Source of the DNA: Candidatus Poribacteria bacterium
Lineage (GTDB): Bacteria > Poribacteria > WGA-4E > WGA-3G
NCBI GenBank assembly: GCA_022828145.1
Contig: JAJEJA010000017.1
Coordinates: 1-64,000 of the forward strand
Length of the DNA stretch: 64,000 nucleotides
Direction: 5' to 3'
The position numbers and the translations under genes are program-made. Positions 1 to 64,000 of the stretch are shown piece after piece; position 1 is the stretch's first letter; each line of letters begins with the position of its first letter. The notes beneath the pieces were generated by a model. The model was not told where the DNA came from, made no database searches, and worked only from the letters and a program-made list of their open reading frames with translations.

Positions 1-650
1 TATAATTAAAGACACAGGTTTCGACCAAAAGGGTGCAAGTGAAGCAAAAAAATAAACTTTTTCTGACATTTTTACTAAAAATAGGTAATAAACCGATAAA
101 ATCCATGAAAATCACTCAAACTGAGCTCCACTAATAAATCATCAAATGGATATCCAACAAGTATGGAATGCGATCACATTTTTCCCTTTCATTACTTAAG
201 ACACAATTTTTTACCCTAATAGGTGCATAAAATGCTGTATAAAACGAAAAAAAATGAATTTTTTCTAAAATTTCAGTAAAAACAGGCAAAAAACGATAGA
301 TTCCGTGAAAATTACTCAAATTGAGTTCCTCTAATAAAGCATCAATTAGAATTCCAACAAGTATGGAATTCGATCACATTTTTCCCCTTCATAACTTAAG
401 ACTCAGTATTTAATTCCAAATGAGTGCAAATCTGGAAAAAGTAAAACATGGTATATTTTTCTAATTCATCAAGAAAACTATTACAATGCGTTGATTTAGA
501 AAATTACTCAAACAACGAGATAGACCCTCTATAATTAAAGACACAGGTTTCGACCAAAAGGGTGCAAGTGAAGCAAAAAAATAAACTTTTTCTGACATTT
601 TTACTAAAAATAGGTAATAAACCGATAAAATCCATGAAAATCATTCACAT
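1..650. repeat. Imperfect tandem repeat array, about four units
   Basis: Non-coding and very AT-rich. Bases 1-114 recur without a mismatch at 530-643. Between them lie two diverged units starting near 190 and 390. Shared landmarks are TTAAGACAC or TTAAGACTC at the unit start, GTGAAAATTACTCAAA or a close variant in the middle, and GTATGGAAT.CGATCACATT near the end. Unit spacing is about 189, 200 and 140 bases, so this is not a regular CRISPR. No plausible gene lies in the first 760 bases: the only open frame, on the minus strand, simply follows the repeats. The array may continue to the left of the window. Function unknown. Confidence 0.85.
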
Positions 651-762
651 AGCCTCTATAATAGATATATTGCTCCGCTGGAGCAAGAGTTCAGCCACCC
701 TTTTTTAAGTGACAGAAACTTTACATACCCCTTAATACTACATAATTGCAAAACAGTGTTAC

Positions 763-1149
763 ATGTGGTATAATAATCTTATGAAAGATTATATACTTCT
801 GTTTTTCAATGTTCTGTTAACAGTTGTGGGTCAGATGCTGTTAAAGAAGGGTGTCCTTACTGTCGGACGTATCAACAGTTTTCGAGAACTCATATCTAAG
901 CTGACAGAGGTTATTTTTAATCCTTATGTTATGGGTGGAATCTCAATTTACGGCTTCACAACTTTTGTATGGTTAGTGATCCTATCTCGCGTTAAGCTGA
1001 GTATAGCTTATCCGATGCTCAGTTTAGGGTATGTATTGGTTATTCCGTTTTCTTGGTTAGTTTTCAAAGAAACGATCCCCATGGTTCGTATAATCGGTGC
1101 GATACTGATCTGTATTGGTATATACCTTGTGGCACAGGGAGAAGTTTAG
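763..1149 (+). CDS. Small EamA/DMT-type membrane transporter, 128 aa
   Basis: A four-helix inner-membrane protein of the drug/metabolite transporter superfamily, about the size of the EmrE/ArnE half-transporters. Hydrophobic segments lie near residues 9-27, 50-72, 77-98 and 105-125. The C-terminal half has the pattern typical of the family (SIAYPMLSLGYVLV, a proline/tryptophan helix, FKETI, then RIIGAILICIGIYLVA). Small DMT proteins work as dimers and move cations or polyprenyl-linked sugars; the substrate here cannot be told. Met7 (position 781) is an equally possible start, and neither has a clear Shine-Dalgarno. It opens a + strand run, with the next gene three bases downstream. Confidence 0.8.
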   Translation: MWYNNLMKDYILLFFNVLLTVVGQMLLKKGVLTVGRINSFRELISKLTEVIFNPYVMGGISIYGFTTFVWLVILSRVKLSIAYPMLSLGYVLVIPFSWLVFKETIPMVRIIGAILICIGIYLVAQGEV

Positions 1150-1152
1150 CAG

Positions 1153-1602
1153 ATGCAAGAATCAACATCCGGTTTTAACGGAACCGACGGTAGAAAAGGT
1201 TATACCTATCCTTTAGAAAAACGTTCTTACTTTGCGATGATATTGTCTGCTGTTCTGCCTGGTCTTGGTCAGATATACCTAAATAACACAATTAAAGGCT
1301 TCATACTAATTATTGTCTACATTTCATCTATAGGCATCTTCTACATTAACTCCTATCCAGTGAGAGGCTGGGACGACTTAATGCGATTTAAATCTCTTTC
1401 AGACTCGCAAACAGTGGACGAAGATACGGATAGGTCAATTCACCTTTGGACGCTTGATAATGGAGACGCACTGATGTTTCGACCTACATGGATATTGAAA
1501 ATTACAGCATTAATTCAAGGATTAGCATGTTGGATATATGCGGTTTATGATGGATGGCGTGGTAGACTGATCTACAGTCTGAATGAGTTACAGTCTGAAT
1601 GA
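1153..1602 (+). CDS. Small membrane protein with TM2/DUF5683-like N-terminal hairpin, 149 aa
   Basis: Unnamed membrane protein. Residues 24-62 hold two hydrophobic segments around the motif SAVLPGLGQIYLNNTIKGF, which is the signature of the TM2/DUF5683-like family (glycine-rich turn, Q-x-Y-L, then a second helix). A polar loop follows (about 65-115), then a last hydrophobic stretch near 116-135. It starts three bases after the EamA gene and is probably co-transcribed with it. The family has no firm biochemical role. Confidence 0.7.
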   Translation: MQESTSGFNGTDGRKGYTYPLEKRSYFAMILSAVLPGLGQIYLNNTIKGFILIIVYISSIGIFYINSYPVRGWDDLMRFKSLSDSQTVDEDTDRSIHLWTLDNGDALMFRPTWILKITALIQGLACWIYAVYDGWRGRLIYSLNELQSE

Positions 1603-1632
1603 GTAATTAATCTCAATTTGGATTAGGGTTTT

Positions 1633-3000
1633 ATGTTTCAAGATGATCAGACCAAACGTAAAGTAGCGTTAAAGACTTTCTGTATTTTCAATCTTTATAT
1701 TCTCTTGACAATATCATTGCTTGCTTGTCGCAATGACTCCCTGAAAAAGATTGAAGTACTTATACAGTCTGAGATGCATCAAGAAGCAAAGCACCAATTG
1801 GAGGATTATGTAAAGTCTGAGCCAAACAACGCACAAGCAAGGATGTTACTTGGAAAAACTTACAACGCATTAGGTCAACATCACGATGCAGTTGACCAGT
1901 TCAAAAAAGCATCCCTATTGTATTCTTCTGTACCTAAAGAGCGTATTGCAGCTCGTTTTGCGTTAGCAAGAACCTATCTTATCTTCGGTGATAGAAAATC
2001 TGCATTCTCGGTTCTCAATTTAATCCAGAAAGGAACTTCAGACGAGAAGACCTTAAGAAAAGTAATTCAATTGGTTGGTGATAGTTATGTGGCCAAACAA
2101 CTTACATTCGGTAATTCTGACAACTATTCCCCTGTTTTCTCACCTGACAGTACAGAAATTGCATTCTCATCATTTCGGACAGATAATAGTGAAATCTACT
2201 TGATGAATTTGGATGGACAGATTAAACAACGTGTGACCTATACAACTGATTATAACGACACCAGTCCAACGTTTCTTAGCGACCCTAATTACATTTTCTA
2301 TAGTAGTGAACCGAAATCCTCTCGTGAAGTAAAGGTTGTCATTCAGAGTAGTGGTTCAACACCGATCTATACGGGTTTCAACATCACACATATCCACAGT
2401 AAAGTTACGCAGCCCATCCTTCCAATTAGTTTTGGTGCTCGTGTCCCCCGTTCTTCACCTTCAGGCAACCGTATTGTCTATGAGACCAATACAGATGGAA
2501 ACTTAGAGATTTATCTGATGGACTTGAGTGCCACAGATCTATCCCAGTTAAATCCAGCAGGCATCCCTAAGAAACGTATTACAAGCAATGATATTGATGA
2601 TGGGAGTCCTACGTTCTTTCCGAGTGGAAAACGGATAGTGTTTGTCTCATCAAGAGACGAAGTGCATCAACTTTATACGATTGATATTGATGGTAAGAAT
2701 GAGAAACATCTCAATCCGAGTCGATACGATACCTATAATCCGGCAGTATCTCCTGATGGAAAGACAGTAGCGTTTGTATCAGCGAGAGATGGGGACTGGG
2801 AAATATACCTCGTTGACAGCAACGGCAAAAATGAACGTCAGATTACGAGTGGAATAGGAAGGTCAATTCAACCTGCATTTTCACCAGATGGCAGATATCT
2901 TGCATTTGTATCGGATAGAAGTGACACATTCCACATCTATTTAATGGACTTGGATAAACCTGTTACGCGTGAAGAATTAGTGAAACTATTGCAACAATAA
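1633..3000 (+). CDS. TPR plus TolB-like (PD40) beta-propeller lipoprotein, 455 aa
   Basis: Probable periplasm-facing lipoprotein. A hydrophobic stretch (about 16-31) ends in a lipobox-like LLAC, placing the lipidated cysteine at residue 32. Residues about 40-140 form tetratricopeptide-like helices (EAKHQLEDYV, LGKTYNALGQHHDAVDQFKKA). From about 150 to the end come repeated PD40/TolB strands with motifs such as FSPDSTEIAFSS, SPDGKTVAFVSARDGDWEIYL and FSPDGRYLAFVSDR. TolB-type propellers are protein-binding scaffolds at the outer membrane; here the partner is unknown. Start at ATG 1633 follows AGGG. The long N-terminus before the lipobox is unusual, so a later start is possible. Confidence 0.8.
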   Translation: MFQDDQTKRKVALKTFCIFNLYILLTISLLACRNDSLKKIEVLIQSEMHQEAKHQLEDYVKSEPNNAQARMLLGKTYNALGQHHDAVDQFKKASLLYSSVPKERIAARFALARTYLIFGDRKSAFSVLNLIQKGTSDEKTLRKVIQLVGDSYVAKQLTFGNSDNYSPVFSPDSTEIAFSSFRTDNSEIYLMNLDGQIKQRVTYTTDYNDTSPTFLSDPNYIFYSSEPKSSREVKVVIQSSGSTPIYTGFNITHIHSKVTQPILPISFGARVPRSSPSGNRIVYETNTDGNLEIYLMDLSATDLSQLNPAGIPKKRITSNDIDDGSPTFFPSGKRIVFVSSRDEVHQLYTIDIDGKNEKHLNPSRYDTYNPAVSPDGKTVAFVSARDGDWEIYLVDSNGKNERQITSGIGRSIQPAFSPDGRYLAFVSDRSDTFHIYLMDLDKPVTREELVKLLQQ

Positions 3001-3022
3001 GACGAGCAACAATAATTTTGTG

Positions 3023-3595
3023 ATGACAATTGGAACACAAGCGGACATCTGCTTTCAAACAAATTTGAGAGGATTTAACCTCTCTTTTACGTCCACATGG
3101 GGTCTATTTTCACCGAAAACGGTAGACGCGGGGACAAAGTTATTGATTGATCACATGGAAATTCGTGAAAACGCCCAGTGTCTTGACCTTGGGTGCGGTT
3201 ATGGTGCTATTGGACTTGTCATGGCAAAAATCGCACAGAATTCAGAGGTATATATGGTGGATAAGGATTTCGTTGCAATAGAATACACAGAAAGAAACGT
3301 AAGACAGAATCATGTCTCAAACTGTCATGTTTTCTTGAGTAACGGATTTAGTCATATTCCGAAGATGAAATTTGATGTGATAGCTTCAAACCTACCCGCT
3401 AATGTCGGTAAGGAGATGCTTCATATCTTACTGTCAGATGCAAGACGGTATCTGAAGAAACGTGGGAAACTCTATGTGGTAACTATTTCTGGACTCAGAG
3501 ACTTTATTAAACGTAATTTTATATCGGTTTTTGGTAATTATGAAAAGATAAAACAGCATAAAACACACACGGTTGCAATGGCAGCCTTGGTATAG
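3023..3595 (+). CDS. Class I SAM methyltransferase, RsmC-like, 190 aa
   Basis: Cytoplasmic methyltransferase resembling the C-terminal catalytic half of RsmC (16S rRNA guanine-N2 methylase). SAM-binding motif I is LDLGCGYGAIGL, followed by an acidic end of strand 2 (YMVDKD). The NPP-type catalytic motif reads NLPA, so the usual N-P-P-[FY] is altered, which weakens a firm rRNA-methylase call. ATG at 3023 is chosen over the GTG at 3020 directly before it. The gene lies 20 bases downstream of the TPR/TolB gene and in the same direction. Confidence 0.75.
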   Translation: MTIGTQADICFQTNLRGFNLSFTSTWGLFSPKTVDAGTKLLIDHMEIRENAQCLDLGCGYGAIGLVMAKIAQNSEVYMVDKDFVAIEYTERNVRQNHVSNCHVFLSNGFSHIPKMKFDVIASNLPANVGKEMLHILLSDARRYLKKRGKLYVVTISGLRDFIKRNFISVFGNYEKIKQHKTHTVAMAALV

Positions 3596-3644
3596 TGAAG
3601 ATCATATTCTACCATAAACCCCGTATAAACATTGGAGGATAGAA

Positions 3645-5138
3645 ATGAGACGGACAGTGCATGGTATCATATCAGTGCTATTCTTGATGGTGCTTCCTTT
3701 AGTTGGTGTAGCCCAGGAGAGTGATCAGATGGATTTAGAAGAGAAACTAAGCATGCCACAGGAACATTGGTATAACATAAGCATGTTGGGAAAGAAAGTT
3801 GGATATGTTCACACCTACTTTGACATTGTTGATTTTGAAGGCGAAAGCATGTTACAAAGTAGAACTGACCTTAAATTACAAGTGAAGGGTTTTGGTAAAG
3901 ATATTGTCATAGCCTCCACTCGTATTGAATATTCCGACCTGAAGTTTAATCCACGATATTTCACCTATAAGCAAAATAAACCAGATGAGAGACAGGTGGA
4001 AGGAGAGATTATTGATCATGTTGCTCATATAAAGACAACATTAAACAGTCAGGTCACAGAATCAGAGGTCATTTTACCGAAGGATACGATTTTTAATAGT
4101 GTCCTATCCAATTATTTGTTCGTTCAAGACAGCCTCAAGATAGGTGAAAAGTTGGCGTTTCACACATTTGATCTTGATCTGCTAATGCCTGTAAAGACAG
4201 GGATTCAGGTAAAAGAGAAGAAACGTTTGAAGGACAGCATAAGTGAAATACCGGTATATGAAGTTAAGCAAAACATGGAGATACTGGGTGGTTTAAACTT
4301 AACCGTTTGGATTTCTGAAAATGGCATAGACTATAAAACATCTACAGATATGATGGGTCTCCCTATTGTTGTGACAAAGACTGATAGAAATACTGCTCTT
4401 GGCATCCCTGAAGATGTTGATATTATGTTAAGAACACAGATTGTTCCAAGCGGGCAGAAACCCACGCGCCGGGCATCTCAATTAGTTGTAAATCTCAAAC
4501 TTTCAAAAGGTAACTTAAAGGAAACAGTACTGATTAACAATCGTCAACAACTAAAGTTGGCTTCAGAGAAAACCGGTAGACTTTCGATTCAGAAGCAAAA
4601 AATTGATGAGGATGTTACCCTCACATTACCAGTTGAAGATTCAGAAATGATGGAATTCCTTTCCGCAACACTTTATATTGAATCTGATCATCCAGATATA
4701 AGTGCTAAAGCGAAAGAAATCATAGATGGCGAAGATGATGCTTGGCTTGCTGCTAAAAGGTTGAGTAGATGGGTATACAAACATATTCGCTCTAAACACC
4801 TTAGCGGTGGTTTCAGATCAGCATTGTCAACGCTTGAATCGTCTTCTGGTGATTGCACTGAACATACGGTACTGCTGATTGCGTTAGCTCGGTCGGTTGG
4901 TATTCCTGCGAGAATCTGTTCAGGCTTAGTCTATGGTGATGGCGCGTTCTATTTTCATTTTTGGCCGGAAGTTTATGTTGGACAATGGGTTCAGATGGAT
5001 CCGACTCTTGGTCAGGTTATTGCAGATGCGAACCATATTCAGTTTGGTGGGGGTATTTTAGAATCTGATACGATGCTTGAATTTACTGAAGGTGTTTTTC
5101 GTACAGTCAATCAGCTTGCGATTGAAATTGTAGAATAA
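3645..5138 (+). CDS. Exported transglutaminase-like protein, 497 aa
   Basis: Signal peptide at residues 1-23 (hydrophobic core VLFLMVLPLVGVA, then QE). Residues about 35-330 are a beta-rich domain without a name I recognise. About 360-480 is a transglutaminase-like (papain fold) core with the triad Cys404 (in SSGDCTEH), His438 (in YFHFWPEV) and Asp452 (in QMDPTLGQ). Bacterial proteins of this type act as proteases or cross-linkers, and many are uncharacterised. A good Shine-Dalgarno (GGAGG) precedes ATG 3645. It lies between the methyltransferase and the BatA/VWA gene; transglutaminase and VWA genes are often neighbours (for example in BatA/MoxR loci), which fits an envelope role. Confidence 0.85.
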   Translation: MRRTVHGIISVLFLMVLPLVGVAQESDQMDLEEKLSMPQEHWYNISMLGKKVGYVHTYFDIVDFEGESMLQSRTDLKLQVKGFGKDIVIASTRIEYSDLKFNPRYFTYKQNKPDERQVEGEIIDHVAHIKTTLNSQVTESEVILPKDTIFNSVLSNYLFVQDSLKIGEKLAFHTFDLDLLMPVKTGIQVKEKKRLKDSISEIPVYEVKQNMEILGGLNLTVWISENGIDYKTSTDMMGLPIVVTKTDRNTALGIPEDVDIMLRTQIVPSGQKPTRRASQLVVNLKLSKGNLKETVLINNRQQLKLASEKTGRLSIQKQKIDEDVTLTLPVEDSEMMEFLSATLYIESDHPDISAKAKEIIDGEDDAWLAAKRLSRWVYKHIRSKHLSGGFRSALSTLESSSGDCTEHTVLLIALARSVGIPARICSGLVYGDGAFYFHFWPEVYVGQWVQMDPTLGQVIADANHIQFGGGILESDTMLEFTEGVFRTVNQLAIEIVE

Positions 5139-5205
5139 CATATTCCACCGCTGCATAATAGTTTACATTTAATTCCATATTTCCATTCAATAGGAGCAAT
5201 TTCTA

Positions 5206-7287
5206 TTGGCTTTTCTGAATCCCCTATTCCTATTCGGTTTATTTGCTGCTGCAATTCCGTTGATGATACATCTTTGGAGTAGAAGGCAAGCAGTAACTGT
5301 TGACTTTAGCAGTCTGATGTTCCTTGTGGCAGCACATCGGCAAAATGTTCGACGTCTCCAACTGAAACAACTACTGATACTTCTGTTAAGGATGCTGATT
5401 GTTGCCTTGATCGCGCTTGCGTTAGCCCGTCCATTTCTAACACTCGGTTTGCCCCTTGCCTCCATTCGTGCGAAAACTGATGTCGTCATTGTTTTAGATA
5501 ATTCATATAGTATGGGATACCGGGATGTTGATGGGATTTGGTTTGAGGACGCAAAATTTATCGCAACAGATCTACTAAAATCGCTGCGACATGGAGATTC
5601 TGCTGCATTGATTCTGATGTCTGATATTGCCAGACCAGAATTTCGACAACTTACACCAGATATAGAGAGTGTGATACAGGCGATTCAGGAAGCTGAAGTG
5701 TCCTATAGAGGAACAAACGTCCACCCCAGCATTGAACTTGCACATGAAATACTATCAGATTCACAACAGCAAATTAAGGAGTTGTATCTTATTTCTGATT
5801 TCAGGCAGAACGGTTGGACGAATGTAGGCGTACTACCGAATGTATCTGGTTCTCGAATTGTACTGTTACCAGTCGGTCAAGACACACCGCACAATACAAA
5901 CATTGAAGAAATAACGGCTTCACATCAACTAATCGGTGTTGGTTTACCTATACAATTAGACGTAGGGATTACTAATCATTCTAATGCAACATTAGCCCAA
6001 ACGACTCTAACATTTCATGTGGGAGAAGAGAAGAAGCAGACCCATACATTTACCGTAGATGCGGATGAACCTGTCTTGACAACCATCACCCATAATTTTG
6101 CTTCTCCCGGTATTCACACAGGTTACTTTGAGCTAACATCGGATCGGTTAAATGTGGATAATAAACGCTATTTTACATTAGAAGTATTGGGAGAGATTCG
6201 GGTGCTCTGCGTAGGTGAACAGACTGACTATTTGCAATTGGCATTAAATCCTTTATATAATAGGACTGGGCTTGATTTATCACTCAAGTCAACACTGATT
6301 CATCCTGTTGCATGTACACAAGCAGAATTTGAGTCGTTTCCGCTTCAAGATTATGACATCGTTATCCTTTCTGATGTAGAGTCTTTGACTGCAGGTGCTA
6401 AAGCACAATTGAATGAATTTATCAGACAAGGTAAAAGCATAATCGCTTTTGTTTCAACTACCTACCAGTTACCGTGGGAGCCAGCAGTAGTTAGTGGAAG
6501 GACATCGTGGGAAGTACCTCACCATGTGACGACCTATGATGCTGATCATCCAATATTTGACATTTTTTCTGATGATATCTTATCAGGTCAATATGGTCCA
6601 AAGTTTTATCAGGCGATGCAGGTAACCCCAGCTGAGGATGCAAAGGTTCTTGCTTCTTTCGGTGACGGTACACCTTTTTTGATTGCGCGACGCGAAGGAA
6701 GAAGTCATATTCTATTTTTTAACGCTGGGTTTGATGTAGAATCAGGTGATAATGAACTCCTCATCAATCCTTTTTTTCTACCGCTTATTCAGAATACAGT
6801 ACTATATTCTATGTACTCTGGCACAAGAACAAACATAGATGTCGGTGATACGTTTATTTCAAGCTTTCCAGATAGCAGTGGAATGACTGCTCAGATAAAA
6901 AAGGTTGATGCTGCAGAGGAAAATCAGATAGTTGCTGTACCCGTTTCTGAAGATGGTTTAATTCAGTATAATAGGACTGAGATTCCAGGTATTTATCAAG
7001 TTGATATGAAAACCCATGATAGACTCTACCGCAGTTTTTTTGCGGTGAATACACCTGTATCCGAAGCAGATTTAACACCATTTTCTTTTCAGACTGCATC
7101 AGAAAAGATTAACGCTCAGCAAGTTTCAACAGATGGTCCAGATGGACCGGACGAATTAGATACAGCAGCATTAGACGCTAAACGACATGGTAGAGAAATA
7201 TGGGGTGAACTGTTGCTGTTAGCTGCCTGTTTCATGCTCCTTGAAGGTTACTTATCTAACCGTGCAAGCAAGTCAACTCCAGGTTAG
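5206..7287 (+). CDS. BatA-type membrane protein with von Willebrand factor A domain, 693 aa
   Basis: N-terminal BatA-like region (FLNPLFLFGLFAAAIPLMIHLWSRR), a second membrane helix near 60-78, then a VWA domain with a complete first MIDAS motif D98-N-S100-Y-S102. Residues about 230-310 look like a CARDB/Ig-type domain. About 320-560 resembles the glutamine-amidotransferase-like fold often fused in this family. A final helix lies near 665-683. It starts with TTG preceded by AGGAG at 5192-5196, which decides the start. VWA/BatA proteins are thought to scaffold envelope complexes with MoxR ATPases; no MoxR gene is in the window. The next gene overlaps or abuts the end. Confidence 0.85.
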   Translation: MAFLNPLFLFGLFAAAIPLMIHLWSRRQAVTVDFSSLMFLVAAHRQNVRRLQLKQLLILLLRMLIVALIALALARPFLTLGLPLASIRAKTDVVIVLDNSYSMGYRDVDGIWFEDAKFIATDLLKSLRHGDSAALILMSDIARPEFRQLTPDIESVIQAIQEAEVSYRGTNVHPSIELAHEILSDSQQQIKELYLISDFRQNGWTNVGVLPNVSGSRIVLLPVGQDTPHNTNIEEITASHQLIGVGLPIQLDVGITNHSNATLAQTTLTFHVGEEKKQTHTFTVDADEPVLTTITHNFASPGIHTGYFELTSDRLNVDNKRYFTLEVLGEIRVLCVGEQTDYLQLALNPLYNRTGLDLSLKSTLIHPVACTQAEFESFPLQDYDIVILSDVESLTAGAKAQLNEFIRQGKSIIAFVSTTYQLPWEPAVVSGRTSWEVPHHVTTYDADHPIFDIFSDDILSGQYGPKFYQAMQVTPAEDAKVLASFGDGTPFLIARREGRSHILFFNAGFDVESGDNELLINPFFLPLIQNTVLYSMYSGTRTNIDVGDTFISSFPDSSGMTAQIKKVDAAEENQIVAVPVSEDGLIQYNRTEIPGIYQVDMKTHDRLYRSFFAVNTPVSEADLTPFSFQTASEKINAQQVSTDGPDGPDELDTAALDAKRHGREIWGELLLLAACFMLLEGYLSNRASKSTPG

Positions 7288-7291
7288 AATC

Positions 7292-9262
7292 ATGATGTAT
7301 TTTGCAGTAGCACATCCCTTGCAAAGTTTTACACAGTATAACGTTCTAAAAGTAACTAAATCTATAAGTATCAATTTGTTGTTTGCTATTATATTATGTG
7401 GTACTTATGTTCAACCCGTATATGCCGAACAGGAAAATCTTGTTCGCAGTGTCTTTGTTAGGGGGAACCAGTCGTTTACACAGAAGCATTTACTTGGCTT
7501 GATGCAGATAAAAGCGGGAAAACCGTACAACATTGATAAATTGAGGGAGGATACCGAAAATATTACTCGATTCCTTCATGCCAAAGGATATATTTATGCT
7601 AAAGTTTCAGTCAAACCGATAAGAATACAGGATGAGGATGGTGTATTTATACGGATCGAAATTGATGAAGGTATAATTGGTGATATTACACTCACAGGTA
7701 ACACAAAAACTAAGGACAGTATCATCTTACGCGAGCTCTTATTTCAGGAAGGAGATGTATTTGTTGAGGCGGATAGGAAAGAGAGTGAGAGAATTATCAG
7801 CCAGAAACCTTATATCGGCGCAGCGAAGATCGAAACGGAATTGGATGAAGCAACGAACAAAGTCAATATTCATGTATCTGTAACAGAATTCTTCTCAATA
7901 ACAGGGGCATTTGATCCAGGACTTAATAGTCAAACTGGATATTTCCTTACACAGATAAGGGAATCTAACCTTTTTGGTTCTGGACAACGCGGTGAGATTA
8001 GTTATGAGCGGATTACTGAATTAGAAGAGAAACCGCGTGGTCTCATTACGTTGAGATATAGGTTGCCGCGTTTAATCAACACACACTGGAACTTTAATGG
8101 TGAATACATCCAAAAAAGGGAGGGTGATTCGTGGGGAGTAGAAATAGAACGGCCCCAATATACTTTGAAAAGTAAATGGAGTGCTAAGTTTGGGATATCA
8201 GAACAGATTAATCTCATACGTTGGTATGAAGATGGCAAGAGAACCGACCTTTTTGAACAGACGTTACATCGGTCTTCTGGTAATATACTTCGATATTATG
8301 GAGACAGACATCATCAGAACCATATTGGATTATGGTTAGATTCTTATGATACAAAGTTTGTTCCCATCGAAAGATCGTTTGGGTCGGAAGCAGCGCCTTT
8401 GAATAGAAACATTAGACGTATTGGCGTGATAATCGGTCGGAAAAACGTTGGGTTTTACCAGACACGATTTCTAAGACGGATGGGAAGAGATGAGTATTTT
8501 ATTACGGGTTCAATATACAATGTATCAATTGGATACTCATCACCGATCTTTGGTTCTGATAGAAGGGAATCTTATGCGGCTTTATCCTTCGATTCTGGAT
8601 GGGTAAGTCGTAACAAGTTCTTTGGTACAGCCTATATAGCGTATATAACAAGTTTCACGAACAAGCTTGATCGATCTATTGTTGAATCCCGATGGGAGTT
8701 GTTCTTAAAGGATATATTCAATACTGGGGACATCTATAGAGTTGATACCGGTTTTCGCGAGAATGGCTTATTTGACCTACAACAGACTTTCGTAGCAAAA
8801 TATAGGACGCAGATGCAGTTTGGGTGGAGTGGTCAAAGTCAAGTTATCCTCGGTTCGGCGAATGGATTGCGGGGGTATGGACCTCGTCAGTTCAGTGGTG
8901 AGAAAATGATGTTGCTGAGTTTAGAAAGCAGAACGCTCTGTGGTGGTAGTTTTTTTAAATACTTGAATGATCGGCTTACGCAAGCTGCAACATTCGTATC
9001 AAAACCGTTTATCAGAAACAGAACTGTTGATCTTGGTCTTGTTCTGAGTCTCACTGTTTTTGCGGATTTTGGTTATGTCTGGGATAGTTATAGCTCTTTT
9101 CGTTACAAAGACGTCAAGCGGAGCATAGGATTTGGGTTTCGCGGTAGTTTTGCGCGTAGCGATGCTGGTATTTTCCGCTTTGAACTGGCTAATCCACTTG
9201 ACCATCCTTTCACACCATCATTCCACCCCCAATTCTTCTATGGTTTAGAACGAGAGTTTTAA
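7292..9262 (+). CDS. Omp85-like outer membrane protein (POTRA plus BamA/TamA barrel), 656 aa
   Basis: An N-terminal hydrophobic stretch (SINLLFAIILCGTYVQPVYA, about residues 27-46 from ATG 7292) acts as a signal peptide. Two POTRA-like repeats follow: VRSVFVRGNQSFTQKHLL and IGDITLTGNTKTKDSIILRE, the second with the usual G-N-x-x-T-K. The last about 400 residues are beta strands typical of the Omp85 barrel, ending in phenylalanine (GLEREF), as outer-membrane barrels do. BamA normally has five POTRA domains and TamA three, so this short form is neither. It may assemble or translocate surface proteins. The frame is open to TTG 7241 inside the previous gene; ATG 7292, four bases after that gene's stop, is preferred. 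Confidence 0.82.
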   Translation: MMYFAVAHPLQSFTQYNVLKVTKSISINLLFAIILCGTYVQPVYAEQENLVRSVFVRGNQSFTQKHLLGLMQIKAGKPYNIDKLREDTENITRFLHAKGYIYAKVSVKPIRIQDEDGVFIRIEIDEGIIGDITLTGNTKTKDSIILRELLFQEGDVFVEADRKESERIISQKPYIGAAKIETELDEATNKVNIHVSVTEFFSITGAFDPGLNSQTGYFLTQIRESNLFGSGQRGEISYERITELEEKPRGLITLRYRLPRLINTHWNFNGEYIQKREGDSWGVEIERPQYTLKSKWSAKFGISEQINLIRWYEDGKRTDLFEQTLHRSSGNILRYYGDRHHQNHIGLWLDSYDTKFVPIERSFGSEAAPLNRNIRRIGVIIGRKNVGFYQTRFLRRMGRDEYFITGSIYNVSIGYSSPIFGSDRRESYAALSFDSGWVSRNKFFGTAYIAYITSFTNKLDRSIVESRWELFLKDIFNTGDIYRVDTGFRENGLFDLQQTFVAKYRTQMQFGWSGQSQVILGSANGLRGYGPRQFSGEKMMLLSLESRTLCGGSFFKYLNDRLTQAATFVSKPFIRNRTVDLGLVLSLTVFADFGYVWDSYSSFRYKDVKRSIGFGFRGSFARSDAGIFRFELANPLDHPFTPSFHPQFFYGLEREF

Positions 9263-9285
9263 CTGTTTTATACCAACTCAGATTT

Positions 9286-11193
9286 ATGGACAACCCGCTG
9301 CAGACCTCTCCTGAAAGCATCACATGGCGTGCCATACTCATAGGTCTTCTCTCGCTTCCCCTTAATGTCTACCTTGTTGTTCAAACAGAAACAGTTTGGA
9401 CAACACAATATCCTACGACGATGGCGATATTCTTCAACGCCGTCTTTACACTTTTCTTAGTTACAATTGTAAACCTATTCCTAACTAAATTCCTACCGAA
9501 GTGGAAGCTGTCCCGAGCAGAAATGTTGACGGTCTATCTTATGGTCACCTTAGCATGTGTAGTTTGCGGGCATGATCTTTTGCAAGCGACGATGTGCATT
9601 CTTGGTCATGCAAGTTGGTTTGCAACAGCAGAGAATGAATGGCAATCTCTCTTCTTCCGTTATATACCGGATTGGATGGCAGTAATGGATCGCAAAGCAC
9701 TCACGGGTTACTATGAAGGTGATTCATCTCTTTTTGAAGTAGCGCATATTCAGGCATGGTTTAAACCTGTATTGTTGTGGTTACTGTTCTTCTCTGCACT
9801 CTGCTTTTCAATGCTAATGTTGAGTGTTATTCTTAGGAAACAGTGGATTGAACACGAGAAACTGAGTTATCCGATTATTCAATTGCCGCATGAGATGTCA
9901 AAGGGGACAGTCTTTTATAGGAATAGACTTCTCTGGATCGGTTTTGGTGTCGGTTTAGGTATTGATTTGTTGAATGGTCTGAATTTTCTCTATCCATTCG
10001 TTCCTGCTATTCCAATTAGACACGATATTGGTGGGATGTTCACAGAAAAACCGTTGAATGCCATTGGTTCAACACCGATCCACTTAAATCCTTATGCGAT
10101 AGGTTTAGGCTTCTTGATGCCACTGGATCTTTCACTCTCGTGTTGGGTGTTCTATCTGTTTTGGAAAATTCAGTTAGTTTTTGGATCGCTGTCTGGATTG
10201 AATCAGACACCGGGGTATCCACATATTGATATGCAGTCTCTGGGTGCGTACTTTGGTTTATGTTTTTTTGCGCTCTGGATTACGCAGAAACACTTGTGGA
10301 AAGTCTTCCGATGTATTATTGGTGTAAAGTCCTCATTAAATGAAGATGGTGAACCGATTAGGTATCGCAGCGCGTTTATCGGATTTCTAATTAGTATTGC
10401 TATCGTTTTCGGTTTCTGTTTGAAAGCGGGTATGTCGTTGTGGGGAATCATCGGATTTTTCGGTATACATTTCATTCTGGTATTGGCATTTACACGCATG
10501 CGGGCAGAACTTGGTACACCGACACAGGACTTCTATCGTGCGGGTCCAAGTTTTTTTCTTTCATCTATATTTGGATCAAGAAGAATAGGTGCACAGACAT
10601 TAACAGGATTTGCTTTTCTCTACGGTTTCACACGGAACTATCGTTCACAACCGATGCCTAATCAACTGGAGGGTTTTAAACTTGCAGAGAAAGGCGGAAT
10701 CAAGAGTCGTCAATTACTGTGGTTAATGTGGGTTTCCTCGGTGGTTGGTTTAGTCATAGGTTTTGTTGCGTTTCTTCATGCGGGTTACTTACATGGAAGT
10801 TTGGGAACGTGGCGTGGACAGGAGGCATTTAATGATTTACAAAGATGGCTAACCTTTCCGAGTGAAACGGATTGGAGTCATCTAAGTTTTTTCGGGTTTG
10901 GAATTGTACTTACTTTAGTTACACTTATGATGCGTTTAAGGTTTCTATGGTGGCAACTGCACCCGTTAGCTTATCCGCTTGCCGGTAATTGGAACTTTGG
11001 TAGACTTTGGTTTCCTGTATTTCTTGCGTGGGTCATAAAGTCTATACTTGTGCGACATGGGGGTATTGGTGCTTATCGCAAAGCACTACCCCTTTTCTTT
11101 GGTGCAATTTTAGGTGAATTCGTTATGGGGAGTGTATGGGCAATTTTGGGTCTGTCGTCTGGACAAAGGATGTACTCGTTCAAGCACTGGTAA
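9286..11193 (+). CDS. DUF6785-type polytopic membrane protein, 635 aa
   Basis: A very hydrophobic inner-membrane protein with at least twelve predicted spans. I recognise the general pattern of the DUF6785/DUF6784 family, abundant in Planctomycetes and Poribacteria: LSRAEMLTVYLMVTLACVVCGHD near the N-terminus, RKQWIEHEKLSYPIIQLPHEM after the fifth span, and a conserved segment RAELGTPTQDFYRAG. The family is distantly reminiscent of the oligopeptide (OPT) transporters, but no substrate is known. It is the last gene of the 763-11193 + strand run and is followed by a short inverted repeat at 11257-11325 and an oppositely oriented gene. Confidence 0.75.
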   Translation: MDNPLQTSPESITWRAILIGLLSLPLNVYLVVQTETVWTTQYPTTMAIFFNAVFTLFLVTIVNLFLTKFLPKWKLSRAEMLTVYLMVTLACVVCGHDLLQATMCILGHASWFATAENEWQSLFFRYIPDWMAVMDRKALTGYYEGDSSLFEVAHIQAWFKPVLLWLLFFSALCFSMLMLSVILRKQWIEHEKLSYPIIQLPHEMSKGTVFYRNRLLWIGFGVGLGIDLLNGLNFLYPFVPAIPIRHDIGGMFTEKPLNAIGSTPIHLNPYAIGLGFLMPLDLSLSCWVFYLFWKIQLVFGSLSGLNQTPGYPHIDMQSLGAYFGLCFFALWITQKHLWKVFRCIIGVKSSLNEDGEPIRYRSAFIGFLISIAIVFGFCLKAGMSLWGIIGFFGIHFILVLAFTRMRAELGTPTQDFYRAGPSFFLSSIFGSRRIGAQTLTGFAFLYGFTRNYRSQPMPNQLEGFKLAEKGGIKSRQLLWLMWVSSVVGLVIGFVAFLHAGYLHGSLGTWRGQEAFNDLQRWLTFPSETDWSHLSFFGFGIVLTLVTLMMRLRFLWWQLHPLAYPLAGNWNFGRLWFPVFLAWVIKSILVRHGGIGAYRKALPLFFGAILGEFVMGSVWAILGLSSGQRMYSFKHW

Positions 11194-11256
11194 AGATTCC
11201 GATTCTACGAAGCATTAATCATACATACTGAACGATTGATGCCGAACCTTAGTAGC

Positions 11257-11325
11257 CGCGCTTTGATGAAGTCTGAGAATTATTCAACTGACGCAAATTG
11301 ATTTTCATTTTAATCTCAAAGCGCG
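11257..11325. repeat. Inverted repeat between convergent genes
   Basis: CGCGCTTTGA at 11257-11266 is the reverse complement of TCAAAGCGCG at 11316-11325, giving a 10-bp perfect stem with a 49-base loop. It sits between the convergent genes at 9286-11193 and 11384-11956. It lacks a T tract, so it is not a standard terminator. Confidence 0.5.
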
Positions 11326-11383
11326 CATCTTAAATCACCTGAGAATTGAATAAAACTCAGTACTTCACCCGGTACGTTTCCTG

Positions 11384-11956
11384 TCAATCCTTCTTCTTTC
11401 CATCCTTTTTGTCCTTCTTTGCGCGGAGTTCTTGTAGAATCTCGACAACAGTTTCCATCTGTTCTTCCAACTTATTGAGGCGCGGTTCTACAGGTTCTGA
11501 ATCATCATCTTCAGCTACATCAACAATTTCTATTGTATCTATAGTTGGTTCTTCAGATTCATGTTTATCTGAATCTGCGTCTGTTGCGCTGAAGATGGTA
11601 CGCGATACTGCCTCTCCTACATCCTTCATGATATTGCCGATAGTTTCCTTCTCTTGCTTAAAGGTGTAGTCGAAATCAACGGTTATACCTTCTTTAAGAT
11701 ACGTAGAAACTTGATGATAGGCATACCCTATGTCTCCGATAGAAGCATCACCATCTAATGGTTCAAAAAGTCCTTCTGGTAGTGCTTCTAAATCGTAGAG
11801 CCGAGACAGTGCACTGTTGAACTGTTTGATACATCGGTTTTCTCCATTTCCGAAATTGTCTAAGACAGATGGTTTCTCAAACAGTTTTGTTGTTGCTTCT
11901 AACATTCGGACGATTCTCCGAACTTCCCTATGCGTTTCACGTTCATTACTCATCAT
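11384..11956 (-). CDS. Hypothetical protein with acidic linker and C-terminal coiled coil, 190 aa
   Basis: I do not recognise this protein. It is soluble, with no signal peptide or membrane span. Residues 1-60 are helical and basic, about 60-125 contain DASIGDIGYAYHQVSTYLKEG, then comes a strongly acidic stretch (DADSDKHESEEPTIDTIEIVDVAEDDD reduced to key residues D/E), a coiled coil (RLNKLEEQMETVVEILQELR) and a lysine-rich tail ending KKDGKKKD. A clear AAGGAG precedes the ATG-ATG start. The coiled coil plus charged tail suggests oligomerisation. It is flanked by unrelated + strand genes and probably forms its own unit. Confidence 0.7.
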   Translation of the reverse strand: MMSNERETHREVRRIVRMLEATTKLFEKPSVLDNFGNGENRCIKQFNSALSRLYDLEALPEGLFEPLDGDASIGDIGYAYHQVSTYLKEGITVDFDYTFKQEKETIGNIMKDVGEAVSRTIFSATDADSDKHESEEPTIDTIEIVDVAEDDDSEPVEPRLNKLEEQMETVVEILQELRAKKDKKDGKKKD

Positions 11957-12140
11957 AATTCTCCTTATTAATAGAAGTATTTGACTTTATAGAGTCATCT
12001 CTATGTAAAAAGGATAGTTTAATTTTGGAATTTAAAGAGAATTTTCTATTATGTTCAATCAGCAGACTTATGAAATAGGTTGGGAACAAAAATAAGGATG
12101 CTATAGGTGTAAAGTTAAGGAATTTACTATTTCAGAAACC

Positions 12141-12216
12141 CTCTTCAGTCCCGTAGGGGCGATATGTGTAAAAGCACATCATAGTATAAACATATCGTCC
12201 CTACGGGACTGAAGAG
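12141..12216. repeat. Palindromic element, family with core CAGTCCCGTAGGGGC
   Basis: Bases 12141-12166 and 12191-12216 are 26-base inverted arms (start CTCTTCAGTCCCGTAGGGGC) with one mismatch that would be a G-U pair in RNA; the loop is 24 bases. A half copy appears at 62117-62153. It lies in the 408-base gap between the hypothetical gene and the first permease gene, a gap that otherwise holds only a promoter-like motif near 12252. Confidence 0.8.
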
Positions 12217-12251
12217 AGGTGGGGCAGACATTTTTCTTAAGGCAGAAAGAT

Positions 12252-12280
12252 GCAACTTTTTTTTCTTTCATTTGTAGTAA
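12252..12280 (+). promoter_or_regulatory. ECF-like promoter motif before permease A1
   Basis: GCAAC at 12252-12256, then 16 bases, then TGTAGTAAG from 12273. The same word and exact spacing recur at 17413 and 18981 before other permease genes. The gene start is 12365, leaving about 80 bases of leader. GCAAC resembles the AAC-containing -35 of ECF sigma promoters. The assignment is inferred from recurrence only. Confidence 0.45.
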
Positions 12281-12364
12281 GTGTTGAAACATATCTATCT
12301 TGCGTAATTATACGAGTTAATCACCTACCAAGAATATTGGTAAACGCTTTGAGAGAAATACACA

Positions 12365-13870
12365 ATGTTATCAACACTCATCCGCCGAGAACTCCTTGAC
12401 AACCTAATGACATTCCGATTTATAGTAGTGTTTATCATTATGTTGTTACTTGTTGTTGCAAATACATCTGTGTTGATTAGGGATTATGATCGCCGGTTAG
12501 CAAGTTATAATTCTGCTGTTAAATCGAATCATGATCGATTGCTGGAAAGTAGAACCTATTCAAGTGGTAGTTTTGCTGTTGTCCGTCCACCTAATTTATT
12601 GAGTATATTCAATGCTGGCTTGGATAAACGGTTGAGTAACGAAATTTTTGTATCTTACGGTTTTGTGCCCACATTGTATGATGGTCAGAAGCATGGATCA
12701 ACAAATCCACTTCTGAATCTCTTCTCATCGATTGATATTGTCTTTATCTTTGAAGTAGTTCTGAGCCTAATGTCACTTATTTTTGCTTACGATGCACTTG
12801 CGGGAGAACGTGAGCGCGGTACATTACGGCTTGTCCTAACACATCCGGTGAGTCGTGGTAAAATCTTATTTGCGAAATATATCAGTGCCATGCTATGTCT
12901 GCTAATACCACTTTTGATGAGTTTTCTATTGGTGGTGATTTTGCTAATGACATCTTCCATTGTATCACTAAAGGTTGACGATTTTCTTCGTATAGGTGGA
13001 ATTGTATTGAGTTCAATTGCGTATCTGTCGGCATTTTACTTCATAGGTATGTTGATTTCCGTAATAACTCGAAGAACAAGCACTGCGTTAATGCTTGCGA
13101 TGTTTGTCTGGGCTTTTTTGGTGTTGGTATATCCGAATGTGATTCTTGTTACGGTTACTCCTGCGCAGCCTTCTCAAGAGCGTCTGGCATCCGCTTTTAA
13201 TCAAATTGAACAGATATGGGATGAATTCGAGAGAGAACGTAAGGACTTTCTTGCCAATGATCCTATCCCGGGAGAAGAGTCGCATTTCGGCATGCAAGGC
13301 GGCTCAGGTTTATTCGAGAAATGGTATAAAGATAAGTCATCACTTCTATTCACATATATTGCAGCTTCATACATAAATAAACTTGATGATGAATTTGAAC
13401 CTCAGGTGCCGCATGTTCAGAACTATTACCGTTTCGTCATACCGAGGAAGATTGACGCTGCAGAACGATCATGGCTCGTGCGAAAACAGGCACTGGAATC
13501 TGTTTACTTTCGACCAGCAATAGTTGATCGCATCTTTTTGAGGCTTTCGCCAGTCGGGATGTATGATGCTGCGACGCAAGCGTGGGCAGGTACAGACTTG
13601 ATCGGACTCAGAGATTTTTACGAAGCTACGCGAAAGTATCAAAGGACTGTGATTGACTATTTTTACGATAAAAACGCTTTTGAGGATCGCAAATGGTTTT
13701 CTCCTGACAAAGGGTCAGTGGATTGGAATAGTTTACCTCAGTTTTCTTTTCAGAGAAGTGTTGTGGATATAAATGCGAAGCGAGCCCTACCGGATCTACT
13801 CCTGCTGCTTATGATGAACTTAATTCTCTTTTTTATAATATTTTTAGTTTTCCAAAGGAGTGAAGTGTAG
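12365..13870 (+). CDS. ABC-2 type transporter permease, type A (copy A1), 501 aa
   Basis: Inner-membrane subunit of a presumed ABC exporter, of the ABC-2/DUF3526-like kind. One helix at 18-38, a long extracytoplasmic loop (about 40-125), five to six helices between about 125 and 270, a second large loop (about 275-465) and a last helix near 475-495 ending RSEV. The signature FAYDALAGERERGTLRLVLTHPVSRG at the start of the core is the conserved ABC-2 permease motif. It pairs with the type B gene at 14048. Paralogues of this type lie at 19265 and 22690. There is no ATPase domain; the only nearby ATPase is at 25770. Confidence 0.85.
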   Translation: MLSTLIRRELLDNLMTFRFIVVFIIMLLLVVANTSVLIRDYDRRLASYNSAVKSNHDRLLESRTYSSGSFAVVRPPNLLSIFNAGLDKRLSNEIFVSYGFVPTLYDGQKHGSTNPLLNLFSSIDIVFIFEVVLSLMSLIFAYDALAGERERGTLRLVLTHPVSRGKILFAKYISAMLCLLIPLLMSFLLVVILLMTSSIVSLKVDDFLRIGGIVLSSIAYLSAFYFIGMLISVITRRTSTALMLAMFVWAFLVLVYPNVILVTVTPAQPSQERLASAFNQIEQIWDEFERERKDFLANDPIPGEESHFGMQGGSGLFEKWYKDKSSLLFTYIAASYINKLDDEFEPQVPHVQNYYRFVIPRKIDAAERSWLVRKQALESVYFRPAIVDRIFLRLSPVGMYDAATQAWAGTDLIGLRDFYEATRKYQRTVIDYFYDKNAFEDRKWFSPDKGSVDWNSLPQFSFQRSVVDINAKRALPDLLLLLMMNLILFFIIFLVFQRSEV

Positions 13871-13890
13871 GATAGCCGTCAGTAATCAGG

Positions 13891-14012
13891 ACTAGTGGAT
13901 AGTCCAGACTAAATATGTAGGTCGGGTAGAGGGACGAAACCCGAGATGATAGACATAATCAATACGTGTCGCCAGTTAATATTTTAATGACGCTCCGCTC
14001 TACCCGACCTAC
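13891..14012. mobile_element. MITE-like element, one end intact, hairpin core GTAGGTCGGGTAGAG
   Basis: Starts with ACTAGTGGATAGTCCAGACT at 13891, the end also seen at 19107 and in part at 48880 and 62566. The core is GTAGGTCGGGTAGAG (13917-13931) with its complement CTCTACCCGACCTAC (13998-14012). The expected right end (…CTACTAG) is missing, so the element is truncated. It separates permease genes A1 and B1. Confidence 0.7.
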
Positions 14013-14047
14013 AGAAGAAAACCATACCTTCATTAGAGAACAGAAAT

Positions 14048-15451
14048 ATGATTTGGCATATAACAAAACGCGAACTGTATGACAATCTTAATAGTCTCCG
14101 CTTTGCACTTGCGACTCTGTTGCTTTTCGTTTTGATGTTGATTAATGCAGTTATCCATGTCCAGGAACATCCTGAGCGAATGCAGAAGTATCACGATGCG
14201 ACAACAAATTCTCTGAATACCTTAAGATCTCAGACAGATTTATTTAGCATTGCACAAGAAGGACCAGGAAATCTTTACAAAAAGCCGTCTTCACTCTATT
14301 TTTGTGAAGAAGGAGGTGACATCTTTTTACCAGATTATGCCTACGGCATAGCAAGGGTTCAGATCGCCAATTTAAGGACTTTCTGGTCGTTGTATTATCC
14401 CGCAGCGTTTCCTAATGTATTCAATTTACGTCCAGATACTGTCAAAGTAGACTGGGGATTTGTAATCGGGTATGTTCTGAGTCTGATAGCAATTCTGTTC
14501 ACCTTTGATTCTATTTCCAGTGAACGTGAACGCGGTACGCTCCGATTGATGTTGTCTAATTCAGTGCCACGACACACTGTATTGATTGGCAAATTTTTAG
14601 GTGCATTAGTAAGTATTAGCATTCCGTTTACTCTTGCGATATTGATGAATCTATTGGTAATTTCTATGTCCAGAGACATTGATCTTGGTGTAGATGTGTG
14701 GATACGTTTAAGTATTATTTTCATTATTGCGATTTTGTACCTATGCCTGTTTATTGCGTTAGGTTTGTTAGTTTCGTCATCTGTGCAGAACAGTGTTGCG
14801 AGCCTTGTGATACTCTTGTTGACGTGGTGTGTTTTTGTCGTATTTGTACCGAGTACTCTCTCTTCCATTGCAAGTAGCTTCTCAACCCCAATGACTTATG
14901 ATGAATATTTCAAACGCCGAAACCAAAACATAAAGGAACTCACGGAAGAATACGTTGCTCTTTTGCCAGAGACGCGTGGGTTGCCAAATAAAAAGATACA
15001 GATAGATAGTGAGTATGTCATCAAAGGTACTGAACAAGAGGAACGTTTGTCCCAAGAACAGCTAAATCAACAGCTTACCCAAATTGAACAGGCACGTTCT
15101 GTCACCCGTATCTCACCTGTTACACTTATCCAGCATCTTCTTGAAGTTTTTGTCGGAACAGGGTTTGAACGGCATCAACAATTTTTAGAGAATGTGCATC
15201 GTTATGCACGCGAATACCGAGAATTCGTCACGGATATGGATAGAGCAGATCCCGATAGTCTCCATATTATTGGGGTTCGGGAAGGCATGTCGCAAAAGCA
15301 AGTGAATCCGGAATCAATTCCGATATTTGAAGACAAGCTTAGTCTCAGTCGTGATTTCAACGCTGCGGCTATTGATCTGTTTTTGTTGATTCTGTTTTTT
15401 GTTGTTCTTATGTCAGCAACTTATCTAAGGTTTGTAGGCATTGAGATCTGA
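14048..15451 (+). CDS. ABC-2 type transporter permease, type B (copy B1), 467 aa
   Basis: Partner type to A1. N-terminal helix near 17-37 (FALATLLLFVLMLINAVIHV), an extracytoplasmic loop with the type-B-specific segment GPGNLYKKPSSLYFC, a helical core from about 138 that carries FDSISSERERGTLRLMLSNS, a second loop rich in charged residues (about 285-435) and a terminal helix ending FVGIEI. Paralogues are at 20847 and 24203, the latter the closer. Type A and type B always occur in this order, which suggests a heterodimeric membrane channel. The short gap from A1 is filled by the MITE-like element. Confidence 0.85.
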   Translation: MIWHITKRELYDNLNSLRFALATLLLFVLMLINAVIHVQEHPERMQKYHDATTNSLNTLRSQTDLFSIAQEGPGNLYKKPSSLYFCEEGGDIFLPDYAYGIARVQIANLRTFWSLYYPAAFPNVFNLRPDTVKVDWGFVIGYVLSLIAILFTFDSISSERERGTLRLMLSNSVPRHTVLIGKFLGALVSISIPFTLAILMNLLVISMSRDIDLGVDVWIRLSIIFIIAILYLCLFIALGLLVSSSVQNSVASLVILLLTWCVFVVFVPSTLSSIASSFSTPMTYDEYFKRRNQNIKELTEEYVALLPETRGLPNKKIQIDSEYVIKGTEQEERLSQEQLNQQLTQIEQARSVTRISPVTLIQHLLEVFVGTGFERHQQFLENVHRYAREYREFVTDMDRADPDSLHIIGVREGMSQKQVNPESIPIFEDKLSLSRDFNAAAIDLFLLILFFVVLMSATYLRFVGIEI

Positions 15452-15511
15452 TCGTGATAAAGAGTGAAAACTAAATTTTTCTTCCCTGATTCTACATTTT
15501 TTTCCAGTTAT

Positions 15512-15538
15512 GCAACAATTTTGCCTTAAATTGTATCA
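15512..15538 (+). promoter_or_regulatory. ECF-like promoter motif before the sigma gene (S1)
   Basis: GCAAC at 15512-15516, 16 bases, then GTATCA at 15533-15538, ahead of the sigma start at 15576. The block from about 15508 to 15589 is closely matched at 22483-22560, where no sigma gene follows, showing that promoter and start were duplicated together. Autoregulation of ECF genes is common, which supports the reading but does not prove it. Confidence 0.5.
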
Positions 15539-15575
15539 TGTATAGTCAAAAGTACATGTGTTGTGGAGAACTATG

Positions 15576-16703
15576 ATGATAAAGAACGATGTTGAACTTG
15601 TTAACAGTACTTTGTCTGGCGACGAAACAGCCTTCACTCTCTTAGTTCAGAAATACGAAAAGAGTATTCACGCTATCGTGTGGCGGAGGATCAAGGATTA
15701 TCACATCGCCGAAGAAATTACACAAGACGTCTTCCTACAAGCTTATGATAAACTGTCTACGCTAAAAGATCCGAATAAGTTTGGCAGATGGCTATATGTA
15801 ATTACGAAGCAGTTTTGTACAAAATGGCTTCAAAAGGAAAAACCTACAATGCTATCCTTAGATGCCATTGATACAGCAACCTTAGAGAAATCCGATTTTG
15901 CACATTATACCGCAGAACAACGTGAGAAGAAGGCAACAGAGCAGTACAAAGAAATTGTTAATGATCTTTTAGAGAAATTACCTGATAACCAACGTACAGT
16001 AGTGGTACTTTATTACCTACATGAAATGAAATACAAAGCAATTAGTAAATTGCTGGAAGTACCTATCAACACGATTAAGAGTAGAATCAGTCGTGCACGA
16101 CAACGATTGAAGGAGGAAGAACTGATGATTTGTGAAACTCTTGGCAGCATAGAACCCCCTATTGACTTAACCAATCATGTGTTTTGTGACAGTATGGAAT
16201 TCAAAGCGGGTACACCCTATTTTGACGACGAGAATGCAGTATATACCGGACCGCAAACCGTGAAAGCATTGATGAGTACCTTTGACACGGAGTTTGACGA
16301 TTGTATTGTAAAAATCACAGTCGGTATAGTTGAAGGTAAATCAAGTAGTCTCCCAATTGGTGAGATAGATAAACGGTTTCCACGGGCACAGTGGCTTCAA
16401 CTAATTTTGGATAATGGACTAACCATAGAAAACTTTGTGCATTATGCATCTTGTTTGTCCAAACGACATATTTTGGCTTTTTTAGAAGACAATCCAGACT
16501 TTCAGAAAGTCAATTTTTTCGGTATCCCCCCTCAAGATGACTGGAACAAATATATAATGACTTTTGTCAGGGATGTTATTGACACTGAGAAAACGGTTAG
16601 AGAACAGGGTGAACAGATACAGAAAGATGAGGTAACTGAAGCCTCCGCAACAGAATGGTTGAGAAAACTTCGAGAACAAGATGAACAGACGCACAAAGAT
16701 TAG
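15576..16703 (+). CDS. ECF-type RNA polymerase sigma factor with C-terminal extension, 375 aa
   Basis: Sigma-70 region 2 at about residues 10-80 (LVQKYEKSIHAIVWRR, then AEEITQDVFLQAYDKL and PNKFGRWLYVITKQFC) and region 4 at about 125-180 (LEKLPDNQRTVVVLYY, helix-turn-helix AISKLLEVPINTIKSRISRARQRL). Normal ECF factors end near residue 190. This one continues for about 185 residues with a domain I do not recognise (FDTEFDDCIVKITVG, FPRAQWLQLILDNG) and a charged coiled tail. The start at 15576 aligns MIKNDVELVN with MKRDDVELIQ of the gene at 59221; GGAG lies eight bases upstream. It sits inside the permease array and is its likely regulator. Confidence 0.88.
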   Translation: MIKNDVELVNSTLSGDETAFTLLVQKYEKSIHAIVWRRIKDYHIAEEITQDVFLQAYDKLSTLKDPNKFGRWLYVITKQFCTKWLQKEKPTMLSLDAIDTATLEKSDFAHYTAEQREKKATEQYKEIVNDLLEKLPDNQRTVVVLYYLHEMKYKAISKLLEVPINTIKSRISRARQRLKEEELMICETLGSIEPPIDLTNHVFCDSMEFKAGTPYFDDENAVYTGPQTVKALMSTFDTEFDDCIVKITVGIVEGKSSSLPIGEIDKRFPRAQWLQLILDNGLTIENFVHYASCLSKRHILAFLEDNPDFQKVNFFGIPPQDDWNKYIMTFVRDVIDTEKTVREQGEQIQKDEVTEASATEWLRKLREQDEQTHKD

Positions 16704-16749
16704 GTAAGTAAATCATGAGGCGTTATGCCTTATATATGGAGAAGTTGAA

Positions 16750-17357
16750 ATGTTAATAGCACTAATTCGAAAAGAGATTATGCAGCACGTTCTGAGCGTC
16801 CGTTTCGTAGCACTGTTGTTGATGTGTCTCCTCCTAATCCCGCTTACCCTTTCTATTAACTATCGAAACTATCACCAAAACTTAGTAGATTATCAAGAAT
16901 CCGTTAAACTCGCAAATATTGAAGAGAAGACAGTAAATCCCAAGATGCAGCTGGAACCGGAGCTTGAGGTCTCTAAGCTCTTTCTCAAACCGACACCTTT
17001 GAGTGTGTTTGCAAATGGATTAGCAGACGCGCTGCCAAGTTCATCGCAGCCTTTACGGTTTGGGTGTTTGGCGTGCTGATTACACCGCGTGTCGGATTTA
17101 TCGCAGCGAAATTCATCGCGCCTACGCGAACATCACAGAGCGTCTATTTGGAAAAGACGGCTCTCCGTGAGAATTTCAACGCAGAACTTGAAGAGAAAAA
17201 AAGGGACATACACAAAGAAGTTAGGAAGGATCGTCCGCAACCTTCCGTTGAAGTAGATTGGGAATTCGGAGAAAAGGTGGATGTGCTGCTGCTCTGCTTT
17301 TTTGCAGTAATGTTGACAACTGTGGCATTTCTGAAATTCTTCCGTTCCGATGTCTGA
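16750..17357 (+). pseudogene. Decayed ABC-2 permease, type C (copy C')
   Basis: Intact N-terminus (MLIALIRKEIMQHVLSVRF) with good Shine-Dalgarno GGAG, closely matching the gene at 17509 for about 97 residues. At about 17040 it jumps to the segment matching the intact protein around residue 244 (FIAAFTVWVFGVLITP), with a change of frame, so about 440 bases are missing. A second deletion removes most of the second loop, and the end (LLLCFFAVMLTTVAFLKFFRSDV) is again intact. The membrane core with the ABC-2 signature is lost, so the product cannot work as a permease. Confidence 0.88.
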
Positions 17358-17412
17358 CACAGTAAATTGGGAAAAACCGTAGCAATTTCAAAGTACTCAA
17401 TGCGAAATAGAT

Positions 17413-17442
17413 GCAACTTTTTTCAAAGTCATTTGTAATAAG
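17413..17442 (+). promoter_or_regulatory. ECF-like promoter motif before permease C
   Basis: GCAAC at 17413-17417, 16 bases, TGTAATAAG from 17434, then ATG at 17509. It is near-identical in layout to the motif at 12252, including the following AGTGTT. Confidence 0.45.
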
Positions 17443-17508
17443 TGTTAAAAAATTACCATCACAGGAGATGACACAAATTAGACAAATGCAAAATAAAGGA
17501 AATTCAAC

Positions 17509-18921
17509 ATGTTAATGACATTGATTCAAAAAGAGATAATGCATCATATCCTAAGCGTTCGGTTTGTCGCATTGCTTTTGATGTGTTTGCTGCTTGTTCC
17601 ACTCACCCTGCACATTAATTATCACAATTACCTCCAAAACCAGATAAATTACCAGGAATCAGTCAAACTATCTGGAGCAGAAGATGAGAAAAAGCCGCCG
17701 GATGCGCCAGCTCCGGACCTGGAAGTTTCTAAACTCTTTCTTGAACCGACGCCTTTAAGCGTATTTGCGAAAGGTTTAGAGGAATCTCTGCCGAGTTATC
17801 TTGGCATGACACGCAATGGCGTAAAACAAGGTTCAACTTCAACCGCAGATGCACCTCTCTCCTCCGCTTTGGGTAACCTTGATTTCCTGTTTATCGTTAG
17901 CACTGTCTTTAGTCTGCTGGCATTATTGTTTACGTTTGATGCCGTTGCGGGCGAAAGAGAGGCAGGCACACTTCGGATTACCTTGGCAAACGCCCTCTCC
18001 CGCGATCTGTTTTTGTGGAGCAAACTCATCGGAGGATACATTGTTTTCGTTGTGCCGTTCCTTGTATCGTTCCTCTTAGCTTTGCTCCTACTTGTATCAC
18101 AAGGATTCCCTTTAGGAGAGTCTGACATTTTCCTACGCGTGCTCAGTTTGACCTTAGTTTCGTTGCTCTATATAGGTGTATTTTTTGCAATAGGAACAGT
18201 AATTTCTACCTTTTTAGATAATTCCAAGACTGCACTCATTGTCGCCTTTTCAGTGTGGGTGATCGCAGTATTAATTACGCCACGCGTTGGTTTCCTTACT
18301 GCCAAACTCATTGCACCGACCCGTGCTGTGCAGAGTGTCTATATGGAAAAAACTGCAATCCGCAATAATCTCAATACAGAAAAGGACCAAGTAGTTGTGA
18401 AAAAAATAATTGAAACTCTGGGCACCTCTATTAACTTTAACAAAGATCAGGCAAAAATCGCTGAAATCAGGGATCCGATTGATGCCGAATATAGACAGAA
18501 ATTTCAGGAACAAGTTGAAGAAGTAGACCGCGAATATCAGCGTGAAAAAAAGCGGCAAGAATCGGTAGGAGAAACCATTTCACGAATCACACCGACATCT
18601 TCGCTCACATATCTCGTCATGGATTTAGCAGAGACCGGAAAAATAAAAAGAAATACCTATTTTCAAACGGGGACTCGCTATTATACCCAACTTGAGGAGG
18701 AGTATTTCAGTGAAATTGCAGACGATCAGTTTGCGGCGATAATGCGATTCACATCAAGTCAACCTTCCGAATCAAAGAAAATCGCTCCACCGCCAGACAT
18801 AGCAGAAACCACTTTACCAGAAACCTTTCGGCATTCCCTTACAGACCTACTGCTGCTCTGTTTTTTAGCAGTTGTTTTGACAACTGTGGCGTTCCTGAGA
18901 TTTTTCCGTTCTGATATTTGA
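17509..18921 (+). CDS. ABC-2 type transporter permease, type C, 470 aa
   Basis: Third permease subtype of the array. N-terminal helix (about 19-39), a short loop (40-120), a helical core from about 122 to 270 with the signature FDAVAGEREAGTLRITLANALSRD, a long charged loop with coiled-coil character (about 275-440) and a final helix ending FFRSDI. It is the parent type of the decayed copy just upstream. AAAGGA precedes ATG 17509. Type C occurs here only as this gene and its pseudogene, without a type B partner next to it; it precedes the A2-B2 pair. Confidence 0.85.
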   Translation: MLMTLIQKEIMHHILSVRFVALLLMCLLLVPLTLHINYHNYLQNQINYQESVKLSGAEDEKKPPDAPAPDLEVSKLFLEPTPLSVFAKGLEESLPSYLGMTRNGVKQGSTSTADAPLSSALGNLDFLFIVSTVFSLLALLFTFDAVAGEREAGTLRITLANALSRDLFLWSKLIGGYIVFVVPFLVSFLLALLLLVSQGFPLGESDIFLRVLSLTLVSLLYIGVFFAIGTVISTFLDNSKTALIVAFSVWVIAVLITPRVGFLTAKLIAPTRAVQSVYMEKTAIRNNLNTEKDQVVVKKIIETLGTSINFNKDQAKIAEIRDPIDAEYRQKFQEQVEEVDREYQREKKRQESVGETISRITPTSSLTYLVMDLAETGKIKRNTYFQTGTRYYTQLEEEYFSEIADDQFAAIMRFTSSQPSESKKIAPPPDIAETTLPETFRHSLTDLLLLCFLAVVLTTVAFLRFFRSDI

Positions 18922-18980
18922 CGCAGCAAAATTGTGATATACACCGCAGCAATTTTTAAAGTGGTTGATGAGAAACAGAT

Positions 18981-19010
18981 GCAACTTTTGGCGGTGTCGT
19001 TTGTAGTTAC
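18981..19010 (+). promoter_or_regulatory. ECF-like promoter motif before the A2 region
   Basis: GCAAC at 18981-18985, 16 bases, TGTAGTTAC from 19002. The gene it should serve starts at 19265; a MITE at 19107-19248 has been inserted between the motif and the gene and may have changed its expression. Confidence 0.4.
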
Positions 19011-19106
19011 GTATTAATATATTCCTATTATATAGCGTAACTGACTACTCTCTATCTTGGACAGTTTTAACTATCGTTATTATTTAATGCGACTCTAATA
19101 AGCAAA

Positions 19107-19248
19107 CTAGTGGATAGTCCAGACTAAACTTGTGGGTAGAAGCAATAGTCGGGAATCGGAGTTCCCTCCTACCATAAGCAGTTCATTGGTAGGAGCGATC
19201 TCCGAATCGCGACCTTTACCCGAACAATTAGTATAGACTGTCTACTAG
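19107..19248. mobile_element. MITE with CTAG-ended terminal inverted repeats, 142 bp
   Basis: Left end CTAGTGGATAGTCCAGACTA (19107-19126) and right end TAGTATAGACTGTCTACTAG (19229-19248) are inverted repeats matching at about 16 of 20 positions. Inside is an imperfect hairpin built on GTAGAAGCAATAGTCGGGAA and its partner near 19190. Both ends carry CTAG, the target preferred by IS630-type transposases (which duplicate TA), so a related transposase may mobilise it; none is in the window. A relative lies at 62566-62698. Confidence 0.75.
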
Positions 19249-19264
19249 ACCTTACGGAGCTGTT

Positions 19265-20740
19265 ATGCTACGAACAATTATTAGACAAGAACTTCTGGCA
19301 CATCTGATGAGTGCTCGCTTTTTTGCTGCAGTTATCATTACGCTCCTGCTGGTTGTCGCGAACGGTGTCGTTCTTCTTGAAGATTATGAACGCCGGTTGG
19401 ATAGATATAATCATCAACAAAATGTACATCGTGAGAGAGCGCAGGAAGCGAAAACCTATTCTTTCTTAAAACTATATGTTGAACGGCCCCCTAACCCTTT
19501 AAGTCTCTTTAGTTCAGGATTGGATAAGCGACTTGGAGGAACTCTTGAAATTTATCACGGTTCTGTGCCGATGATTTCAAATACTTCGGCGCGCAGTCTT
19601 GATAATCCATTTCTAAACCTCTTTTCAAAGATTGATCTCGTCTTTATTTTTCAAGTGGTACTCAGTTTGATCGCACTGCTTTTTGCTTATGATGCCATAG
19701 CAGGTGATCGAGAAGCGGGTACTTTGCGTCTGGTTGTATCCCATCCTGTGCGGCGCGGCAGCATTCTGCTGGCAAAATATATTAGCGCGATGATCTGCCT
19801 GCTACTCCCTGTCCTCATCAGCCTCCTGATGATTATGTTTCTGTTATCTATGAGTGGTTCAATTCAACTAAGTGGTCAGGATTTTGTACGAATAGGTGGA
19901 GTAGTCCTGACAACAAGCATCTATTTGTCTGTGTTTTACTTGATTGGATTGTTGATTTCTACGATAACGCGCCGCACTGCCACTTCGCTAATGCTTTGTA
20001 TGTTTGTATGGGTCATTTTAGTTCTCGTTTATCCAAACTGGAGTCGATTTACCATTGAACCTGTGGGTGATATGCAGGCAGAAAGAACATCTACTGAAGA
20101 ACATGTGAGTCAGATTTGGGAAGAGGTCGACAGGGAAGAACAGCGATTTACAGCAAACAGTCCGCTTGAAGAAGACCCACCGTGGTTTAATCTGAGTTAT
20201 CATGAACAGGGTCGCAGCTACGGTGATGGACGACAGATGCTTACCTCTAAAGTGAAAGCGGAATCTGAACATTTAGTTCCTCATGTCCAAGAATACCACG
20301 AAACGATGGAAACTTTGCGCATCCGTTTGGCTGAACAAACCGCTTTAATACGGAAACAATCTTTAGATAAAACGACCTTCCGAGAAGCAAGATGGCACGA
20401 ACATCTAATGAAACTTAGTCCTGCTGGTTTGTATACGTTTGCAGCTTCCGCTTGGACGGGTACCGATCTGGATGGTATGTTTGATTATGTTGATGCTGCG
20501 CAGCAATATCGGCGTTCCATCATAGACTATTTTCATGAGAAAAACGCATTCGGTAGTCGGCAATGGTTTGATACGAGCAAGGGTGAAGTAGATTGGTGGG
20601 ATTTACCACAGTTCCGTTTTGAACGGGCAGATGTTTGGGAAAACGCATCGCGAGCGTTCCCTAAACTGGTTTTGCTGTTACTCATCAATACGGTTTTGTT
20701 CATAGTGGCATTTCTGCTTTTTGTCAGAATTGAAGTTTAG
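19265..20740 (+). CDS. ABC-2 type transporter permease, type A (copy A2), 491 aa
   Basis: Same build as A1: helix at 18-38, a loop with the type-A motif ERPPNPLSLFSSGLDKRL, a core starting with FIFQVVLSLIALLFAYDAIAGDREAGTLRLVVSHPVRRG, a second loop (about 270-455) with SPAGLYTFAASAWTGTDLDG, and a last helix ending VRIEV. The loop is shorter than in A1 and A3. ATG 19265 follows ACGGAG. The gene is separated from its promoter motif by a MITE and is followed by type B gene B2 after a 106-base gap with a palindrome. Confidence 0.85.
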   Translation: MLRTIIRQELLAHLMSARFFAAVIITLLLVVANGVVLLEDYERRLDRYNHQQNVHRERAQEAKTYSFLKLYVERPPNPLSLFSSGLDKRLGGTLEIYHGSVPMISNTSARSLDNPFLNLFSKIDLVFIFQVVLSLIALLFAYDAIAGDREAGTLRLVVSHPVRRGSILLAKYISAMICLLLPVLISLLMIMFLLSMSGSIQLSGQDFVRIGGVVLTTSIYLSVFYLIGLLISTITRRTATSLMLCMFVWVILVLVYPNWSRFTIEPVGDMQAERTSTEEHVSQIWEEVDREEQRFTANSPLEEDPPWFNLSYHEQGRSYGDGRQMLTSKVKAESEHLVPHVQEYHETMETLRIRLAEQTALIRKQSLDKTTFREARWHEHLMKLSPAGLYTFAASAWTGTDLDGMFDYVDAAQQYRRSIIDYFHEKNAFGSRQWFDTSKGEVDWWDLPQFRFERADVWENASRAFPKLVLLLLINTVLFIVAFLLFVRIEV

Positions 20741-20751
20741 CTGAATGCATA

Positions 20752-20821
20752 GTAGCAGGCACGCTCCGCGTGCAGCCCGCTCCAATTCTTTAGGTAACTG
20801 CCCACGGAGTGTGCCAGCTAC
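20752..20821. repeat. Palindromic element, GTAGC.GGCAC.CTCCG family
   Basis: Left arm GTAGCAGGCACGCTCCGCGT (from 20752) faces CCCACGGAGTGTGCCAGCTAC (20801-20821), with a few mismatches. Related sequence at 32041-32067 and as three tandem units at 40190-40293. It fills the gap between permeases A2 and B2. Confidence 0.7.
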
Positions 20822-20846
20822 CTTTGAATGCCTAAAGGAGAAATGA

Positions 20847-22382
20847 ATGATATTACATATTATCAAAAGAGAGCTTTTTGATCACATCAATAGTCTGCGA
20901 TTTGTTTTGACGACACTCATACTCATAGGCTTAATGGCGACCAACGCTTGGGTACATATAAACACGCATCCTGAAAAGGCACGTAAATATTCCAACAATA
21001 TCACCAGAAACATTGACGAATTAAAAGATCGGACAGAACTGTACACGCTGATAAGAAAGGGACCAGGTAATCTCTACAAAAGTCCCGCTTCGCTATCCTT
21101 TATCGCCGATGGAGATGATGCTTACTTACCGGGGAATATATACAGTCCAGGGTCTTGGTCGAGATCCGGTTTAGGTGGTAGAGTTAGAAGCAATTGGTGG
21201 CTTAACTACGGAAGTGTGAACCCGGATGCGAAAGACCTTCGTCCACAAGCAACAAAGATAGATTGGGTATTTATTATTACCTATCTACTCTCCCTTATTC
21301 CCCTACTGTTTACATTCGACTCATTTTCTGGTGAACGCGAAAGAGGTACCCTGCGTTTGTGTCTGGCAAACCCGATTTCACGCCCTATCTTATTAGTTGG
21401 TAAATTCTTGGGAACCTTGATAGCTATTCTTATTCCTTTCGTTTTTGCTGTGCTGGTGAATCTTGTTGTGATTTCAACAGATAGTTGGACGCAACTGAGT
21501 GCTATGGACTGGGGTCGTTTAGGGATAATCTTGCTGATTGCAGTAAGTTACGCTGGCATCTTCATCGGATTGGGTTTGATGATTTCAGCAGGCACACGAG
21601 AACCTCGACTCAGTTTAATAGTTGTTTTAATGATTTGGGTAACAGTTGTCGTTTTTGTTCCGTCAACGCTTGGGACCCTTTCCACGAAATGGATGCCATC
21701 TCTACAACCAAACGATCAATTTCAAGCCGCGAAGAAATTAGCGATTGACAAGAATAACACAGATTATGACGAGCAAATAAAGAAAGTCAAAGAGAAGAAA
21801 CTTTCTGGCGCGCAAAGTAAGCTTCTGCAACTGTCGAAAATGCCACGCGATTCTGTGTCCCCTGAAGATATTAAGGCTGCTCAAGATGAATATAATTCAG
21901 TATGGCAAAAAGATGGCGATGAAGAATTAAAAATCAAGTCAGAATTTGTTAGAAAAGATGTTGAAATCCGAGAACGTTTTAACCGTTCACATTTAGACGC
22001 ACAGACTGCTCAGATTCGGAGTGCAAGAGCAGCAACCCGGTTTTCTCCTGCAGCGATTGTCCAATATGCGCTTGAATCGATGGCTGGTACTGGTTTTAAT
22101 CGGCACTTACAATTCTTAGACAACGTGCATCTTTACACGAAACAATTTCGACAATTCGTTGTTGATACCGATAGAACAGACAATGAAAGTCTACACCTTA
22201 TCGGTATTCCTGAGGGCATGTCTAAAAAGATTGTATCAGTTGAGGCAATCCCGCAATTTGAGGATAAAATTACCTTTAAGGATACTTTCAACACTGCAAC
22301 TTTGGATCTGCTTTTACTTGTGTTACTTCTTGTGGTATTTTTTTCGGGAGCATTTCTCGTCTTTTTACGTACAGAGGTCTGA
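20847..22382 (+). CDS. ABC-2 type transporter permease, type B (copy B2), 511 aa
   Basis: Type B layout: helix near 17-37, loop motif GPGNLYKSPASLSF, a core from about 140 with FDSFSGERERGTLRLCLANPISRP, and a final helix ending FLRTEV. It is about 40 residues longer than B1 and B3, the extra being a lysine/glutamate-rich coiled segment in the second loop (about 285-385). AAGGAG at 20835-20840 fixes the ATG at 20847. A vestigial sigma gene start follows 100 bases later, in the place where B1 is followed by an intact sigma gene. Confidence 0.85.
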   Translation: MILHIIKRELFDHINSLRFVLTTLILIGLMATNAWVHINTHPEKARKYSNNITRNIDELKDRTELYTLIRKGPGNLYKSPASLSFIADGDDAYLPGNIYSPGSWSRSGLGGRVRSNWWLNYGSVNPDAKDLRPQATKIDWVFIITYLLSLIPLLFTFDSFSGERERGTLRLCLANPISRPILLVGKFLGTLIAILIPFVFAVLVNLVVISTDSWTQLSAMDWGRLGIILLIAVSYAGIFIGLGLMISAGTREPRLSLIVVLMIWVTVVVFVPSTLGTLSTKWMPSLQPNDQFQAAKKLAIDKNNTDYDEQIKKVKEKKLSGAQSKLLQLSKMPRDSVSPEDIKAAQDEYNSVWQKDGDEELKIKSEFVRKDVEIRERFNRSHLDAQTAQIRSARAATRFSPAAIVQYALESMAGTGFNRHLQFLDNVHLYTKQFRQFVVDTDRTDNESLHLIGIPEGMSKKIVSVEAIPQFEDKITFKDTFNTATLDLLLLVLLLVVFFSGAFLVFLRTEV

Positions 22383-22467
22383 TCTTGCTGAAATTACCTA
22401 TAAGTGTCAATTTAATGGCTGGGTAGGTTCGGTTGAATGTCTTAGAATACGTAATAATTTAGTATTT

Positions 22468-22605
22468 TTACATTTTTTTAAGTTATGCAACAATTTTACC
22501 TCAAATTGTATCATGTATAGTCATAAGGACTTATGCTGTGGAGAACTATGATAAAAAACGTTTATATGACACACAGAATATGTAGTCTCATGATTTCATT
22601 TTCAC
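22468..22605 (+). pseudogene. Vestige of a second ECF sigma gene: promoter, leader and first codons
   Basis: Bases 22483-22560 match 15508-15589 closely: GCAAC at 22487-22491, 16 bases, GTATCA at 22508-22513, then TGTGGAGAACTATGAT. The reading frame gives M-I-K-N-V and then loses all similarity to the sigma factor. The region lies directly behind B2, as the intact sigma gene lies behind B1, so the gene body was deleted. The remaining promoter could now drive permease A3 at 22690. This accounts for most of the 307-base gap. Confidence 0.8.
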
Positions 22606-22689
22606 AATACATGCTAAAGTGCATCCGAAAATGTGTAAATATAAGGTCAATCAATTGATAATCTAAAACAGATTCACACAGAAAACCCT

Positions 22690-24201
22690 ATGTTAATTAC
22701 GCTCATCCGCAGAGAACTACTTAACAATCTCATGACATTCCGTTTCGCTGCGGCAACCTTCATTATGTTGTTGCTTGTAGTTGCCAATACCTTCGTGCTT
22801 ATAAATGATTATGAGAGTAGATTAGTCAGTCATAACAACTCTGTCAATATGCATAAACGACAACTACAAGAGACTAACACCTATTCGGCAGGAGAAATTC
22901 GTGTTGACCGTCCTCCAAATTCATTGAGCATTTTTAATGTAGGTTATGACAAACAACTCGGAAACGAAGTCCGAGTAACCCACATATATGTCCCGTCACT
23001 GTGGGACGCTGGCATGCATGGATCTTCTAATCCGTTTATGGATATGTTTGCTTCAATGGATATTATTTTTATCTTTGAGGTTATCCTTAGCCTGTTAGCA
23101 CTGATTTTCGCGTATGATGCGTTCGCTGGAGAATACCAAAGTGGAACATTGCGTTTAGTGTTAACGCATCCAGTTAGACGCGGTAATATATTAGTTGCGA
23201 AATACATCAGTGCAATGCTCTGTCTAATTGTGCCGTTGTCTATAAGTTTACTCCTTTCTTTGATTTTGCTAACCACATCCACTTCCATTTCTCTAAATAC
23301 CGACGATTTTCTTCGTATTGGTGGCATCATCTTCACATCCATTGTTTATCTATCCGTATTCTATTTGATAGGACTGCTGATTTCTGCGATAACCCGTAGG
23401 ACGAGTACTGCACTCATGTTATCAATGTTTGTATGGGGGTTCTTAGTGCTGGTTTATCCGAATATGATTCTCGCCGTGATACCGCAGCACGATGCACCGC
23501 AAGAACGCAAGACATCCGCTTACGATAAAATTGAACAGGTGTGGCAAGAATTGGACAAAGAACGCAAACAGTACCTTGCTACTGACGACTTTCCGGGTGA
23601 AGATTGGGGTTATGAACTAAGGGGTTGGGGATCCCGTTCATCCAATTTTATTATGTTTGGTAATCCTCACACACTCATCTATAAATGTCGTGGTGTGATG
23701 AAATTTACAGGGTTTGGTGAGGAAGATGAATATAAGATGCCTCACGCACAGAAACATTTCCGCTACCTCGGTCCGAGGATTATTGACACCGCAGATAAAA
23801 CATGGCTTGTCCGAAAGCCTGCACTTGAGGACATCTATATTAAGCCTGCAAATACAGAGAGAATCTGGTTGAAACTCTCACCAGTGGGACTATATGATGC
23901 CGCAACTAAGACTTGGTCAGGCACTGACGTACGTGGTGTCAGAGATTTTTTCCACGCTGCAAGACAATACAGAAAGCGGGTAAATGACTTTTTTCTTGAT
24001 ACGGATGTTTTTGGTTCTCGACAGTGGTTCTCTTCGGACAAAGAGGCTGCGGATTGGAGCGACCTACCACATTTTGCCTATCAGAGAGTTGATAGCAACA
24101 TAAATGCAATGCGAGCACTACCGGATGTGTGCCTACTGCTGATGATTAATGTTGTTCTGTTTATCATTATATTTCTGATTTTTGTCAAAAGTGAGGTATA
24201 G
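22690..24201 (+). CDS. ABC-2 type transporter permease, type A (copy A3), 503 aa
   Basis: Closest to A1 by eye: RRELLNNLMTFRFAAATFIM at the N-terminus, DRPPNSLSIFNVGYDKQLGN in the first loop, FAYDAFAGEYQSGTLRLVLT at the core (ERE replaced by EYQ), SPVGLYDAATKTWSGTD in the second loop and a last helix ending VKSEV. No clear Shine-Dalgarno before ATG 22690. Its stop overlaps the possible TTG start of B3 and lies one base before the preferred ATG of B3, so the two are translationally linked. Confidence 0.85.
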   Translation: MLITLIRRELLNNLMTFRFAAATFIMLLLVVANTFVLINDYESRLVSHNNSVNMHKRQLQETNTYSAGEIRVDRPPNSLSIFNVGYDKQLGNEVRVTHIYVPSLWDAGMHGSSNPFMDMFASMDIIFIFEVILSLLALIFAYDAFAGEYQSGTLRLVLTHPVRRGNILVAKYISAMLCLIVPLSISLLLSLILLTTSTSISLNTDDFLRIGGIIFTSIVYLSVFYLIGLLISAITRRTSTALMLSMFVWGFLVLVYPNMILAVIPQHDAPQERKTSAYDKIEQVWQELDKERKQYLATDDFPGEDWGYELRGWGSRSSNFIMFGNPHTLIYKCRGVMKFTGFGEEDEYKMPHAQKHFRYLGPRIIDTADKTWLVRKPALEDIYIKPANTERIWLKLSPVGLYDAATKTWSGTDVRGVRDFFHAARQYRKRVNDFFLDTDVFGSRQWFSSDKEAADWSDLPHFAYQRVDSNINAMRALPDVCLLLMINVVLFIIIFLIFVKSEV

Positions 24202-24202
24202 A

Positions 24203-25630
24203 ATGGTTTGGCATTTTGCACTTTTCAATATAATTTGGCGGGAAATCTACGACAACCTGAATAGCCTTCGATTTGCGCTTGCAACCTTACTGTTATTGGG
24301 TCTAATGTTGACCAACGCGATTGTGCATCTCCGTGAACACCCAGAACGGGTACAGAACTATCACAATGCTGTTGTAGAACATCATGAACGCTTAAAGGCT
24401 GCTGCCGACGAAAGTTTATATAAACTCGCGCAAAAGGGACCTGGATATCTACCCAAAAAGCCATCTTCGCTCCGTTTCTGTGCAGAGGGAGGCGAACCGT
24501 ATTTATCTGAACGTGCACAAGGAGGACACCACCGTTGGGGTACCGACACGCTCGAAAGTTTCTGGATATTAGCGTATCCATCAGCATCACCCAATCGTCA
24601 AAACGTCCGACCGGTCGTTAGCAAAGTAGACTGGGGTTTTATAATCGGCTATGTCTTAAGCCTCGTAGCACTCCTGTTTACTTTCGATGCAATTTCAGGA
24701 GAGCGCGAGCGTGGAACGCTGCGACTGACCTTGGCAAATTCAATTCCGCGACACACCGTGCTAATAGGCAAGTTTTTGGGAGCATTGATAAGTATTAGCA
24801 TTCCGTTTACACTTTCGATATTGATAAATCTGTTGGTGATCTCTACGTCAAGTGATGTCCATCTCGGTGCTGAGGCGTGGGGGCGTTTAGGTATCATTTT
24901 CTGTATCGCACTCTTGTATACTTGCCTTTTTCTTGCGTTAGGTCTGCTCGTATCGGCGCGGGTGCAACGTAGTGCGGTGAGTCTCGTGGTACTGTTATTG
25001 GTTTGGGTCGTATTCGTGGTATTTATGCCGAGTACCCTCGCTTCGATTGCAGGGAGATCTACATCATCAGGTCCTTCACTTGACTTCTCGGAACGTTCAG
25101 AAAAACTACATGAGGAACTATCAAAAGAATATTACAATAACCGTTTTAAAGAACCGGCGGATTCCCACAAGGGAATGCAGCTGGATAGTGAATACGTTAC
25201 CAAAGACGCAGAACAACAGGAACGATTGCATGCAGAACGCTTAAATCAGCGCGTCGAACAAGTAAACCGCGCGCGTACTATCACCCGCATTTCTCCAGTC
25301 ACAATTGTACAGCACCTTCTTGAATCCTTTGCTGGAACAGGATTTGAAAGACATCTTCAATTCTTAGAGAATGTACAAAGCTATGCACGAGAATATCGAG
25401 CATTCATTGACGACACTGATAGAGCGGATCCGGACAGTCTTAATATCCTTGGTGTTCCTGCCGGTATGTCGCAGAAACCTGTCAATCCAGAATCTGTTCC
25501 GAAGTTTGAGGACACCCTTAATCTCAGTAAGGATTTCAATACTGCAGCGACAGAATTATTGTTATTGGTTCTGTTTGTTATGGCACTCATATCGGGTGCT
25601 TATCTTGCGTTTGTCCGTGTTGAAATCTGA
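24203..25630 (+). CDS. ABC-2 type transporter permease, type B (copy B3), 475 aa
   Basis: Type B permease nearly parallel to B1 along its length (YDNLNSLRFALATLLLLGLML, GPGYLPKKPSSLRFC, FDAISGERERGTLRLTLANSIPRH, end FVRVEI). ATG 24203 with GAGG seven bases upstream is preferred over the TTG at 24182, which lies inside A3. It is followed by the array's only ATPase gene after a 139-base gap, and is the pair most likely to be the original core unit. Confidence 0.87.
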   Translation: MVWHFALFNIIWREIYDNLNSLRFALATLLLLGLMLTNAIVHLREHPERVQNYHNAVVEHHERLKAAADESLYKLAQKGPGYLPKKPSSLRFCAEGGEPYLSERAQGGHHRWGTDTLESFWILAYPSASPNRQNVRPVVSKVDWGFIIGYVLSLVALLFTFDAISGERERGTLRLTLANSIPRHTVLIGKFLGALISISIPFTLSILINLLVISTSSDVHLGAEAWGRLGIIFCIALLYTCLFLALGLLVSARVQRSAVSLVVLLLVWVVFVVFMPSTLASIAGRSTSSGPSLDFSERSEKLHEELSKEYYNNRFKEPADSHKGMQLDSEYVTKDAEQQERLHAERLNQRVEQVNRARTITRISPVTIVQHLLESFAGTGFERHLQFLENVQSYAREYRAFIDDTDRADPDSLNILGVPAGMSQKPVNPESVPKFEDTLNLSKDFNTAATELLLLVLFVMALISGAYLAFVRVEI

Positions 25631-25769
25631 TCGTAATTTGCTACTGTATTACCTATAAATCAATGCATAAGAATATGCCACCTATACACCTTCAAAACGC
25701 ATCCTTGCAATACAAGTCAATGCTGCATGCAGGTCGAGTATAGAAAGCAACATTATAAGGAGAAACAAA

Positions 25770-26492
25770 ATGTTAGAAACACGTGATTTAACGAAAATCT
25801 ATAATGAGAACGTTTTAGCAGTTAATAATTTAAATTTAAAAGTGGAAGATGGCGAAATTTACGTTGTGCTCGGTGCCAACGGTGCTGGTAAAAGTACGAC
25901 TATATCCATGTTTTTAAACTTTATTGAACCTACAAGTGGCACAGCATTTGTAGGTGACATTGAAATTCCAAAGTTCCCACTGGAAGCGAAGAAACATCTC
26001 GCTTATGTATCTGAAAACGTTGAACTCTATCGCAACTTTACAGCGCGACAAAACCTATCCTTTTTCGCTAAACTTGGCGGTCGAAAGAGAGTATCAAACG
26101 ACGAATTGGATGAGACACTTGGTAGAGTCGGTTTGGCAGAGGAAGCATTTACACGTCGCGTCAAAACTTTCTCTAAAGGCATGCGGCAACGTCTCGGCAT
26201 TGCTATTGCCATTATGAAGGATGCACAAGCTGTACTGCTTGATGAACCGACATCGGGCCTTGACCCGAAGGGTGGTGCCGATTTCCTAAATCTATTACGC
26301 CAACTAAAAGAGGAAGGTAAAGCGATCTTTATGTCCACTCACGATATTTTTCGGGCAAAAGAAGTCGCTGACAGGATAGGTATCCTTGTAGAAGGTAACC
26401 TTGAGCGAGAGTTAACACGCGAAGAGATTCAGAGAGAAAATCTTGAAGAACTATATCTGCACTATGTCGCTGGATACGAGTCTAAAGATTGA
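25770..26492 (+). CDS. ABC transporter ATP-binding protein, 240 aa
   Basis: Complete nucleotide-binding domain: Walker A GANGAGKST near residues 34-42, a Q-loop replaced by the Y-V-S-E-N-V-E segment of exporter ATPases, signature FSKGMRQRLGIA, Walker B AVLLDEPTSGLDP, and the H-loop in FMSTHDIFRAKEVADR. It belongs to the CcmA/NatA-like class that pairs with ABC-2 permeases. AAGGAG precedes the ATG. Being the only ATPase beside seven intact permeases, it probably serves several permease pairs. Confidence 0.93.
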   Translation: MLETRDLTKIYNENVLAVNNLNLKVEDGEIYVVLGANGAGKSTTISMFLNFIEPTSGTAFVGDIEIPKFPLEAKKHLAYVSENVELYRNFTARQNLSFFAKLGGRKRVSNDELDETLGRVGLAEEAFTRRVKTFSKGMRQRLGIAIAIMKDAQAVLLDEPTSGLDPKGGADFLNLLRQLKEEGKAIFMSTHDIFRAKEVADRIGILVEGNLERELTREEIQRENLEELYLHYVAGYESKD

Positions 26493-26520
26493 GTTCATTC
26501 TATACTAAAGAGGGAAGACC

Positions 26521-28776
26521 TTGCGAATTAAAATTTTTATGCTGGTTTGCATCATCGTGATTGTGACATCTCCGCGCATCATGCTGGCTGCGGAACCTGA
26601 AAAAACGCCTCCAACTGATGTAGAGTCCACAAAAACCAGAGATGAACAGAGCCGTCAAATCCTGATAGAAACAGCACGTTTAGAGATGGAATTGGCGGAA
26701 AACCTGATGAAAAAGAAAAAGATTGAACTTGATAACTTGCGAACGATGATGGAAGAGGAAAACAACATCGTCACAGTGTCGGAAGTGAATAAAGCTGAGG
26801 AGGAATATGAGAGTGCAGCATCGGAATATGAAAAGTCAAAACTTAATCTGCAAAAGGTAGAGCTTGATTCGCTCAAGGATGCTTGGCACATCACGGTCGA
26901 AAGTACACGTCTATATGAATCACGTGACGGTCGCGAAATGTTTTCCATTACGTTGCAGAATAGCTCATTGCCTGTCAAATTGGTTGAGAGTTCCAAAGTA
27001 ATGGGACGTGAGATTGTAATCAGTGCTCAGATTGACGACATAATCGTTTCAATCAAAGAGAAGGAGGGTTTTGGCTCAGCTGGTGCGATTATTGCCGAAC
27101 CTTACGAACGCCGAATCAAAACACTCAAAGAGAATGAGGCTATCATTTTAGAGTTTGAGTTGATCAAAGAGGATATCCGTGATGTTGTTGTTCATCTGAA
27201 TTACCTTGATACCCCAGATGAACGTCACATTCACCTGAAGCAGGAAGACCCTTATATCTCTGTTGTATCTGCAAGACGTTACAAGGAGGGTGATCGGAGG
27301 CGTTTGGAGCTTGTTATCAAATATGGTGCAGTGGAAGAGGAAGAAACGCAGGACACAGAAGTTAACACAGCACAAGAGATCAACAATGTCTATGTTTCCA
27401 TCAAAGACGAGACCGATGCTATAATCGGTTCTCCCTACGAGTTCCGCATCCCAACTCTAAAGGATGGACAGGAGAAGACACTCGATTTTGAACTAAGACG
27501 GAATGTGGATAGCGTCACGGTTAATCTCCGATACCTTGACAGGGAATATCCGTACAGAATCCATCTTGAAGAGGACACACGTCATATCTCTATTTTGAGT
27601 GCCAAGAAATTTCGCGTTGACAATCAGATGATGGTGACAATTCAACTAAAGAACACATCAACGACAGAAGCAATGCCTATCAACGCGACTTCTGAAGAGA
27701 TCGCTGCAGCAAATGAAATCCGTTCTATTTATATCTCTTTACTTGATGCCGTAGATAGCACAAATATCGTCAAACCGTATGAAGAGAGGATTGCGGTTCT
27801 CGGTTACAATGAAACTGTGGAATTGACATTTCAGCTTCAGAAAGACGTTGACAGCATCAAGGTATCCATGAAGTATCCGGAACTTCCTGAACCTGACACA
27901 CGCTTGATCTATCTCCAAAAAGAGTCCGCATTAGATGTCGTAAATGTCAGTTCGCTCCGTTTTTCACAGGAAGGCAATTTAGGGAGCAGTGTGACTTACG
28001 ATTTGACTCTGGATAGGTTGGCAGAGACCGAAAATACGTTCCAATTGCGTGTCATTAACCTGTTAAATCGCCTTTCCTTTGAATTCCAAGACCCGGATAC
28101 AAAGTCGCGACAGTCACAGGTAAAGTTTACGCAGGAACAATCAAAGCGAAATCTGTCGTTAATTGTGTATCTACCGGAAGAATTGGATGCGTCTTATCTT
28201 GATAGCACACTTGAATTCTATGTTGCCGTACTTGATGAAACCGAAGCAAACGAACTCGGAGGAACAAACAACCGATTGGATTTACCTGCTGAGAGAATCG
28301 CCAGTATACAAGGTGGTGTTGAGCGGTTTGAACTGATTCCAAAGGGGGTACCGGAAATTGAAGTTTCTGTACAAAATGCGTTCCAAACTATTAAGATGGG
28401 TGATCCGGTTAATATGACAGCAAAATTAAAAAACATCGGCACTCGTGACCTCATAGATATCCGCATGCTGGTTGATGTTAATCCGAATTGGAAATATACA
28501 GTGTCTCCAGAAATCATCGGATCACTCGGACGAAACGAAGAAACGGAAATACAACTCACACTAAATCCGCCTGCTGACATTACGGTAGGAGAATATCAAG
28601 CAAAACTCAGCGCGGAGGTAACGGTTGACAATCGAAAATATCCAGCGCGCGACCGTTCTATCACAGTACAAGTTGAGTCAAAATCACAAATGTCGGTAAC
28701 AACGCTACTGTTTGGTGCGTTGATCCTCCTTATGATCGGTATTGTTATCGTTACAATCCGCATTAGCCGACGGTAG
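26521..28776 (+). CDS. Membrane-anchored NEW3/CARDB-like extracytoplasmic protein, 751 aa
   Basis: Signal peptide at 1-24 (IFMLVCIIVIVTSPRIMLAA), a coiled coil (about 40-115), then three to four repeats of a beta domain, each with a motif such as VVVHLNYLDTPDERHIHL, VTVNLRYLDREYPYRIHL and IKVSMKYPELPEPDTRLIYL. About 615-715 matches the NPCBM-associated NEW3 pattern (DIRMLVDVNPNWKYTVSPE, then GEYQAKLSAEVTV). A single helix at about 724-746 with RISRR behind it anchors the C-terminus. Start is TTG 26521 after GAGGG. It lies between ATPase and TolC homologue and may be the periplasmic link of the exporter; the family's function is not established. Confidence 0.75.
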   Translation: MRIKIFMLVCIIVIVTSPRIMLAAEPEKTPPTDVESTKTRDEQSRQILIETARLEMELAENLMKKKKIELDNLRTMMEEENNIVTVSEVNKAEEEYESAASEYEKSKLNLQKVELDSLKDAWHITVESTRLYESRDGREMFSITLQNSSLPVKLVESSKVMGREIVISAQIDDIIVSIKEKEGFGSAGAIIAEPYERRIKTLKENEAIILEFELIKEDIRDVVVHLNYLDTPDERHIHLKQEDPYISVVSARRYKEGDRRRLELVIKYGAVEEEETQDTEVNTAQEINNVYVSIKDETDAIIGSPYEFRIPTLKDGQEKTLDFELRRNVDSVTVNLRYLDREYPYRIHLEEDTRHISILSAKKFRVDNQMMVTIQLKNTSTTEAMPINATSEEIAAANEIRSIYISLLDAVDSTNIVKPYEERIAVLGYNETVELTFQLQKDVDSIKVSMKYPELPEPDTRLIYLQKESALDVVNVSSLRFSQEGNLGSSVTYDLTLDRLAETENTFQLRVINLLNRLSFEFQDPDTKSRQSQVKFTQEQSKRNLSLIVYLPEELDASYLDSTLEFYVAVLDETEANELGGTNNRLDLPAERIASIQGGVERFELIPKGVPEIEVSVQNAFQTIKMGDPVNMTAKLKNIGTRDLIDIRMLVDVNPNWKYTVSPEIIGSLGRNEETEIQLTLNPPADITVGEYQAKLSAEVTVDNRKYPARDRSITVQVESKSQMSVTTLLFGALILLMIGIVIVTIRISRR

Positions 28777-28797
28777 AAACAATTTTTGGAGATTGAA

Positions 28798-30207
28798 ATG
28801 AATAAAAGTTTGACACCGCTGGCAACCTGCATGAGTTTTATTTTTCTGTTGATAGTCAGTCAAGGTATGTTATTTAGAGGAGTTGGTACAGTATCCGCGC
28901 AGGAGTTTGTCTCACTTCGGTCAAATCGGGCAATAGAACTCGCTTTGCAGAACAACGAGGCAGTAAAAAAAGCGGAAAAAGTAGTGGAACGCGCGAAGGC
29001 AAACCTACGCGTTTCCAAGGCTGTATATTTGCCACAAGTAGGGATTACCAGCGAATATCAACGTCAAAAAAACGGAGATATTGATGATAAAAACTATCTC
29101 ACTCGCGCACAGATGAGTGTTATCCTCACCCAGTTCGGTGAAATTCCGAAAGGCCTTGACACTGCACAAGAGGAAGTCCGTAAAGCGGAAATTGAATATG
29201 AACGCGTAAAAAAGGAAACAGTCCACGCTGTTCGGAATCTTTGGCATGATATTACGCTCACACAAGAAGAGATCACACAACGTCAAGCAACTGAGGTAGA
29301 ACTTCAGAAAAAACTGAAAAGTACGCAAATCAAACACGAAAAGAAACGTATCCCTTATCTCATTCGACTCAATACAGAGCTTGAATTATCGGAACAGCAA
29401 CTTGATCTCAACAAACTCCAACGTCGACTTGACGTGGACACAGCGGAACTGATCCGTCTCACTGGACTTGATCCACTGGCACAAGTCGTTCTCTCTGAAT
29501 CTCTCCCTGATGATGATATTACGTTAGAAGCTGCAGTTGAACTTGCCCTTGCTAACCGTCTCGACTTGCGGGACTTACAGGGGGATATCGTGCGTCAAGA
29601 ACGCATTGTTGTGGAAACTATGTGGAATCGGTTTCCAGAGATCTCTGCTGAAGCGCGTTACAAAGATCTGCATCTGATATTGCAACAACATCAACAGAAC
29701 CGAACTTGGGATGCGAAAGCACTCTATGATCCGGTCATATTTGACCGAGGGCGAGATGCAGCAAGCATTTTTGCAACAGATCCACGTACACAAGAGGGGT
29801 GGGAACTACGTTTTGACCTTAACATTCCACTGTATGATGGGAAGAAGACGGCAAACCTCCGCTCAGCAGAAATTGCGGAACTCGACAGACTCCAATTGGA
29901 GTACATTGAAAAGACAAAACTTATCAAAGTGGCGGTACGACGCGATTACAGAGAAGTAGCGAATGCAAAAGAACGCATGGAAATTGAGCAGAAACGGGTG
30001 AAAATTATTGAACAACGACTACGGACAATAGAAAAGGTGCTTGAAGAAGGTACTGTTGAAATACAAGGCTATCGTGGGTTGACTCTTAACGATGCTTTTC
30101 AGGCACAAGCACAATTCACGGAAGCACAACGAGTCTTTTATCAGGCACGTCGAGATTTCGCAGAAGTTAAGGAAAAACTACGGGAGACGATGGGTTGGAC
30201 AGAGTAA
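28798..30207 (+). CDS. TolC-family outer membrane efflux protein, 469 aa
   Basis: Signal peptide (about 1-36, hydrophobic CMSFIFLLIVSQGMLF). Two repeats of the outer-membrane efflux protein fold: the first begins SNRAIELALQNNEAVKKAEKVVERAKANLRVSKAVYLPQVGI, cut short here to its key pattern of an ALxxN motif and a later LPQ; the second begins EAAVELALANRLDLRDLQGD. Long amphipathic helices fill 130-215 and 360-465. ATG 28798 with GGAG upstream is preferred over TTG 28786. With the ATPase, permeases and NEW3 protein this gives a full path across both membranes, possibly a type I-like or lipoprotein exporter. Confidence 0.87.
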   Translation: MNKSLTPLATCMSFIFLLIVSQGMLFRGVGTVSAQEFVSLRSNRAIELALQNNEAVKKAEKVVERAKANLRVSKAVYLPQVGITSEYQRQKNGDIDDKNYLTRAQMSVILTQFGEIPKGLDTAQEEVRKAEIEYERVKKETVHAVRNLWHDITLTQEEITQRQATEVELQKKLKSTQIKHEKKRIPYLIRLNTELELSEQQLDLNKLQRRLDVDTAELIRLTGLDPLAQVVLSESLPDDDITLEAAVELALANRLDLRDLQGDIVRQERIVVETMWNRFPEISAEARYKDLHLILQQHQQNRTWDAKALYDPVIFDRGRDAASIFATDPRTQEGWELRFDLNIPLYDGKKTANLRSAEIAELDRLQLEYIEKTKLIKVAVRRDYREVANAKERMEIEQKRVKIIEQRLRTIEKVLEEGTVEIQGYRGLTLNDAFQAQAQFTEAQRVFYQARRDFAEVKEKLRETMGWTE

Positions 30208-30265
30208 CACCAGAATCTTCTTATGAATAGACAGTCTTCATAGTGTTAATGTATCATCACAACAA

Positions 30266-31480
30266 TTAGGTATTTCTCTCAATCAATTCACCGACATTTC
30301 TGCGGATTTTAGCTGCAGCTTTGATAATATCCTCCATATCTTCTTCAATCCCCATCAAAACACTCTGGCTTAAAGCGAGACCAGATTGACATATCTTTTC
30401 AGTTTCTGGACACTGTACGTCACTAAAGTCGTTGTCGGTTCCAAAGAGATTAGAGGAAAGGAATGCTGCACGATACATGGGTGTGTTATACCAATACCCT
30501 AAAGGTATGCCTTCTGCACGCATAGCACTTATGAAAGTGTTGCGTGATATACCTTCAAATTCCTCAGAATCCAGAATTGCTTTATATCCGTGGCAGCCGC
30601 CGCGTGTTGCGCGAGGATCGATGGGTGTTACTTTTATTCCTGGTATCTCACCGAACCATCCATCTAACCACCGCATGTGCATGTGTCTATAATTAGTCTC
30701 TTCTTCAAGTCTTGTCAAACGAGAGAGGAGTATCGCAGCATGCCATTCGGACATCCTAAAATTACCACCGAAAGGTTCTATGTTTCCAAATTCGGCATCT
30801 GGTAGGGTGCGTCCACAGTTGTGTATTGAGTATGTACGTTCATAGAGTTCTCTGTCGTTCGTAAGAATGATTCCACCTTCACCAGCACACAGGTTTTTTG
30901 ACGTTTGAAAGCTGAAGCATCCGAAATCTCCCCAGCTTCCGACACCTTTTCCTCGCCATTCTGCCCCGTGTGCTTGTGCACAATCTTCTATGATCTTTAT
31001 TTCATTTCTGTCTGCTATTTCAACCAATATATCAAGGTCAGTAGGATATCCAGCTATGTGAACTGGAAGAATTACCTTCGTTTGTTCAGTGATTACATCT
31101 TCCACTTTTGTAGCATCTATCAGAAAACTGTCAGGCGCGGTATCTACAAAGACAGGCACTGCATGTGTCATGAGAATGGCGACTATGGTTGCCTGAAATG
31201 TATAGGCTGTCGTAATGACTTCGTCGCCAGGTCCTACGCCTGCTGCTTTCAATGCAATATAGAGTGCTGAAGTGCCACTATTTACGCAGACACCGTATTT
31301 TGCACCTTGAAACGCAGCAAATTGTTCTGCAAATTCAGGAACTTTTGTCCCTCCCACACCCCATCTGCGACTGGTATATATACTCTCAAATGCTTCAATG
31401 TCTGCTGGATCGAGTTGGGGCCAGGTAGGATACGGTTTTGTGCGAATTGGTTCTCCACCATTTATTGCTAATTCAGCCAT
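30266..31480 (-). CDS. DegT/DnrJ/EryC1/StrS-family PLP aminotransferase, 404 aa
   Basis: Sugar-aminotransferase fold. N-terminal MAELAINGGEPIRTKPYP, the GTSALYIALKAAGVGPGDEV cofactor region near residue 60-80, EDCAQAHGAEW near 165, and the PLP lysine in SFQTSKNLCAGEGG near residue 192. The C-terminal third has the family's substrate arm. Members usually aminate keto-sugars for surface polysaccharides or antibiotics; some are regulatory or dehydratases. ATG 31480 with GGAG seven bases upstream is preferred over TTG 31492. It overlaps no neighbour and is the last gene of the minus-strand group. Confidence 0.9.
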   Translation of the reverse strand: MAELAINGGEPIRTKPYPTWPQLDPADIEAFESIYTSRRWGVGGTKVPEFAEQFAAFQGAKYGVCVNSGTSALYIALKAAGVGPGDEVITTAYTFQATIVAILMTHAVPVFVDTAPDSFLIDATKVEDVITEQTKVILPVHIAGYPTDLDILVEIADRNEIKIIEDCAQAHGAEWRGKGVGSWGDFGCFSFQTSKNLCAGEGGIILTNDRELYERTYSIHNCGRTLPDAEFGNIEPFGGNFRMSEWHAAILLSRLTRLEEETNYRHMHMRWLDGWFGEIPGIKVTPIDPRATRGGCHGYKAILDSEEFEGISRNTFISAMRAEGIPLGYWYNTPMYRAAFLSSNLFGTDNDFSDVQCPETEKICQSGLALSQSVLMGIEEDMEDIIKAAAKIRRNVGELIERNT

Positions 31481-31495
31481 GTCAGACTCCAAATA

Positions 31496-32002
31496 TCAGA
31501 TTATTAAAGGTATTGTAAAGTTTTCTACAAATTCTGGCGGAAATTGTCCTGCTTCAATTGTCAAAATTAGTTCAGACAGTGCTTTGCGTGCTTGCCCTGC
31601 CAATTCATGAGATATATCACCGTTTCTAACTGCAGTTTCAAATTCATCTTCATCTTGAATTTCAAAACTATTGTCGGGTGACACCCATACGTCTAAGAAT
31701 AGGTCAACGATTTCAAATTTACCTACTTGTCTGTTTACTGGTTTTATTATGTCACAATAATAACCTGTCCATTCGCTGTTAAGATTGTAGATTTTGCCGA
31801 TATCATACCATAAACCGGTGAATACGAACCAGACTGCTGTGTAATTGTCCCCTAAGACGGTTTCACCATTTATGATGATGGGTGAAGAGGGGGTTATCCG
31901 CTGAGATGTGACGATTACATTTTCATCTTCATATAGGAGTTGTTGTTCAAAATAGTTGATTCTGTCTGGCAGCCGTTTATATGTAAGGGTAATTGTTTCC
32001 AT
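31496..32002 (-). CDS. DUF402-family protein, 168 aa
   Basis: Cytoplasmic protein of the DUF402/FomD-like group, some of whose members hydrolyse nucleoside di- or triphosphates. The diagnostic part is WTGYYCDIIKPV, then VDLFLDVWVSPDNSFEIQDEDEFETA and the helix GQARKALSELI. The aspartates in DLFLDVWV and DEDEF would bind metal. The frame is open to a GTG at 32047, but that extension runs through a palindromic repeat, so ATG 32002 is taken. Only a short gap separates it from the aminotransferase. Confidence 0.75.
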   Translation of the reverse strand: METITLTYKRLPDRINYFEQQLLYEDENVIVTSQRITPSSPIIINGETVLGDNYTAVWFVFTGLWYDIGKIYNLNSEWTGYYCDIIKPVNRQVGKFEIVDLFLDVWVSPDNSFEIQDEDEFETAVRNGDISHELAGQARKALSELILTIEAGQFPPEFVENFTIPLII

Positions 32003-32040
32003 TGATTTTTTGAAATGTCGTTTGTTGTAGAACAATGTGA

Positions 32041-32067
32041 ACGGCACACGGAGTGTGCCTACTACTT
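32041..32067. repeat. Short palindrome GGCACACGGAGTGTGCC
   Basis: Single unit of the family also seen at 20752-20821 and 40190-40293, followed by TACTACT as in the latter. It sits between the DUF402 gene and the homocysteine methyltransferase gene. Confidence 0.65.
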
Positions 32068-33063
32068 TTAACTGGAATCAACTTTTTCTCGAAAAGCTTT
32101 GATGTGTGCAGGTGTTGTACCGCAACAACCTCCTATAAAGAATGCTCCTGCCTCTAAAAGTTTAGGAATAAAACTCGCCATCTCTGCTGGTGTCTGTGAG
32201 TATACAGTTTTGTAATTCGCATCAAGTTCAGGCATCCCAGCATTTGGATACGCCATCATTCTTTTGCCGTTAATTCCCATTTTTTTCAATGTGTTCTTTA
32301 GTTGTATTGTTCCAGTAATAGCATGAGGCATTCCCGTATGTTCTTCTTGTTTAGATTCTGCACCGCAATTAAGTCCGATAATGTCAACACAATCTAAGAG
32401 TGAGTCTCCATTTGAAAACTCCCCACTATCAAGGATATTAAGTAGATCGTTAGCGGAATGTCCCCAGTCGGTTTTATAGATTTCTTGTCCTGTTTTCTTT
32501 TCCTTTGTCCATTTGTATGTCATATTCACAGCGATGGGTAATCCTGTTTCACGAGCGATATCAACTGCCATTGCTGCTTCCTTTGCAGAGAACATCGTTT
32601 CAAGACAGAGAAAATCAACACCTTCATCTGCAAGTGCATTAATCACAAGTTTGTGTGCTTCCCTTACTTTAGCATTGGGGATTCCGAATGTTGTGTCACC
32701 AGTATCTGCTTCAATCGCGCCAGGTGATGGTCCGACAGAACCACCTATGTAGACATCAGTCCCATTTGCTGCGACAGCCCTTTTTGCATGCTTCACCGCT
32801 AATCTTGTAAGCCGTTGTGCATCATCCCTGTTTTGACCTGCCATATCAAGATGCAGCGGAGATGCGACAAAGGTATTCGTTCCTATTGCTTCTGCCCCAG
32901 CATTGATATAATCTATATGGATTCCAACGACATCTTCACCGTACATCTTGTTTGCCAGTGTGCTGTTGGGAAGGTGGATGTCCCGTTCAAACAGTTGCGA
33001 TCCAAAACCACCATCATATATAATGGGAGTATCAACTTTAAGTCGTTCTTTAAATTCTATCAC
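32068..33063 (-). CDS. Homocysteine S-methyltransferase, 331 aa
   Basis: Zinc-dependent homocysteine/betaine-homocysteine methyltransferase domain, alone and without the folate, cobalamin or activation domains of full MetH. YDGGFGSQLFERDI at the N-terminus; zinc ligands are the Cys in IGLNCGAES and the Cys pair in GGCCGTTPAHI near the C-terminus. It makes methionine from homocysteine using a methyl donor. The corrinoid protein and its activator are the next genes upstream on the same strand, so the donor is probably the methyl-corrinoid protein. Start GTG 33063, close to a MITE. Confidence 0.9.
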   Translation of the reverse strand: MIEFKERLKVDTPIIYDGGFGSQLFERDIHLPNSTLANKMYGEDVVGIHIDYINAGAEAIGTNTFVASPLHLDMAGQNRDDAQRLTRLAVKHAKRAVAANGTDVYIGGSVGPSPGAIEADTGDTTFGIPNAKVREAHKLVINALADEGVDFLCLETMFSAKEAAMAVDIARETGLPIAVNMTYKWTKEKKTGQEIYKTDWGHSANDLLNILDSGEFSNGDSLLDCVDIIGLNCGAESKQEEHTGMPHAITGTIQLKNTLKKMGINGKRMMAYPNAGMPELDANYKTVYSQTPAEMASFIPKLLEAGAFFIGGCCGTTPAHIKAFREKVDSS

Positions 33064-33082
33064 TTATATAACCTTATCAAAA

Positions 33083-33201
33083 ACGTGAGTTTGATAAATC
33101 AAATTTTCGTATTCGAGAGGCGTGAATTGTAGCACAAACTTTCAGTTTGTGGCACATCTTCGCAAACTGGAAAGTTTGCGCTACATTTATCAAACTCACG
33201 T
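33083..33201. mobile_element. MITE with 17-bp perfect TIRs and 8-bp target duplication
   Basis: ACGTGAGTTTGATAAAT at 33083-33099 and its exact complement ATTTATCAAACTCACGT at 33185-33201. The flanks repeat TATCAAAA (33075-33082 and 33202-33209). The interior holds two short hairpins built on GTAGCACAAACTTTCAG and GCAAACTGGAAAGTTTGCG. A partial relative is at 36847-36917. The right duplication contains the stop codon of the ASKHA gene. Confidence 0.9.
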
Positions 33202-33203
33202 TA

Positions 33204-35120
33204 TCAAAAATCTTTAGGCATCGGTTTAAATTGACAACCATCAACGAAAACATCAAAGAAATCTGCCGTTGTTTCAAGTTCAATATGTTCTATTTTTTTC
33301 ACGAATTTTTCAATTTGCGTGCGTTTTTCTTTTGATAGGAGAACCGCTTTTGCGCCTGCTAAGGCTGCGTTGCCTACCTTTATAATTCTATCCTCGGGCA
33401 CAGGGGCAAGAAACCCGATGTCAATCGCATCCGTGATGTTAACATAGTTTGCAAAACCACCTGCTAAATAGAGTCTGTTTATATCATGTGGCGTGCAACC
33501 GAAATGTCTTAAAACGATGAATTGTCCACAGTAATTTGCGGCTTTTGCTTGTGCTAAGTTGCTTGCGTCATCTCGTGAGAATGTAATACCGTGTTCTGGC
33601 AATAGTGGGATCACGCGTTGTTTTCTTTCGGCAAAGACACCTTTTGGCGTCATTTGGTTATGTCTAAGCAATTCCGCAAGTAGAGATATCAATCCTGATC
33701 CGCATAACCCTTGCGGTTTTTCATCTTCAATTGTTTGGTATGTGATCTTGCCATTGTCCCATTTTACTGATTCAATTGCACCGGGATATGCCGGCATCCC
33801 GTATTCAATTCCGCGGCCTTCAAACGCGGGACCAGCGGGACATGAAGCAGCGACCATTCTATCGGCATTCCCTACAACCACTTCGGTATTCGTTCCAACA
33901 TCCACTAACATGACTATCTTATCTACGGATTGCATTTCTATAGTGACTAAATCTGCAGCGACGTCTGCTCCGACATGGCTGGCAATCAGCGGTAGACTGT
34001 AAACCATTGCCTTCGGATTAGAACGGATACCGAGTCGGCGAGATTTTTCTATGAGTGATGTTGTGGATCGGACCCCGTCCAGATATTCATGCTCAATGAG
34101 AGATTTATACGGTTTCTGACCGATGGATTGCACATCTTGTCTGTAGAAGATGTCGCGCATCGTTGTGTTGCCTGCGACAACTATTTCATATATTTCTTGT
34201 CGCACGAAGTCATACCTATCGCACATATCCATGATCTGACTATTCAGTGCGGCAATAAGAGATTTCCTTAGTTCTCCTTCATATTTACCATCATAGGAAA
34301 TTCGGTGCATGATGTCACTCCCACCGAAACGTTGTGGGTTTTCAAAAGCACTTTCAGAGACTGTCTGTCCATTTTCTAAATCAACCAGATTTACAACAAC
34401 GGTGGTTGTGCCGAGGTCTATAGCCAAACCGTAGATATGTCCACGGAATCGGTCTATCGGTTCATTGTTGCAATAGACGATTCCGTCATGATGGGTGACC
34501 GTTGGATCTGGTGTAAACGTTGTTTCTTTATCAGCACTAATGTGTTCTGTATTAGTGTGCGTGAGGATTCGGGGGGTTCGTCGGAGGGGTACAAATTCTA
34601 TGTGTTCGTTTATAGCTACAACTAAGGATTGACATGCCAGACGATAGTTGTCTTGAAGGAAGGCTTCAGCTTCGTTTGGTGGTCTCAGGTTTTCCATGCC
34701 TTGCAGGATTTCAACGATACACTCGTGACACTGTCCCGTGCGAAAACATGAGGTCGGCACTTGAACAACTAAATCATCTGCGTAGTCAAAAACGGTTTTA
34801 CCTGGAGATAGATGATAGACATTACCATCACACGAAATAGTGCCGTTTGTGGTATTTTGTGTAGATAATTGTGTATCCGATTCATCAGTTTCCCAAGCGT
34901 TCCGATAGTCCAATTTGTCGTCTCCGACACAAAGTAGACCTGTACCTTCATCTATTTTGCGTTGATTTCTACAACCAAATTTAGCGGTACAGTGGTCAAA
35001 TCTATTCTTGTATGGACATCGATAAGTTGCCTGTTCGTCTGCATGGACGACGAGCTCTTCAAATATTTCTGTTATTTTATTGAGACGTTTTTCGTATTCT
35101 TTCTTGTCTATTTTATTCAT
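33204..35120 (-). CDS. ASKHA-domain corrinoid activator with 2Fe-2S ferredoxin domain, 638 aa
   Basis: RACo/RamQ-like ATP-dependent activator that reduces inactive Co(II) corrinoid protein to Co(I). Residues 1-60 carry an extra cysteine-rich segment (RCPYKNRFDHCTAKFGC). About 85-165 is a 2Fe-2S domain with C-x5-C-x2-C (CFRTGQCHEC) and a distant fourth Cys in RLACQ. About 215-600 is the DUF4445/ASKHA ATPase fold: GLAIDLGTTTVVVNLVDL, VAGNTTM, MLVDVGTNTEVVVGN, LCGSGLISLLAEL, LYLAGGFANY. It stands 106 bases after the corrinoid protein gene and serves it. The TGA stop lies in the target duplication of the adjacent MITE. Confidence 0.9.
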   Translation of the reverse strand: MNKIDKKEYEKRLNKITEIFEELVVHADEQATYRCPYKNRFDHCTAKFGCRNQRKIDEGTGLLCVGDDKLDYRNAWETDESDTQLSTQNTTNGTISCDGNVYHLSPGKTVFDYADDLVVQVPTSCFRTGQCHECIVEILQGMENLRPPNEAEAFLQDNYRLACQSLVVAINEHIEFVPLRRTPRILTHTNTEHISADKETTFTPDPTVTHHDGIVYCNNEPIDRFRGHIYGLAIDLGTTTVVVNLVDLENGQTVSESAFENPQRFGGSDIMHRISYDGKYEGELRKSLIAALNSQIMDMCDRYDFVRQEIYEIVVAGNTTMRDIFYRQDVQSIGQKPYKSLIEHEYLDGVRSTTSLIEKSRRLGIRSNPKAMVYSLPLIASHVGADVAADLVTIEMQSVDKIVMLVDVGTNTEVVVGNADRMVAASCPAGPAFEGRGIEYGMPAYPGAIESVKWDNGKITYQTIEDEKPQGLCGSGLISLLAELLRHNQMTPKGVFAERKQRVIPLLPEHGITFSRDDASNLAQAKAANYCGQFIVLRHFGCTPHDINRLYLAGGFANYVNITDAIDIGFLAPVPEDRIIKVGNAALAGAKAVLLSKEKRTQIEKFVKKIEHIELETTADFFDVFVDGCQFKPMPKDF

Positions 35121-35128
35121 CTAATATT

Positions 35129-35166
35129 CTTATGTATTCGGTACGGTTAGGAAACCGTACCTACCG
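35129..35166. repeat. Half copy of the GTAGGT-CGGTTTCC-type palindrome
   Basis: TCGGTACGGTTAGGAAACCG followed by TACCTACCGG in the gap between the ASKHA and corrinoid-protein genes. It resembles one arm of the full palindrome at 54017-54132. Confidence 0.5.
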
Positions 35167-35226
35167 GTTCTATGAGCGTAATATTTTTAGAAAAATGAAG
35201 TTCATACACCTATTATCAAACTACCG

Positions 35227-35988
35227 TTAGTACCATTCTTCATCAACACTTTCAAGAAACTGTTTTGCGAGAGCGACACATGCCAAAGCGTCTTTACCGT
35301 ATCCATCGGCACCCATATCGTCTGCGAATGTCTGTGTGACAGGGGCGCCTCCGACCATAATCTTTACTTCTTCCCGGAGGTCTTCATCAATGAATGCGTC
35401 AATAGTTTTTCCCATATTTGGCATTGTGGTTGTTAGCAGTGCGGACATTCCCAAGATGGGTGCTTCGTATTCTTCTACGGCATCAATGAATTCATCTTCA
35501 GAGGTATCTACCCCTAAATCGTGGACGACAAATCCTGCACCACGTAACATCATGATACACAGATTTTTTCCGATGTCGTGTAAGTCCCCTTTTACTGTTC
35601 CCATTATGACCGTACCGATAGGTTCAATACCGGAGTCAGAGAGGATGGGTTCTATATGTGCCATCCCTGCTTTCATTGCCCTTGCACATGCGAGTACTTC
35701 TGGCACAAAGATGAAGTTTTCACGGAATTTTATACCGACTATCCCCATACCTAAAATAAGACCGTCGTCCATTATTTCCAGTGCTTCTGTGCCATCTGCA
35801 AGTGCTTCTTCAGTCAATTCATCTACGGTGTGGTGGTCCCCATCAATTAGTGCAGCAGCGATATCCTGCATATTGGGAGTTGCCTGTGAGAACATAAGAA
35901 TAAATCGTTCAATTTCGTCTGGTTGTTCTATGTATTCTTCAATTTCTTCTCTGATGAATTCGTTAGCAATATCATTAAGTGATGCCAC
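35227..35988 (-). CDS. Corrinoid (B12-binding) methyl carrier protein, 253 aa
   Basis: MtbC/MtmC-type protein that carries a methyl group on cobalt. Residues about 35-120 form the four-helix cap domain. The cobalamin domain begins at about 125 with GTVKGDLHDIGKN, which contains D-x-H-x-x-G, the lower-ligand histidine motif. It continues with GMSALLTTTMPNM and ends with VGGAPVTQTFADDMGADGYGKDA. GTG start at 35988 with AAGGAG nine bases upstream. The matching substrate methyltransferase (MttB or MtgB type) is not in the window. The module with homocysteine methyltransferase and activator amounts to a split, methylotrophic-type route to methionine. Confidence 0.92.
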   Translation of the reverse strand: MASLNDIANEFIREEIEEYIEQPDEIERFILMFSQATPNMQDIAAALIDGDHHTVDELTEEALADGTEALEIMDDGLILGMGIVGIKFRENFIFVPEVLACARAMKAGMAHIEPILSDSGIEPIGTVIMGTVKGDLHDIGKNLCIMMLRGAGFVVHDLGVDTSEDEFIDAVEEYEAPILGMSALLTTTMPNMGKTIDAFIDEDLREEVKIMVGGAPVTQTFADDMGADGYGKDALACVALAKQFLESVDEEWY

Positions 35989-36058
35989 AGATTGTCTACT
36001 CCTTCTTGAACCAATAAAATATCATACCCTTATGAAAATGGCAAGTTTTATGTTGTTG

Positions 36059-36071
36059 AACGTGAGTTTGA
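36059..36071. repeat. TIR-like motif AACGTGAGTTTGA, left of the Uma2 gene
   Basis: Matches the first 13 bases of the TIR of the MITE at 33083. With the complementary motif at 36899-36916 it brackets the Uma2 gene. The flanks (GTTGTTGA and TATTTAAC) do not match, so no target duplication is visible. Confidence 0.4.
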
Positions 36072-36199
36072 AAAAAGATTAGAAGTTAAAAAGCATAGGT
36101 AAATCGTTGATTTCCTCAAGTTTTCGTAGGTTCGTCTTCACCGAGGGTTTGTTCTCCAAAAGCTGGTAAGCAATTATAGAAAGTGTATTTGCGATAGGA

Positions 36200-36781
36200 T
36201 CAGGGTGTATCTGTCCATTGGACGCGTCTATAGATATGACTTAATGGCAGTTCGCAGCGAATTGAATCCAGCGGCAATATATCCGCGAGATTCTGAAATA
36301 CGATAGACATCCACTGTGTTCCTATCCGAAAATGGTGTTCAACGTTTACTTTGTCTTGTGAAACAATGATGTATTCTTGCAGGGACTCTATCTGCTTATA
36401 AGACTCAAATTTCTTTCCTTTGTCATAAGCTTGAGTTGATGGTGAAAGTACCTCTATGACAACAGTTGGGTTGAGGAGTGTATCAAACGCATTATCTTCA
36501 AAATGGGGTTCATCGCAAACAACGGCAACATCAGGATAAAAGTAAGATGTTAACGGGTTTGCCTTTACGCGCATTTCTCCGGTGTAGACTTCGCAATCTC
36601 GGTCCAGCAACTGGTTGTAAAGTCCATTAAATGTATTACCTGTAATAAGATTATGTGCGCGACTTGCCCCAGACATCGCGAGTATCTGCCCGTTGAGATA
36701 TTCATTTTTGAACGGTGCTTTACGTTCCCACACAAGGTACTCCTCAGGTGTCAGGTGGGTTTGCACAGCGAAAGCGGTCAT
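36200..36781 (-). CDS. Uma2-family endonuclease-like protein, 193 aa
   Basis: PD-(D/E)xK nuclease-fold protein of the Uma2/DUF820 family, very abundant in Cyanobacteria and Poribacteria. It begins LTPEEYLVWERKAPFKNEYLNG and has the core YFYPDVAVVCDEPHF, then TVVIEVLSPSTQAYDKGKKFESYKQI, with the acidic residue, the E-x-L and the Lys expected of the fold. ATG 36781 with GAGGAG directly upstream is chosen; the frame extends to 36838 without support. The cellular role of the family is unknown, and these genes often behave as mobile passengers. TIR-like motifs lie on both sides. Confidence 0.85.
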   Translation of the reverse strand: MTAFAVQTHLTPEEYLVWERKAPFKNEYLNGQILAMSGASRAHNLITGNTFNGLYNQLLDRDCEVYTGEMRVKANPLTSYFYPDVAVVCDEPHFEDNAFDTLLNPTVVIEVLSPSTQAYDKGKKFESYKQIESLQEYIIVSQDKVNVEHHFRIGTQWMSIVFQNLADILPLDSIRCELPLSHIYRRVQWTDTP

Positions 36782-36846
36782 GGTATTCTCCTCAATAATG
36801 GTAATCTCAGTTTGATTAATCGTTTTGGATGCATTCACTCACTTCA

Positions 36847-36917
36847 TTTTCGTATCCGAGATGTGTGAATTGTAGCACGAACTTACAGTTTGTGCTACAT
36901 TTATCAAACTCACGTTA
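36847..36917. mobile_element. Truncated relative of the 33083 MITE
   Basis: Shares TTTCGTAT.CGAGA, GTGAATTGTAGCAC and the right TIR ATTTATCAAACTCACGTT with the element at 33083-33201, but has only one short hairpin (ACGAACTTACAGTTTGTGC) and no left TIR close by. Confidence 0.65.
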
Positions 36918-37029
36918 TTTAACTCAGCCATGTTTGTAACCTTAATTTGAAAGTAGACATGTCAGTTCTTAGTGTTTGTCAACGAAACGATTATGTGTTA
37001 ATTATATTTCAAAATATTTTCTTTTAAAA

Positions 37030-38475
37030 TTAGATATTAGTTTCAATATTTTCATGACTCGTATTAGGTTGTAAACCCAGTTTTTCATAAGATGCAGCGG
37101 TTGGGAAGATTTTACCGGGATTACAAAGTCCTGTCGGATTGAAGATGTCCTTAACATCTTTCATTACCTGTATGTCTGCTCTGCTAAAGATCAATGGCAT
37201 GTAGTCCATCTTTTCAACCCCGATTCCGTGTTCACCTGTTATAGTTCCACCGACTTCGGCACACACTGTGAGTATCTCTTTGTTGACATGTTCAACTCTT
37301 TCACATTGATCAGCGTCGCGTTCGTCAAAGAGTACGATTGGATGGATATTACCATCACCTGCATGGAACACATTCGCAATTGCAATCTGATACTTTTCAG
37401 AGATCTCAGAAATTCTGCGTAACACCTTTGGTAAAGTTGTGCGTGGTACGACGCCATCTTGTGTGATGTAGTTTGGTGCGAGTCTTCCGAATGAGCCGAA
37501 TGCGCTTTTACGTGCTTTCCAAAGTTCCTGTCTCTCTTCATCGTCCTTTGCGTAATTCACTTCACGTGCATGATGCTGTTCAAATATATCTATAATCCTG
37601 TCGGTCTGATTCTGCATTCCTGCTTTAATACCATCAAGTTCAACAATCAAGATGGCTTCAGCATCAAGTGGAAAACCGAATTGGAATGCCTCTTCTAATG
37701 CTTTTATGACAAGCGTATCCATCATTTCGAGGGCAGCAGGAATGATGCCGTTCCCTATAATAGTAGAGACAGCATTTGATGCATCATCCATATTGTCAAA
37801 TACTGCCAGTGCTGTCTGATACGCTTGTGGGTTGCGTGTGAGTTTAACAGTTGCTTTCGTTACAATTCCGAATGTACCTTCAGAACCGATCATGAGTCCA
37901 CGTAGATCATATCCAGGAACATCTTCGACTTCACCACCTAACGTAATGATTTCACCGTCTGGCATGACGACTTCCATTCCAAGTATATGGTCAGATGTAA
38001 CGCCATATTTTAGTGTATGGGGTCCCCCTGAGTTCTCAGCGATATTTCCACCTATCGTACATGCTTTCTGACTTGATGGATCGGGTGCGTAGTGATAACC
38101 GTACTCTTGCACTGCTTGTGAGAGAAGAAGATTGACGACACCGGGTTCAACGACTGCGTATTCGTTTTCAATGTCTACCTCTAAGATGCGATCCATCCGA
38201 TTGAGTGCGATGATAATTCCCCCTTGAACAGAAAGCATACCGCCGCTGAGACCTGTGCCGCCGCCTCGTGCGATGAAGGGAGTATTGTGTCTGTTTGCTA
38301 TTTTTACAATATCAGACACTTGCTGTGTTGAATCAGCAAACACAACGACATCAGGTAGTGCCTTAAATGAAGGTGCTGCGTCACATTCGTAAACGGAGAG
38401 TGCTGTTGCATCAGTCAACACATTCTTTTTACCCAATAAATCCATGAGATCACTCATGAGTTGCTGCTGTTCCAT
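37030..38475 (-). CDS. glcD: Glycolate oxidase subunit GlcD-like, FAD-linked oxidase, 481 aa
   Basis: FAD-dependent alpha-hydroxy acid oxidase of the GlcD/D-lactate dehydrogenase type. FAD-binding type 4 domain at about 35-215 with ARGGGTGLSGGM, YAPDPSSQKACTIGGN and NSGGPHTLKYGVT; a C-terminal cap with GDGNIHPIVLFDERD and TGEHGIGVEKMDYM. Length is normal. GlcE and GlcF partners are absent nearby, so the electron acceptor and exact substrate (glycolate, D-lactate or 2-hydroxyglutarate) stay open. It has its own 200-base upstream gap and does not appear to share an operon with Uma2. Confidence 0.85.
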   Translation of the reverse strand: MEQQQLMSDLMDLLGKKNVLTDATALSVYECDAAPSFKALPDVVVFADSTQQVSDIVKIANRHNTPFIARGGGTGLSGGMLSVQGGIIIALNRMDRILEVDIENEYAVVEPGVVNLLLSQAVQEYGYHYAPDPSSQKACTIGGNIAENSGGPHTLKYGVTSDHILGMEVVMPDGEIITLGGEVEDVPGYDLRGLMIGSEGTFGIVTKATVKLTRNPQAYQTALAVFDNMDDASNAVSTIIGNGIIPAALEMMDTLVIKALEEAFQFGFPLDAEAILIVELDGIKAGMQNQTDRIIDIFEQHHAREVNYAKDDEERQELWKARKSAFGSFGRLAPNYITQDGVVPRTTLPKVLRRISEISEKYQIAIANVFHAGDGNIHPIVLFDERDADQCERVEHVNKEILTVCAEVGGTITGEHGIGVEKMDYMPLIFSRADIQVMKDVKDIFNPTGLCNPGKIFPTAASYEKLGLQPNTSHENIETNI

Positions 38476-38661
38476 GATATATACCTTATTTTCCGTGAAT
38501 TGTCTTGTTATTCAGATTACCATATTTCTGAACGTTTGTCCAGTTTTTTACCTATTGACAAAAATCAGAATCATTGGTAGAATATCCATAAGTTATTTCA
38601 GAGTGTATGTGTAAATGGGAAACTAATATTACCCGTTTAGTAACTTAATCTTCATACGGGA

Positions 38662-40134
38662 CTAAAGGGCATTTTTCATATTCAGAATTTTCTTTATCTT
38701 TCCAGGTTGTGCCCAATTACACTTTCCCGATCCATTGAGTTGACGCAAGAGTTTTGATATTTCAGGATTCTCAAGTGCGGTTCTGACTTGATGTGCTTCA
38801 TTTTCGTCCCAACACGGGATATAAGCGTGCATTGCTTGATTTGCCTGCCACACCTGTCCATCTATATCGCTTACCACTATCGGATTGAAATGCTTTCTAC
38901 CGTACGCCTCCCAGATGATCTTATAGGGCGCGAATGCATAAGGTCCGACTCCCAGTAATACCCACCACCCTATTCTATTCATGGATGCTTTGAGCAGTGT
39001 GCCCTTCCTTGCTTGTAAAACCTCTTTGTGGTCTTGTAGATAGTTCATCAGAGTGTCATGTTTACTGATACTGTTCCAGTCAAGAGGTTTACCGGTCTCC
39101 TGATGATATGGAAGGAGTATCCATTTATGGGGTGTGCCTGTAAGCTGTCGCCATATCTCCTTTGTTGTGAGAGGATATAGATATTCATCTGGTAAGTGTG
39201 AAGGTTTGTCATCAAAAATGAAGACGTTATTTGCACCGCACGTATTCACTCCTTGTCGGGGTTTTTGGTCAGGTGTTAGATGAATGTCAAACATATCAGT
39301 TGAATTGAGTTCCTCAGTGTTCTTTACAATCCGCCAAGGATCATTTGGATATTTGAGTGGAGATGCTATATGTTCATCCCAATTTTCACCCATTTCCCGA
39401 AAATAGGGTATTGGAAATGTTTGTTGTGAATCAATTTGAATTTTGCCACAACAGTAAGACTTTTGTATACCTTCAAATACCTCCGTATTCGTGAATTCAT
39501 AGACTGTATCTATAGAGAACCCTCGCTTATTTGCTTGGTAGTCTCTAAACCCACTATGTGCACCATCTCCAAAGAAGAGTGAAGTCGGGAGATAGAAGTA
39601 ACCTTGCCCTTTTTCCTTTAGTAATTTACCTAAGACCACCTTAATGACTAATGCGGCTATATCAGTCCGTGAGGATCCTAATAGAAGTTTCTGTGTGTCT
39701 TGAACAAGTCCTTCCTGAATGAAATAAGGCTTTAGCTCTGTTTTATAGGCGGTTGGCAAATCCGAGAAATTCACCCACGGTGGATTACCAATTAGTATAT
39801 CGTATTTTTTGTCGTGGCTATGCATGATAATGTCTTTACAGAAGAGTTGATCCGGTGGGAAGTCTATACCAAAATCTTGTTTGACGAAACTTTTGAAATT
39901 ATCAATTAGAGAAGGGTCAATCTCTATCAACGTTAATCGTGATAGGTGTTTAGGCGTAAGTGGAATTTGATGATTTCGTGCTATGTTTAGTAAGGCAATT
40001 ATGAATGCACCTTGTCCTGCTGTTGGATCGCAAATTTCCGCGCCATCCATCCACGCATCAAAGATGTGCCACTTATTGATGAGCCATTCTGCCCATTCTG
40101 TTGGTGTGAATACTTGTCCAATTGGTGTTTTCAT
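38662..40134 (-). CDS. N6-adenine-specific DNA methylase-like protein, 490 aa
   Basis: Amino-methyltransferase with motif I DPTAGQGAFIIALLNIA near residues 42-58 and catalytic NPPW (IGNPPWVNF) near 125, the order typical of type I/IIG adenine methylases. The target-recognition part would be the C-terminal 300 residues. No endonuclease motif and no restriction gene stand next to it, so it looks like an orphan methylase. ATG 40134 is preferred over TTG 40152; neither has a strong Shine-Dalgarno. The upstream side is full of repeats and IS debris, which fits horizontal acquisition. Confidence 0.82.
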   Translation of the reverse strand: MKTPIGQVFTPTEWAEWLINKWHIFDAWMDGAEICDPTAGQGAFIIALLNIARNHQIPLTPKHLSRLTLIEIDPSLIDNFKSFVKQDFGIDFPPDQLFCKDIIMHSHDKKYDILIGNPPWVNFSDLPTAYKTELKPYFIQEGLVQDTQKLLLGSSRTDIAALVIKVVLGKLLKEKGQGYFYLPTSLFFGDGAHSGFRDYQANKRGFSIDTVYEFTNTEVFEGIQKSYCCGKIQIDSQQTFPIPYFREMGENWDEHIASPLKYPNDPWRIVKNTEELNSTDMFDIHLTPDQKPRQGVNTCGANNVFIFDDKPSHLPDEYLYPLTTKEIWRQLTGTPHKWILLPYHQETGKPLDWNSISKHDTLMNYLQDHKEVLQARKGTLLKASMNRIGWWVLLGVGPYAFAPYKIIWEAYGRKHFNPIVVSDIDGQVWQANQAMHAYIPCWDENEAHQVRTALENPEISKLLRQLNGSGKCNWAQPGKIKKILNMKNAL

Positions 40135-40189
40135 TTGGTTAGAGGATACCAAAGATCGTGTTTCGTTTCAATGTTTATCTTCAGATGTG

Positions 40190-40293
40190 ACGGCATTCAG
40201 AGAGTGCCTACTACTATTAAAAGAGACGGCACTCGGAGAAGTGCCTACTACTAATTAAAGAGACGGCACTCGGAGAGTGCCTACTACTATTAA
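40190..40293. repeat. Three tandem units of the GACGGCACTCGGAGAGTGCC palindrome
   Basis: Units start near 40189, 40224 and 40259, about 35 bases each: GACGGCA.TC.GAGA.GTGCCTACTACTA then TTAAA. Each unit holds a short palindrome, GGCACTCGGAGAGTGCC in unit 3. Same family as 20752-20821 and 32041-32067, but here expanded in tandem. Confidence 0.8.
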
Positions 40294-40429
40294 GAGCTTA
40301 TGAAATCCCATAATTGCCACTTGTAGTGACAAATACTTTACACCCTCATTGATAAATTTGATATGATAATTAGCCAGTTTCTGGTATAATGACATTCTAT
40401 AATCCAACTTTTTTATCACTCCCCCGTGT

Positions 40430-40470
40430 CAAGACACCGATGCTTTAGCTTGGTGATGTAGATACGGCTA
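40430..40470 (+). mobile_element. IS200/IS605 right-end-like hairpin, first copy
   Basis: GTCAAGACACCGATGCTTTAGCTTGGTGATGTA: CACC faces GGTG around a GCTTTAGC tip. It resembles the hairpin at 40852-40885 and the general form of IS200/IS605 right ends (GAATC, pyrimidine stem, TTTA tip, purine stem, GTA). It is isolated here, with no transposase. Confidence 0.45.
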
Positions 40471-40487
40471 AAACATCTGAAAAAGAT

Positions 40488-40893
40488 TTGACTTTCACTG
40501 AAATATGTGGTATCATATATTTAGCATCTTTGGATAGGATCGTTACCCCACACACAACCATGTGTGTGGGACCTATCCCCGCCAGTAACGAGGTGTGTGA
40601 TGCTGGTGCGAAATCACATAAAACGTTAGAATGTAGTAGTGAAAACCAAACATTACGTTGTAAAACCTACAACGCCCCTACTACATTCGCTAAAATCTTA
40701 ACTCGCGGCAGGGCATGCTGAGAGTATAAACGCCTGATGGAGTTCGTGTAAGACTACAATTTCGGTAGCAGTGAACGTTGAAGCAGGAAAAGTCATTCAG
40801 GATATAAAGTTTCTACTTAAACGTAGAGATAAAACGCCTGATGTAAGAACTAAGAATCACCAGAGCTTTAGCTCGGTGAGTATGTCAGATAAG
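40488..40893 (+). pseudogene. Decayed 3' end of a tnpB-type gene with IS200/IS605 right-end hairpin
   Basis: The frame from 40488 to 40721 reads VCDAGAKSHKTLE, then CKTYNAPTTFAKILTRGRAC, which looks like a worn TnpB zinc-finger tail (C-x-C-G, K-x-L, C-x-x-C, N-A-A, I-L-x-R-G). The following 180 bases end in GAATCACCAGAGCTTTAGCT and CGGTGAGTATGTCA (40851-40890), a hairpin of the kind that ends IS200/IS605 elements and the TnpB guide RNA. Most of tnpB, including all catalytic motifs, is missing, so this is debris. Recognition is by eye and moderate. Confidence 0.5.
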
Positions 40894-40945
40894 GATATTC
40901 CTTCGCGTTTCAACTTGATTGAAGAAACTGAACTCAAGGCCATTT

Positions 40946-41884
40946 ATGCTACACAAAACTGCATTTGTCTACCATCCTGACTACCTGAATCACGATACGG
41001 GTAAGGGACATCCTGAACGTCCTAATCGACTCATCGCATGTCATACCAAACTGAAACAGAGCGATGTGTGGGATAAACTATTCCACATTGACCCGTTTCC
41101 TGCAACTATTGAACAAATTGGCTATGCACATAAACCTGGTTATAGCGACTACATTCAACAACACTGTGAGCTTGAAATACCCACGGCGTTTGATACTATT
41201 GTTACGTCCGAGTCTTTTGATATTGCACTGCTATCAACAGGGGGTGTGCTAAGCGCAGCAAAAGCGGTGGCAACAGGACAGGTGAAAAACGCATTTGCTA
41301 TGGTGCGTCCTCCCGGACACCATGCGACACCGGGACAAAGTATGGGATTCTGCTTGTTCAGTAACATCGCAATTACGGCTCGGTATCTTCAACGAGAACA
41401 TGGGGTAGGGAAGGTTGCAATCGTTGACTGGGATGTGCATCACGGTAACGGTACACAGGATATTTTCTACGAGGACGAGTCTGTATTTTTCTTTTCTATC
41501 CACCAATCTCCGTTGTATCCCGGCACAGGTTCACAATACGAGAAAGGTAGTGGTAAAGCACGGGGAACAACATGCAATGTACCTGTCCCTGCTTGGAGTG
41601 ATGATGATGACTACATTCTTGTTTTTAAAGAGATACTTATTCCTGCTTTGGTGGAATTCTCACCTGAGTTTATTCTTATTTCTGCTGGTTTTGATGCACA
41701 CTATCTTGACCTACTTTCTCATACCAACCTTACGGCTGATGGCTTTGCAGAGTTAACCGATTTGGTTTTGGATACGGCTGATGAAATTGCATCTGGGAAT
41801 GTTGTCTCAGCATTGGAAGGTGGCTATAGTTTGGAGGGTCTCTCAGAATCAGTTGTTGCACATGTGGAACGACTAACAAGATGA
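40946..41884 (+). CDS. Histone deacetylase-family (acetoin utilisation/APAH-like) hydrolase, 312 aa
   Basis: Zinc-dependent deacetylase fold. LNHDTGKGHPERPNR at the N-terminus, MVRPPGHHATPG with the paired catalytic histidines near residue 122, DWDVHHGNGTQDIFY with two metal ligands near 160, and ILISAGFDAHYLDLL with the third ligand. The end has LEGGYSLEGLSESV with the GGY of the active-site tyrosine. Bacterial members deacetylate polyamines or small amides, or act on proteins. ATG 40946 is chosen over TTG 40919 because the family starts with the HxxT-F-x-Y-H pattern here. It directly follows the IS debris. Confidence 0.9.
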   Translation: MLHKTAFVYHPDYLNHDTGKGHPERPNRLIACHTKLKQSDVWDKLFHIDPFPATIEQIGYAHKPGYSDYIQQHCELEIPTAFDTIVTSESFDIALLSTGGVLSAAKAVATGQVKNAFAMVRPPGHHATPGQSMGFCLFSNIAITARYLQREHGVGKVAIVDWDVHHGNGTQDIFYEDESVFFFSIHQSPLYPGTGSQYEKGSGKARGTTCNVPVPAWSDDDDYILVFKEILIPALVEFSPEFILISAGFDAHYLDLLSHTNLTADGFAELTDLVLDTADEIASGNVVSALEGGYSLEGLSESVVAHVERLTR

Positions 41885-41906
41885 ATTTTGCTGCGAGCAT
41901 ATCAGT

Positions 41907-42608
41907 TCATGCCTTTATCCCAACATGAATTGCTATGATCCCAAAAGTTTTACGATAGTACTGCACATCTGTTAGACCACACTGTTCCATTATCGTCTTC
42001 AATTCATCGCAACTCGGAAACTGCATGACTGATCGTGGGAGATAACCGTAAGCATCGTCCTCATTTCGCGAGATGCGGTTTCCAATGAAGGGTAGTATCT
42101 TTGTAAAATAGAAATAGTAAAGACCACGAAATATCGGATTGACAGGTTGTGTGAATTCTAATATTGCAATTCTACCCTCTTTATTTGCAACACGAGTCAT
42201 CTCACGGATTCCGAGTTCAAGATCAGAAACATTCCGTATACCGAAACCGACAGAAACGATGTCAAAAGTATTGTCAGGAAACGGAAGGGCAAGTGTATCC
42301 GCTTCAACTGGCATGAACGCGTGTTGATGTTTCTTTCTATGAACCTTTTTCTGAGCAACTTCTAACATCTCAAAGCAGAAATCGGAGCCGATGACAGTGC
42401 CACCTGTCCCGATTTTGTCGGCATACGCTAAGGCGAGTTCTCCCGTTCCTGTACAAACATCAAGGACACTGCTTGTTGCATTGACATCGCTAACCTTTAC
42501 AGTCTCCCTTCGCCACGTACCATCTAAACGTAGGCTCAATAAGGAATTAAGAAAATCGTAGTGTCGTGCGACTGCAGAGAATAGTTTCTTTATGCGGTGT
42601 GCTTGCAT
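41907..42608 (-). CDS. ubiE: Demethylmenaquinone/ubiquinone methyltransferase UbiE/MenG, 233 aa
   Basis: SAM-dependent C-methylase that completes menaquinone. FSAVARHYDFLNSLLSLRLDGTWRR at the N-terminus, motif I LDVCTGTGELAL near 50-61, VSVGFGIRNVSDLELGIREM and the family-specific EFTQPVNPIFRGLYYFYF. Length and order of motifs are normal. Menaquinone is the likelier product, but the sequence does not settle it. It follows pheT on the same strand after 26 bases and may be transcribed with it. Confidence 0.92.
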   Translation of the reverse strand: MQAHRIKKLFSAVARHYDFLNSLLSLRLDGTWRRETVKVSDVNATSSVLDVCTGTGELALAYADKIGTGGTVIGSDFCFEMLEVAQKKVHRKKHQHAFMPVEADTLALPFPDNTFDIVSVGFGIRNVSDLELGIREMTRVANKEGRIAILEFTQPVNPIFRGLYYFYFTKILPFIGNRISRNEDDAYGYLPRSVMQFPSCDELKTIMEQCGLTDVQYYRKTFGIIAIHVGIKA

Positions 42609-42634
42609 AATAAGGGTGTTTGTGTTCAGAACAA

Positions 42635-45043
42635 TTACATTCTTAGTTCCGCACCAAGTTCTTTATTGAGGCGTTGAACGATCTTGTCATGGCGATCGTT
42701 AACTGCTTTATCGGTTAGCGTTTCGGTTGCTGAATGATATGTAATTGTATAGGCGAGACTCTTCTTCCCACCTGGGACCTGATTACCTTCATATACATCA
42801 AATAGACGGATAGACTCAACCCATTCTCCACCGGTGGTGTTGATAATGTCCATTGGCATATCAGATTTGAGATCTTGATCTACGACGATTGCGAGGTCTC
42901 GCTGAATGCTTGGATATATTGGTATCGGTTCAAAACGTTTTGAGAAGACTGCTGCATCGGTTATTTTTTCTATGTCAAAATCGAACAGATACGCTTTAAA
43001 TGGCAGTTCATAGTTCTCAAGCACACCGGGGTGTACCTCACCGATGATCCCGATTTGGGTTTCACCTAACACTACTTCACCGTTGCGTCCAGGATGATAT
43101 GTCGGTTCTTCTGTCTGCTTTAATTCGTATCCCTGAATTCCACAGACTTCAAGTATGCCTTCCGCGATGCCTTTTATGTCAAAGAAATCGGGAGGACGAT
43201 ATGGATTTCCGTAAACACCGCCGCCAATCTCTCCAGCAAGGATACCAGCAACGCGGTCCGGTTCGTTTCCATTTATGAAAACTGACGACATCTCAAACAG
43301 AGCGATGTTATTAATCTGATGATTGTGATTGTGTTGCGCGTTATCAAGGAGACTTGGTATAAGAGTCGTCCGCAAGATTGACATTTCAGGACTTAATGGG
43401 TTCTGAAGTTTTGTTGCTTCACAGAGTGGATGGTCATCATTGAGTCGTATCTTCTCAAAGGAGTTGGGGTGAATGAAACTATAGTTGACTGCTTCCATCA
43501 TACCAGAGCTGAGAAGGAAGTTCCTGATACATTTTCGCACTTTCTCATGTTTATTTAGGGGTGGAATCGGTATATCTCCTTTTGGTAAAGTCGTAGGGAT
43601 ATTATCATACCCGTGAACACGTGCGATTTCCTCAATCAGGTCAATTTCCCGTGTTATATCTAAACGGAATGAGGGAACAGTGATGTCAAAGCTATCCACT
43701 TCGGTCTGATTTGGTTCTATCCCAAATCCTAATCGAGATAACGTCTGCTCTATCTCCTCTACCTCAATTGATGTTCCTAAGATGAAATTGACACGGTCTT
43801 TTCGCAGACGTATTTTCAAAGGTTTTTTTCTGCCAGGGTAAACATCAAGAACCCCTTTACAGATTGTACCACCCGCGATTTCTACGATGAGTTGTGCAGC
43901 TCGATCAAGTGCTGATATGACGACTTCAGGGTCTACCCCGCGTTCAAATCTGTATGATGCCTCAGTATGTAAACCGTGTTCTTTTGAAGTTGATCGGATA
44001 CTTGCTGGATGAAAATTTGCGCTTTCCAGTAACACATCCTTTGTTGTTTCAGTGATCTCTGAGTCGTATCCTCCCATAACACCTGCGAGTGCAACCGGTT
44101 TTTCAGCATCAGCAATAACTAACATGTTTGGATTAAGTTTACGTTCCACTTCATCCAGTGTTGTGATGGTTTCATTTTCCATTGCACGACGAACAACGAT
44201 CCGATTTTCCGCGAGTTTATGGTAATCAAAAGCGTGTAAAGGTTGTCCATACTCCATCAAGACGAAGTTCGTTATGTCCACGATGTTATTAATTGCTCCT
44301 ATCCCAACAGATTCCAGTCGTTGTTTTACCCAAGTTGGTGATTCTGCTACTTTAACGTTCTGTATGACGCGTGCGGCGTAGCGTGGACAGAGGTCTGGAT
44401 CCGCTATCGTTACGGATGTGATTTCTCTTATATCCGTGTCCCCTTCTATGTCAATTCCTATTAGAGCAACTTCTGGATACTTGATTGTGTTTCCTGTTTC
44501 AGCACGAATTTCCCTTGCCACTCCCCGCATACTAAGACAGTCTGGACGGTTGGGTGTAATCTCCAATTCAAGTATCACATCGTTTAGACCTAAAGCTTCT
44601 GTCAGTGGCATGCCGACAGATAGGTTTGAGGACAACTCCATCAGTCCTGATGCGTCATCAGAGAGAGCTAACTCTTTTTCTGAACATAGCATTCCGTGTG
44701 ATTCTTCACCACGTAATTTGGCACGTTTGATTGTGATGCCAGTAGGTAATTCCGTTCCGATGGTCGCGACAGGTGCAAACATCCCTTGATAGACATTTGG
44801 TGCCCCACAGACGATCTGAAGATTATTCTCATCGCCAATATCCACTTGACAGCGTATCAGTTTATCTGCATTTGGATGTGGAGATATGGATTCTACCTTT
44901 CCTACAACCACGCCTTCTAAACCTGCACCAAGGTGTTTGATAGATTCAACTTCAATTCCTAACATTGTCAATCTATCGGCAAGTTCTTTTGGTGAGAAGT
45001 CAAAATCGATATAGGTTTTCAACCACTTGAGGGATACATTCAT
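42635..45043 (-). CDS. pheT: Phenylalanyl-tRNA synthetase beta subunit, 802 aa
   Basis: Full-length beta subunit of the (alpha-beta)2 enzyme. N-terminal tRNA-binding EMAP domain at about 40-150 (VVGKVESISPHPNADKLIRC), B3/4 editing domain at about 210-390 with HAFDYHKL and ALAGVMGG, B5 domain at about 405-475, catalytic-like core, and C-terminal ferredoxin-fold anticodon domain (PSIQRDLAIVVDQDL, FDVYEG, HDKIVQRLNKELGAELR). It lies 11 bases after pheS and is controlled with it by the upstream T-box. Confidence 0.97.
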   Translation of the reverse strand: MNVSLKWLKTYIDFDFSPKELADRLTMLGIEVESIKHLGAGLEGVVVGKVESISPHPNADKLIRCQVDIGDENNLQIVCGAPNVYQGMFAPVATIGTELPTGITIKRAKLRGEESHGMLCSEKELALSDDASGLMELSSNLSVGMPLTEALGLNDVILELEITPNRPDCLSMRGVAREIRAETGNTIKYPEVALIGIDIEGDTDIREITSVTIADPDLCPRYAARVIQNVKVAESPTWVKQRLESVGIGAINNIVDITNFVLMEYGQPLHAFDYHKLAENRIVVRRAMENETITTLDEVERKLNPNMLVIADAEKPVALAGVMGGYDSEITETTKDVLLESANFHPASIRSTSKEHGLHTEASYRFERGVDPEVVISALDRAAQLIVEIAGGTICKGVLDVYPGRKKPLKIRLRKDRVNFILGTSIEVEEIEQTLSRLGFGIEPNQTEVDSFDITVPSFRLDITREIDLIEEIARVHGYDNIPTTLPKGDIPIPPLNKHEKVRKCIRNFLLSSGMMEAVNYSFIHPNSFEKIRLNDDHPLCEATKLQNPLSPEMSILRTTLIPSLLDNAQHNHNHQINNIALFEMSSVFINGNEPDRVAGILAGEIGGGVYGNPYRPPDFFDIKGIAEGILEVCGIQGYELKQTEEPTYHPGRNGEVVLGETQIGIIGEVHPGVLENYELPFKAYLFDFDIEKITDAAVFSKRFEPIPIYPSIQRDLAIVVDQDLKSDMPMDIINTTGGEWVESIRLFDVYEGNQVPGGKKSLAYTITYHSATETLTDKAVNDRHDKIVQRLNKELGAELRM

Positions 45044-45054
45044 AACGAAGTCCT

Positions 45055-46071
45055 TTAAAACTGTTTTAGAAAACGCAGGTCATTTTCATAGAAGGTGCGA
45101 ATATCTGGGATACGGAACTGTAGATTTGCTATGCGTTCAACACCCATGCCGAATGCGAATCCAGTTATTTCTTCGGGGTCATAGTTTACGGCTTTGAATA
45201 CCTCTGGGTCAACGGCTCCTGCTCCTAATATCTCAACCCAGCCGGTGTACCCGCAGGTGCGACATCCCTTTCCTTGGCACACTGTACATGTTATATCAGC
45301 TTCAGCACTCGGTTCAGTAAATGGGAAGAAATGTGGACGGAATCGCATCTGTGTCTGATCCCCGAACATCTGGCGTGCAAAGGATACTAACACACCCTTT
45401 AATTCACTGAAAGTTACGTGTTTATCAACCAGTAATCCTTCAACTTGATGGAACATCGGTGTATGTGAGACATCATAATCCACTCTGTATGCTTTCCCTG
45501 GCACGATAATTCGGAGTGGTGGTTTCTGACTTTCCATTATCCGAATTTGAACTGGGGATGTATGTGTCCGTAGGAGTTTACCATCTGTAAGATAGAACGT
45601 GTCGTGCAAATCGCGTGCGGGATGGTCTGGCGGTGTGTTAAGTGCGTCAAAATTATAGTGTTCAGTTTCTACTTCCGGTCCTGTTACAGTTTGGAAACCC
45701 ATCTGTGTGAAGATGGTTTCAATCCGCTCTAATGTTTGTATGACAGGATGTGCTTTGCCGTAGGCTGGTTTTCTCCCCGGTAGTGTAATGTCAATAGTTT
45801 CACCCGTCAGTTGTTGCTTCTGCTTCCGGATCTCCAGTTCTTTTTTTGTTTTCTCAAATGCGTCCGTAAGTGTAGCACGCACATCATTTGCAAATTTTCC
45901 GACGATAGGACGTTCCTCTTTGGAGAGTTTTCCCATTCCCTTCATTATGTCTGTTAACTTTCCGTTGCGTCCGAAATACGTTATCCTGAGTGTTTCCAGA
46001 TCATCAGGTGAAGTTATTTCTTTTAATTGTTCCAGCACTTCAGTTTGAATGGATTCTAATTCGGCTTTCAT
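45055..46071 (-). CDS. pheS: Phenylalanyl-tRNA synthetase alpha subunit, 338 aa
   Basis: Catalytic class II subunit. N-terminal coiled coil (1-90), motif 1 at HPVIQTLERIETIF, TGPEVETEHYNFDALN, motif 2 at HTSPVQIRIM to PGKAYRVDYDVSHTPMFHQVEGL, and motif 3 near the end with GFAFGMGVERIANL. It also has a C-x2-C...C-x2-C pair (CTVCQGKGCRTCG) seen in some bacterial PheS proteins. ATG 46071 with AAGGA is chosen; the frame extends to 46113 without support. A T-box leader lies upstream. Confidence 0.96.
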   Translation of the reverse strand: MKAELESIQTEVLEQLKEITSPDDLETLRITYFGRNGKLTDIMKGMGKLSKEERPIVGKFANDVRATLTDAFEKTKKELEIRKQKQQLTGETIDITLPGRKPAYGKAHPVIQTLERIETIFTQMGFQTVTGPEVETEHYNFDALNTPPDHPARDLHDTFYLTDGKLLRTHTSPVQIRIMESQKPPLRIIVPGKAYRVDYDVSHTPMFHQVEGLLVDKHVTFSELKGVLVSFARQMFGDQTQMRFRPHFFPFTEPSAEADITCTVCQGKGCRTCGYTGWVEILGAGAVDPEVFKAVNYDPEEITGFAFGMGVERIANLQFRIPDIRTFYENDLRFLKQF

Positions 46072-46083
46072 ATATTCCTTAAA

Positions 46084-46365
46084 ATAAAAACACCTATCAC
46101 TCTGTCCCATCACTTCAATATTATTTTTGAAGTGTTTCTGGGGACGAAAGCGACAGGTATCTACTTCCGCGGTACCACCCCGCTTGACAGTTTCAATGCG
46201 TTATGTGAAAACTGTCCGCTTCATTGGTTGTTTTCTGGCTCCGAGATGAAATTCGGCTATGTTCTCAAAACTACACTTTCAGCCTATGGTGTAGTCTCTC
46301 TAATTGAGAAATCTCACTTGCTTACTGTGTCTCATCATTGCCAGGATATTGTGGGATAACCTATC
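46084..46365 (-). promoter_or_regulatory. T-box riboswitch leader controlling pheST
   Basis: Read on the minus strand, the gap between rplT and pheS contains the T-box word TGGTACCGCGG (46167-46177). It is followed by a terminator: arm 46141-46159 (ending CGTCCC) pairs with 46091-46108, with U-rich TTTTTATTTT behind it. A smaller hairpin (46111-46134) sits in the loop. Upstream, an AGTA motif within GACACAGTAAGC and a later ATTTCATC give a possible Stem I with a UUU/UUC specifier for phenylalanine. By family knowledge uncharged tRNA-Phe would stabilise the antiterminator and raise pheST expression. Confidence 0.88.
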
Positions 46366-46373
46366 TGTAATGA

Positions 46374-46721
46374 CTATCCTTTTACTTGTGCGACGAGTTG
46401 TGCGAAACCGTCTGGATCGTTAACAGCGATATCAGCAAGGACTTTCCTATCTAGCTCTATGCCTGCTGTTTTTAGTGCGTGCATGAATCGGCTGTATGTA
46501 AGTCCGTGTAGTCTTGCGGCGGCGTTAATACGCATAATCCAGAGTTTTCTAAAGTCTCGTTTGCGTGCCCGTCTATGTGCATAAGCGTGGTTCCACCCTT
46601 TTTCTACTGCTTCCATAGCAGTGCGTCGAAGGTTGTTTCGTCCACCTCTGTATCCCTTGGAATGTTTCAAGATCCGTTTTCTTCTTTTTCTTCGGACGTT
46701 TCCTGTTTTTACTCGTGGCAT
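46374..46721 (-). CDS. rplT: Ribosomal protein bL20, 115 aa
   Basis: Large-subunit assembly protein. [29 protein letters not shown] at the start (shown by its basic pattern), then [30 protein letters not shown] and [15 protein letters not shown], all standard. Length is normal. It follows rpmI by nine bases in the usual infC-rpmI-rplT order. Confidence 0.98.
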
Positions 46722-46730
46722 TCTGAACTC

Positions 46731-46922
46731 CTAACTTAGTAGGCGTTTCAAACGTTTTGCGTTACTTGGGTCAACCAAAGTAGGCTGTCTGAGACGGCGT
46801 TTTCGTTTTGCTGACTTTGATATGAAGAGATGTCCAGCATAAGCTCTTCTGCGTCTAATTTTCCCTTTAGCAGTAAGTTTAAAGCGTTTTGCTGCGCCTT
46901 TATGTGTTTTAATTTTAGGCAT
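46731..46922 (-). CDS. rpmI: Ribosomal protein bL35, 63 aa
   Basis: Short basic protein with the standard pattern PKIKTHKGAAKRFKLTAKGK, RRRAYAGHLF and SNAKRLKRLL. Normal length. Second gene of the infC-rpmI-rplT group. Confidence 0.98.
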   Translation of the reverse strand: MPKIKTHKGAAKRFKLTAKGKIRRRRAYAGHLFISKSAKRKRRLRQPTLVDPSNAKRLKRLLS

Positions 46923-46970
46923 TATAATATCCTTCTGTGATAAACTTAGACACTACACATTGTGCATTGA

Positions 46971-47534
46971 TTATGAAGCTTTTGGAGTTAAGAGCATTGA
47001 CATGACTCTTGTTTCCATCTTAGGTGGTTGTTCAACTTCAGCGATTTCAGCGATATCCTGTGCAAGCCGGTTTAGCATATCGCGTCCTAAGTTTGTATGT
47101 AGCATTTCGCGCCCACGTCTGAATCGGACAGTTGCTTTTACTTTCCACCCTTTATTCAAGAAATTTTCAATGTGTCTTTTTTTAAACTGATAGTCGTGTT
47201 CGGCAGTATCAGGTCGAAACTGCATTTCCTTAAGTACGACTTTAGTCTGTTTCTTCCGTGCCTCTCGTTCCCGTTTATTTTTTTCGTACTGATATTTCCC
47301 GTAATCCATTATTTTGCAGACGGGAGGTTTGGCATTAGGAGAAACTTCAACTAAATCCAATCCAACTTCGTCAGCGCGTTCCATTGCTTCGCGCGGCGAC
47401 ATCACACCAAGTGAATTGTTCTCATGATCAATTACCAATATCTCTTTGGCTCTAATCTGATAGTTCGAGCGACTCTTCTTTACACGTGCTTTCTGAGTAC
47501 GTTTGCCTCTGTAGTGTATTTCTGACACCCCCAA
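46971..47534 (-). CDS. infC: Translation initiation factor IF-3, 187 aa
   Basis: N-domain with NYQIRAKEILVIDHENNSLG and AMERADEVGLDLVEVSPNAKPPVCKIMDYGKY, linker of charged residues, C-domain with KEMQFRPDTAEHDYQFK and KVKATVRFRRGREM. No ATG is available at the 5' end: the frame starts with TTG 47534 or GTG 47528. This is in line with the non-AUG starts that let infC regulate itself in other bacteria. A 16-base perfect palindrome ATAGTATATATACTAT (47555-47570) lies just upstream and may hold the -10 region or an operator. Confidence 0.95.
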   Translation of the reverse strand: MGVSEIHYRGKRTQKARVKKSRSNYQIRAKEILVIDHENNSLGVMSPREAMERADEVGLDLVEVSPNAKPPVCKIMDYGKYQYEKNKREREARKKQTKVVLKEMQFRPDTAEHDYQFKKRHIENFLNKGWKVKATVRFRRGREMLHTNLGRDMLNRLAQDIAEIAEVEQPPKMETRVMSMLLTPKAS

Positions 47535-47660
47535 GTTGTAGTTGGTCTGTACTTATAGTATATATACTATACGCAATCTGTTGCACTTTTGACAGTAGAT
47601 TGAACAATGCTAATAATAACTTAATTATCTATTATATCACATTTTTTATACAAATGCAAA

Positions 47661-48017
47661 CTAAAAGAAGCCAATTGTCCATAATGTGCGTAAAATGATG
47701 ACCCCACCTGCTAACCCGCCCAATATAATGATTAGCGTTAAGTTAATAATAAGCGCGAATCGAAAGATTTGTTTTGCATGTTCCGGTTGTTCTTTTGTCC
47801 ATTCCCTTGCTAAGAAAAAAGTTAGGACCACACTGGTCAGAATGAAAACTGCTGCCCCTAATAGTGATATGAGAATCCCCGAAAAGTCAACCATTTCCAT
47901 CGTATCGGGAATTGAACCAGAAGTTGAATAACGGTGAATAACGATGATTAAGATTGTAGACAGAATTAGAATGTAGAGGATGAAAACTACCAGTGTTTTT
48001 ACGAAGTTATTGCTCAT
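47661..48017 (-). CDS. Small hypothetical membrane protein, 118 aa
   Basis: Unrecognised protein with three hydrophobic segments: about residues 6-27 (LVVFILYILILSTILIIVI), 45-70 (GILISLLGAAVFILTSVVLTFFL) and 85-108 (ALIINLTLIIILGGLAGGVIIL), with a charged cytoplasmic-like patch ARDWTKEQPEH-like (AREWTKEQPEHAKQ) between the last two. The frame reaches a GTG at 48050; ATG 48017 is preferred. It lies alone between infC and a + strand gene. Confidence 0.6.
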   Translation of the reverse strand: MSNNFVKTLVVFILYILILSTILIIVIHRYSTSGSIPDTMEMVDFSGILISLLGAAVFILTSVVLTFFLAREWTKEQPEHAKQIFRFALIINLTLIIILGGLAGGVIILRTLWTIGFF

Positions 48018-48282
48018 ATTTATTGTGCTTGCTTTAAGATTCGTGTTCACCTAATAGTTTACCACAATTTTGATGTATAAGCAATGATTAGATCATGCTA
48101 TGGTGTGCAAAAACTTTACACACCCCAATTACAAAAAAGGTTGCAGTTAACAACAGATTCTGATATTATAAAGGCACTGTTTGCTTATATAAAGTTACAG
48201 CATCTCACATCGTTGATAATTAAATTAGGAAGTATTGTTACACTAAAAATCAACAACCCATTTAGATTCAAAGGAGTTTTCT

Positions 48283-48861
48283 ATGGAAATAACATACACT
48301 GCAGTGACGGAAACGTTAGAAGCAGGCAATCCACTGCCTCCACTCGTCCCTGAAGATGTTTGGAACAGTGAACTGTCAGAAGGGATTGTCTCAGCATCGT
48401 CTGAAGAACTATTAAAAGGAGAGACGGTGAAAGATGAGACCTATGCAGGCGCGATTAAGAGTGGACTGTTACTGTGGAATGATGCACTGAACGATTCACA
48501 TGATATATCGCAAGAATTATCAAATAATACAGGTAGTTATTGGCACGGGATAATGCATAGACGGGAACCTGACTATAGCAACGCAAAGTATTGGTTTGGC
48601 AGGGTCGGTACACATCCGATTTACCCAGAAGTCCGAGAAGGTGCGCTCACACTATTCAAAGAAACAGCAGATCCTTCTGCAGCACTCTCAGATATAGGTG
48701 AAAAAATTGAATCACATGAACATTGGGATCCAAACCAATTCATTGATTGGTGTGAGGCTGCAGCGGAAGACCTTTCGTCTGATGTTGCACAATTCTTGCA
48801 ACAAGTGCAGGTAGAAGAAATTAAGCTGTTACTTGCATATTCCTATAGAAATGCAATCTAA
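48283..48861 (+). CDS. Hypothetical soluble protein, 192 aa
   Basis: Not firmly assigned. No signal peptide or membrane span. Features seen: GLLLWNDALNDSHDISQEL, TGSYWHGIMHRREPDYSNAKYWFGRVG (histidine- and tryptophan-rich centre), and HWDPNQFIDWCEAAAED. Such H-x3-H-x-R-E-P-D-Y-x-N-A-K-Y-W patterns occur in conserved proteins of Planctomycetes and related bacteria with no known function. Clear AAAGGAG before ATG 48283. The last 21 bases of the gene are repeated 146 bases downstream on the far side of an inserted hairpin element. Confidence 0.75.
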   Translation: MEITYTAVTETLEAGNPLPPLVPEDVWNSELSEGIVSASSEELLKGETVKDETYAGAIKSGLLLWNDALNDSHDISQELSNNTGSYWHGIMHRREPDYSNAKYWFGRVGTHPIYPEVREGALTLFKETADPSAALSDIGEKIESHEHWDPNQFIDWCEAAAEDLSSDVAQFLQQVQVEEIKLLLAYSYRNAI

Positions 48862-49021
48862 GAGACCAGAATTCTTTTGAATAGTCCAGACTGAATCAGT
48901 AGGTCGGGTAGAGGAACGAAACCCGACACGTAATGATTGTGCCTATCATGTCGGGTTTCGCTTCGCTCTACCCGACCTACAAGTTTAACTATAGAAATGC
49001 AATCTAAGAGATCAGAATTCT
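48843..49021. mobile_element. Hairpin element flanked by a 33-bp direct duplication
   Basis: Hairpin 48899-48980: GTAGGTCGGGTAGAG and CTCTACCCGACCTAC at the ends, with CGAAACCCGACA and TGTCGGGTTTCG inside. Before it stands AATAGTCCAGACTGAATCA, part of the MITE end seen at 13891. Bases 48843-48875 (start CTATAGAAATGCAATCTAAG) recur with one mismatch at 48989-49021, so the host sequence, including the end of the upstream gene, was duplicated around the element. Confidence 0.88.
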
Positions 49022-49053
49022 ATGTTATTCGAATTTAACTCAGGAGAATAGAT

Positions 49054-50058
49054 ATGACTTCACTGAATAGAATTCCATTTATGAATAATAGGTATCATTT
49101 ACTTATGGTGCTGGCATGTACATTACTGCTTGCCTCCTGTGTGCCAACGACATATCAGTCTGCTGGGACAGATGGTGCAACAAGAGAACGTGTATACAAT
49201 GTTATCAAAGTACTATCTAACAGACTCTCTACATCAAGTGATAAGACAGATGCGGAGATGTTGATTGAGAAATCTCAAAGTTTTATCCACACATACCCGA
49301 AATATAGTAAGGTGGACGAGGTATACCTTATTCTGGGACAGACTCTACTTCAATTTGATCGCGCTGCAGAGGCTATTGAGGTATTAAATAATTTAAATCG
49401 TGATTATCCCTATTCATCTTATATCAGCGAGAGTTTATTGACGTTAGGGTTAGCGTATGATAATGTCGGTAAACATGACCAGGCGGATCAGACTTATAAT
49501 AAGTTGATTAGTGATCGTAGATTCAGTGGTAGTAAGAATGTTGAAGCTGCGCAGCAACTGCTTGCTACAGATAGAACAGCCAGAAAAGGAGCATTATCAG
49601 AACTTTCTGCTGAGACCCAGAACCCTCTGGATAAGTTCATCGGTAAACCTGCTTTAGATTTTAAGGTTGCGGACCTGAATGGACAAGCACTCTCATTAGA
49701 GAAATATAGAGGTAAGATTATTCTTCTTGATTTCTGGGCGACGTGGTGTCCGCCGTGTATTAAGGAGATGCCACACCTTAAACAGACTTATGCCAAATTC
49801 AAAAATCAAGGTTTTATTATTATTGGGATAAGTCTTGATAGAGGACTTGAACCCCTTAAGACTTTTGTTTCTGAAGAGAATATAACGTGGCCCCAGTATT
49901 TTGACAACGGGGGTCAAATTTCGCAAATGTATAAAATAACGCATATCCCTACCACCTTTCTTATTGATGGAAAAGGCATTATACAGGCTGTTAATCTAAA
50001 AGGAAATGCGCTTGAGGCAGCGATTGCTCAGTTTGTAGTTGAAAACAGTTATCGCTAA
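49054..50058 (+). CDS. TlpA-like thioredoxin lipoprotein with TPR region, 334 aa
   Basis: Lipobox LLLASC near residue 29 after a hydrophobic stretch. Residues about 65-175 form TPR-like helices (YSKVDEVYLILGQTLLQFDRAAEAIEVL, LGLAYDNVGKHDQADQTYNKL). The thioredoxin domain from about 195 has DFWATWCPPCIKEMP with the redox pair Cys232/Cys235, GISLDRG and IPTTFLIDGKG with the cis-proline. TlpA/ResA proteins reduce disulphides in the periplasm, for example in cytochrome c maturation. It starts ATG 49054 with AGGAG upstream. A paralogue with two thioredoxin domains follows at 50239. Confidence 0.88.
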   Translation: MTSLNRIPFMNNRYHLLMVLACTLLLASCVPTTYQSAGTDGATRERVYNVIKVLSNRLSTSSDKTDAEMLIEKSQSFIHTYPKYSKVDEVYLILGQTLLQFDRAAEAIEVLNNLNRDYPYSSYISESLLTLGLAYDNVGKHDQADQTYNKLISDRRFSGSKNVEAAQQLLATDRTARKGALSELSAETQNPLDKFIGKPALDFKVADLNGQALSLEKYRGKIILLDFWATWCPPCIKEMPHLKQTYAKFKNQGFIIIGISLDRGLEPLKTFVSEENITWPQYFDNGGQISQMYKITHIPTTFLIDGKGIIQAVNLKGNALEAAIAQFVVENSYR

Positions 50059-50096
50059 TGTTCAGTCAATTTCTAATTGAAGATATAGTTTTCTTC

Positions 50097-50182
50097 TGTA
50101 GGTCGGGTAGAGCGAAGCGAAACCCGACACGTATTGATTATGTTTATCCTGTCGGGTTTCGCTTCGCTCTACCCGACCTACA
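50097..50182. repeat. Perfect 33-bp inverted repeat element (GTAGGTCGGGTAGAG family)
   Basis: Arms 50097-50129 and 50150-50182 are perfectly complementary over 33 bases, with a 20-base loop. Outer end TGTAGGTCGGGTAGAGCGAA. It has neither the TAGTCCAGACT outer ends nor flanking duplications, so it is a bare core. It sits between the two TlpA-like genes and could act as a processing or termination structure. Confidence 0.9.
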
Positions 50183-50238
50183 AAACAGCACTTGACAAAA
50201 CACAAAGTCCGTGGTTTAAATAGTTGATAGGAGGAAAA

Positions 50239-51831
50239 ATGATACATCTTAAACGAGTTACGCATACACAATCCAAAGTTATGAACATTGTGATTCTTGC
50301 AGCCGCACTTCTGTTTGTCTTCAGTATAGGTCTCACTGCAGATGACTCAGCAGAAACACAGCCAGTGCCTATATTAACGCCTGCCCAGATAGGATTTAAG
50401 TATCAAGAGATAAAAGCCTTAGGTAAAGAGCTGGCAACGGAGAATAAGTCGGAGGAATTAGAGGTATTGGTTCAGAAGGCGACAGATTTTGTAAAACTAT
50501 TTCCGAAATACAAACGCGTTGACGAAGTGTACTATTATCTCGGTAATGCATTGGTCCGCTTAGATCGTGTCAAGGAAGGTATCACTGTATTTGAGGCACT
50601 CTACAAGGAACTACCAGATGCAAGATATGTTGCGCCAGGTTTATTAGAATTGGGTTTAGCTTACGATAAACTCAGCAAACACGATAAGGCAGATGCTGCA
50701 TTTAAAAAACTGATAGAACATAAGAAGTATGGTAGTCGTTCACAAGCAAAAATTGCTCAAAAAATCCTTGAACAGGACCGTTCTGAACGGAAAGGTCTAT
50801 TACCTAATCAGCCACAGCCATCACTCGGTAACCCTAAAGCAGATTTGGTGGGCAAACCAGCACCGCTTTTCAAGGTGAGAGATTTTAAAGGTAAAGAACT
50901 CTCTTTAGAGAAATTCAAAGGACAAGTTGTGCTTATTGATTTTTGGGCGACATGGTGCGGACCTTGTATTGTTGAATTGCCAAATGTTCAGAAAACTTAC
51001 GAGAAATATAAAGACAAGAAGTTTCAGATTATTGGCATCAGTCTTGACAGGTCAAGTACAGCACTTGATAATTTTCTTAAAGCGAATGAATTACCTTGGA
51101 GACATTATTTGGATAATGCAGGAACAATCAGCAATCAATACCGTGTAACTGCTATACCCTCCATGTTTCTGATAGATGGTAAAGGTGTAATCCGGACAAC
51201 AGACCTGCGGGGTGCAAAATTGGAAAAGGCTGTAGATGCCTTAGTAAAGGAGAATCTTTTGAATCCTACCGATCCCAATTCCGCTAAGAAGACAATTCCT
51301 GCCACCAAGATGATTAAGATGAAACCGACTAACCCTGAAGAAAATGCATCTAAGACTGATGAAGTAAAACTTGAAGATCTGGTTGGTAAACCTGTTCCCG
51401 AGTTTACAGTGAAGGGGTTGGATGGTAAAGAACTTTCCATAAAAGATTTTAAAGGACAGGTTGTGCTTATTGATTTTTGGGCTACGTGGTGTGGTCCCTG
51501 CATTAAAGAGATGCCGAAAATTAAGAAGACGTATGCAAAATTCAAGGATCAGAAATTTGCGATAATCGGTATTAGTCTTGATAGGTCTATAGATCCTCTT
51601 AAAGCGTATATAACGAAAGAAGAACTGTCTTGGAAACAGTATTGGGATCAGGACAGGACAGTAAGGAATCTATTCGGTATTAAGTTTATACCGACTGCCA
51701 TCATTATTGATGGAGAAGGTATTGTCCGTAAAGCAAAGGTTGGCGGATTTGATCTTGTTGCTGCAGTTGAGACTTATGTGAAGGAGAATCTCGCTAAGAA
51801 CCCAACTGAATCAACAAAAGATGAGAATTAG
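50239..51831 (+). CDS. Exported protein with TPR region and two TlpA-like thioredoxin domains, 530 aa
   Basis: Signal peptide (about 15-37, hydrophobic VILAAALLFVFSIGLTA). TPR helices at about 60-165. First thioredoxin domain at about 205-340 with DFWATWCGPCIVELP (Cys240, Cys243); second at about 375-515 with DFWATWCGPCIKEMP (Cys418, Cys421). The two domains share long stretches (KELSLEKFKGQVVLIDFWAT against KELSIKDFKGQVVLIDFWAT), a recent internal duplication. ATG 50239 is chosen because AGGAGG stands directly before it; the frame extends to TTG 50224. Likely a periplasmic thiol reductase. Confidence 0.9.
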   Translation: MIHLKRVTHTQSKVMNIVILAAALLFVFSIGLTADDSAETQPVPILTPAQIGFKYQEIKALGKELATENKSEELEVLVQKATDFVKLFPKYKRVDEVYYYLGNALVRLDRVKEGITVFEALYKELPDARYVAPGLLELGLAYDKLSKHDKADAAFKKLIEHKKYGSRSQAKIAQKILEQDRSERKGLLPNQPQPSLGNPKADLVGKPAPLFKVRDFKGKELSLEKFKGQVVLIDFWATWCGPCIVELPNVQKTYEKYKDKKFQIIGISLDRSSTALDNFLKANELPWRHYLDNAGTISNQYRVTAIPSMFLIDGKGVIRTTDLRGAKLEKAVDALVKENLLNPTDPNSAKKTIPATKMIKMKPTNPEENASKTDEVKLEDLVGKPVPEFTVKGLDGKELSIKDFKGQVVLIDFWATWCGPCIKEMPKIKKTYAKFKDQKFAIIGISLDRSIDPLKAYITKEELSWKQYWDQDRTVRNLFGIKFIPTAIIIDGEGIVRKAKVGGFDLVAAVETYVKENLAKNPTESTKDEN

Positions 51832-51849
51832 TTGCTTTAGGAGAAAAAG

Positions 51850-52290
51850 ATGATACGCATGATTGCACTTATATTGATGATACTGTGTTTTGGTATATTT
51901 ACCACCAACCTCACTGCAGAAGATATAGCCGTGGTTTCTAACAAGGCAACCATCAAGGGTAAAGTAATTGACATAACGCCTGAACAGAACCCTATCTTTG
52001 GTGTAAAGGTAACAGCAGTTGATGCAGCTGGGAAGGAATATACTACTCGGACGAACAAGAAAGGTGAGTATGAGATAACAGAACTTCCACCGGGACGATA
52101 CACAATTAGTTATTCCAAAGCTGGATATGGTGATAGGGTTGGGAAAACCAAGCTCGTAGCAGCAGGTGGAGAGATCTATGACAGAATCAAAATGCGAAAA
52201 CATGAAAATGTCCTTACTTTATATACTGACATTTTATCTGTAATTGTATTGTCATATATTCTGTTTTTTTTTCCAGCTCCTTCGGGTTGA
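51850..52290 (+). CDS. Carboxypeptidase-regulatory-like domain protein, 146 aa
   Basis: Signal peptide (1-23, IALILMILCFGIFTTNLTAE). One carboxypeptidase-regulatory (transthyretin-like) domain at about 35-95: KGKVIDITPEQNPIFGVKVTA, TRTNKKGEYEITELPPGRYTISY, then GYGDRVGKTKLVAAGGE. A C-terminal hydrophobic segment (about 118-140) may anchor it. AGGAG precedes ATG 51850. It is the sister of the next gene, with near-identical codons over about 75 bases at the domain end. Confidence 0.8.
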   Translation: MIRMIALILMILCFGIFTTNLTAEDIAVVSNKATIKGKVIDITPEQNPIFGVKVTAVDAAGKEYTTRTNKKGEYEITELPPGRYTISYSKAGYGDRVGKTKLVAAGGEIYDRIKMRKHENVLTLYTDILSVIVLSYILFFFPAPSG

Positions 52291-52325
52291 TATAGTGTCA
52301 AAAACCAATAAGGATATTGCACATT

Positions 52326-52808
52326 ATGTATCGCTTTTGTACACCTATAATTGTTCTGACGCTACTATGTCTGTTCGTTGACCGCGCAGTTGCACAAGAA
52401 GATTTAAACTTCGGTGGAACTATCAGAGGTGCCGTAATTGAAGCCACAATTGAAGCTACACAGGAACAGATACCAATTCCAGGTGTTACAGTTACAATTG
52501 TCGGTACTGATGGTGTGTCATACACTGTGCAGACGAATGACAAGGGTGAATTCATGCGTACGGGTCTCCCAGCGGGTCGTTATACGATAAGTTATTCCAA
52601 AGACGGTTATGGGGATAGAGTTGGAAAAACCAAGCTCGTAGCGGAAGGTGGAGAAATCTTTGACAGAATCAAAATGCGAAAGAAAGACACTATCGTGACC
52701 TTCTTTATGAAAAACCCGTTTGGTTGGAGTCTTTTTCTTGGTGCAGTTGTGGTAATGACTGTCGTGTTTATCCTCCTATTTCTTCACCTTGGTAAGCGAG
52801 GCATTTGA
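52326..52808 (+). CDS. Carboxypeptidase-regulatory-like domain protein, membrane anchored, 160 aa
   Basis: Signal peptide (1-24), domain at about 35-115 (IPGVTVTIVGTDGVSYTVQT, GEFMRTGLPAGRYTISYSKDGYGDRVGKTKL) and a clear C-terminal helix (WSLFLGAVVVMTVVFILLFL) followed by HLGKR. ATG 52326 is preferred over TTG 52317. Its TGA stop overlaps the ATG of the ATPase gene that follows (TGATG), so the two are translationally coupled, an unusual pairing for a surface domain. Confidence 0.82.
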   Translation: MYRFCTPIIVLTLLCLFVDRAVAQEDLNFGGTIRGAVIEATIEATQEQIPIPGVTVTIVGTDGVSYTVQTNDKGEFMRTGLPAGRYTISYSKDGYGDRVGKTKLVAEGGEIFDRIKMRKKDTIVTFFMKNPFGWSLFLGAVVVMTVVFILLFLHLGKRGI

Positions 52809-53902
52809 TGGCACAGGTTAAACTAAATAACATCACTAAAATATACGATGGCGATGTGCTTGCAGTTGATAATGCAGACTTTGAGATCCCTGATGAGTCC
52901 TTTACAGTGCTTGTCGGACCCTCTGGCTGTGGCAAATCTACCCTCTTACGCATGATTGCTGGACTGGAGGAGGTAACGGAGGGAGACATCTATATTGATG
53001 ATGAACGTGTCAATGATATTCCACCGAAGGAACGCGATATCGCGATGGTCTTCCAAAACTATGCCTTGTATCCTCACATGACAGTGTTTAAGAATATGGC
53101 TTTTGGATTGAAACTGCGCAAATATGCAAAAACTGAAATTGACAGTCGTGTCAGATCAGCAGCAGAGATTCTCAGCATTTCGCATCTATTGAATCGCAAA
53201 CCCAAACATCTGTCAGGTGGTGAACGTCAACGGGTAGCCGTTGGAAGAGCAATTGTTAGACAACCGAAGGTGTTTCTTTTTGATGAACCGTTAAGTAATC
53301 TTGATGCAAAGCTGCGTGTACAAATGCGAATGGAGATCAGCCGTTTGCATGACAGACTTAATGCGACTATTGTGTATGTAACGCACGATCAGGTTGAAGC
53401 GATGACGATGGGGGATCAGATAGTCGTTCTCAATGAAGGTAAAATACAGCAGATTGCGGATCCAGCAACCCTTTATCACAAACCTGCCAATCAATTTGTT
53501 GGTGGCTTCATCGGAACACCTCCTATGAACTTTATTGAGGCACAAGTTGAAAAAAACGACACTATTTCGCAATTAAGGTTTGAGGATTTCTCCCTTGAAC
53601 TCCCCTCATCTCTTCAATCTGTTATTAGGGATCATTCAGGAGATTCATTGACGTTTGGCATTCGTCCAGAGGATATTCATGTCAGTGAAGACGGGATTAA
53701 TCAGATATTAACGCATGTAGAGCTTGTGGAACCCCTTGGAAATCATGCACTTCTATATCTACGGACAGAGAAGAACAGTTTTGTTGCACAGACCAATCTT
53801 TCAGATTTACCCCAGCATAACACATCATTGACAGTAAGTTTTGATACTGACAAAGTGCAGCTTTTCCATCCGACAACGGGTGAATCTCTGACATCAATGT
53901 AA
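52808..53902 (+). CDS. MalK/UgpC-like sugar ABC transporter ATP-binding protein, 364 aa
   Basis: Importer ATPase of the CUT1 class. Walker A GPSGCGKST near residue 37, Q-loop VFQNYALYPHM, signature LSGGERQRVAVGRA, Walker B VFLFDEPLSNLDAKLR, H-loop YVTHDQVEAMTMGD; the C-terminal MalK/TOBE regulatory domain fills about 240-360 (FGIRPEDIHV). No binding protein or permease gene is near. MalK/UgpC ATPases often serve several importers from elsewhere in the genome. The start overlaps the stop of the previous gene. Confidence 0.93.
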   Translation: MAQVKLNNITKIYDGDVLAVDNADFEIPDESFTVLVGPSGCGKSTLLRMIAGLEEVTEGDIYIDDERVNDIPPKERDIAMVFQNYALYPHMTVFKNMAFGLKLRKYAKTEIDSRVRSAAEILSISHLLNRKPKHLSGGERQRVAVGRAIVRQPKVFLFDEPLSNLDAKLRVQMRMEISRLHDRLNATIVYVTHDQVEAMTMGDQIVVLNEGKIQQIADPATLYHKPANQFVGGFIGTPPMNFIEAQVEKNDTISQLRFEDFSLELPSSLQSVIRDHSGDSLTFGIRPEDIHVSEDGINQILTHVELVEPLGNHALLYLRTEKNSFVAQTNLSDLPQHNTSLTVSFDTDKVQLFHPTTGESLTSM

Positions 53903-54016
53903 TGCCGATAATAGCTGAAACTTCCACCTACTATTTAGTCAATTTCTATCTTGTGGGTCGAGTGTAGTTTTGCACTACCCCATAGGTGTCAATTTAGGGA
54001 GAATTACGCTATAAAC

Positions 54017-54132
54017 CCCAGGTCGGTAGGTTCGGTTTCCTAACCGAACCGGACAGATCTTTCGTGAAAACCTTTATTAACCCAAGTGATACAAAACCGG
54101 TTCGGTTAGCAAACCGAACCTACCGACCTGGG
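54017..54132. repeat. 36-bp inverted repeat element, core GTAGGTTCGGTTTCC
   Basis: Arms 54017-54052 (CCCAGGTCGGTAGGTTCGGT onward) and 54097-54132 are complementary with one mismatch; the loop is 44 bases. Half copies at 35129-35166 and 62188-62217. It takes up a third of the 374-base gap before the sigma/WD40 gene; the rest holds only the promoter motif at 54215. Confidence 0.85.
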
Positions 54133-54214
54133 AACATCACTAATATTAACGCCTCAAAATTAGCAACCTAACGGACTACGTGTGTTACAGAATTATTCAA
54201 ATTATGTTCTCAAT

Positions 54215-54241
54215 GCAACCTTCAGTGATAGAGATCGCGTC
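54215..54241 (+). promoter_or_regulatory. ECF-type promoter before the sigma/WD40 gene
   Basis: GCAAC at 54215-54219, 16 bases, CGCGTC at 54236-54241, 35 bases before the ATG. The same pair with the same spacing stands at 59148-59174, and GCACC-N16-CGCGTC at 62784-62810. AAC in the -35 and CGT in the -10 are hallmarks of ECF promoters, so autoregulation is likely. Confidence 0.65.
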
Positions 54242-54276
54242 ATGTATAATTAGAACAAGTTTTCAGGAGTATACCG

Positions 54277-56892
54277 ATGTATGAGAATGATGGTGAATTA
54301 ATTCAGAATACTTTAGCGGGTGATGAAGCTGCTTTCAGCATGTTGGTAAAAAAATATCAGGAAAGCGTTCATGCCCTTGCATGGCGAAAAATTGGTGATT
54401 TTCATATCGCAGAGGAAATCACACAAGACACCTTTTTACAAGCGTACGATAAACTGTCCACATTAGAAGACCCGAATCTCTTTGCGGGATGGCTGCATGT
54501 CATTGCGAATCGACGTTGTATTGCCTGGTTGCGGAAGAAAAGAGTGGTGATGCAATCGTTGGATTTAACAAGTGAAGAAATATTGGAAAAAACCGCTTAT
54601 TCCTACTATATCGCAGAGCAACGTGAATTAGCATCCGCAGAACGTCGTCGTGAAATCGTTGAGATTCTATTGGAAAAGTTGCCAGAGACGCAACGGAAAA
54701 CGATAATCCTCCACTATCTCGGAGAGATGTCTTGTCAAGCAATTAGTAAATTATTGGGTGTTTCTTTGAATACGGTAAAGAGTCGGCTCAACCGAGCCCG
54801 GAATCGTTTAAAACAGGAAGAACCCAGACTTCAAAATCTCCTTGATCAAAGACGAGGAGACAATAGTATGGAAGACAAAAAAACCTCAATTCCTGTGCCA
54901 GTATGTTCATTTGAAGGAGATGTAACAGCTTGGGGGCTCCCTGAAGGTGCGCTTGCGCGATTAGGGCGCGGTAGCGAACCTAAAATGACATTCTCACCGG
55001 ATGGGCAGTATCTTTTCATTGGAACATGCATAGGAATGTGGCTATATGATCTTGCGACGTTATCACCTGACGCATTTTGGGAGGTAGAACAAGGGACTAT
55101 TGAAGCTGTTGCCTTTTCACCGAACGGAAATTGGATAGCCGCTAACAAATCAGGTGGAAACATTTTGATTTTGGATGTCCAAAATGGCACGTGCTTAACA
55201 CAGATGAGATCAGAGGAGTTTATACATAGTATGACCTTTTCTCACGATAACCGGTTTCTTGCTGCTGCTTATTATACTTCGCCTGACGTTGCAGTATGGT
55301 ATGTGGATACAGGTAAACCGTTTGCAAGATTTACACCAGACCCTGAAAGAGCTGGTACCTACCGCCCTATCTGTTTTTCCCCTGACACTCAACTGATAGC
55401 ATCTACGTTCAGATTGAATGCCACTGATGAGGCAGAGTCAATATTCGTATGGAGCATGGAAAGCAGAGAAAAGGTTGTGTGTCTCTCAGCACACACCCGC
55501 TGTGTAACGAGCCTCTGTTTTTCACCGTGCGGGAAGTTCCTCGCCACTGGCGGCGAAGATGGTACTGTGTTCGTTTGGGATGTTAGTACTTGGGAACAGG
55601 TGCAGTGTTATACCGATTATGGTGATGTGTACGGTATTACACCCTCCTATTCACCTGAGGGAATTCTCTTTGCGGTAATAGACACTTATGATAAAACGGG
55701 ACCTGCTACTATATCAGTTCGCAATCTTGAAAGCGGAGAAGAATTATACACAGATCAAGTTTGGGGTAATACCATAGATTTTTCCTACACTGGTGATTGG
55801 GGCAACACTGTCGTATTTTCAAACGGTTCCCAACTTGCTTATGAATGCCGACATGAATCCATCAATGTGTGGACTTCTGACAATCCTACCAAACAGCAAT
55901 TTACCCATTCACCAATTTCATTTCCGACCTCAGCAGTATTCTCAGAAGATGGCAAGACATTAGCAGTGAAATACCATCAGGAAGGTGTTGTGTTATGGGA
56001 TATAGCGACTAAACGTTCCCGTCCTGCAATAAGAGATGTATCAGCTGGCAAAAATCAGTTTGTCCATAAAACCGATGATGGCAAACTCTATGCGACAAGT
56101 ATCCAAAATGACACTGTTATACTCTGGGAAACTGACAGTGACGAGATGCCACTGATTGAAACAACGGGACGTGAGTATTGGAGCGCTTTTCCCGTATTGT
56201 CACCGACAGGCACGTTATTCGCTTATGCTGATGGCGATGGTAACATACATGTCTGGGATGTGAAAAGTAGAGAGAGAATTTTTAAGTTAACACATCCTCT
56301 TGAGCCAAGTGATAACAAGGTTGATAATGACGAAGATGATGGTGACTTTGTTGATGCGTTGGAATTCAGCCATGATGGAAAATTGCTCGTAAGTGAATCA
56401 AAGGAAAGAAATGTCAAACTGTGGGACATGGAACTTGGACAAGAGATAGAATTGTTGCCAAGTTATAAGGTTACGGGATTCCGGTTTTGCGATTGTGGAC
56501 AGCACCTTGTCTGCTTCGGCGATGAAGTAATTCCATATTGGGATATCACCCACCGAGAATTCTGTGAGGATGATACGTGCCTATATGAATCGAAAAAGCA
56601 CGAAATTGAGAGGCGATTGTCACTACCCAAAGAATATGAATATATTGAAAAACCTGTATTTACGACATGTGGACAGTATATTGCATTTATAACATCGTGG
56701 GACAAGGCTACAAAGAGTTATCCTATCTGTCTCTTTGAAGTAGAGAGTGGCAAACATCTTGTCACCTTTAGGGGACATAGCACAGATGTGACGGCACTTG
56801 TTCTTTCTCCAGACAACAAACTCTTAGCCAGTGCGAGTCATGATGGTACTGTTCTGCTTTGGGATCTCACGCCTTATATCCAATTAACGTGA
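54277..56892 (+). CDS. ECF sigma factor fused to a 14-blade WD40 protein, 871 aa
   Basis: Residues 1-190 are a full ECF sigma factor: region 2 (LVKKYQESVHALAWRKIGDF, AEEITQDTFLQAYDKL, ANRRCIAWLRKKR) and region 4 (LPETQRKTIILHYLGEMSCQ, SKLLGVSLNTVKSRLNRARN). From about 215 to the end come 14 WD signatures (from GMWLYDL to VLLWDLTPY), enough for two seven-bladed propellers. There is no membrane span. At 54868 an in-frame ATG with GAGGAG upstream begins the WD40 part at MEDKKTS, so a propeller-only product is possible. AGGAG precedes ATG 54277. Sigma/propeller fusions are known from Planctomycetes-type bacteria; the signal sensed is unknown. Confidence 0.92.
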   Translation: MYENDGELIQNTLAGDEAAFSMLVKKYQESVHALAWRKIGDFHIAEEITQDTFLQAYDKLSTLEDPNLFAGWLHVIANRRCIAWLRKKRVVMQSLDLTSEEILEKTAYSYYIAEQRELASAERRREIVEILLEKLPETQRKTIILHYLGEMSCQAISKLLGVSLNTVKSRLNRARNRLKQEEPRLQNLLDQRRGDNSMEDKKTSIPVPVCSFEGDVTAWGLPEGALARLGRGSEPKMTFSPDGQYLFIGTCIGMWLYDLATLSPDAFWEVEQGTIEAVAFSPNGNWIAANKSGGNILILDVQNGTCLTQMRSEEFIHSMTFSHDNRFLAAAYYTSPDVAVWYVDTGKPFARFTPDPERAGTYRPICFSPDTQLIASTFRLNATDEAESIFVWSMESREKVVCLSAHTRCVTSLCFSPCGKFLATGGEDGTVFVWDVSTWEQVQCYTDYGDVYGITPSYSPEGILFAVIDTYDKTGPATISVRNLESGEELYTDQVWGNTIDFSYTGDWGNTVVFSNGSQLAYECRHESINVWTSDNPTKQQFTHSPISFPTSAVFSEDGKTLAVKYHQEGVVLWDIATKRSRPAIRDVSAGKNQFVHKTDDGKLYATSIQNDTVILWETDSDEMPLIETTGREYWSAFPVLSPTGTLFAYADGDGNIHVWDVKSRERIFKLTHPLEPSDNKVDNDEDDGDFVDALEFSHDGKLLVSESKERNVKLWDMELGQEIELLPSYKVTGFRFCDCGQHLVCFGDEVIPYWDITHREFCEDDTCLYESKKHEIERRLSLPKEYEYIEKPVFTTCGQYIAFITSWDKATKSYPICLFEVESGKHLVTFRGHSTDVTALVLSPDNKLLASASHDGTVLLWDLTPYIQLT
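54853..54870 (+). promoter_or_regulatory. Internal ribosome binding site and in-frame ATG at the sigma/WD40 junction
   Basis: GAGGAG at 54854-54859 followed by ACAATAGT and ATG 54868, in frame (codon 198) with the fusion gene. The product would start MEDKKTSIPVPV and match the start region of the WD40-only gene at 57069 (LPEGA.ARLGRG). It may be the remains of a separate downstream gene joined to the sigma gene by loss of a stop. Confidence 0.6.
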
Positions 56893-56952
56893 TCTGTATT
56901 ACGCTATTGAAGATGGGCAGCATACGCCAGATCAAGAAATCATACAAAGTTC

Positions 56953-57020
56953 ATAACCCGACAGGAACGACACGTGTCGCCAGTCAATATTTTAATGGCG
57001 CAAGCTCTACCCGACCTACA
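56953..57020. repeat. Remnant of the GTAGGTCGGGTAGAG element
   Basis: AACCCGACAGGAACGAC, then ACGTGTCGCCAGT.AATATTTTAATG and CTCTACCCGACCTACA, matching the right half of the element at 13917-14012. The left arm is missing. It fills the gap between two WD40 genes. Confidence 0.7.
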
Positions 57021-57068
57021 ATATGTTATGAAAATTCGTGAAGTAGAAATGGTATAAGGAGATGCTTG

Positions 57069-59048
57069 ATGTCAAACAGTGAATTAGTAGTTCCCGCACC
57101 ATCTGCTTGCGGAGATGATGTGACCACTTTGGCACTTCCTGAAGGTGCGATTGCCCGTTTGGGACGAGGCGATGTAAATGATATCGCATTTTCACCAAAT
57201 AGACAGTATCTCACAGTTGTCACGGACATAGGGATTTGGTTGTATACATTGCCTACGCTATCTACTGTAGCGTTATGGGATACAGAAAACGGGCATACCG
57301 AGGTTGTCACATTTTCACCTGATAGTCGTTGGATTGCTGCTTACAGTAATAATGAAGAAACTTTAAAGATTTGGGACGTTCAAACAGGTGTATGCTTAGC
57401 ACAAATGGAAGATTCATATCAACCGAGTAGTTGCCGTCCCATTTTTTCACAAGATGGCAAGTACCTTTTTGGTCGGTCTCTCCAATGGTGTGTACAAACC
57501 GGTGAATTATATGACGAAATTGAATTATGGCACCCACATCCTACCAACGCCGCTGACTCTTTTACCTTTTCTTCAGATGGAACGCTGGTGATAGCAGAGA
57601 GATTTGATTTCAATAATGACAACACAGAGATGGTTGTATGGGACGTGGCGTCTGGTGAACAAATTGCGAGCCTCAGTGAAACAGGTGAAAGACACGATTT
57701 CGTATGGTTGAATCCCTGCTTTTCGCCGTGTGGACGCTTCCTTGCTATCGGTGATTCTCATGGAAAAATCAGGGTTTGGGAACTAAAAAGTGGAAATTTA
57801 GAAAAAACATATAACGACTTCGGAGACGCGAAGCTGTATCCATGCTATACATCAATCGGGAATCTGATTGCTGCCAGAATACTTCCGCAAACGGTCGAAG
57901 TATGGGATGTTGAAAAACACGGTATAATTGACGAGTTTGGAATTGATGGGGAATATGTTTCACGACATCGTGTCCGTTTTTCAGACGATGGTACACAACT
58001 TGTGGTGTCAATTCCAAACGAACTCTCCCTCTGGAGAAAAGAAACAGATGGAAGTCATACCCTCACTATACTTAATGGACATACAGATACTGCCGATTGC
58101 CTTGCATTCTCCTCCGATGGAAAAACATTAGCAGCTGGATATTGGGGAGCGAATGTCATCTTATGGGATGTGGCAAGCAAGCGTGCACATCGCCGAGGTG
58201 GAGAAAAACTGCGGGGAACCGCACATGCTGTTTATCTGTCTGCCAATGATGAATTCATTTCTATTGGAGGAGACGATAAAGATACACTCTGGATTTCAGA
58301 GATTGGAAATCCAGAACTGTTAGCCGAGTTTAACGAGCCTTGGTTTGGAGTACGTCAACCCTCAGCTTACGCATTAACTGCGCATAGATTAGCGCGTGTT
58401 GATGATGACTTAAATATTCATGTATGGCAGTTCACACATTCAATAGAAAGCGGGAAAACGGAAAAATGTTGGAGAAAACACACTATGCTGACTGGACACA
58501 CAGCGTATATTAGGGAATTGGCATTTAGTCCTGATGGCAACCAACTCGTCAGTATAGCAAGTTTAATAAATGATCCAACTTCTCACAACGTTAGATTGTG
58601 GGATGTGAATACTGGCAAGCAAATTGCCGAATTATCTTTACCGCCGATTATAAATTCTGAGAACATGTATCGTTTATGTGATCTGGGAATAGCGTTTTCA
58701 CCGTGTGGCAATTTAATTGCAGGGGGACAGTGCGGTGAGATTGTGATATGGCATGCGAAAACTGGGCAAATACACATGACATTACCACAACCGAAAGACA
58801 GTCAAAGACCCATTACGTTGTGTTTCTCACCGTGTGGAAAGTATTTAGCCTCTGGTGCATGGTGGCAAACGGGGTTAAAACTGGTATCTATCCGTTTGTG
58901 GGAGATTTCAAGTAAGAGAAATATCGCTACTTTCTGGAGCCATACTACTGATGTTCAAGATCTACAATTTTCACCAGATGGAACATGCCTTGCAAGTGCG
59001 GGGCATGACGGCGTAATCTATCTCTGGGATTTGACACCGTATATATAA
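57069..59048 (+). CDS. WD40 double-propeller protein without sigma domain, 659 aa
   Basis: Soluble protein, no signal peptide. After a short lead and LPEGAIARLGRGDVNDIAFSP it has 14 WD signatures (GIWLYTL, LKIWDV, IELWHP, MVVWDV, IRVWEL, VEVWDV, LSLWRK, VILWDV, LWISEI, IHVWQF, VRLWDV, IVIWHA, IRLWEI, IYLWDLTPY). This is the same count and the same entry sequence as the WD40 half of the fusion gene upstream. ATG 57069 with AAGGAG is the start. It may compete with or titrate the fusion protein's partner. Confidence 0.88.
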   Translation: MSNSELVVPAPSACGDDVTTLALPEGAIARLGRGDVNDIAFSPNRQYLTVVTDIGIWLYTLPTLSTVALWDTENGHTEVVTFSPDSRWIAAYSNNEETLKIWDVQTGVCLAQMEDSYQPSSCRPIFSQDGKYLFGRSLQWCVQTGELYDEIELWHPHPTNAADSFTFSSDGTLVIAERFDFNNDNTEMVVWDVASGEQIASLSETGERHDFVWLNPCFSPCGRFLAIGDSHGKIRVWELKSGNLEKTYNDFGDAKLYPCYTSIGNLIAARILPQTVEVWDVEKHGIIDEFGIDGEYVSRHRVRFSDDGTQLVVSIPNELSLWRKETDGSHTLTILNGHTDTADCLAFSSDGKTLAAGYWGANVILWDVASKRAHRRGGEKLRGTAHAVYLSANDEFISIGGDDKDTLWISEIGNPELLAEFNEPWFGVRQPSAYALTAHRLARVDDDLNIHVWQFTHSIESGKTEKCWRKHTMLTGHTAYIRELAFSPDGNQLVSIASLINDPTSHNVRLWDVNTGKQIAELSLPPIINSENMYRLCDLGIAFSPCGNLIAGGQCGEIVIWHAKTGQIHMTLPQPKDSQRPITLCFSPCGKYLASGAWWQTGLKLVSIRLWEISSKRNIATFWSHTTDVQDLQFSPDGTCLASAGHDGVIYLWDLTPYI

Positions 59049-59147
59049 AAGATTGCGGTTCATGAAAAAGAGTTGTAGGGATTCACATAAAAATACATAA
59101 CGGATTTTCTGAAAAAAGCTTAAAATTGTTTCAATTATGACAATTCC

Positions 59148-59174
59148 GCAACCTATACCCGAAAAAAACGCGTC
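59148..59174 (+). promoter_or_regulatory. ECF-type promoter before the second sigma/WD40 gene
   Basis: GCAAC at 59148-59152, 16 bases, CGCGTC at 59169-59174, 46 bases before ATG 59221. It matches the promoter at 54215 in both boxes and spacing while the sequence between differs. Confidence 0.65.
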
Positions 59175-59220
59175 ACCAAATATAAAAGATAGGAATCCTA
59201 ATTGATTATGGAGGTCTCTT

Positions 59221-60459
59221 ATGAAAAGAGATGACGTTGAACTTATTCAAGAAGTATTGTCAGGTGACGAAGCTGCTTTCAGCGATTTAGTCCAAAAATA
59301 TCAAAAAAGCGTGCATGCACTTGCATGGCGGAAAATAGGGGATTTCCATATCGCTGAAGAAATTACACAAGACACTTTTCTTCTGGCCCACAAAAAACTT
59401 GCCTCACTGAAAAATCCGAACCAGTTTGCCGGATGGCTGTACGTCATTGCAGACCGGTGTTGCAAAGCATGGTTTCGGAAGAAGCGAATACATACACAAT
59501 CAATTGAAACCACAAGTGTAGAAACACTCGAAAGAGCCGCTTATGCGGACTATGCATGTGAACAGCGTGAAGACGCAGCCGTTGAACACCGACGTAAAAT
59601 CGTGCAAAAACTCATGGAAAAACTGCCGGAAAGTGAACGCACAGTGATGGTGCTTTACTATCTCGGAGAAATGAACTGTGCAGAAATTAGCAAGTTTTTA
59701 GGTGTATCGCCAAATACGGTTAAAAGTCGACTTAAACGGGCGAGAAAACGTTTACAAAACGAAGAACACATCATTAGAGAAACCCTCGGCAGTGTTCCAT
59801 TGCGAACAGATTTAACTGAAAATATCATGCGGAGCATTGACACAATCAAACAAACATCTCCATCAGGAGGCAATCCGTTGCTACCGTTCGCAGCTTTAGG
59901 TGCATCTGCTATTTTGGTTATTCTGTTGATGGGTGCAAGCAAGCAATTCACCGCTAATTTTCAGAAGCCATATAGTCTTGATGCGACATCAGAACACGTT
60001 ATTGAAATCGTTGACGCGCCAGCTGTTCTTGATATCCAATCAAAACCAGAATTACAAAACCGGGTTGGTGGTAGGAATCAAAGCAAAAACAGGAACAACG
60101 GTCTAACAGAAGGAACAAAGACAGCGGAAAATAACCTAACACAAGATGCTATGCAATGGAATCTACCTGAAAATGCCAAAGCACGACTCGGTAAGGGTAA
60201 GATAAATGAGATACAGTATTCTCCAGAAGGAACAATACTTGCTGTGGCGACTAATATTGGTATTTGGTTCTACGATACAAGAACACATCAAGAGATCGCA
60301 CTACTTACAGATCATGAAGGTGAGGTTACCAACATCATCTTTAGTCCTGAAGGACGCTTTTTTGCAAGTGGAAGTGAGGATGGTACCATCATGTTATGGA
60401 ATAGAAGCTCAGGGACACAAACAATACTTACAATACCTATGGGGTTGTCCCGTACATAA
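59221..60459 (+). CDS. ECF sigma factor with membrane span and start of WD40 region (5' part of frameshifted gene), 412 aa
   Basis: Sigma region 2 (LVQKYQKSVHALAWRKIGDF, AEEITQDTFLLAHKKL) and region 4 (LPESERTVMVLYYLGEMNCA, SKFLGVSPNTVKSRLKRARK) at residues 1-190. A hydrophobic helix LLPFAALGASAILVILLMGA lies at about 220-240, then a polar linker rich in Asn/Gln/Lys and two WD blades (GIWFYDT, IMLWNRS). The frame ends early at TAA after a GGGG run; adding one G at 60441-60444 joins it to the next frame without a gap. Restored, the protein would be about 911 residues with 14 blades. GGAGG precedes the ATG. Confidence 0.88.
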   Translation: MKRDDVELIQEVLSGDEAAFSDLVQKYQKSVHALAWRKIGDFHIAEEITQDTFLLAHKKLASLKNPNQFAGWLYVIADRCCKAWFRKKRIHTQSIETTSVETLERAAYADYACEQREDAAVEHRRKIVQKLMEKLPESERTVMVLYYLGEMNCAEISKFLGVSPNTVKSRLKRARKRLQNEEHIIRETLGSVPLRTDLTENIMRSIDTIKQTSPSGGNPLLPFAALGASAILVILLMGASKQFTANFQKPYSLDATSEHVIEIVDAPAVLDIQSKPELQNRVGGRNQSKNRNNGLTEGTKTAENNLTQDAMQWNLPENAKARLGKGKINEIQYSPEGTILAVATNIGIWFYDTRTHQEIALLTDHEGEVTNIIFSPEGRFFASGSEDGTIMLWNRSSGTQTILTIPMGLSRT

Positions 60460-60461
60460 AC

Positions 60462-61955
60462 ATGGCATTCAGTCCAGATGGAAAAACAATTGCGATTGGA
60501 AATAGTGGGACCATCAGCATTTGGGATACTATCACTGGAGAACAGAAGTCTTCAGTCACCAGTGATTTAATAGATTCAAATAACTTTATCAGATTTCTAC
60601 CGGATGGAGAAACAATTGTTTGTGTTAATTGGGGCGGACTAATTAGTTTATGGAACATAAGCATTGGTAAACTTGAAAAGTCAATTGCTGATATAGATCA
60701 TACAACTCCTATATGGTGGGGAACAACCCTTAGTCCTGATGGCAAGACAGTCGCAGTGGGTAGTGGTGATATAGATGGTAATATTTACATCATCGACTTA
60801 AACACGAGTGATCTCATGTTAAAACTCAGCGGACATTCGGATGAGGTGGACTCTTTGATTTTCAGTCCAGATGGAAAAACCCTCGTAAGTGCATCTTATG
60901 TAGATGGAACAATCCGACTATGGGATACAAACACTGGTGAACACAAGCGAACACTTACTGGACATACAGGGTATATTCTGGGTTTAGCATTTAGTCCTGA
61001 TGGAAAAACTATCGCAAGTGGAAGTGGGGATGGTACCATCCGTTTATGGGATGCGTCCACAGGTAACCAACAAATTGAATTTATAGGACATACGGATACT
61101 GGTGAGAGTATTGCATTTAGTCCTGATGGTCAGACAATTGCATGTGGATTTAGTGATGGTTACATTCGGTTATGGAATGTAGACACCAGAAAACACATAA
61201 AAACATTCCAAGAGTCAAAATTTTATGTAGAGAGTTTGATGTTCACGACAGATGGAAATACACTTATTTCTGGAATCGGCAAAAACATTTATCTGTGGGA
61301 TGTTCATACGGATAAATTTAGAAAAATAATCTCTGGACATCTAAAGGATATCAATAGTATAGCACTCAATGCTGATGGAAATATACTTGCAAGTGGAAGT
61401 GCGGACAATACAATTCGTCTATGGAATATGATTACCGGAGAACATACAAAAACACTCATAGGACATGAGCATAGCATCTATGGTGTAACGATTAGCCCAG
61501 ATGGCAAAACGCTTGTAACAGGTAGTGACGACAATACGATACGACTTTGGGATGTAAACACTGGCAAGACCAAGATGATATTAAACGCACTTACTGTAGA
61601 TGGAAAAAATAAAGGTGTCATGAGTGTTGCTTATAGTCCAGACGGTAAAATCCTTGCCAGTGGAGGCATGGAAACTATTATTATATGGGATATAAATACT
61701 GGTAAAAGTAAGATGACTTTCACAGAGCATAGACATTATGTTCTTTGTTTAAGTTTCAGTCCAGATGGCAAAACGCTTGCAAGTGGAAGTACGGATACAG
61801 ATATCCACCTATGGGATCCACACACTGGTGAACTCAAGAATACATTTTCAGGACACACTGGTTCGGTTTCTGGTATTGCCTTTAGTCCAGACGGAAAAAC
61901 CCTCGTTAGTAGCAGTAATGATGGCACTGTGCTTCTCTGGGAGATAGATCCCTAA
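60462..61955 (+). CDS. WD40 region, 12 blades (3' part of frameshifted sigma/WD40 gene), 497 aa
   Basis: Twelve WD signatures from ISIWDTITG to VLLWEIDP. With the two blades at the end of the preceding frame this makes 14. The frame is also open upstream of ATG 60462 in the right register (GVVPYIN before MAFSPDGKT), and no Shine-Dalgarno stands before the ATG, so it is the continuation of 59221 and not a separate gene. Several blades are close to identical in DNA (for example SPDGKTLASGS and SPDGKTIASGSGDGTIRLWD), a sign of recent repeat exchange. Confidence 0.85.
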   Translation: MAFSPDGKTIAIGNSGTISIWDTITGEQKSSVTSDLIDSNNFIRFLPDGETIVCVNWGGLISLWNISIGKLEKSIADIDHTTPIWWGTTLSPDGKTVAVGSGDIDGNIYIIDLNTSDLMLKLSGHSDEVDSLIFSPDGKTLVSASYVDGTIRLWDTNTGEHKRTLTGHTGYILGLAFSPDGKTIASGSGDGTIRLWDASTGNQQIEFIGHTDTGESIAFSPDGQTIACGFSDGYIRLWNVDTRKHIKTFQESKFYVESLMFTTDGNTLISGIGKNIYLWDVHTDKFRKIISGHLKDINSIALNADGNILASGSADNTIRLWNMITGEHTKTLIGHEHSIYGVTISPDGKTLVTGSDDNTIRLWDVNTGKTKMILNALTVDGKNKGVMSVAYSPDGKILASGGMETIIIWDINTGKSKMTFTEHRHYVLCLSFSPDGKTLASGSTDTDIHLWDPHTGELKNTFSGHTGSVSGIAFSPDGKTLVSSSNDGTVLLWEIDP

Positions 61956-62116
61956 ATATCCTTTACCTCACGTTGTACATTTTTTATTTCACTATTGATA
62001 CTATTTCTGCAGTAGCGTAATTCATGCCGCTACTACAGATTTTTTTAGGTTTGCAATAAGTTTCTATAAATAGTGTTTTTTAAACCTTTTGCCCAAAAAA
62101 CCTCCTCCTATAACAT

Positions 62117-62217
62117 GTCCATAAACATTGCGTCCCTACAGGACTGAAGAGGTAGCCTCAAATGAAAAACCTTAAATTGACGCTTATGGGGTGGGGTTAG
62201 GAAACCGCACCTACCGA
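62117..62217. repeat. Two half palindromes in a 1-kb gene-poor stretch
   Basis: 62123-62150 holds CATTGCGTCCCTACAGGACT, an arm of the 12141 element. 62190-62217 holds GGTTAGGAAACCGCACCTACCG, an arm of the 54017 element. Neither has its partner arm here. Confidence 0.55.
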
Positions 62218-62218
62218 G

Positions 62219-62473
62219 ACAGATCGCGTTAATCAAAAACAGATCATACATTCCGTTGCTTTTTCACCAAACGGCAGATTAATTGCTGGTGGTACCAACG
62301 GTTCAATAAACTCTTGGGACGTGCAAACAGGAAAAATATTGGATACTTATAAGGGACACACAGATGTTGTGAATAGTCTTGCGTCCTCGCCAGATGGCAA
62401 ACCCCTTGCAAGTAGCAGTGGAGATGGCACTGTCCTCTTGTGGGATCTTACTACCTCAGTCCTTAATCAATAG
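62219..62473 (+). pseudogene. WD40 gene fragment, last two blades
   Basis: Open frame without a start codon that reads IIHSVAFSPNGRLIAGG, INSWDVQTGK, GHTDVVNSL, SSGDGTVLLWDLTTS and then TAG. It is the C-terminal end of a WD40 gene of the local type, cut at its 5' side next to a half palindrome. Confidence 0.8.
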
Positions 62474-62565
62474 ACATATTATCTATTTTTTAAAGAAGCA
62501 GCCTTAAAGTGCATCCATGAATGTGTATATAGTGGCAGACATTGTGTTTCAATAATTCTGACAAG

Positions 62566-62698
62566 TAGTGGACAGTCCAGACGAAATATGTAGGTCGCGA
62601 TTCGGAGATCGCTCCTACCAATACTTTATACTGTAGGAGGGAACTCCGATTCCCGACTATTGATGATACACACAATATTAGAATAGACAATCTAGTAG
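62566..62698. mobile_element. MITE of the TAGTGGA.AGTCCAGAC type
   Basis: Left end TAGTGGACAGTCCAGACGAA (62566-62585) and right end GAATAGACAATCTAGTAG (62681-62698) are imperfect inverted repeats. The core is a hairpin: GTAGGTCGCGATTCGGAGAT and its partner GTAGGAGGGAACTCCGATTC around CTCCTACCA. It is related to the element at 19107-19248. Confidence 0.7.
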
Positions 62699-62783
62699 TC
62701 TTCGTTATATCAACCCTGATAGACATCATTAAGAGATCATAGTCAGTATTATTCAACTATGATCTCTTAATTGTGCCAATCTT

Positions 62784-62810
62784 GCACCCAACTCGCTCAG
62801 AAAACGCGTC
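62784..62810 (+). promoter_or_regulatory. ECF-type promoter before the third WD40 gene
   Basis: GCACC at 62784-62788, 16 bases, CGCGTC at 62805-62810. One base differs from the -35 at 54215 and 59148. The gene start is about 150 bases further on, and no sigma domain precedes this WD40 gene. Confidence 0.5.
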
Positions 62811-62958
62811 CCCTATATTGGAAACTAAAATAGACCGATATTTATTCAATTGGACACTTTTGAGTTGTAAAGGGACCTCCGATTCCCGGTTATAAAGGCA
62901 GTTCGTCCCGATTTGGAGATAGTTCCTTGATAACACAGCAATTTAAGGAGAGAAAACT

Positions 62959-63648
62959 ATGGAGATAACGAGTGCGGACTACGCACTTTATTTGACATTT
63001 GAAGGACATCAGGAAGGAGTCAATAGTGTCGTATTCAATAGGGATGGTAATACACTCGCAGCAGACATGGATAACACTATCAGGTTATGGGATATTCCCA
63101 CAGGGCAAGAAAAGAAGATGTACTGGGTGGATACAGGGGAGCATTCCACAAGTGGTGTTAGAAGTGTTGCAATTAGTCCGAATGGATGTGTTATCGCTGG
63201 GGGTGTCAACGAAAGCGAGACAATCTGTCTTTGGGATTTAGAAACAACGGGACAGACCCATTTATTGCGTGAGAGGACAAGTAAAGCTATGCATTGGGTC
63301 AATACTGTGGCATTTAGTGTTGATGGTAAGATGCTCGCAAGTGGAAGTGAAGATGGTAACCTATACTTGTGGAATGTAAGGACAGGTGAAAAACTAAAAG
63401 CACTTACTGAGGGTACAGAGAATATCTTTAGTATTGCATTTTGTCCTGATGGTAAAACGTTAGTGAGTGGAAATGCTGGCAACACTATCCATCTATGGGA
63501 TATCGGTTCAGGTAAAAACATCGCGACGTTGGATGGACATGCTGATTGGGTCTTTTCTGTAGCAGTTAGCCGTGATGGCAAAACACTTGCCAGCGGAAGT
63601 AAGGATAAAACTATCCGTATATGGGATACGAACACAAACGAGAATTAA
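62959..63648 (+). CDS. Single-propeller WD40 protein, five blades (5' part of frameshifted gene), 229 aa
   Basis: No signal peptide. Blades: IRLWDIPTG, ICLWDLETT, LYLWNVRTG, IHLWDIGSG, IRIWDTNTN. AAGGAG stands before ATG 62959. The frame stops at TAA right after IWDTNTNEN; the following frame continues the propeller. One extra G near 63637 would give NTNGELKSLIGH and restore it. With the next two blades the protein has exactly seven, one closed propeller. Confidence 0.85.
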   Translation: MEITSADYALYLTFEGHQEGVNSVVFNRDGNTLAADMDNTIRLWDIPTGQEKKMYWVDTGEHSTSGVRSVAISPNGCVIAGGVNESETICLWDLETTGQTHLLRERTSKAMHWVNTVAFSVDGKMLASGSEDGNLYLWNVRTGEKLKALTEGTENIFSIAFCPDGKTLVSGNAGNTIHLWDIGSGKNIATLDGHADWVFSVAVSRDGKTLASGSKDKTIRIWDTNTNEN

Positions 63649-63890
63649 AATCACTCATCGGACATAAGCACATCGTCTGGAGTGTCGCAATTAGTCCTGA
63701 TGGTAAAACACTTGCAAGTGGAAGTGAAGACAACACCATACGTTTGTGGGATATTACTACAGGAGAACAACTTACAACCATAACAGGACACACCGCACCA
63801 GTGAAATGTGTCAACTTTAGTCCAGATGGCACAAAAGTGGCAAGTAGTACTGACGATGGCGCTGTGTTTATCTGGGAAATAAACATCTAA
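63621..63890 (+). CDS. WD40 region, two blades (3' part of frameshifted gene), 89 aa
   Basis: Reads ELKSLIGHKHIVWSVAISPD, IRLWDITTGEQ, GHTAPVKCVNFSPDG and ends VFIWEINI. It supplies blades six and seven of the propeller begun at 62959. Its first codons overlap the end of the upstream frame and have no ribosome binding site, so it is not an independent gene. Confidence 0.82.
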   Translation: MGYEHKRELKSLIGHKHIVWSVAISPDGKTLASGSEDNTIRLWDITTGEQLTTITGHTAPVKCVNFSPDGTKVASSTDDGAVFIWEINI

Positions 63891-63930
63891 TGTTTTATTA
63901 CTTGATATGTGCAATATTAAAAGTTTTTCT

Positions 63931-64000
63931 CAATTATATGGAAAATCAATCGCAATTGGAAGTGGTGATGGCACTATCCGCTTCTGGGATACACAAACAG
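63931..64000 (+). pseudogene. WD40 fragment at the window edge
   Basis: Open frame reading QLYGKSIAIGSGDGTIRFWDTQT with no start codon and no complete first blade. It runs off the end of the window, so more WD40 sequence probably follows. Confidence 0.6.

Follow-up and report, generated by a model that had tools for sequence, protein, structure and literature searches.

Genes in the Candidatus Poribacteria DNA analysed here encode ECF sigma factors fused to WD40 repeats. As judged from sequence comparison across the phylum, the sigma-plus-promoter halves and the propeller halves of such genes have separate histories, with a step near the propeller start. Our preferred reading, to which we give a probability of roughly 0.5, is that each of these proteins signals in one piece: its double WD40 propeller recognises, its ECF sigma factor is the output, and propeller cassettes are swapped on a constant chassis. 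Poribacteria are known as sponge symbionts (PMC3909097, a statement on the group, apart from the source of this genome), and none of the titles listed in our literature searches concerns Poribacteria sigma-WD40 proteins.

Sigma-WD40 genes and their sigma domains

The window is the whole stretch analysed, 64,000 nucleotides of contig JAJEJA010000017.1. The features discussed below are the following.

54208–54249, + strand: promoter site ahead of 54277, with TGCAAC-N18-CGTC at 54214–54241 (strict pattern; matrix score 26.7; used in matrix building)
54277–56892, + strand: soluble ECF sigma factor with 14 WD40 repeats (profile count) in one 871-aa ORF; no transmembrane (TM) helix by hydropathy
54277–54846, + strand: sigma part of 54277, residues 1–190, with Cys81 and Cys153
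57066–59048, + strand: WD40-only gene, 660 aa, candidate partner; 12–13 repeats (profile), without sigma, TM or signal-peptide-like segment
59141–59182, + strand: promoter motif ahead of 59221, −35 variant CGCAAC (matrix score 37.5; outside the matrix-building set)
59221–60459, + strand: 412 aa comprising ECF sigma factor, linker, TM helix and 2 WD40 repeats; the frame breaks here
59878–59934, + strand: TM helix LLPFAALGASAILVILLMG of 59221 (mean hydropathy 2.35), belonging to the conserved module
60143–61954: propeller cassette of 59221, 91.2% DNA identity to L114:6604-8413
60462–61955, + strand: other 12 WD40 repeats of the broken gene 59221, in a different frame
62777–62818, + strand: promoter motif ahead of WD40-only 62959 (strict pattern; matrix score 35.1; outside the matrix-building set)
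62959–63890, + strand: single-propeller WD40-only gene with 5 repeats (62959–63648) and more in another frame (63621–63890)

The joining of an ECF sigma factor to WD40 repeats at 54277, proposed in the initial annotation, is borne out by the single 871-aa ORF. Its N-terminus lies above the NCBIfam sigma70-ECF cut-off (TIGR02937; 87.9 vs 42.9 bits), which 59221 also exceeds. Pfam places Sigma70_r4_2 in 54277 and sigma regions 2 and 4 (PF04542, PF08281) in 59221; both proteins have the ECF arrangement, in which regions 2 and 4 are present and region 3 is absent, and 57066 has no sigma part. The further proposal that no anti-sigma gene is present agrees with the scan, as the listed Pfam matches of the scanned window proteins (the best 25 for WD40 proteins) include no anti-sigma family. 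The frame change between 59221 and 60462 was left unrepaired in the analysis. The L103 homologue of 62959 is a single stop-to-stop frame of 322 aa.

Two genes in two overlapping loci are counted twice in the repeat tallies, region identities, pair comparison and set of 109 sigma domains. In that set, with at most two genes counted twice, Cys81 occurs in 109/109 aligned domains and Cys153 in 73/109. With regions set by eye, mean pairwise identity is 71% in region 4.2 and likewise in the core-binding part, and 55% in region 2.4, the expected reader of the −10 part, which thus falls below region 4.2. The sigma halves of one genome may be up to 99% identical.

Propeller repeats and the entry motif

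WD40 repeats were counted with a profile built from the source genome itself. The initial annotation had assigned 14 blades to each of three proteins. The profile gives 14 repeats in 54277 and 2 + 12 across the frame break in 59221+60462, in agreement with that count, and 13 or 12 in the WD40-only protein 57066, where the assignment fails. The AlphaFold model of 57066 has 53 strands by hand count, about what 13–14 four-stranded blades need. Fourteen is the commonest repeat number across the fused genes fetched. Among complete TM sigma-WD40 proteins (n = 39), 29 have 14 repeats and six have 15, with 9, 12, 13 and 21 found once each; complete soluble ones (n = 18) have 11–16, exactly 14 in four.

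The structure model of 54277 has a mean pLDDT of 64.6, and the confidence of this and the 57066 model is middling because only window proteins and one relative entered the modelling. The top Foldseek match of 54277 is the solved structure 2YMU (B2J0I0_NOSP7; E 4.7e-30), a 14-repeat double WD40 propeller of two rings (PMC5587647); it differs in having no sigma factor, and global similarity is low (TM-score only about 0.3). By repeat number, 54277 and 59221+60462 would each suffice for a double seven-bladed propeller, although the 54277 model falls short of proving closed rings.

The shared entry motif directly before blade one is real, as judged with one regular expression: it lies just ahead of blade one in 48/59 fused WD40 proteins and in 24/32 sigma-less ones with at least 10 repeats, and occurs nowhere along the length of 1,099 other ORFs. 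Hypervariable single blades were considered as a source of diversity and rejected, blade identity within a protein being moderate (0.32 soluble, 0.41 TM); exchange of whole propellers fits the diversity better.

Soluble and membrane layouts

Two layouts are evident from the predicted features. The soluble layout, seen in 54277, lacks a TM helix; in the membrane layout of 59221, sigma factor, conserved linker and a single TM helix precede the head. Within the phylum, 67/84 genomes examined have the linker-TM module, with dozens of copies, and it is confined to one order (58/58 genomes of one family, 9/14 in the rest of the order and 0/12 outside it). The outer parts carried on this chassis are WD40 or BNR/sortilin-type propellers, an M16 peptidase-like domain or a C-type lectin domain. 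A 15-row alignment of the linker shows no conserved Cys or His from the sigma factor up to the TM helix, and the best 25 of 26 Pfam matches of 59221 include no anti-sigma (often zinc) domain there; a very divergent anti-sigma domain may be present in this region.

Because the sigma factor has to be cytoplasmic, the TM helix should place the propellers of 59221 outside the cytoplasm, and an extracytoplasmic position of the propellers in TM forms is also supported by the predicted export of neighbouring proteins (see below). Retention of the TM linker in 67 genomes suggests signal transfer. One full-length M50 protease was found and is not counted as support for RIP; the family has matches in 14/14 control genomes and therefore indicates feasibility alone.

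A shared promoter motif

Most fused-sigma genes have in common the putative ECF-type promoter motif TGCA[A/C]C-N18-CGTC. It lies upstream of 61/105 distinct fused-sigma genes, with a spacer of 18 in 56 of the 61. The narrower TGCAAC..CGTC precedes 43/105 fused-sigma genes vs 1/269 of the remaining ORFs of these loci and 89/20,000 random segments, and the sole non-fused ORF is the homologue of 62959. On both strands of the window precisely three sites score above 20 (ahead of 54277, 59221 and 62959), and a single-strand scan of 10 Markov windows gives none. The matrix threshold is missed by 34/105 fused genes and passed by only 15/49 outside the matrix-building set.

Genome-wide, a stricter pattern gives 327 sites in eighteen genomes of the genus vs 108 for the reversed pattern. 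The strict pattern in the source genome gives 38 sites vs 34 for the reversed control and is therefore near chance; being also insensitive, it lends no support to a larger regulon. Twelve of the 32 distinct strict sites checked there precede fused-sigma (10) or WD40-only (2) genes; one such WD40-only gene (L181) begins with a signal-peptide-like segment. Ownership of the promoters by the family sigma factors is correlative.

Separate histories of sigma and propeller halves

Pairs of genes whose sigma parts are at least 90% identical have propellers below 60% in 36/45 cases, including all 11 same-genome pairs. Fourfold-site agreement in these 11 pairs averages 74% for sigma and 47% for propellers. 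The opposite pattern occurs in some cross-species pairs, for example sigma 62% and propeller 96%. Identity profiles step at the propeller start or within about 250 bases of it in 5/5 pairs drawn. The same protein is nearest by sigma and by propeller in just 15/46 cases, and the nearest relative by sigma is in the same genome for 16/46 proteins. L112:10137, one of the genes in the swap comparison, carries an early stop.

The cassette of 59221 is an example. Its counterpart at L114:6604-8413 is a congener's sigma-less propeller gene, predicted to be secreted, and the match begins 20 bases ahead of the entry motif (60163). Metagenome bins broken into pieces make up most of the genomes; near-identical sigma segments could have been wrongly joined in them, and the strongest cross-species swaps come from such bins. 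The single-contig genome G010 holds a tandem pair (L123) with 84–100% identity in sigma and linker windows and 42–65% from the propeller start onward, but 75% in the final window; it also holds a milder cross-species mosaic case (L113). Sigma-less descendants exist as well: L183 (C61) keeps promoter, sigma stub, TM helix and 14 WD40 repeats, and L088 retains linker and TM helix.

Sigma-less neighbours

A sigma-less propeller gene follows 17/59 sigma-WD40 genes, and a WD40-only gene is next in 1/45 complete BNR-type genes; these counts rule out a partner for every sigma gene. An export or membrane segment is found in 9/9 WD40-only neighbours behind TM-sigmas and in 0/8 behind soluble sigmas (Fisher 4e-5, relatedness ignored). 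WD40-only arrays are also found without any sigma factor in the vicinity. The WD40-only gene 57066 is one instance of this recurring neighbour type, and the neighbouring propeller is a candidate partner of the sigma-WD40 protein. The initial annotation had named a conserved anti-sigma partner as evidence against its reading of the propellers; a recurring neighbour does exist, in the 17/59 cases above, and it is no known anti-sigma factor.

Alternative explanations

These patterns might also reflect a lineage-specific, ECF57-like expansion of sigma-WD40 genes by tandem duplication. The propeller would then act in cis, like the C-terminal extensions of other ECFs, the neighbours would be sigma-less duplicates without a partner role, and propellers would just evolve faster. 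In its favour, WD40 extensions of ECF57 and a Gemmataceae ECF-WD40 expansion are already described, sigma-less descendants such as L183 and L088 exist, WD40-only arrays occur apart from sigma genes, and the sigma-nearest relative is in the same genome for only 16/46 proteins. Faster divergence leaves unexplained, however, the steps at fourfold sites and the cross-species pairs whose propellers are closer than their sigma parts; sigma-nearest and propeller-nearest proteins coincide in only 15/46, and duplication alone does not restrict signal peptides to the neighbours of TM-sigmas. We regard this explanation as possible but rather unlikely.

It is less probable still that the important product is the propeller itself, as scaffold, adhesin or surface-recognition protein, with a fused sigma factor that mainly keeps its own locus on, an expression switch and not a sensor of outside signals. 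The 12/32 strict sites ahead of family genes, and the signal-peptide-like start of L181, would suit such a switch. Against this, annotated genes stand behind only 12 of the 32 sites examined, out of 38 in all; the strict pattern recovers just 61/105 family genes, so further targets would escape, and conservation of the TM linker in 67 genomes suggests signal transfer. Mis-assembly of near-identical sigma segments in metagenomes as the main source of the mosaic pattern seems very improbable: within-genome sigma halves do reach 99% identity and the majority of the 84 genomes are split into many contigs, but the tandem pair in one-contig G010 shows the same drop from sigma to propeller, and the 59221 propeller matches an entire sigma-less gene with no join at a sigma segment.

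Relation to known ECF sigma factors

The ECF-WD40 fusion itself is not new, since ECF57 of Planctomycetes (e.g. Singulisphaera acidiphila) has been described. According to the available excerpts of the review PMC8999054, ECF57 has a C-terminal WD40 extension, it has no known anti-sigma factor, two conserved cysteines are proposed to link sigma2 and sigma4, and activation through protein interaction is suggested. Compared by description, the Poribacteria proteins likewise have WD40-like repeats in a C-terminal extension. They differ from ECF57 as described there in that a TM linker module is conserved, heads other than WD40 also sit on this chassis, a promoter motif is shared, neighbouring sigma-less propellers match the compartment of the sigma protein, and cassettes appear to be exchanged.

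Excerpts of PMC8567305 and PMC11032199 describe many young ECF paralogues in Gemmataceae/Tuwongella, mostly with WD40 repeats, some of which were detected in detergent-soluble fractions. This WD40-bearing ECF expansion resembles that of Poribacteria but belongs to another phylum, and those excerpts mention neither a shared promoter nor secreted partner proteins nor an exchange of gene halves, as proposed for Poribacteria. In IutY (ECF243) and ECF48/52/53, as excerpted from PMC8999054, the sigma factor is fused to a membrane anti-sigma part, and IutY is released by Prc and RseP. The 59221 type is similar in uniting sigma factor, TM helix and a presumed extracytoplasmic part in a single chain; it differs in that no anti-sigma or zinc domain was found in the Poribacteria proteins.

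Proposed mode of action and implications

Under the preferred reading of one-piece signalling proteins, each sigma factor most likely turns on its own gene and genes of its relatives, because the motif has ECF form and precedes sigma genes. A ligand or protein bound to the propeller would free the sigma factor. For the membrane form, the probable route is a cut close to the membrane, as for IutY of P. putida; otherwise a change of shape would act while the sigma factor stays tethered. An adjoining sigma-less propeller in the same compartment could be a co-receptor, decoy or antagonist, and swapped cassettes would give new specificities on an unchanged chassis. Both the signal and the mechanism are inferred. 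The initial annotation suggested that the propeller may sense or inhibit; this is plausible and agrees with the view of WD40-bearing ECF57 in the excerpts of PMC8999054, where the working of such sigma factors is only suggested.

More speculatively, and in our view doubtfully, Poribacteria may possess a variable-receptor repertoire built along the lines of innate immunity or a recognition system. One constant promoter-sigma-TM chassis would serve dozens of loci, with propellers recombined near a fixed joint and one propeller tethered here and secreted there. The main early output would be the receptor class itself, and the loci would be self-sustaining switches set by propeller-bound molecules, possibly of the sponge or neighbouring microbes. 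The constant chassis and the one predicted promoter make the working of WD40-bearing ECF sigma factors testable, as the same reporter would serve any propeller. If cassettes do shift between tethered and secreted forms, the family would constitute an exchangeable receptor repertoire wired straight to RNA polymerase.

Sigma-WD40 genes of the window

The window, taken from an assembly of 5.06 Mb in 123 contigs, carries the following sigma and propeller genes, named by their start positions.

54277-56892: one 871-aa protein, ECF sigma plus 14 WD40 repeats (TIGR02937 above cut-off; genome-built WD40 profile)
57066-59048: sigma-less WD40 protein
59221-60459: sigma regions 2 and 4, a transmembrane (TM) helix and two WD40 repeats
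60462-61955: twelve further WD40 repeats, in a frame different from that of the 59221 piece

The initial annotation described 54277 as an ECF sigma fused to 14 blades and gave the restored 59221 protein 14 blades as well. The TIGR02937 match and the WD40 profile count bear out the former, and the latter is recovered as 2 + 12 repeats across the frame change. Close relatives in congeners are mostly single open frames of 910-953 aa, an exception being L112:10137, which has a stop near its start. A relative 89% identical to 54277 is present in a Candidatus Poribacteria genome record. Two frame breaks of the window (60404-60462 and 63621-63648) lie in neighbouring WD40 genes and could reflect pseudogenes or sequencing errors.

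Fourteen repeats occur in 29 of 39 complete TM sigma-WD40 proteins and 21 in one; complete soluble forms have 11-16. On the minus strand of L094 (own-genome contig C61), a sigma-TM protein has 21 repeats, possibly forming three rings. Structure models contain 52 strands for 54277 and 53 for 57066. The best structural match of the 54277 model is the solved double propeller 2YMU, at low global similarity, and therefore its closed rings are only putative.

At 15558-16703 of the window lies another fused sigma of the same clade (sigma domain 57% identical, open frame 385 aa), in which neither a TM helix nor WD40 repeats were found by hydropathy and WD40 profile; its upstream region falls below the promoter-matrix threshold. 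At 51850-52808, two tandem ORFs, alike by eye, precede a MalK-type ABC ATPase gene, and the second has a carboxypeptidase-regulatory-like domain.

A constant chassis with variable outer domains

The window's own genome has 57 Sigma70_r4_2 matches. A script run over stretches fetched around these matches, the one on C74 excepted and that on C76 not counted, yields 39 distinct fused-sigma proteins. The outer part is WD40 in 16 (12 TM, 4 soluble), BNR/sortilin-type repeats in another 16 (15 of them TM), and of other kinds in the remaining seven, among which 59221 is classed because only the first piece of the broken gene holds sigma. Congener G010, whose genome is a single contig, has 23 sigma domains scoring >180 bits to the 54277 sigma, each within an open frame of at least 298 aa; another 18 score lower, and 15 of these have the usual ECF length (198-227 aa).

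A 105-residue profile of the linker-TM module, the conserved stretch after sigma, matches 67 of 84 phylum genomes: 58/58 in the family, 9/14 elsewhere in the order and 0/12 beyond it. The highest count per genome is at least 57 copies, 57 being the most candidates scored in any one genome.

Outer parts on the sigma-TM chassis include M16 peptidase-like (L084), C-type lectin (L063) and sortilin/BNR (L065). At L183 (contig C61, about 52 kb), a 1,235-aa ORF with a TM helix and 14 WD40 repeats has the family promoter but only a truncated sigma region; it descends from the receptor form and is sigma-less.

ECF sigma is also fused to FtsZ/tubulin, at L098:1252-3075 (contig C89) and L061:5937-7235, minus strand (contig C81, outside the count of 39). 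Pfam Sigma70_r2 and Tubulin are found in both, with FtsZ_C and r4_2 above cut-off in L098. A 528-aa query is matched nearly whole in 10 of 21 genomes searched, own included (51-100% identical), the open frame being about 1,400 aa long for some matches. An ordinary-size FtsZ-like gene exists separately.

Apparent exchange of propellers

Among 46 complete sigma-WD40 proteins (1,035 pairs), the sigma parts are more alike than the propellers in 1,025 pairs. Where sigmas are at least 90% identical (45 pairs), propellers fall below 60% in 36, and the nearest relative by sigma is the nearest by propeller for only 15 of the 46 proteins. Fourfold sites show the same contrast (on average 74% agreement in sigma and 47% in propeller, for 11 same-genome pairs of this kind), and so it does not arise from selection alone. 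The reverse can occur across species, with 62% in sigma and 96% in propeller; propellers reach 75% identity or more in 18 pairs, and among these the propeller fourfold identity is >0.1 above that of sigma in 11 but not in 7. In all five pairs drawn, DNA identity steps at the propeller start or no more than about 250 bases from it, and in one the similar block extends beyond the stop codon. This pattern is to be read with the caution that repeated sigma segments may have been mis-assembled.

The window itself offers an example. Its segment 60143-61954 is 91.2% identical in DNA to L114:6604-8413, a predicted secreted, sigma-less gene of a congener, whereas the two sigma-TM genes next to L114:6604-8413 match the window at 81-94% across sigma and linker and at 57-80% across the propeller. 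Similarity to the secreted gene begins 20 bases ahead of the entry motif (60163; LPE.A.ARLG.G before blade one), and likeness to the sigma-TM genes has dropped off once positions of about 60,320-60,440 are reached; the joint thus lies between these limits.

A shared promoter motif

Upstream regions of 105 distinct fused-sigma genes from fetched loci were compared. Of these genes, 61 carry TGCA[A/C]C followed after 10-20 bases by CGTC; the spacer is 18 bases long for 56 of the 61. The form TGCAAC..CGTC occurs in 43/105, against 1/269 other ORF upstreams and 89/20,000 random segments. With a scoring matrix derived from 54 distinct sites of this type, for which 56 of the 105 genes supplied training sites, 71 upstreams (training genes included) score above the 99th percentile of random segments, as do 15 of the 49 genes outside training. 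Only three sites in the whole window score >20, at 54208, 59141 and 62777, ahead of 54277, 59221 and the WD40-only gene 62959; the latter two sites are outside training. No such site turns up in ten Markov windows, for which one strand was scanned.

Across the own genome, the strict pattern occurs 38 times and its reversed form 34 times; a stricter form has 327 occurrences in 18 genus genomes (own included) versus 108 for the control. Of 32 distinct own-genome sites examined, 12 were assigned to annotated genes: a fused-sigma gene lies behind 10 of them (in one case with a sigma stub) and a WD40-only gene behind 2. From its ECF form and position, the motif would be recognised by the family sigmas. 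Mean identity among sigmas is 71% in region 4.2 and 55% in region 2.4, and as the latter is less conserved, individual paralogues could vary in how they read the -10 part.

Neighbouring sigma-less propellers

The 3' side is readable for 59 sigma-WD40 genes, and 17 of these have a WD40-only gene within the next 450 bases. The neighbour starts with a signal-peptide-like or TM segment, as called by hydropathy rather than by a signal-peptide program, in 9/9 cases after TM-sigmas and 0/8 after soluble sigmas (Fisher 4e-5); several neighbours are orthologous, so the effective number is smaller than 9 + 8.

G010 has a plain 207-aa ECF sigma with a same-strand tandem array of WD40-only genes behind it (L187:4303-13700), and some stop-to-stop frames there overlap; therefore, both fused and split forms exist. 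WD40-only arrays are also found with no sigma nearby.

Proposed mechanism and relation to published work

With the architecture, the promoter motif, the compartment match and the mosaicism established from sequence, it is proposed that the propeller senses and that the sigma would act on its own class of genes. Neighbouring sigma-less propellers may modulate the response, and proteolysis could free the membrane forms. Protein interaction has been suggested for WD40-bearing ECF57, and IutY is cleaved by Prc/RseP (PMC8999054).

The sigma-WD40 fusion itself is of a known kind. Planctomycete ECFs with WD40 repeats are reported in detergent fractions, and domain shuffling is raised in general terms (PMC8567305); ECF-WD40 combinations are noted in Gemmataceae (PMC11032199). 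Prokaryotic WD40 proteins of 14 repeats are on record (PMC5587647). WD40 is abundant in Poribacteria according to PMC3909097, which does not contain the word sigma; PMC8195603 mentions ECF-like domains with TRADD-N and yielded nothing on the present family. No publication on Poribacteria sigma-WD40 proteins was found in the literature searched, itself limited in coverage. What appears new is a constant chassis of sigma and linker-TM under a shared promoter motif, with compartment-matched neighbours and exchanged propellers, a combination that merits testing.
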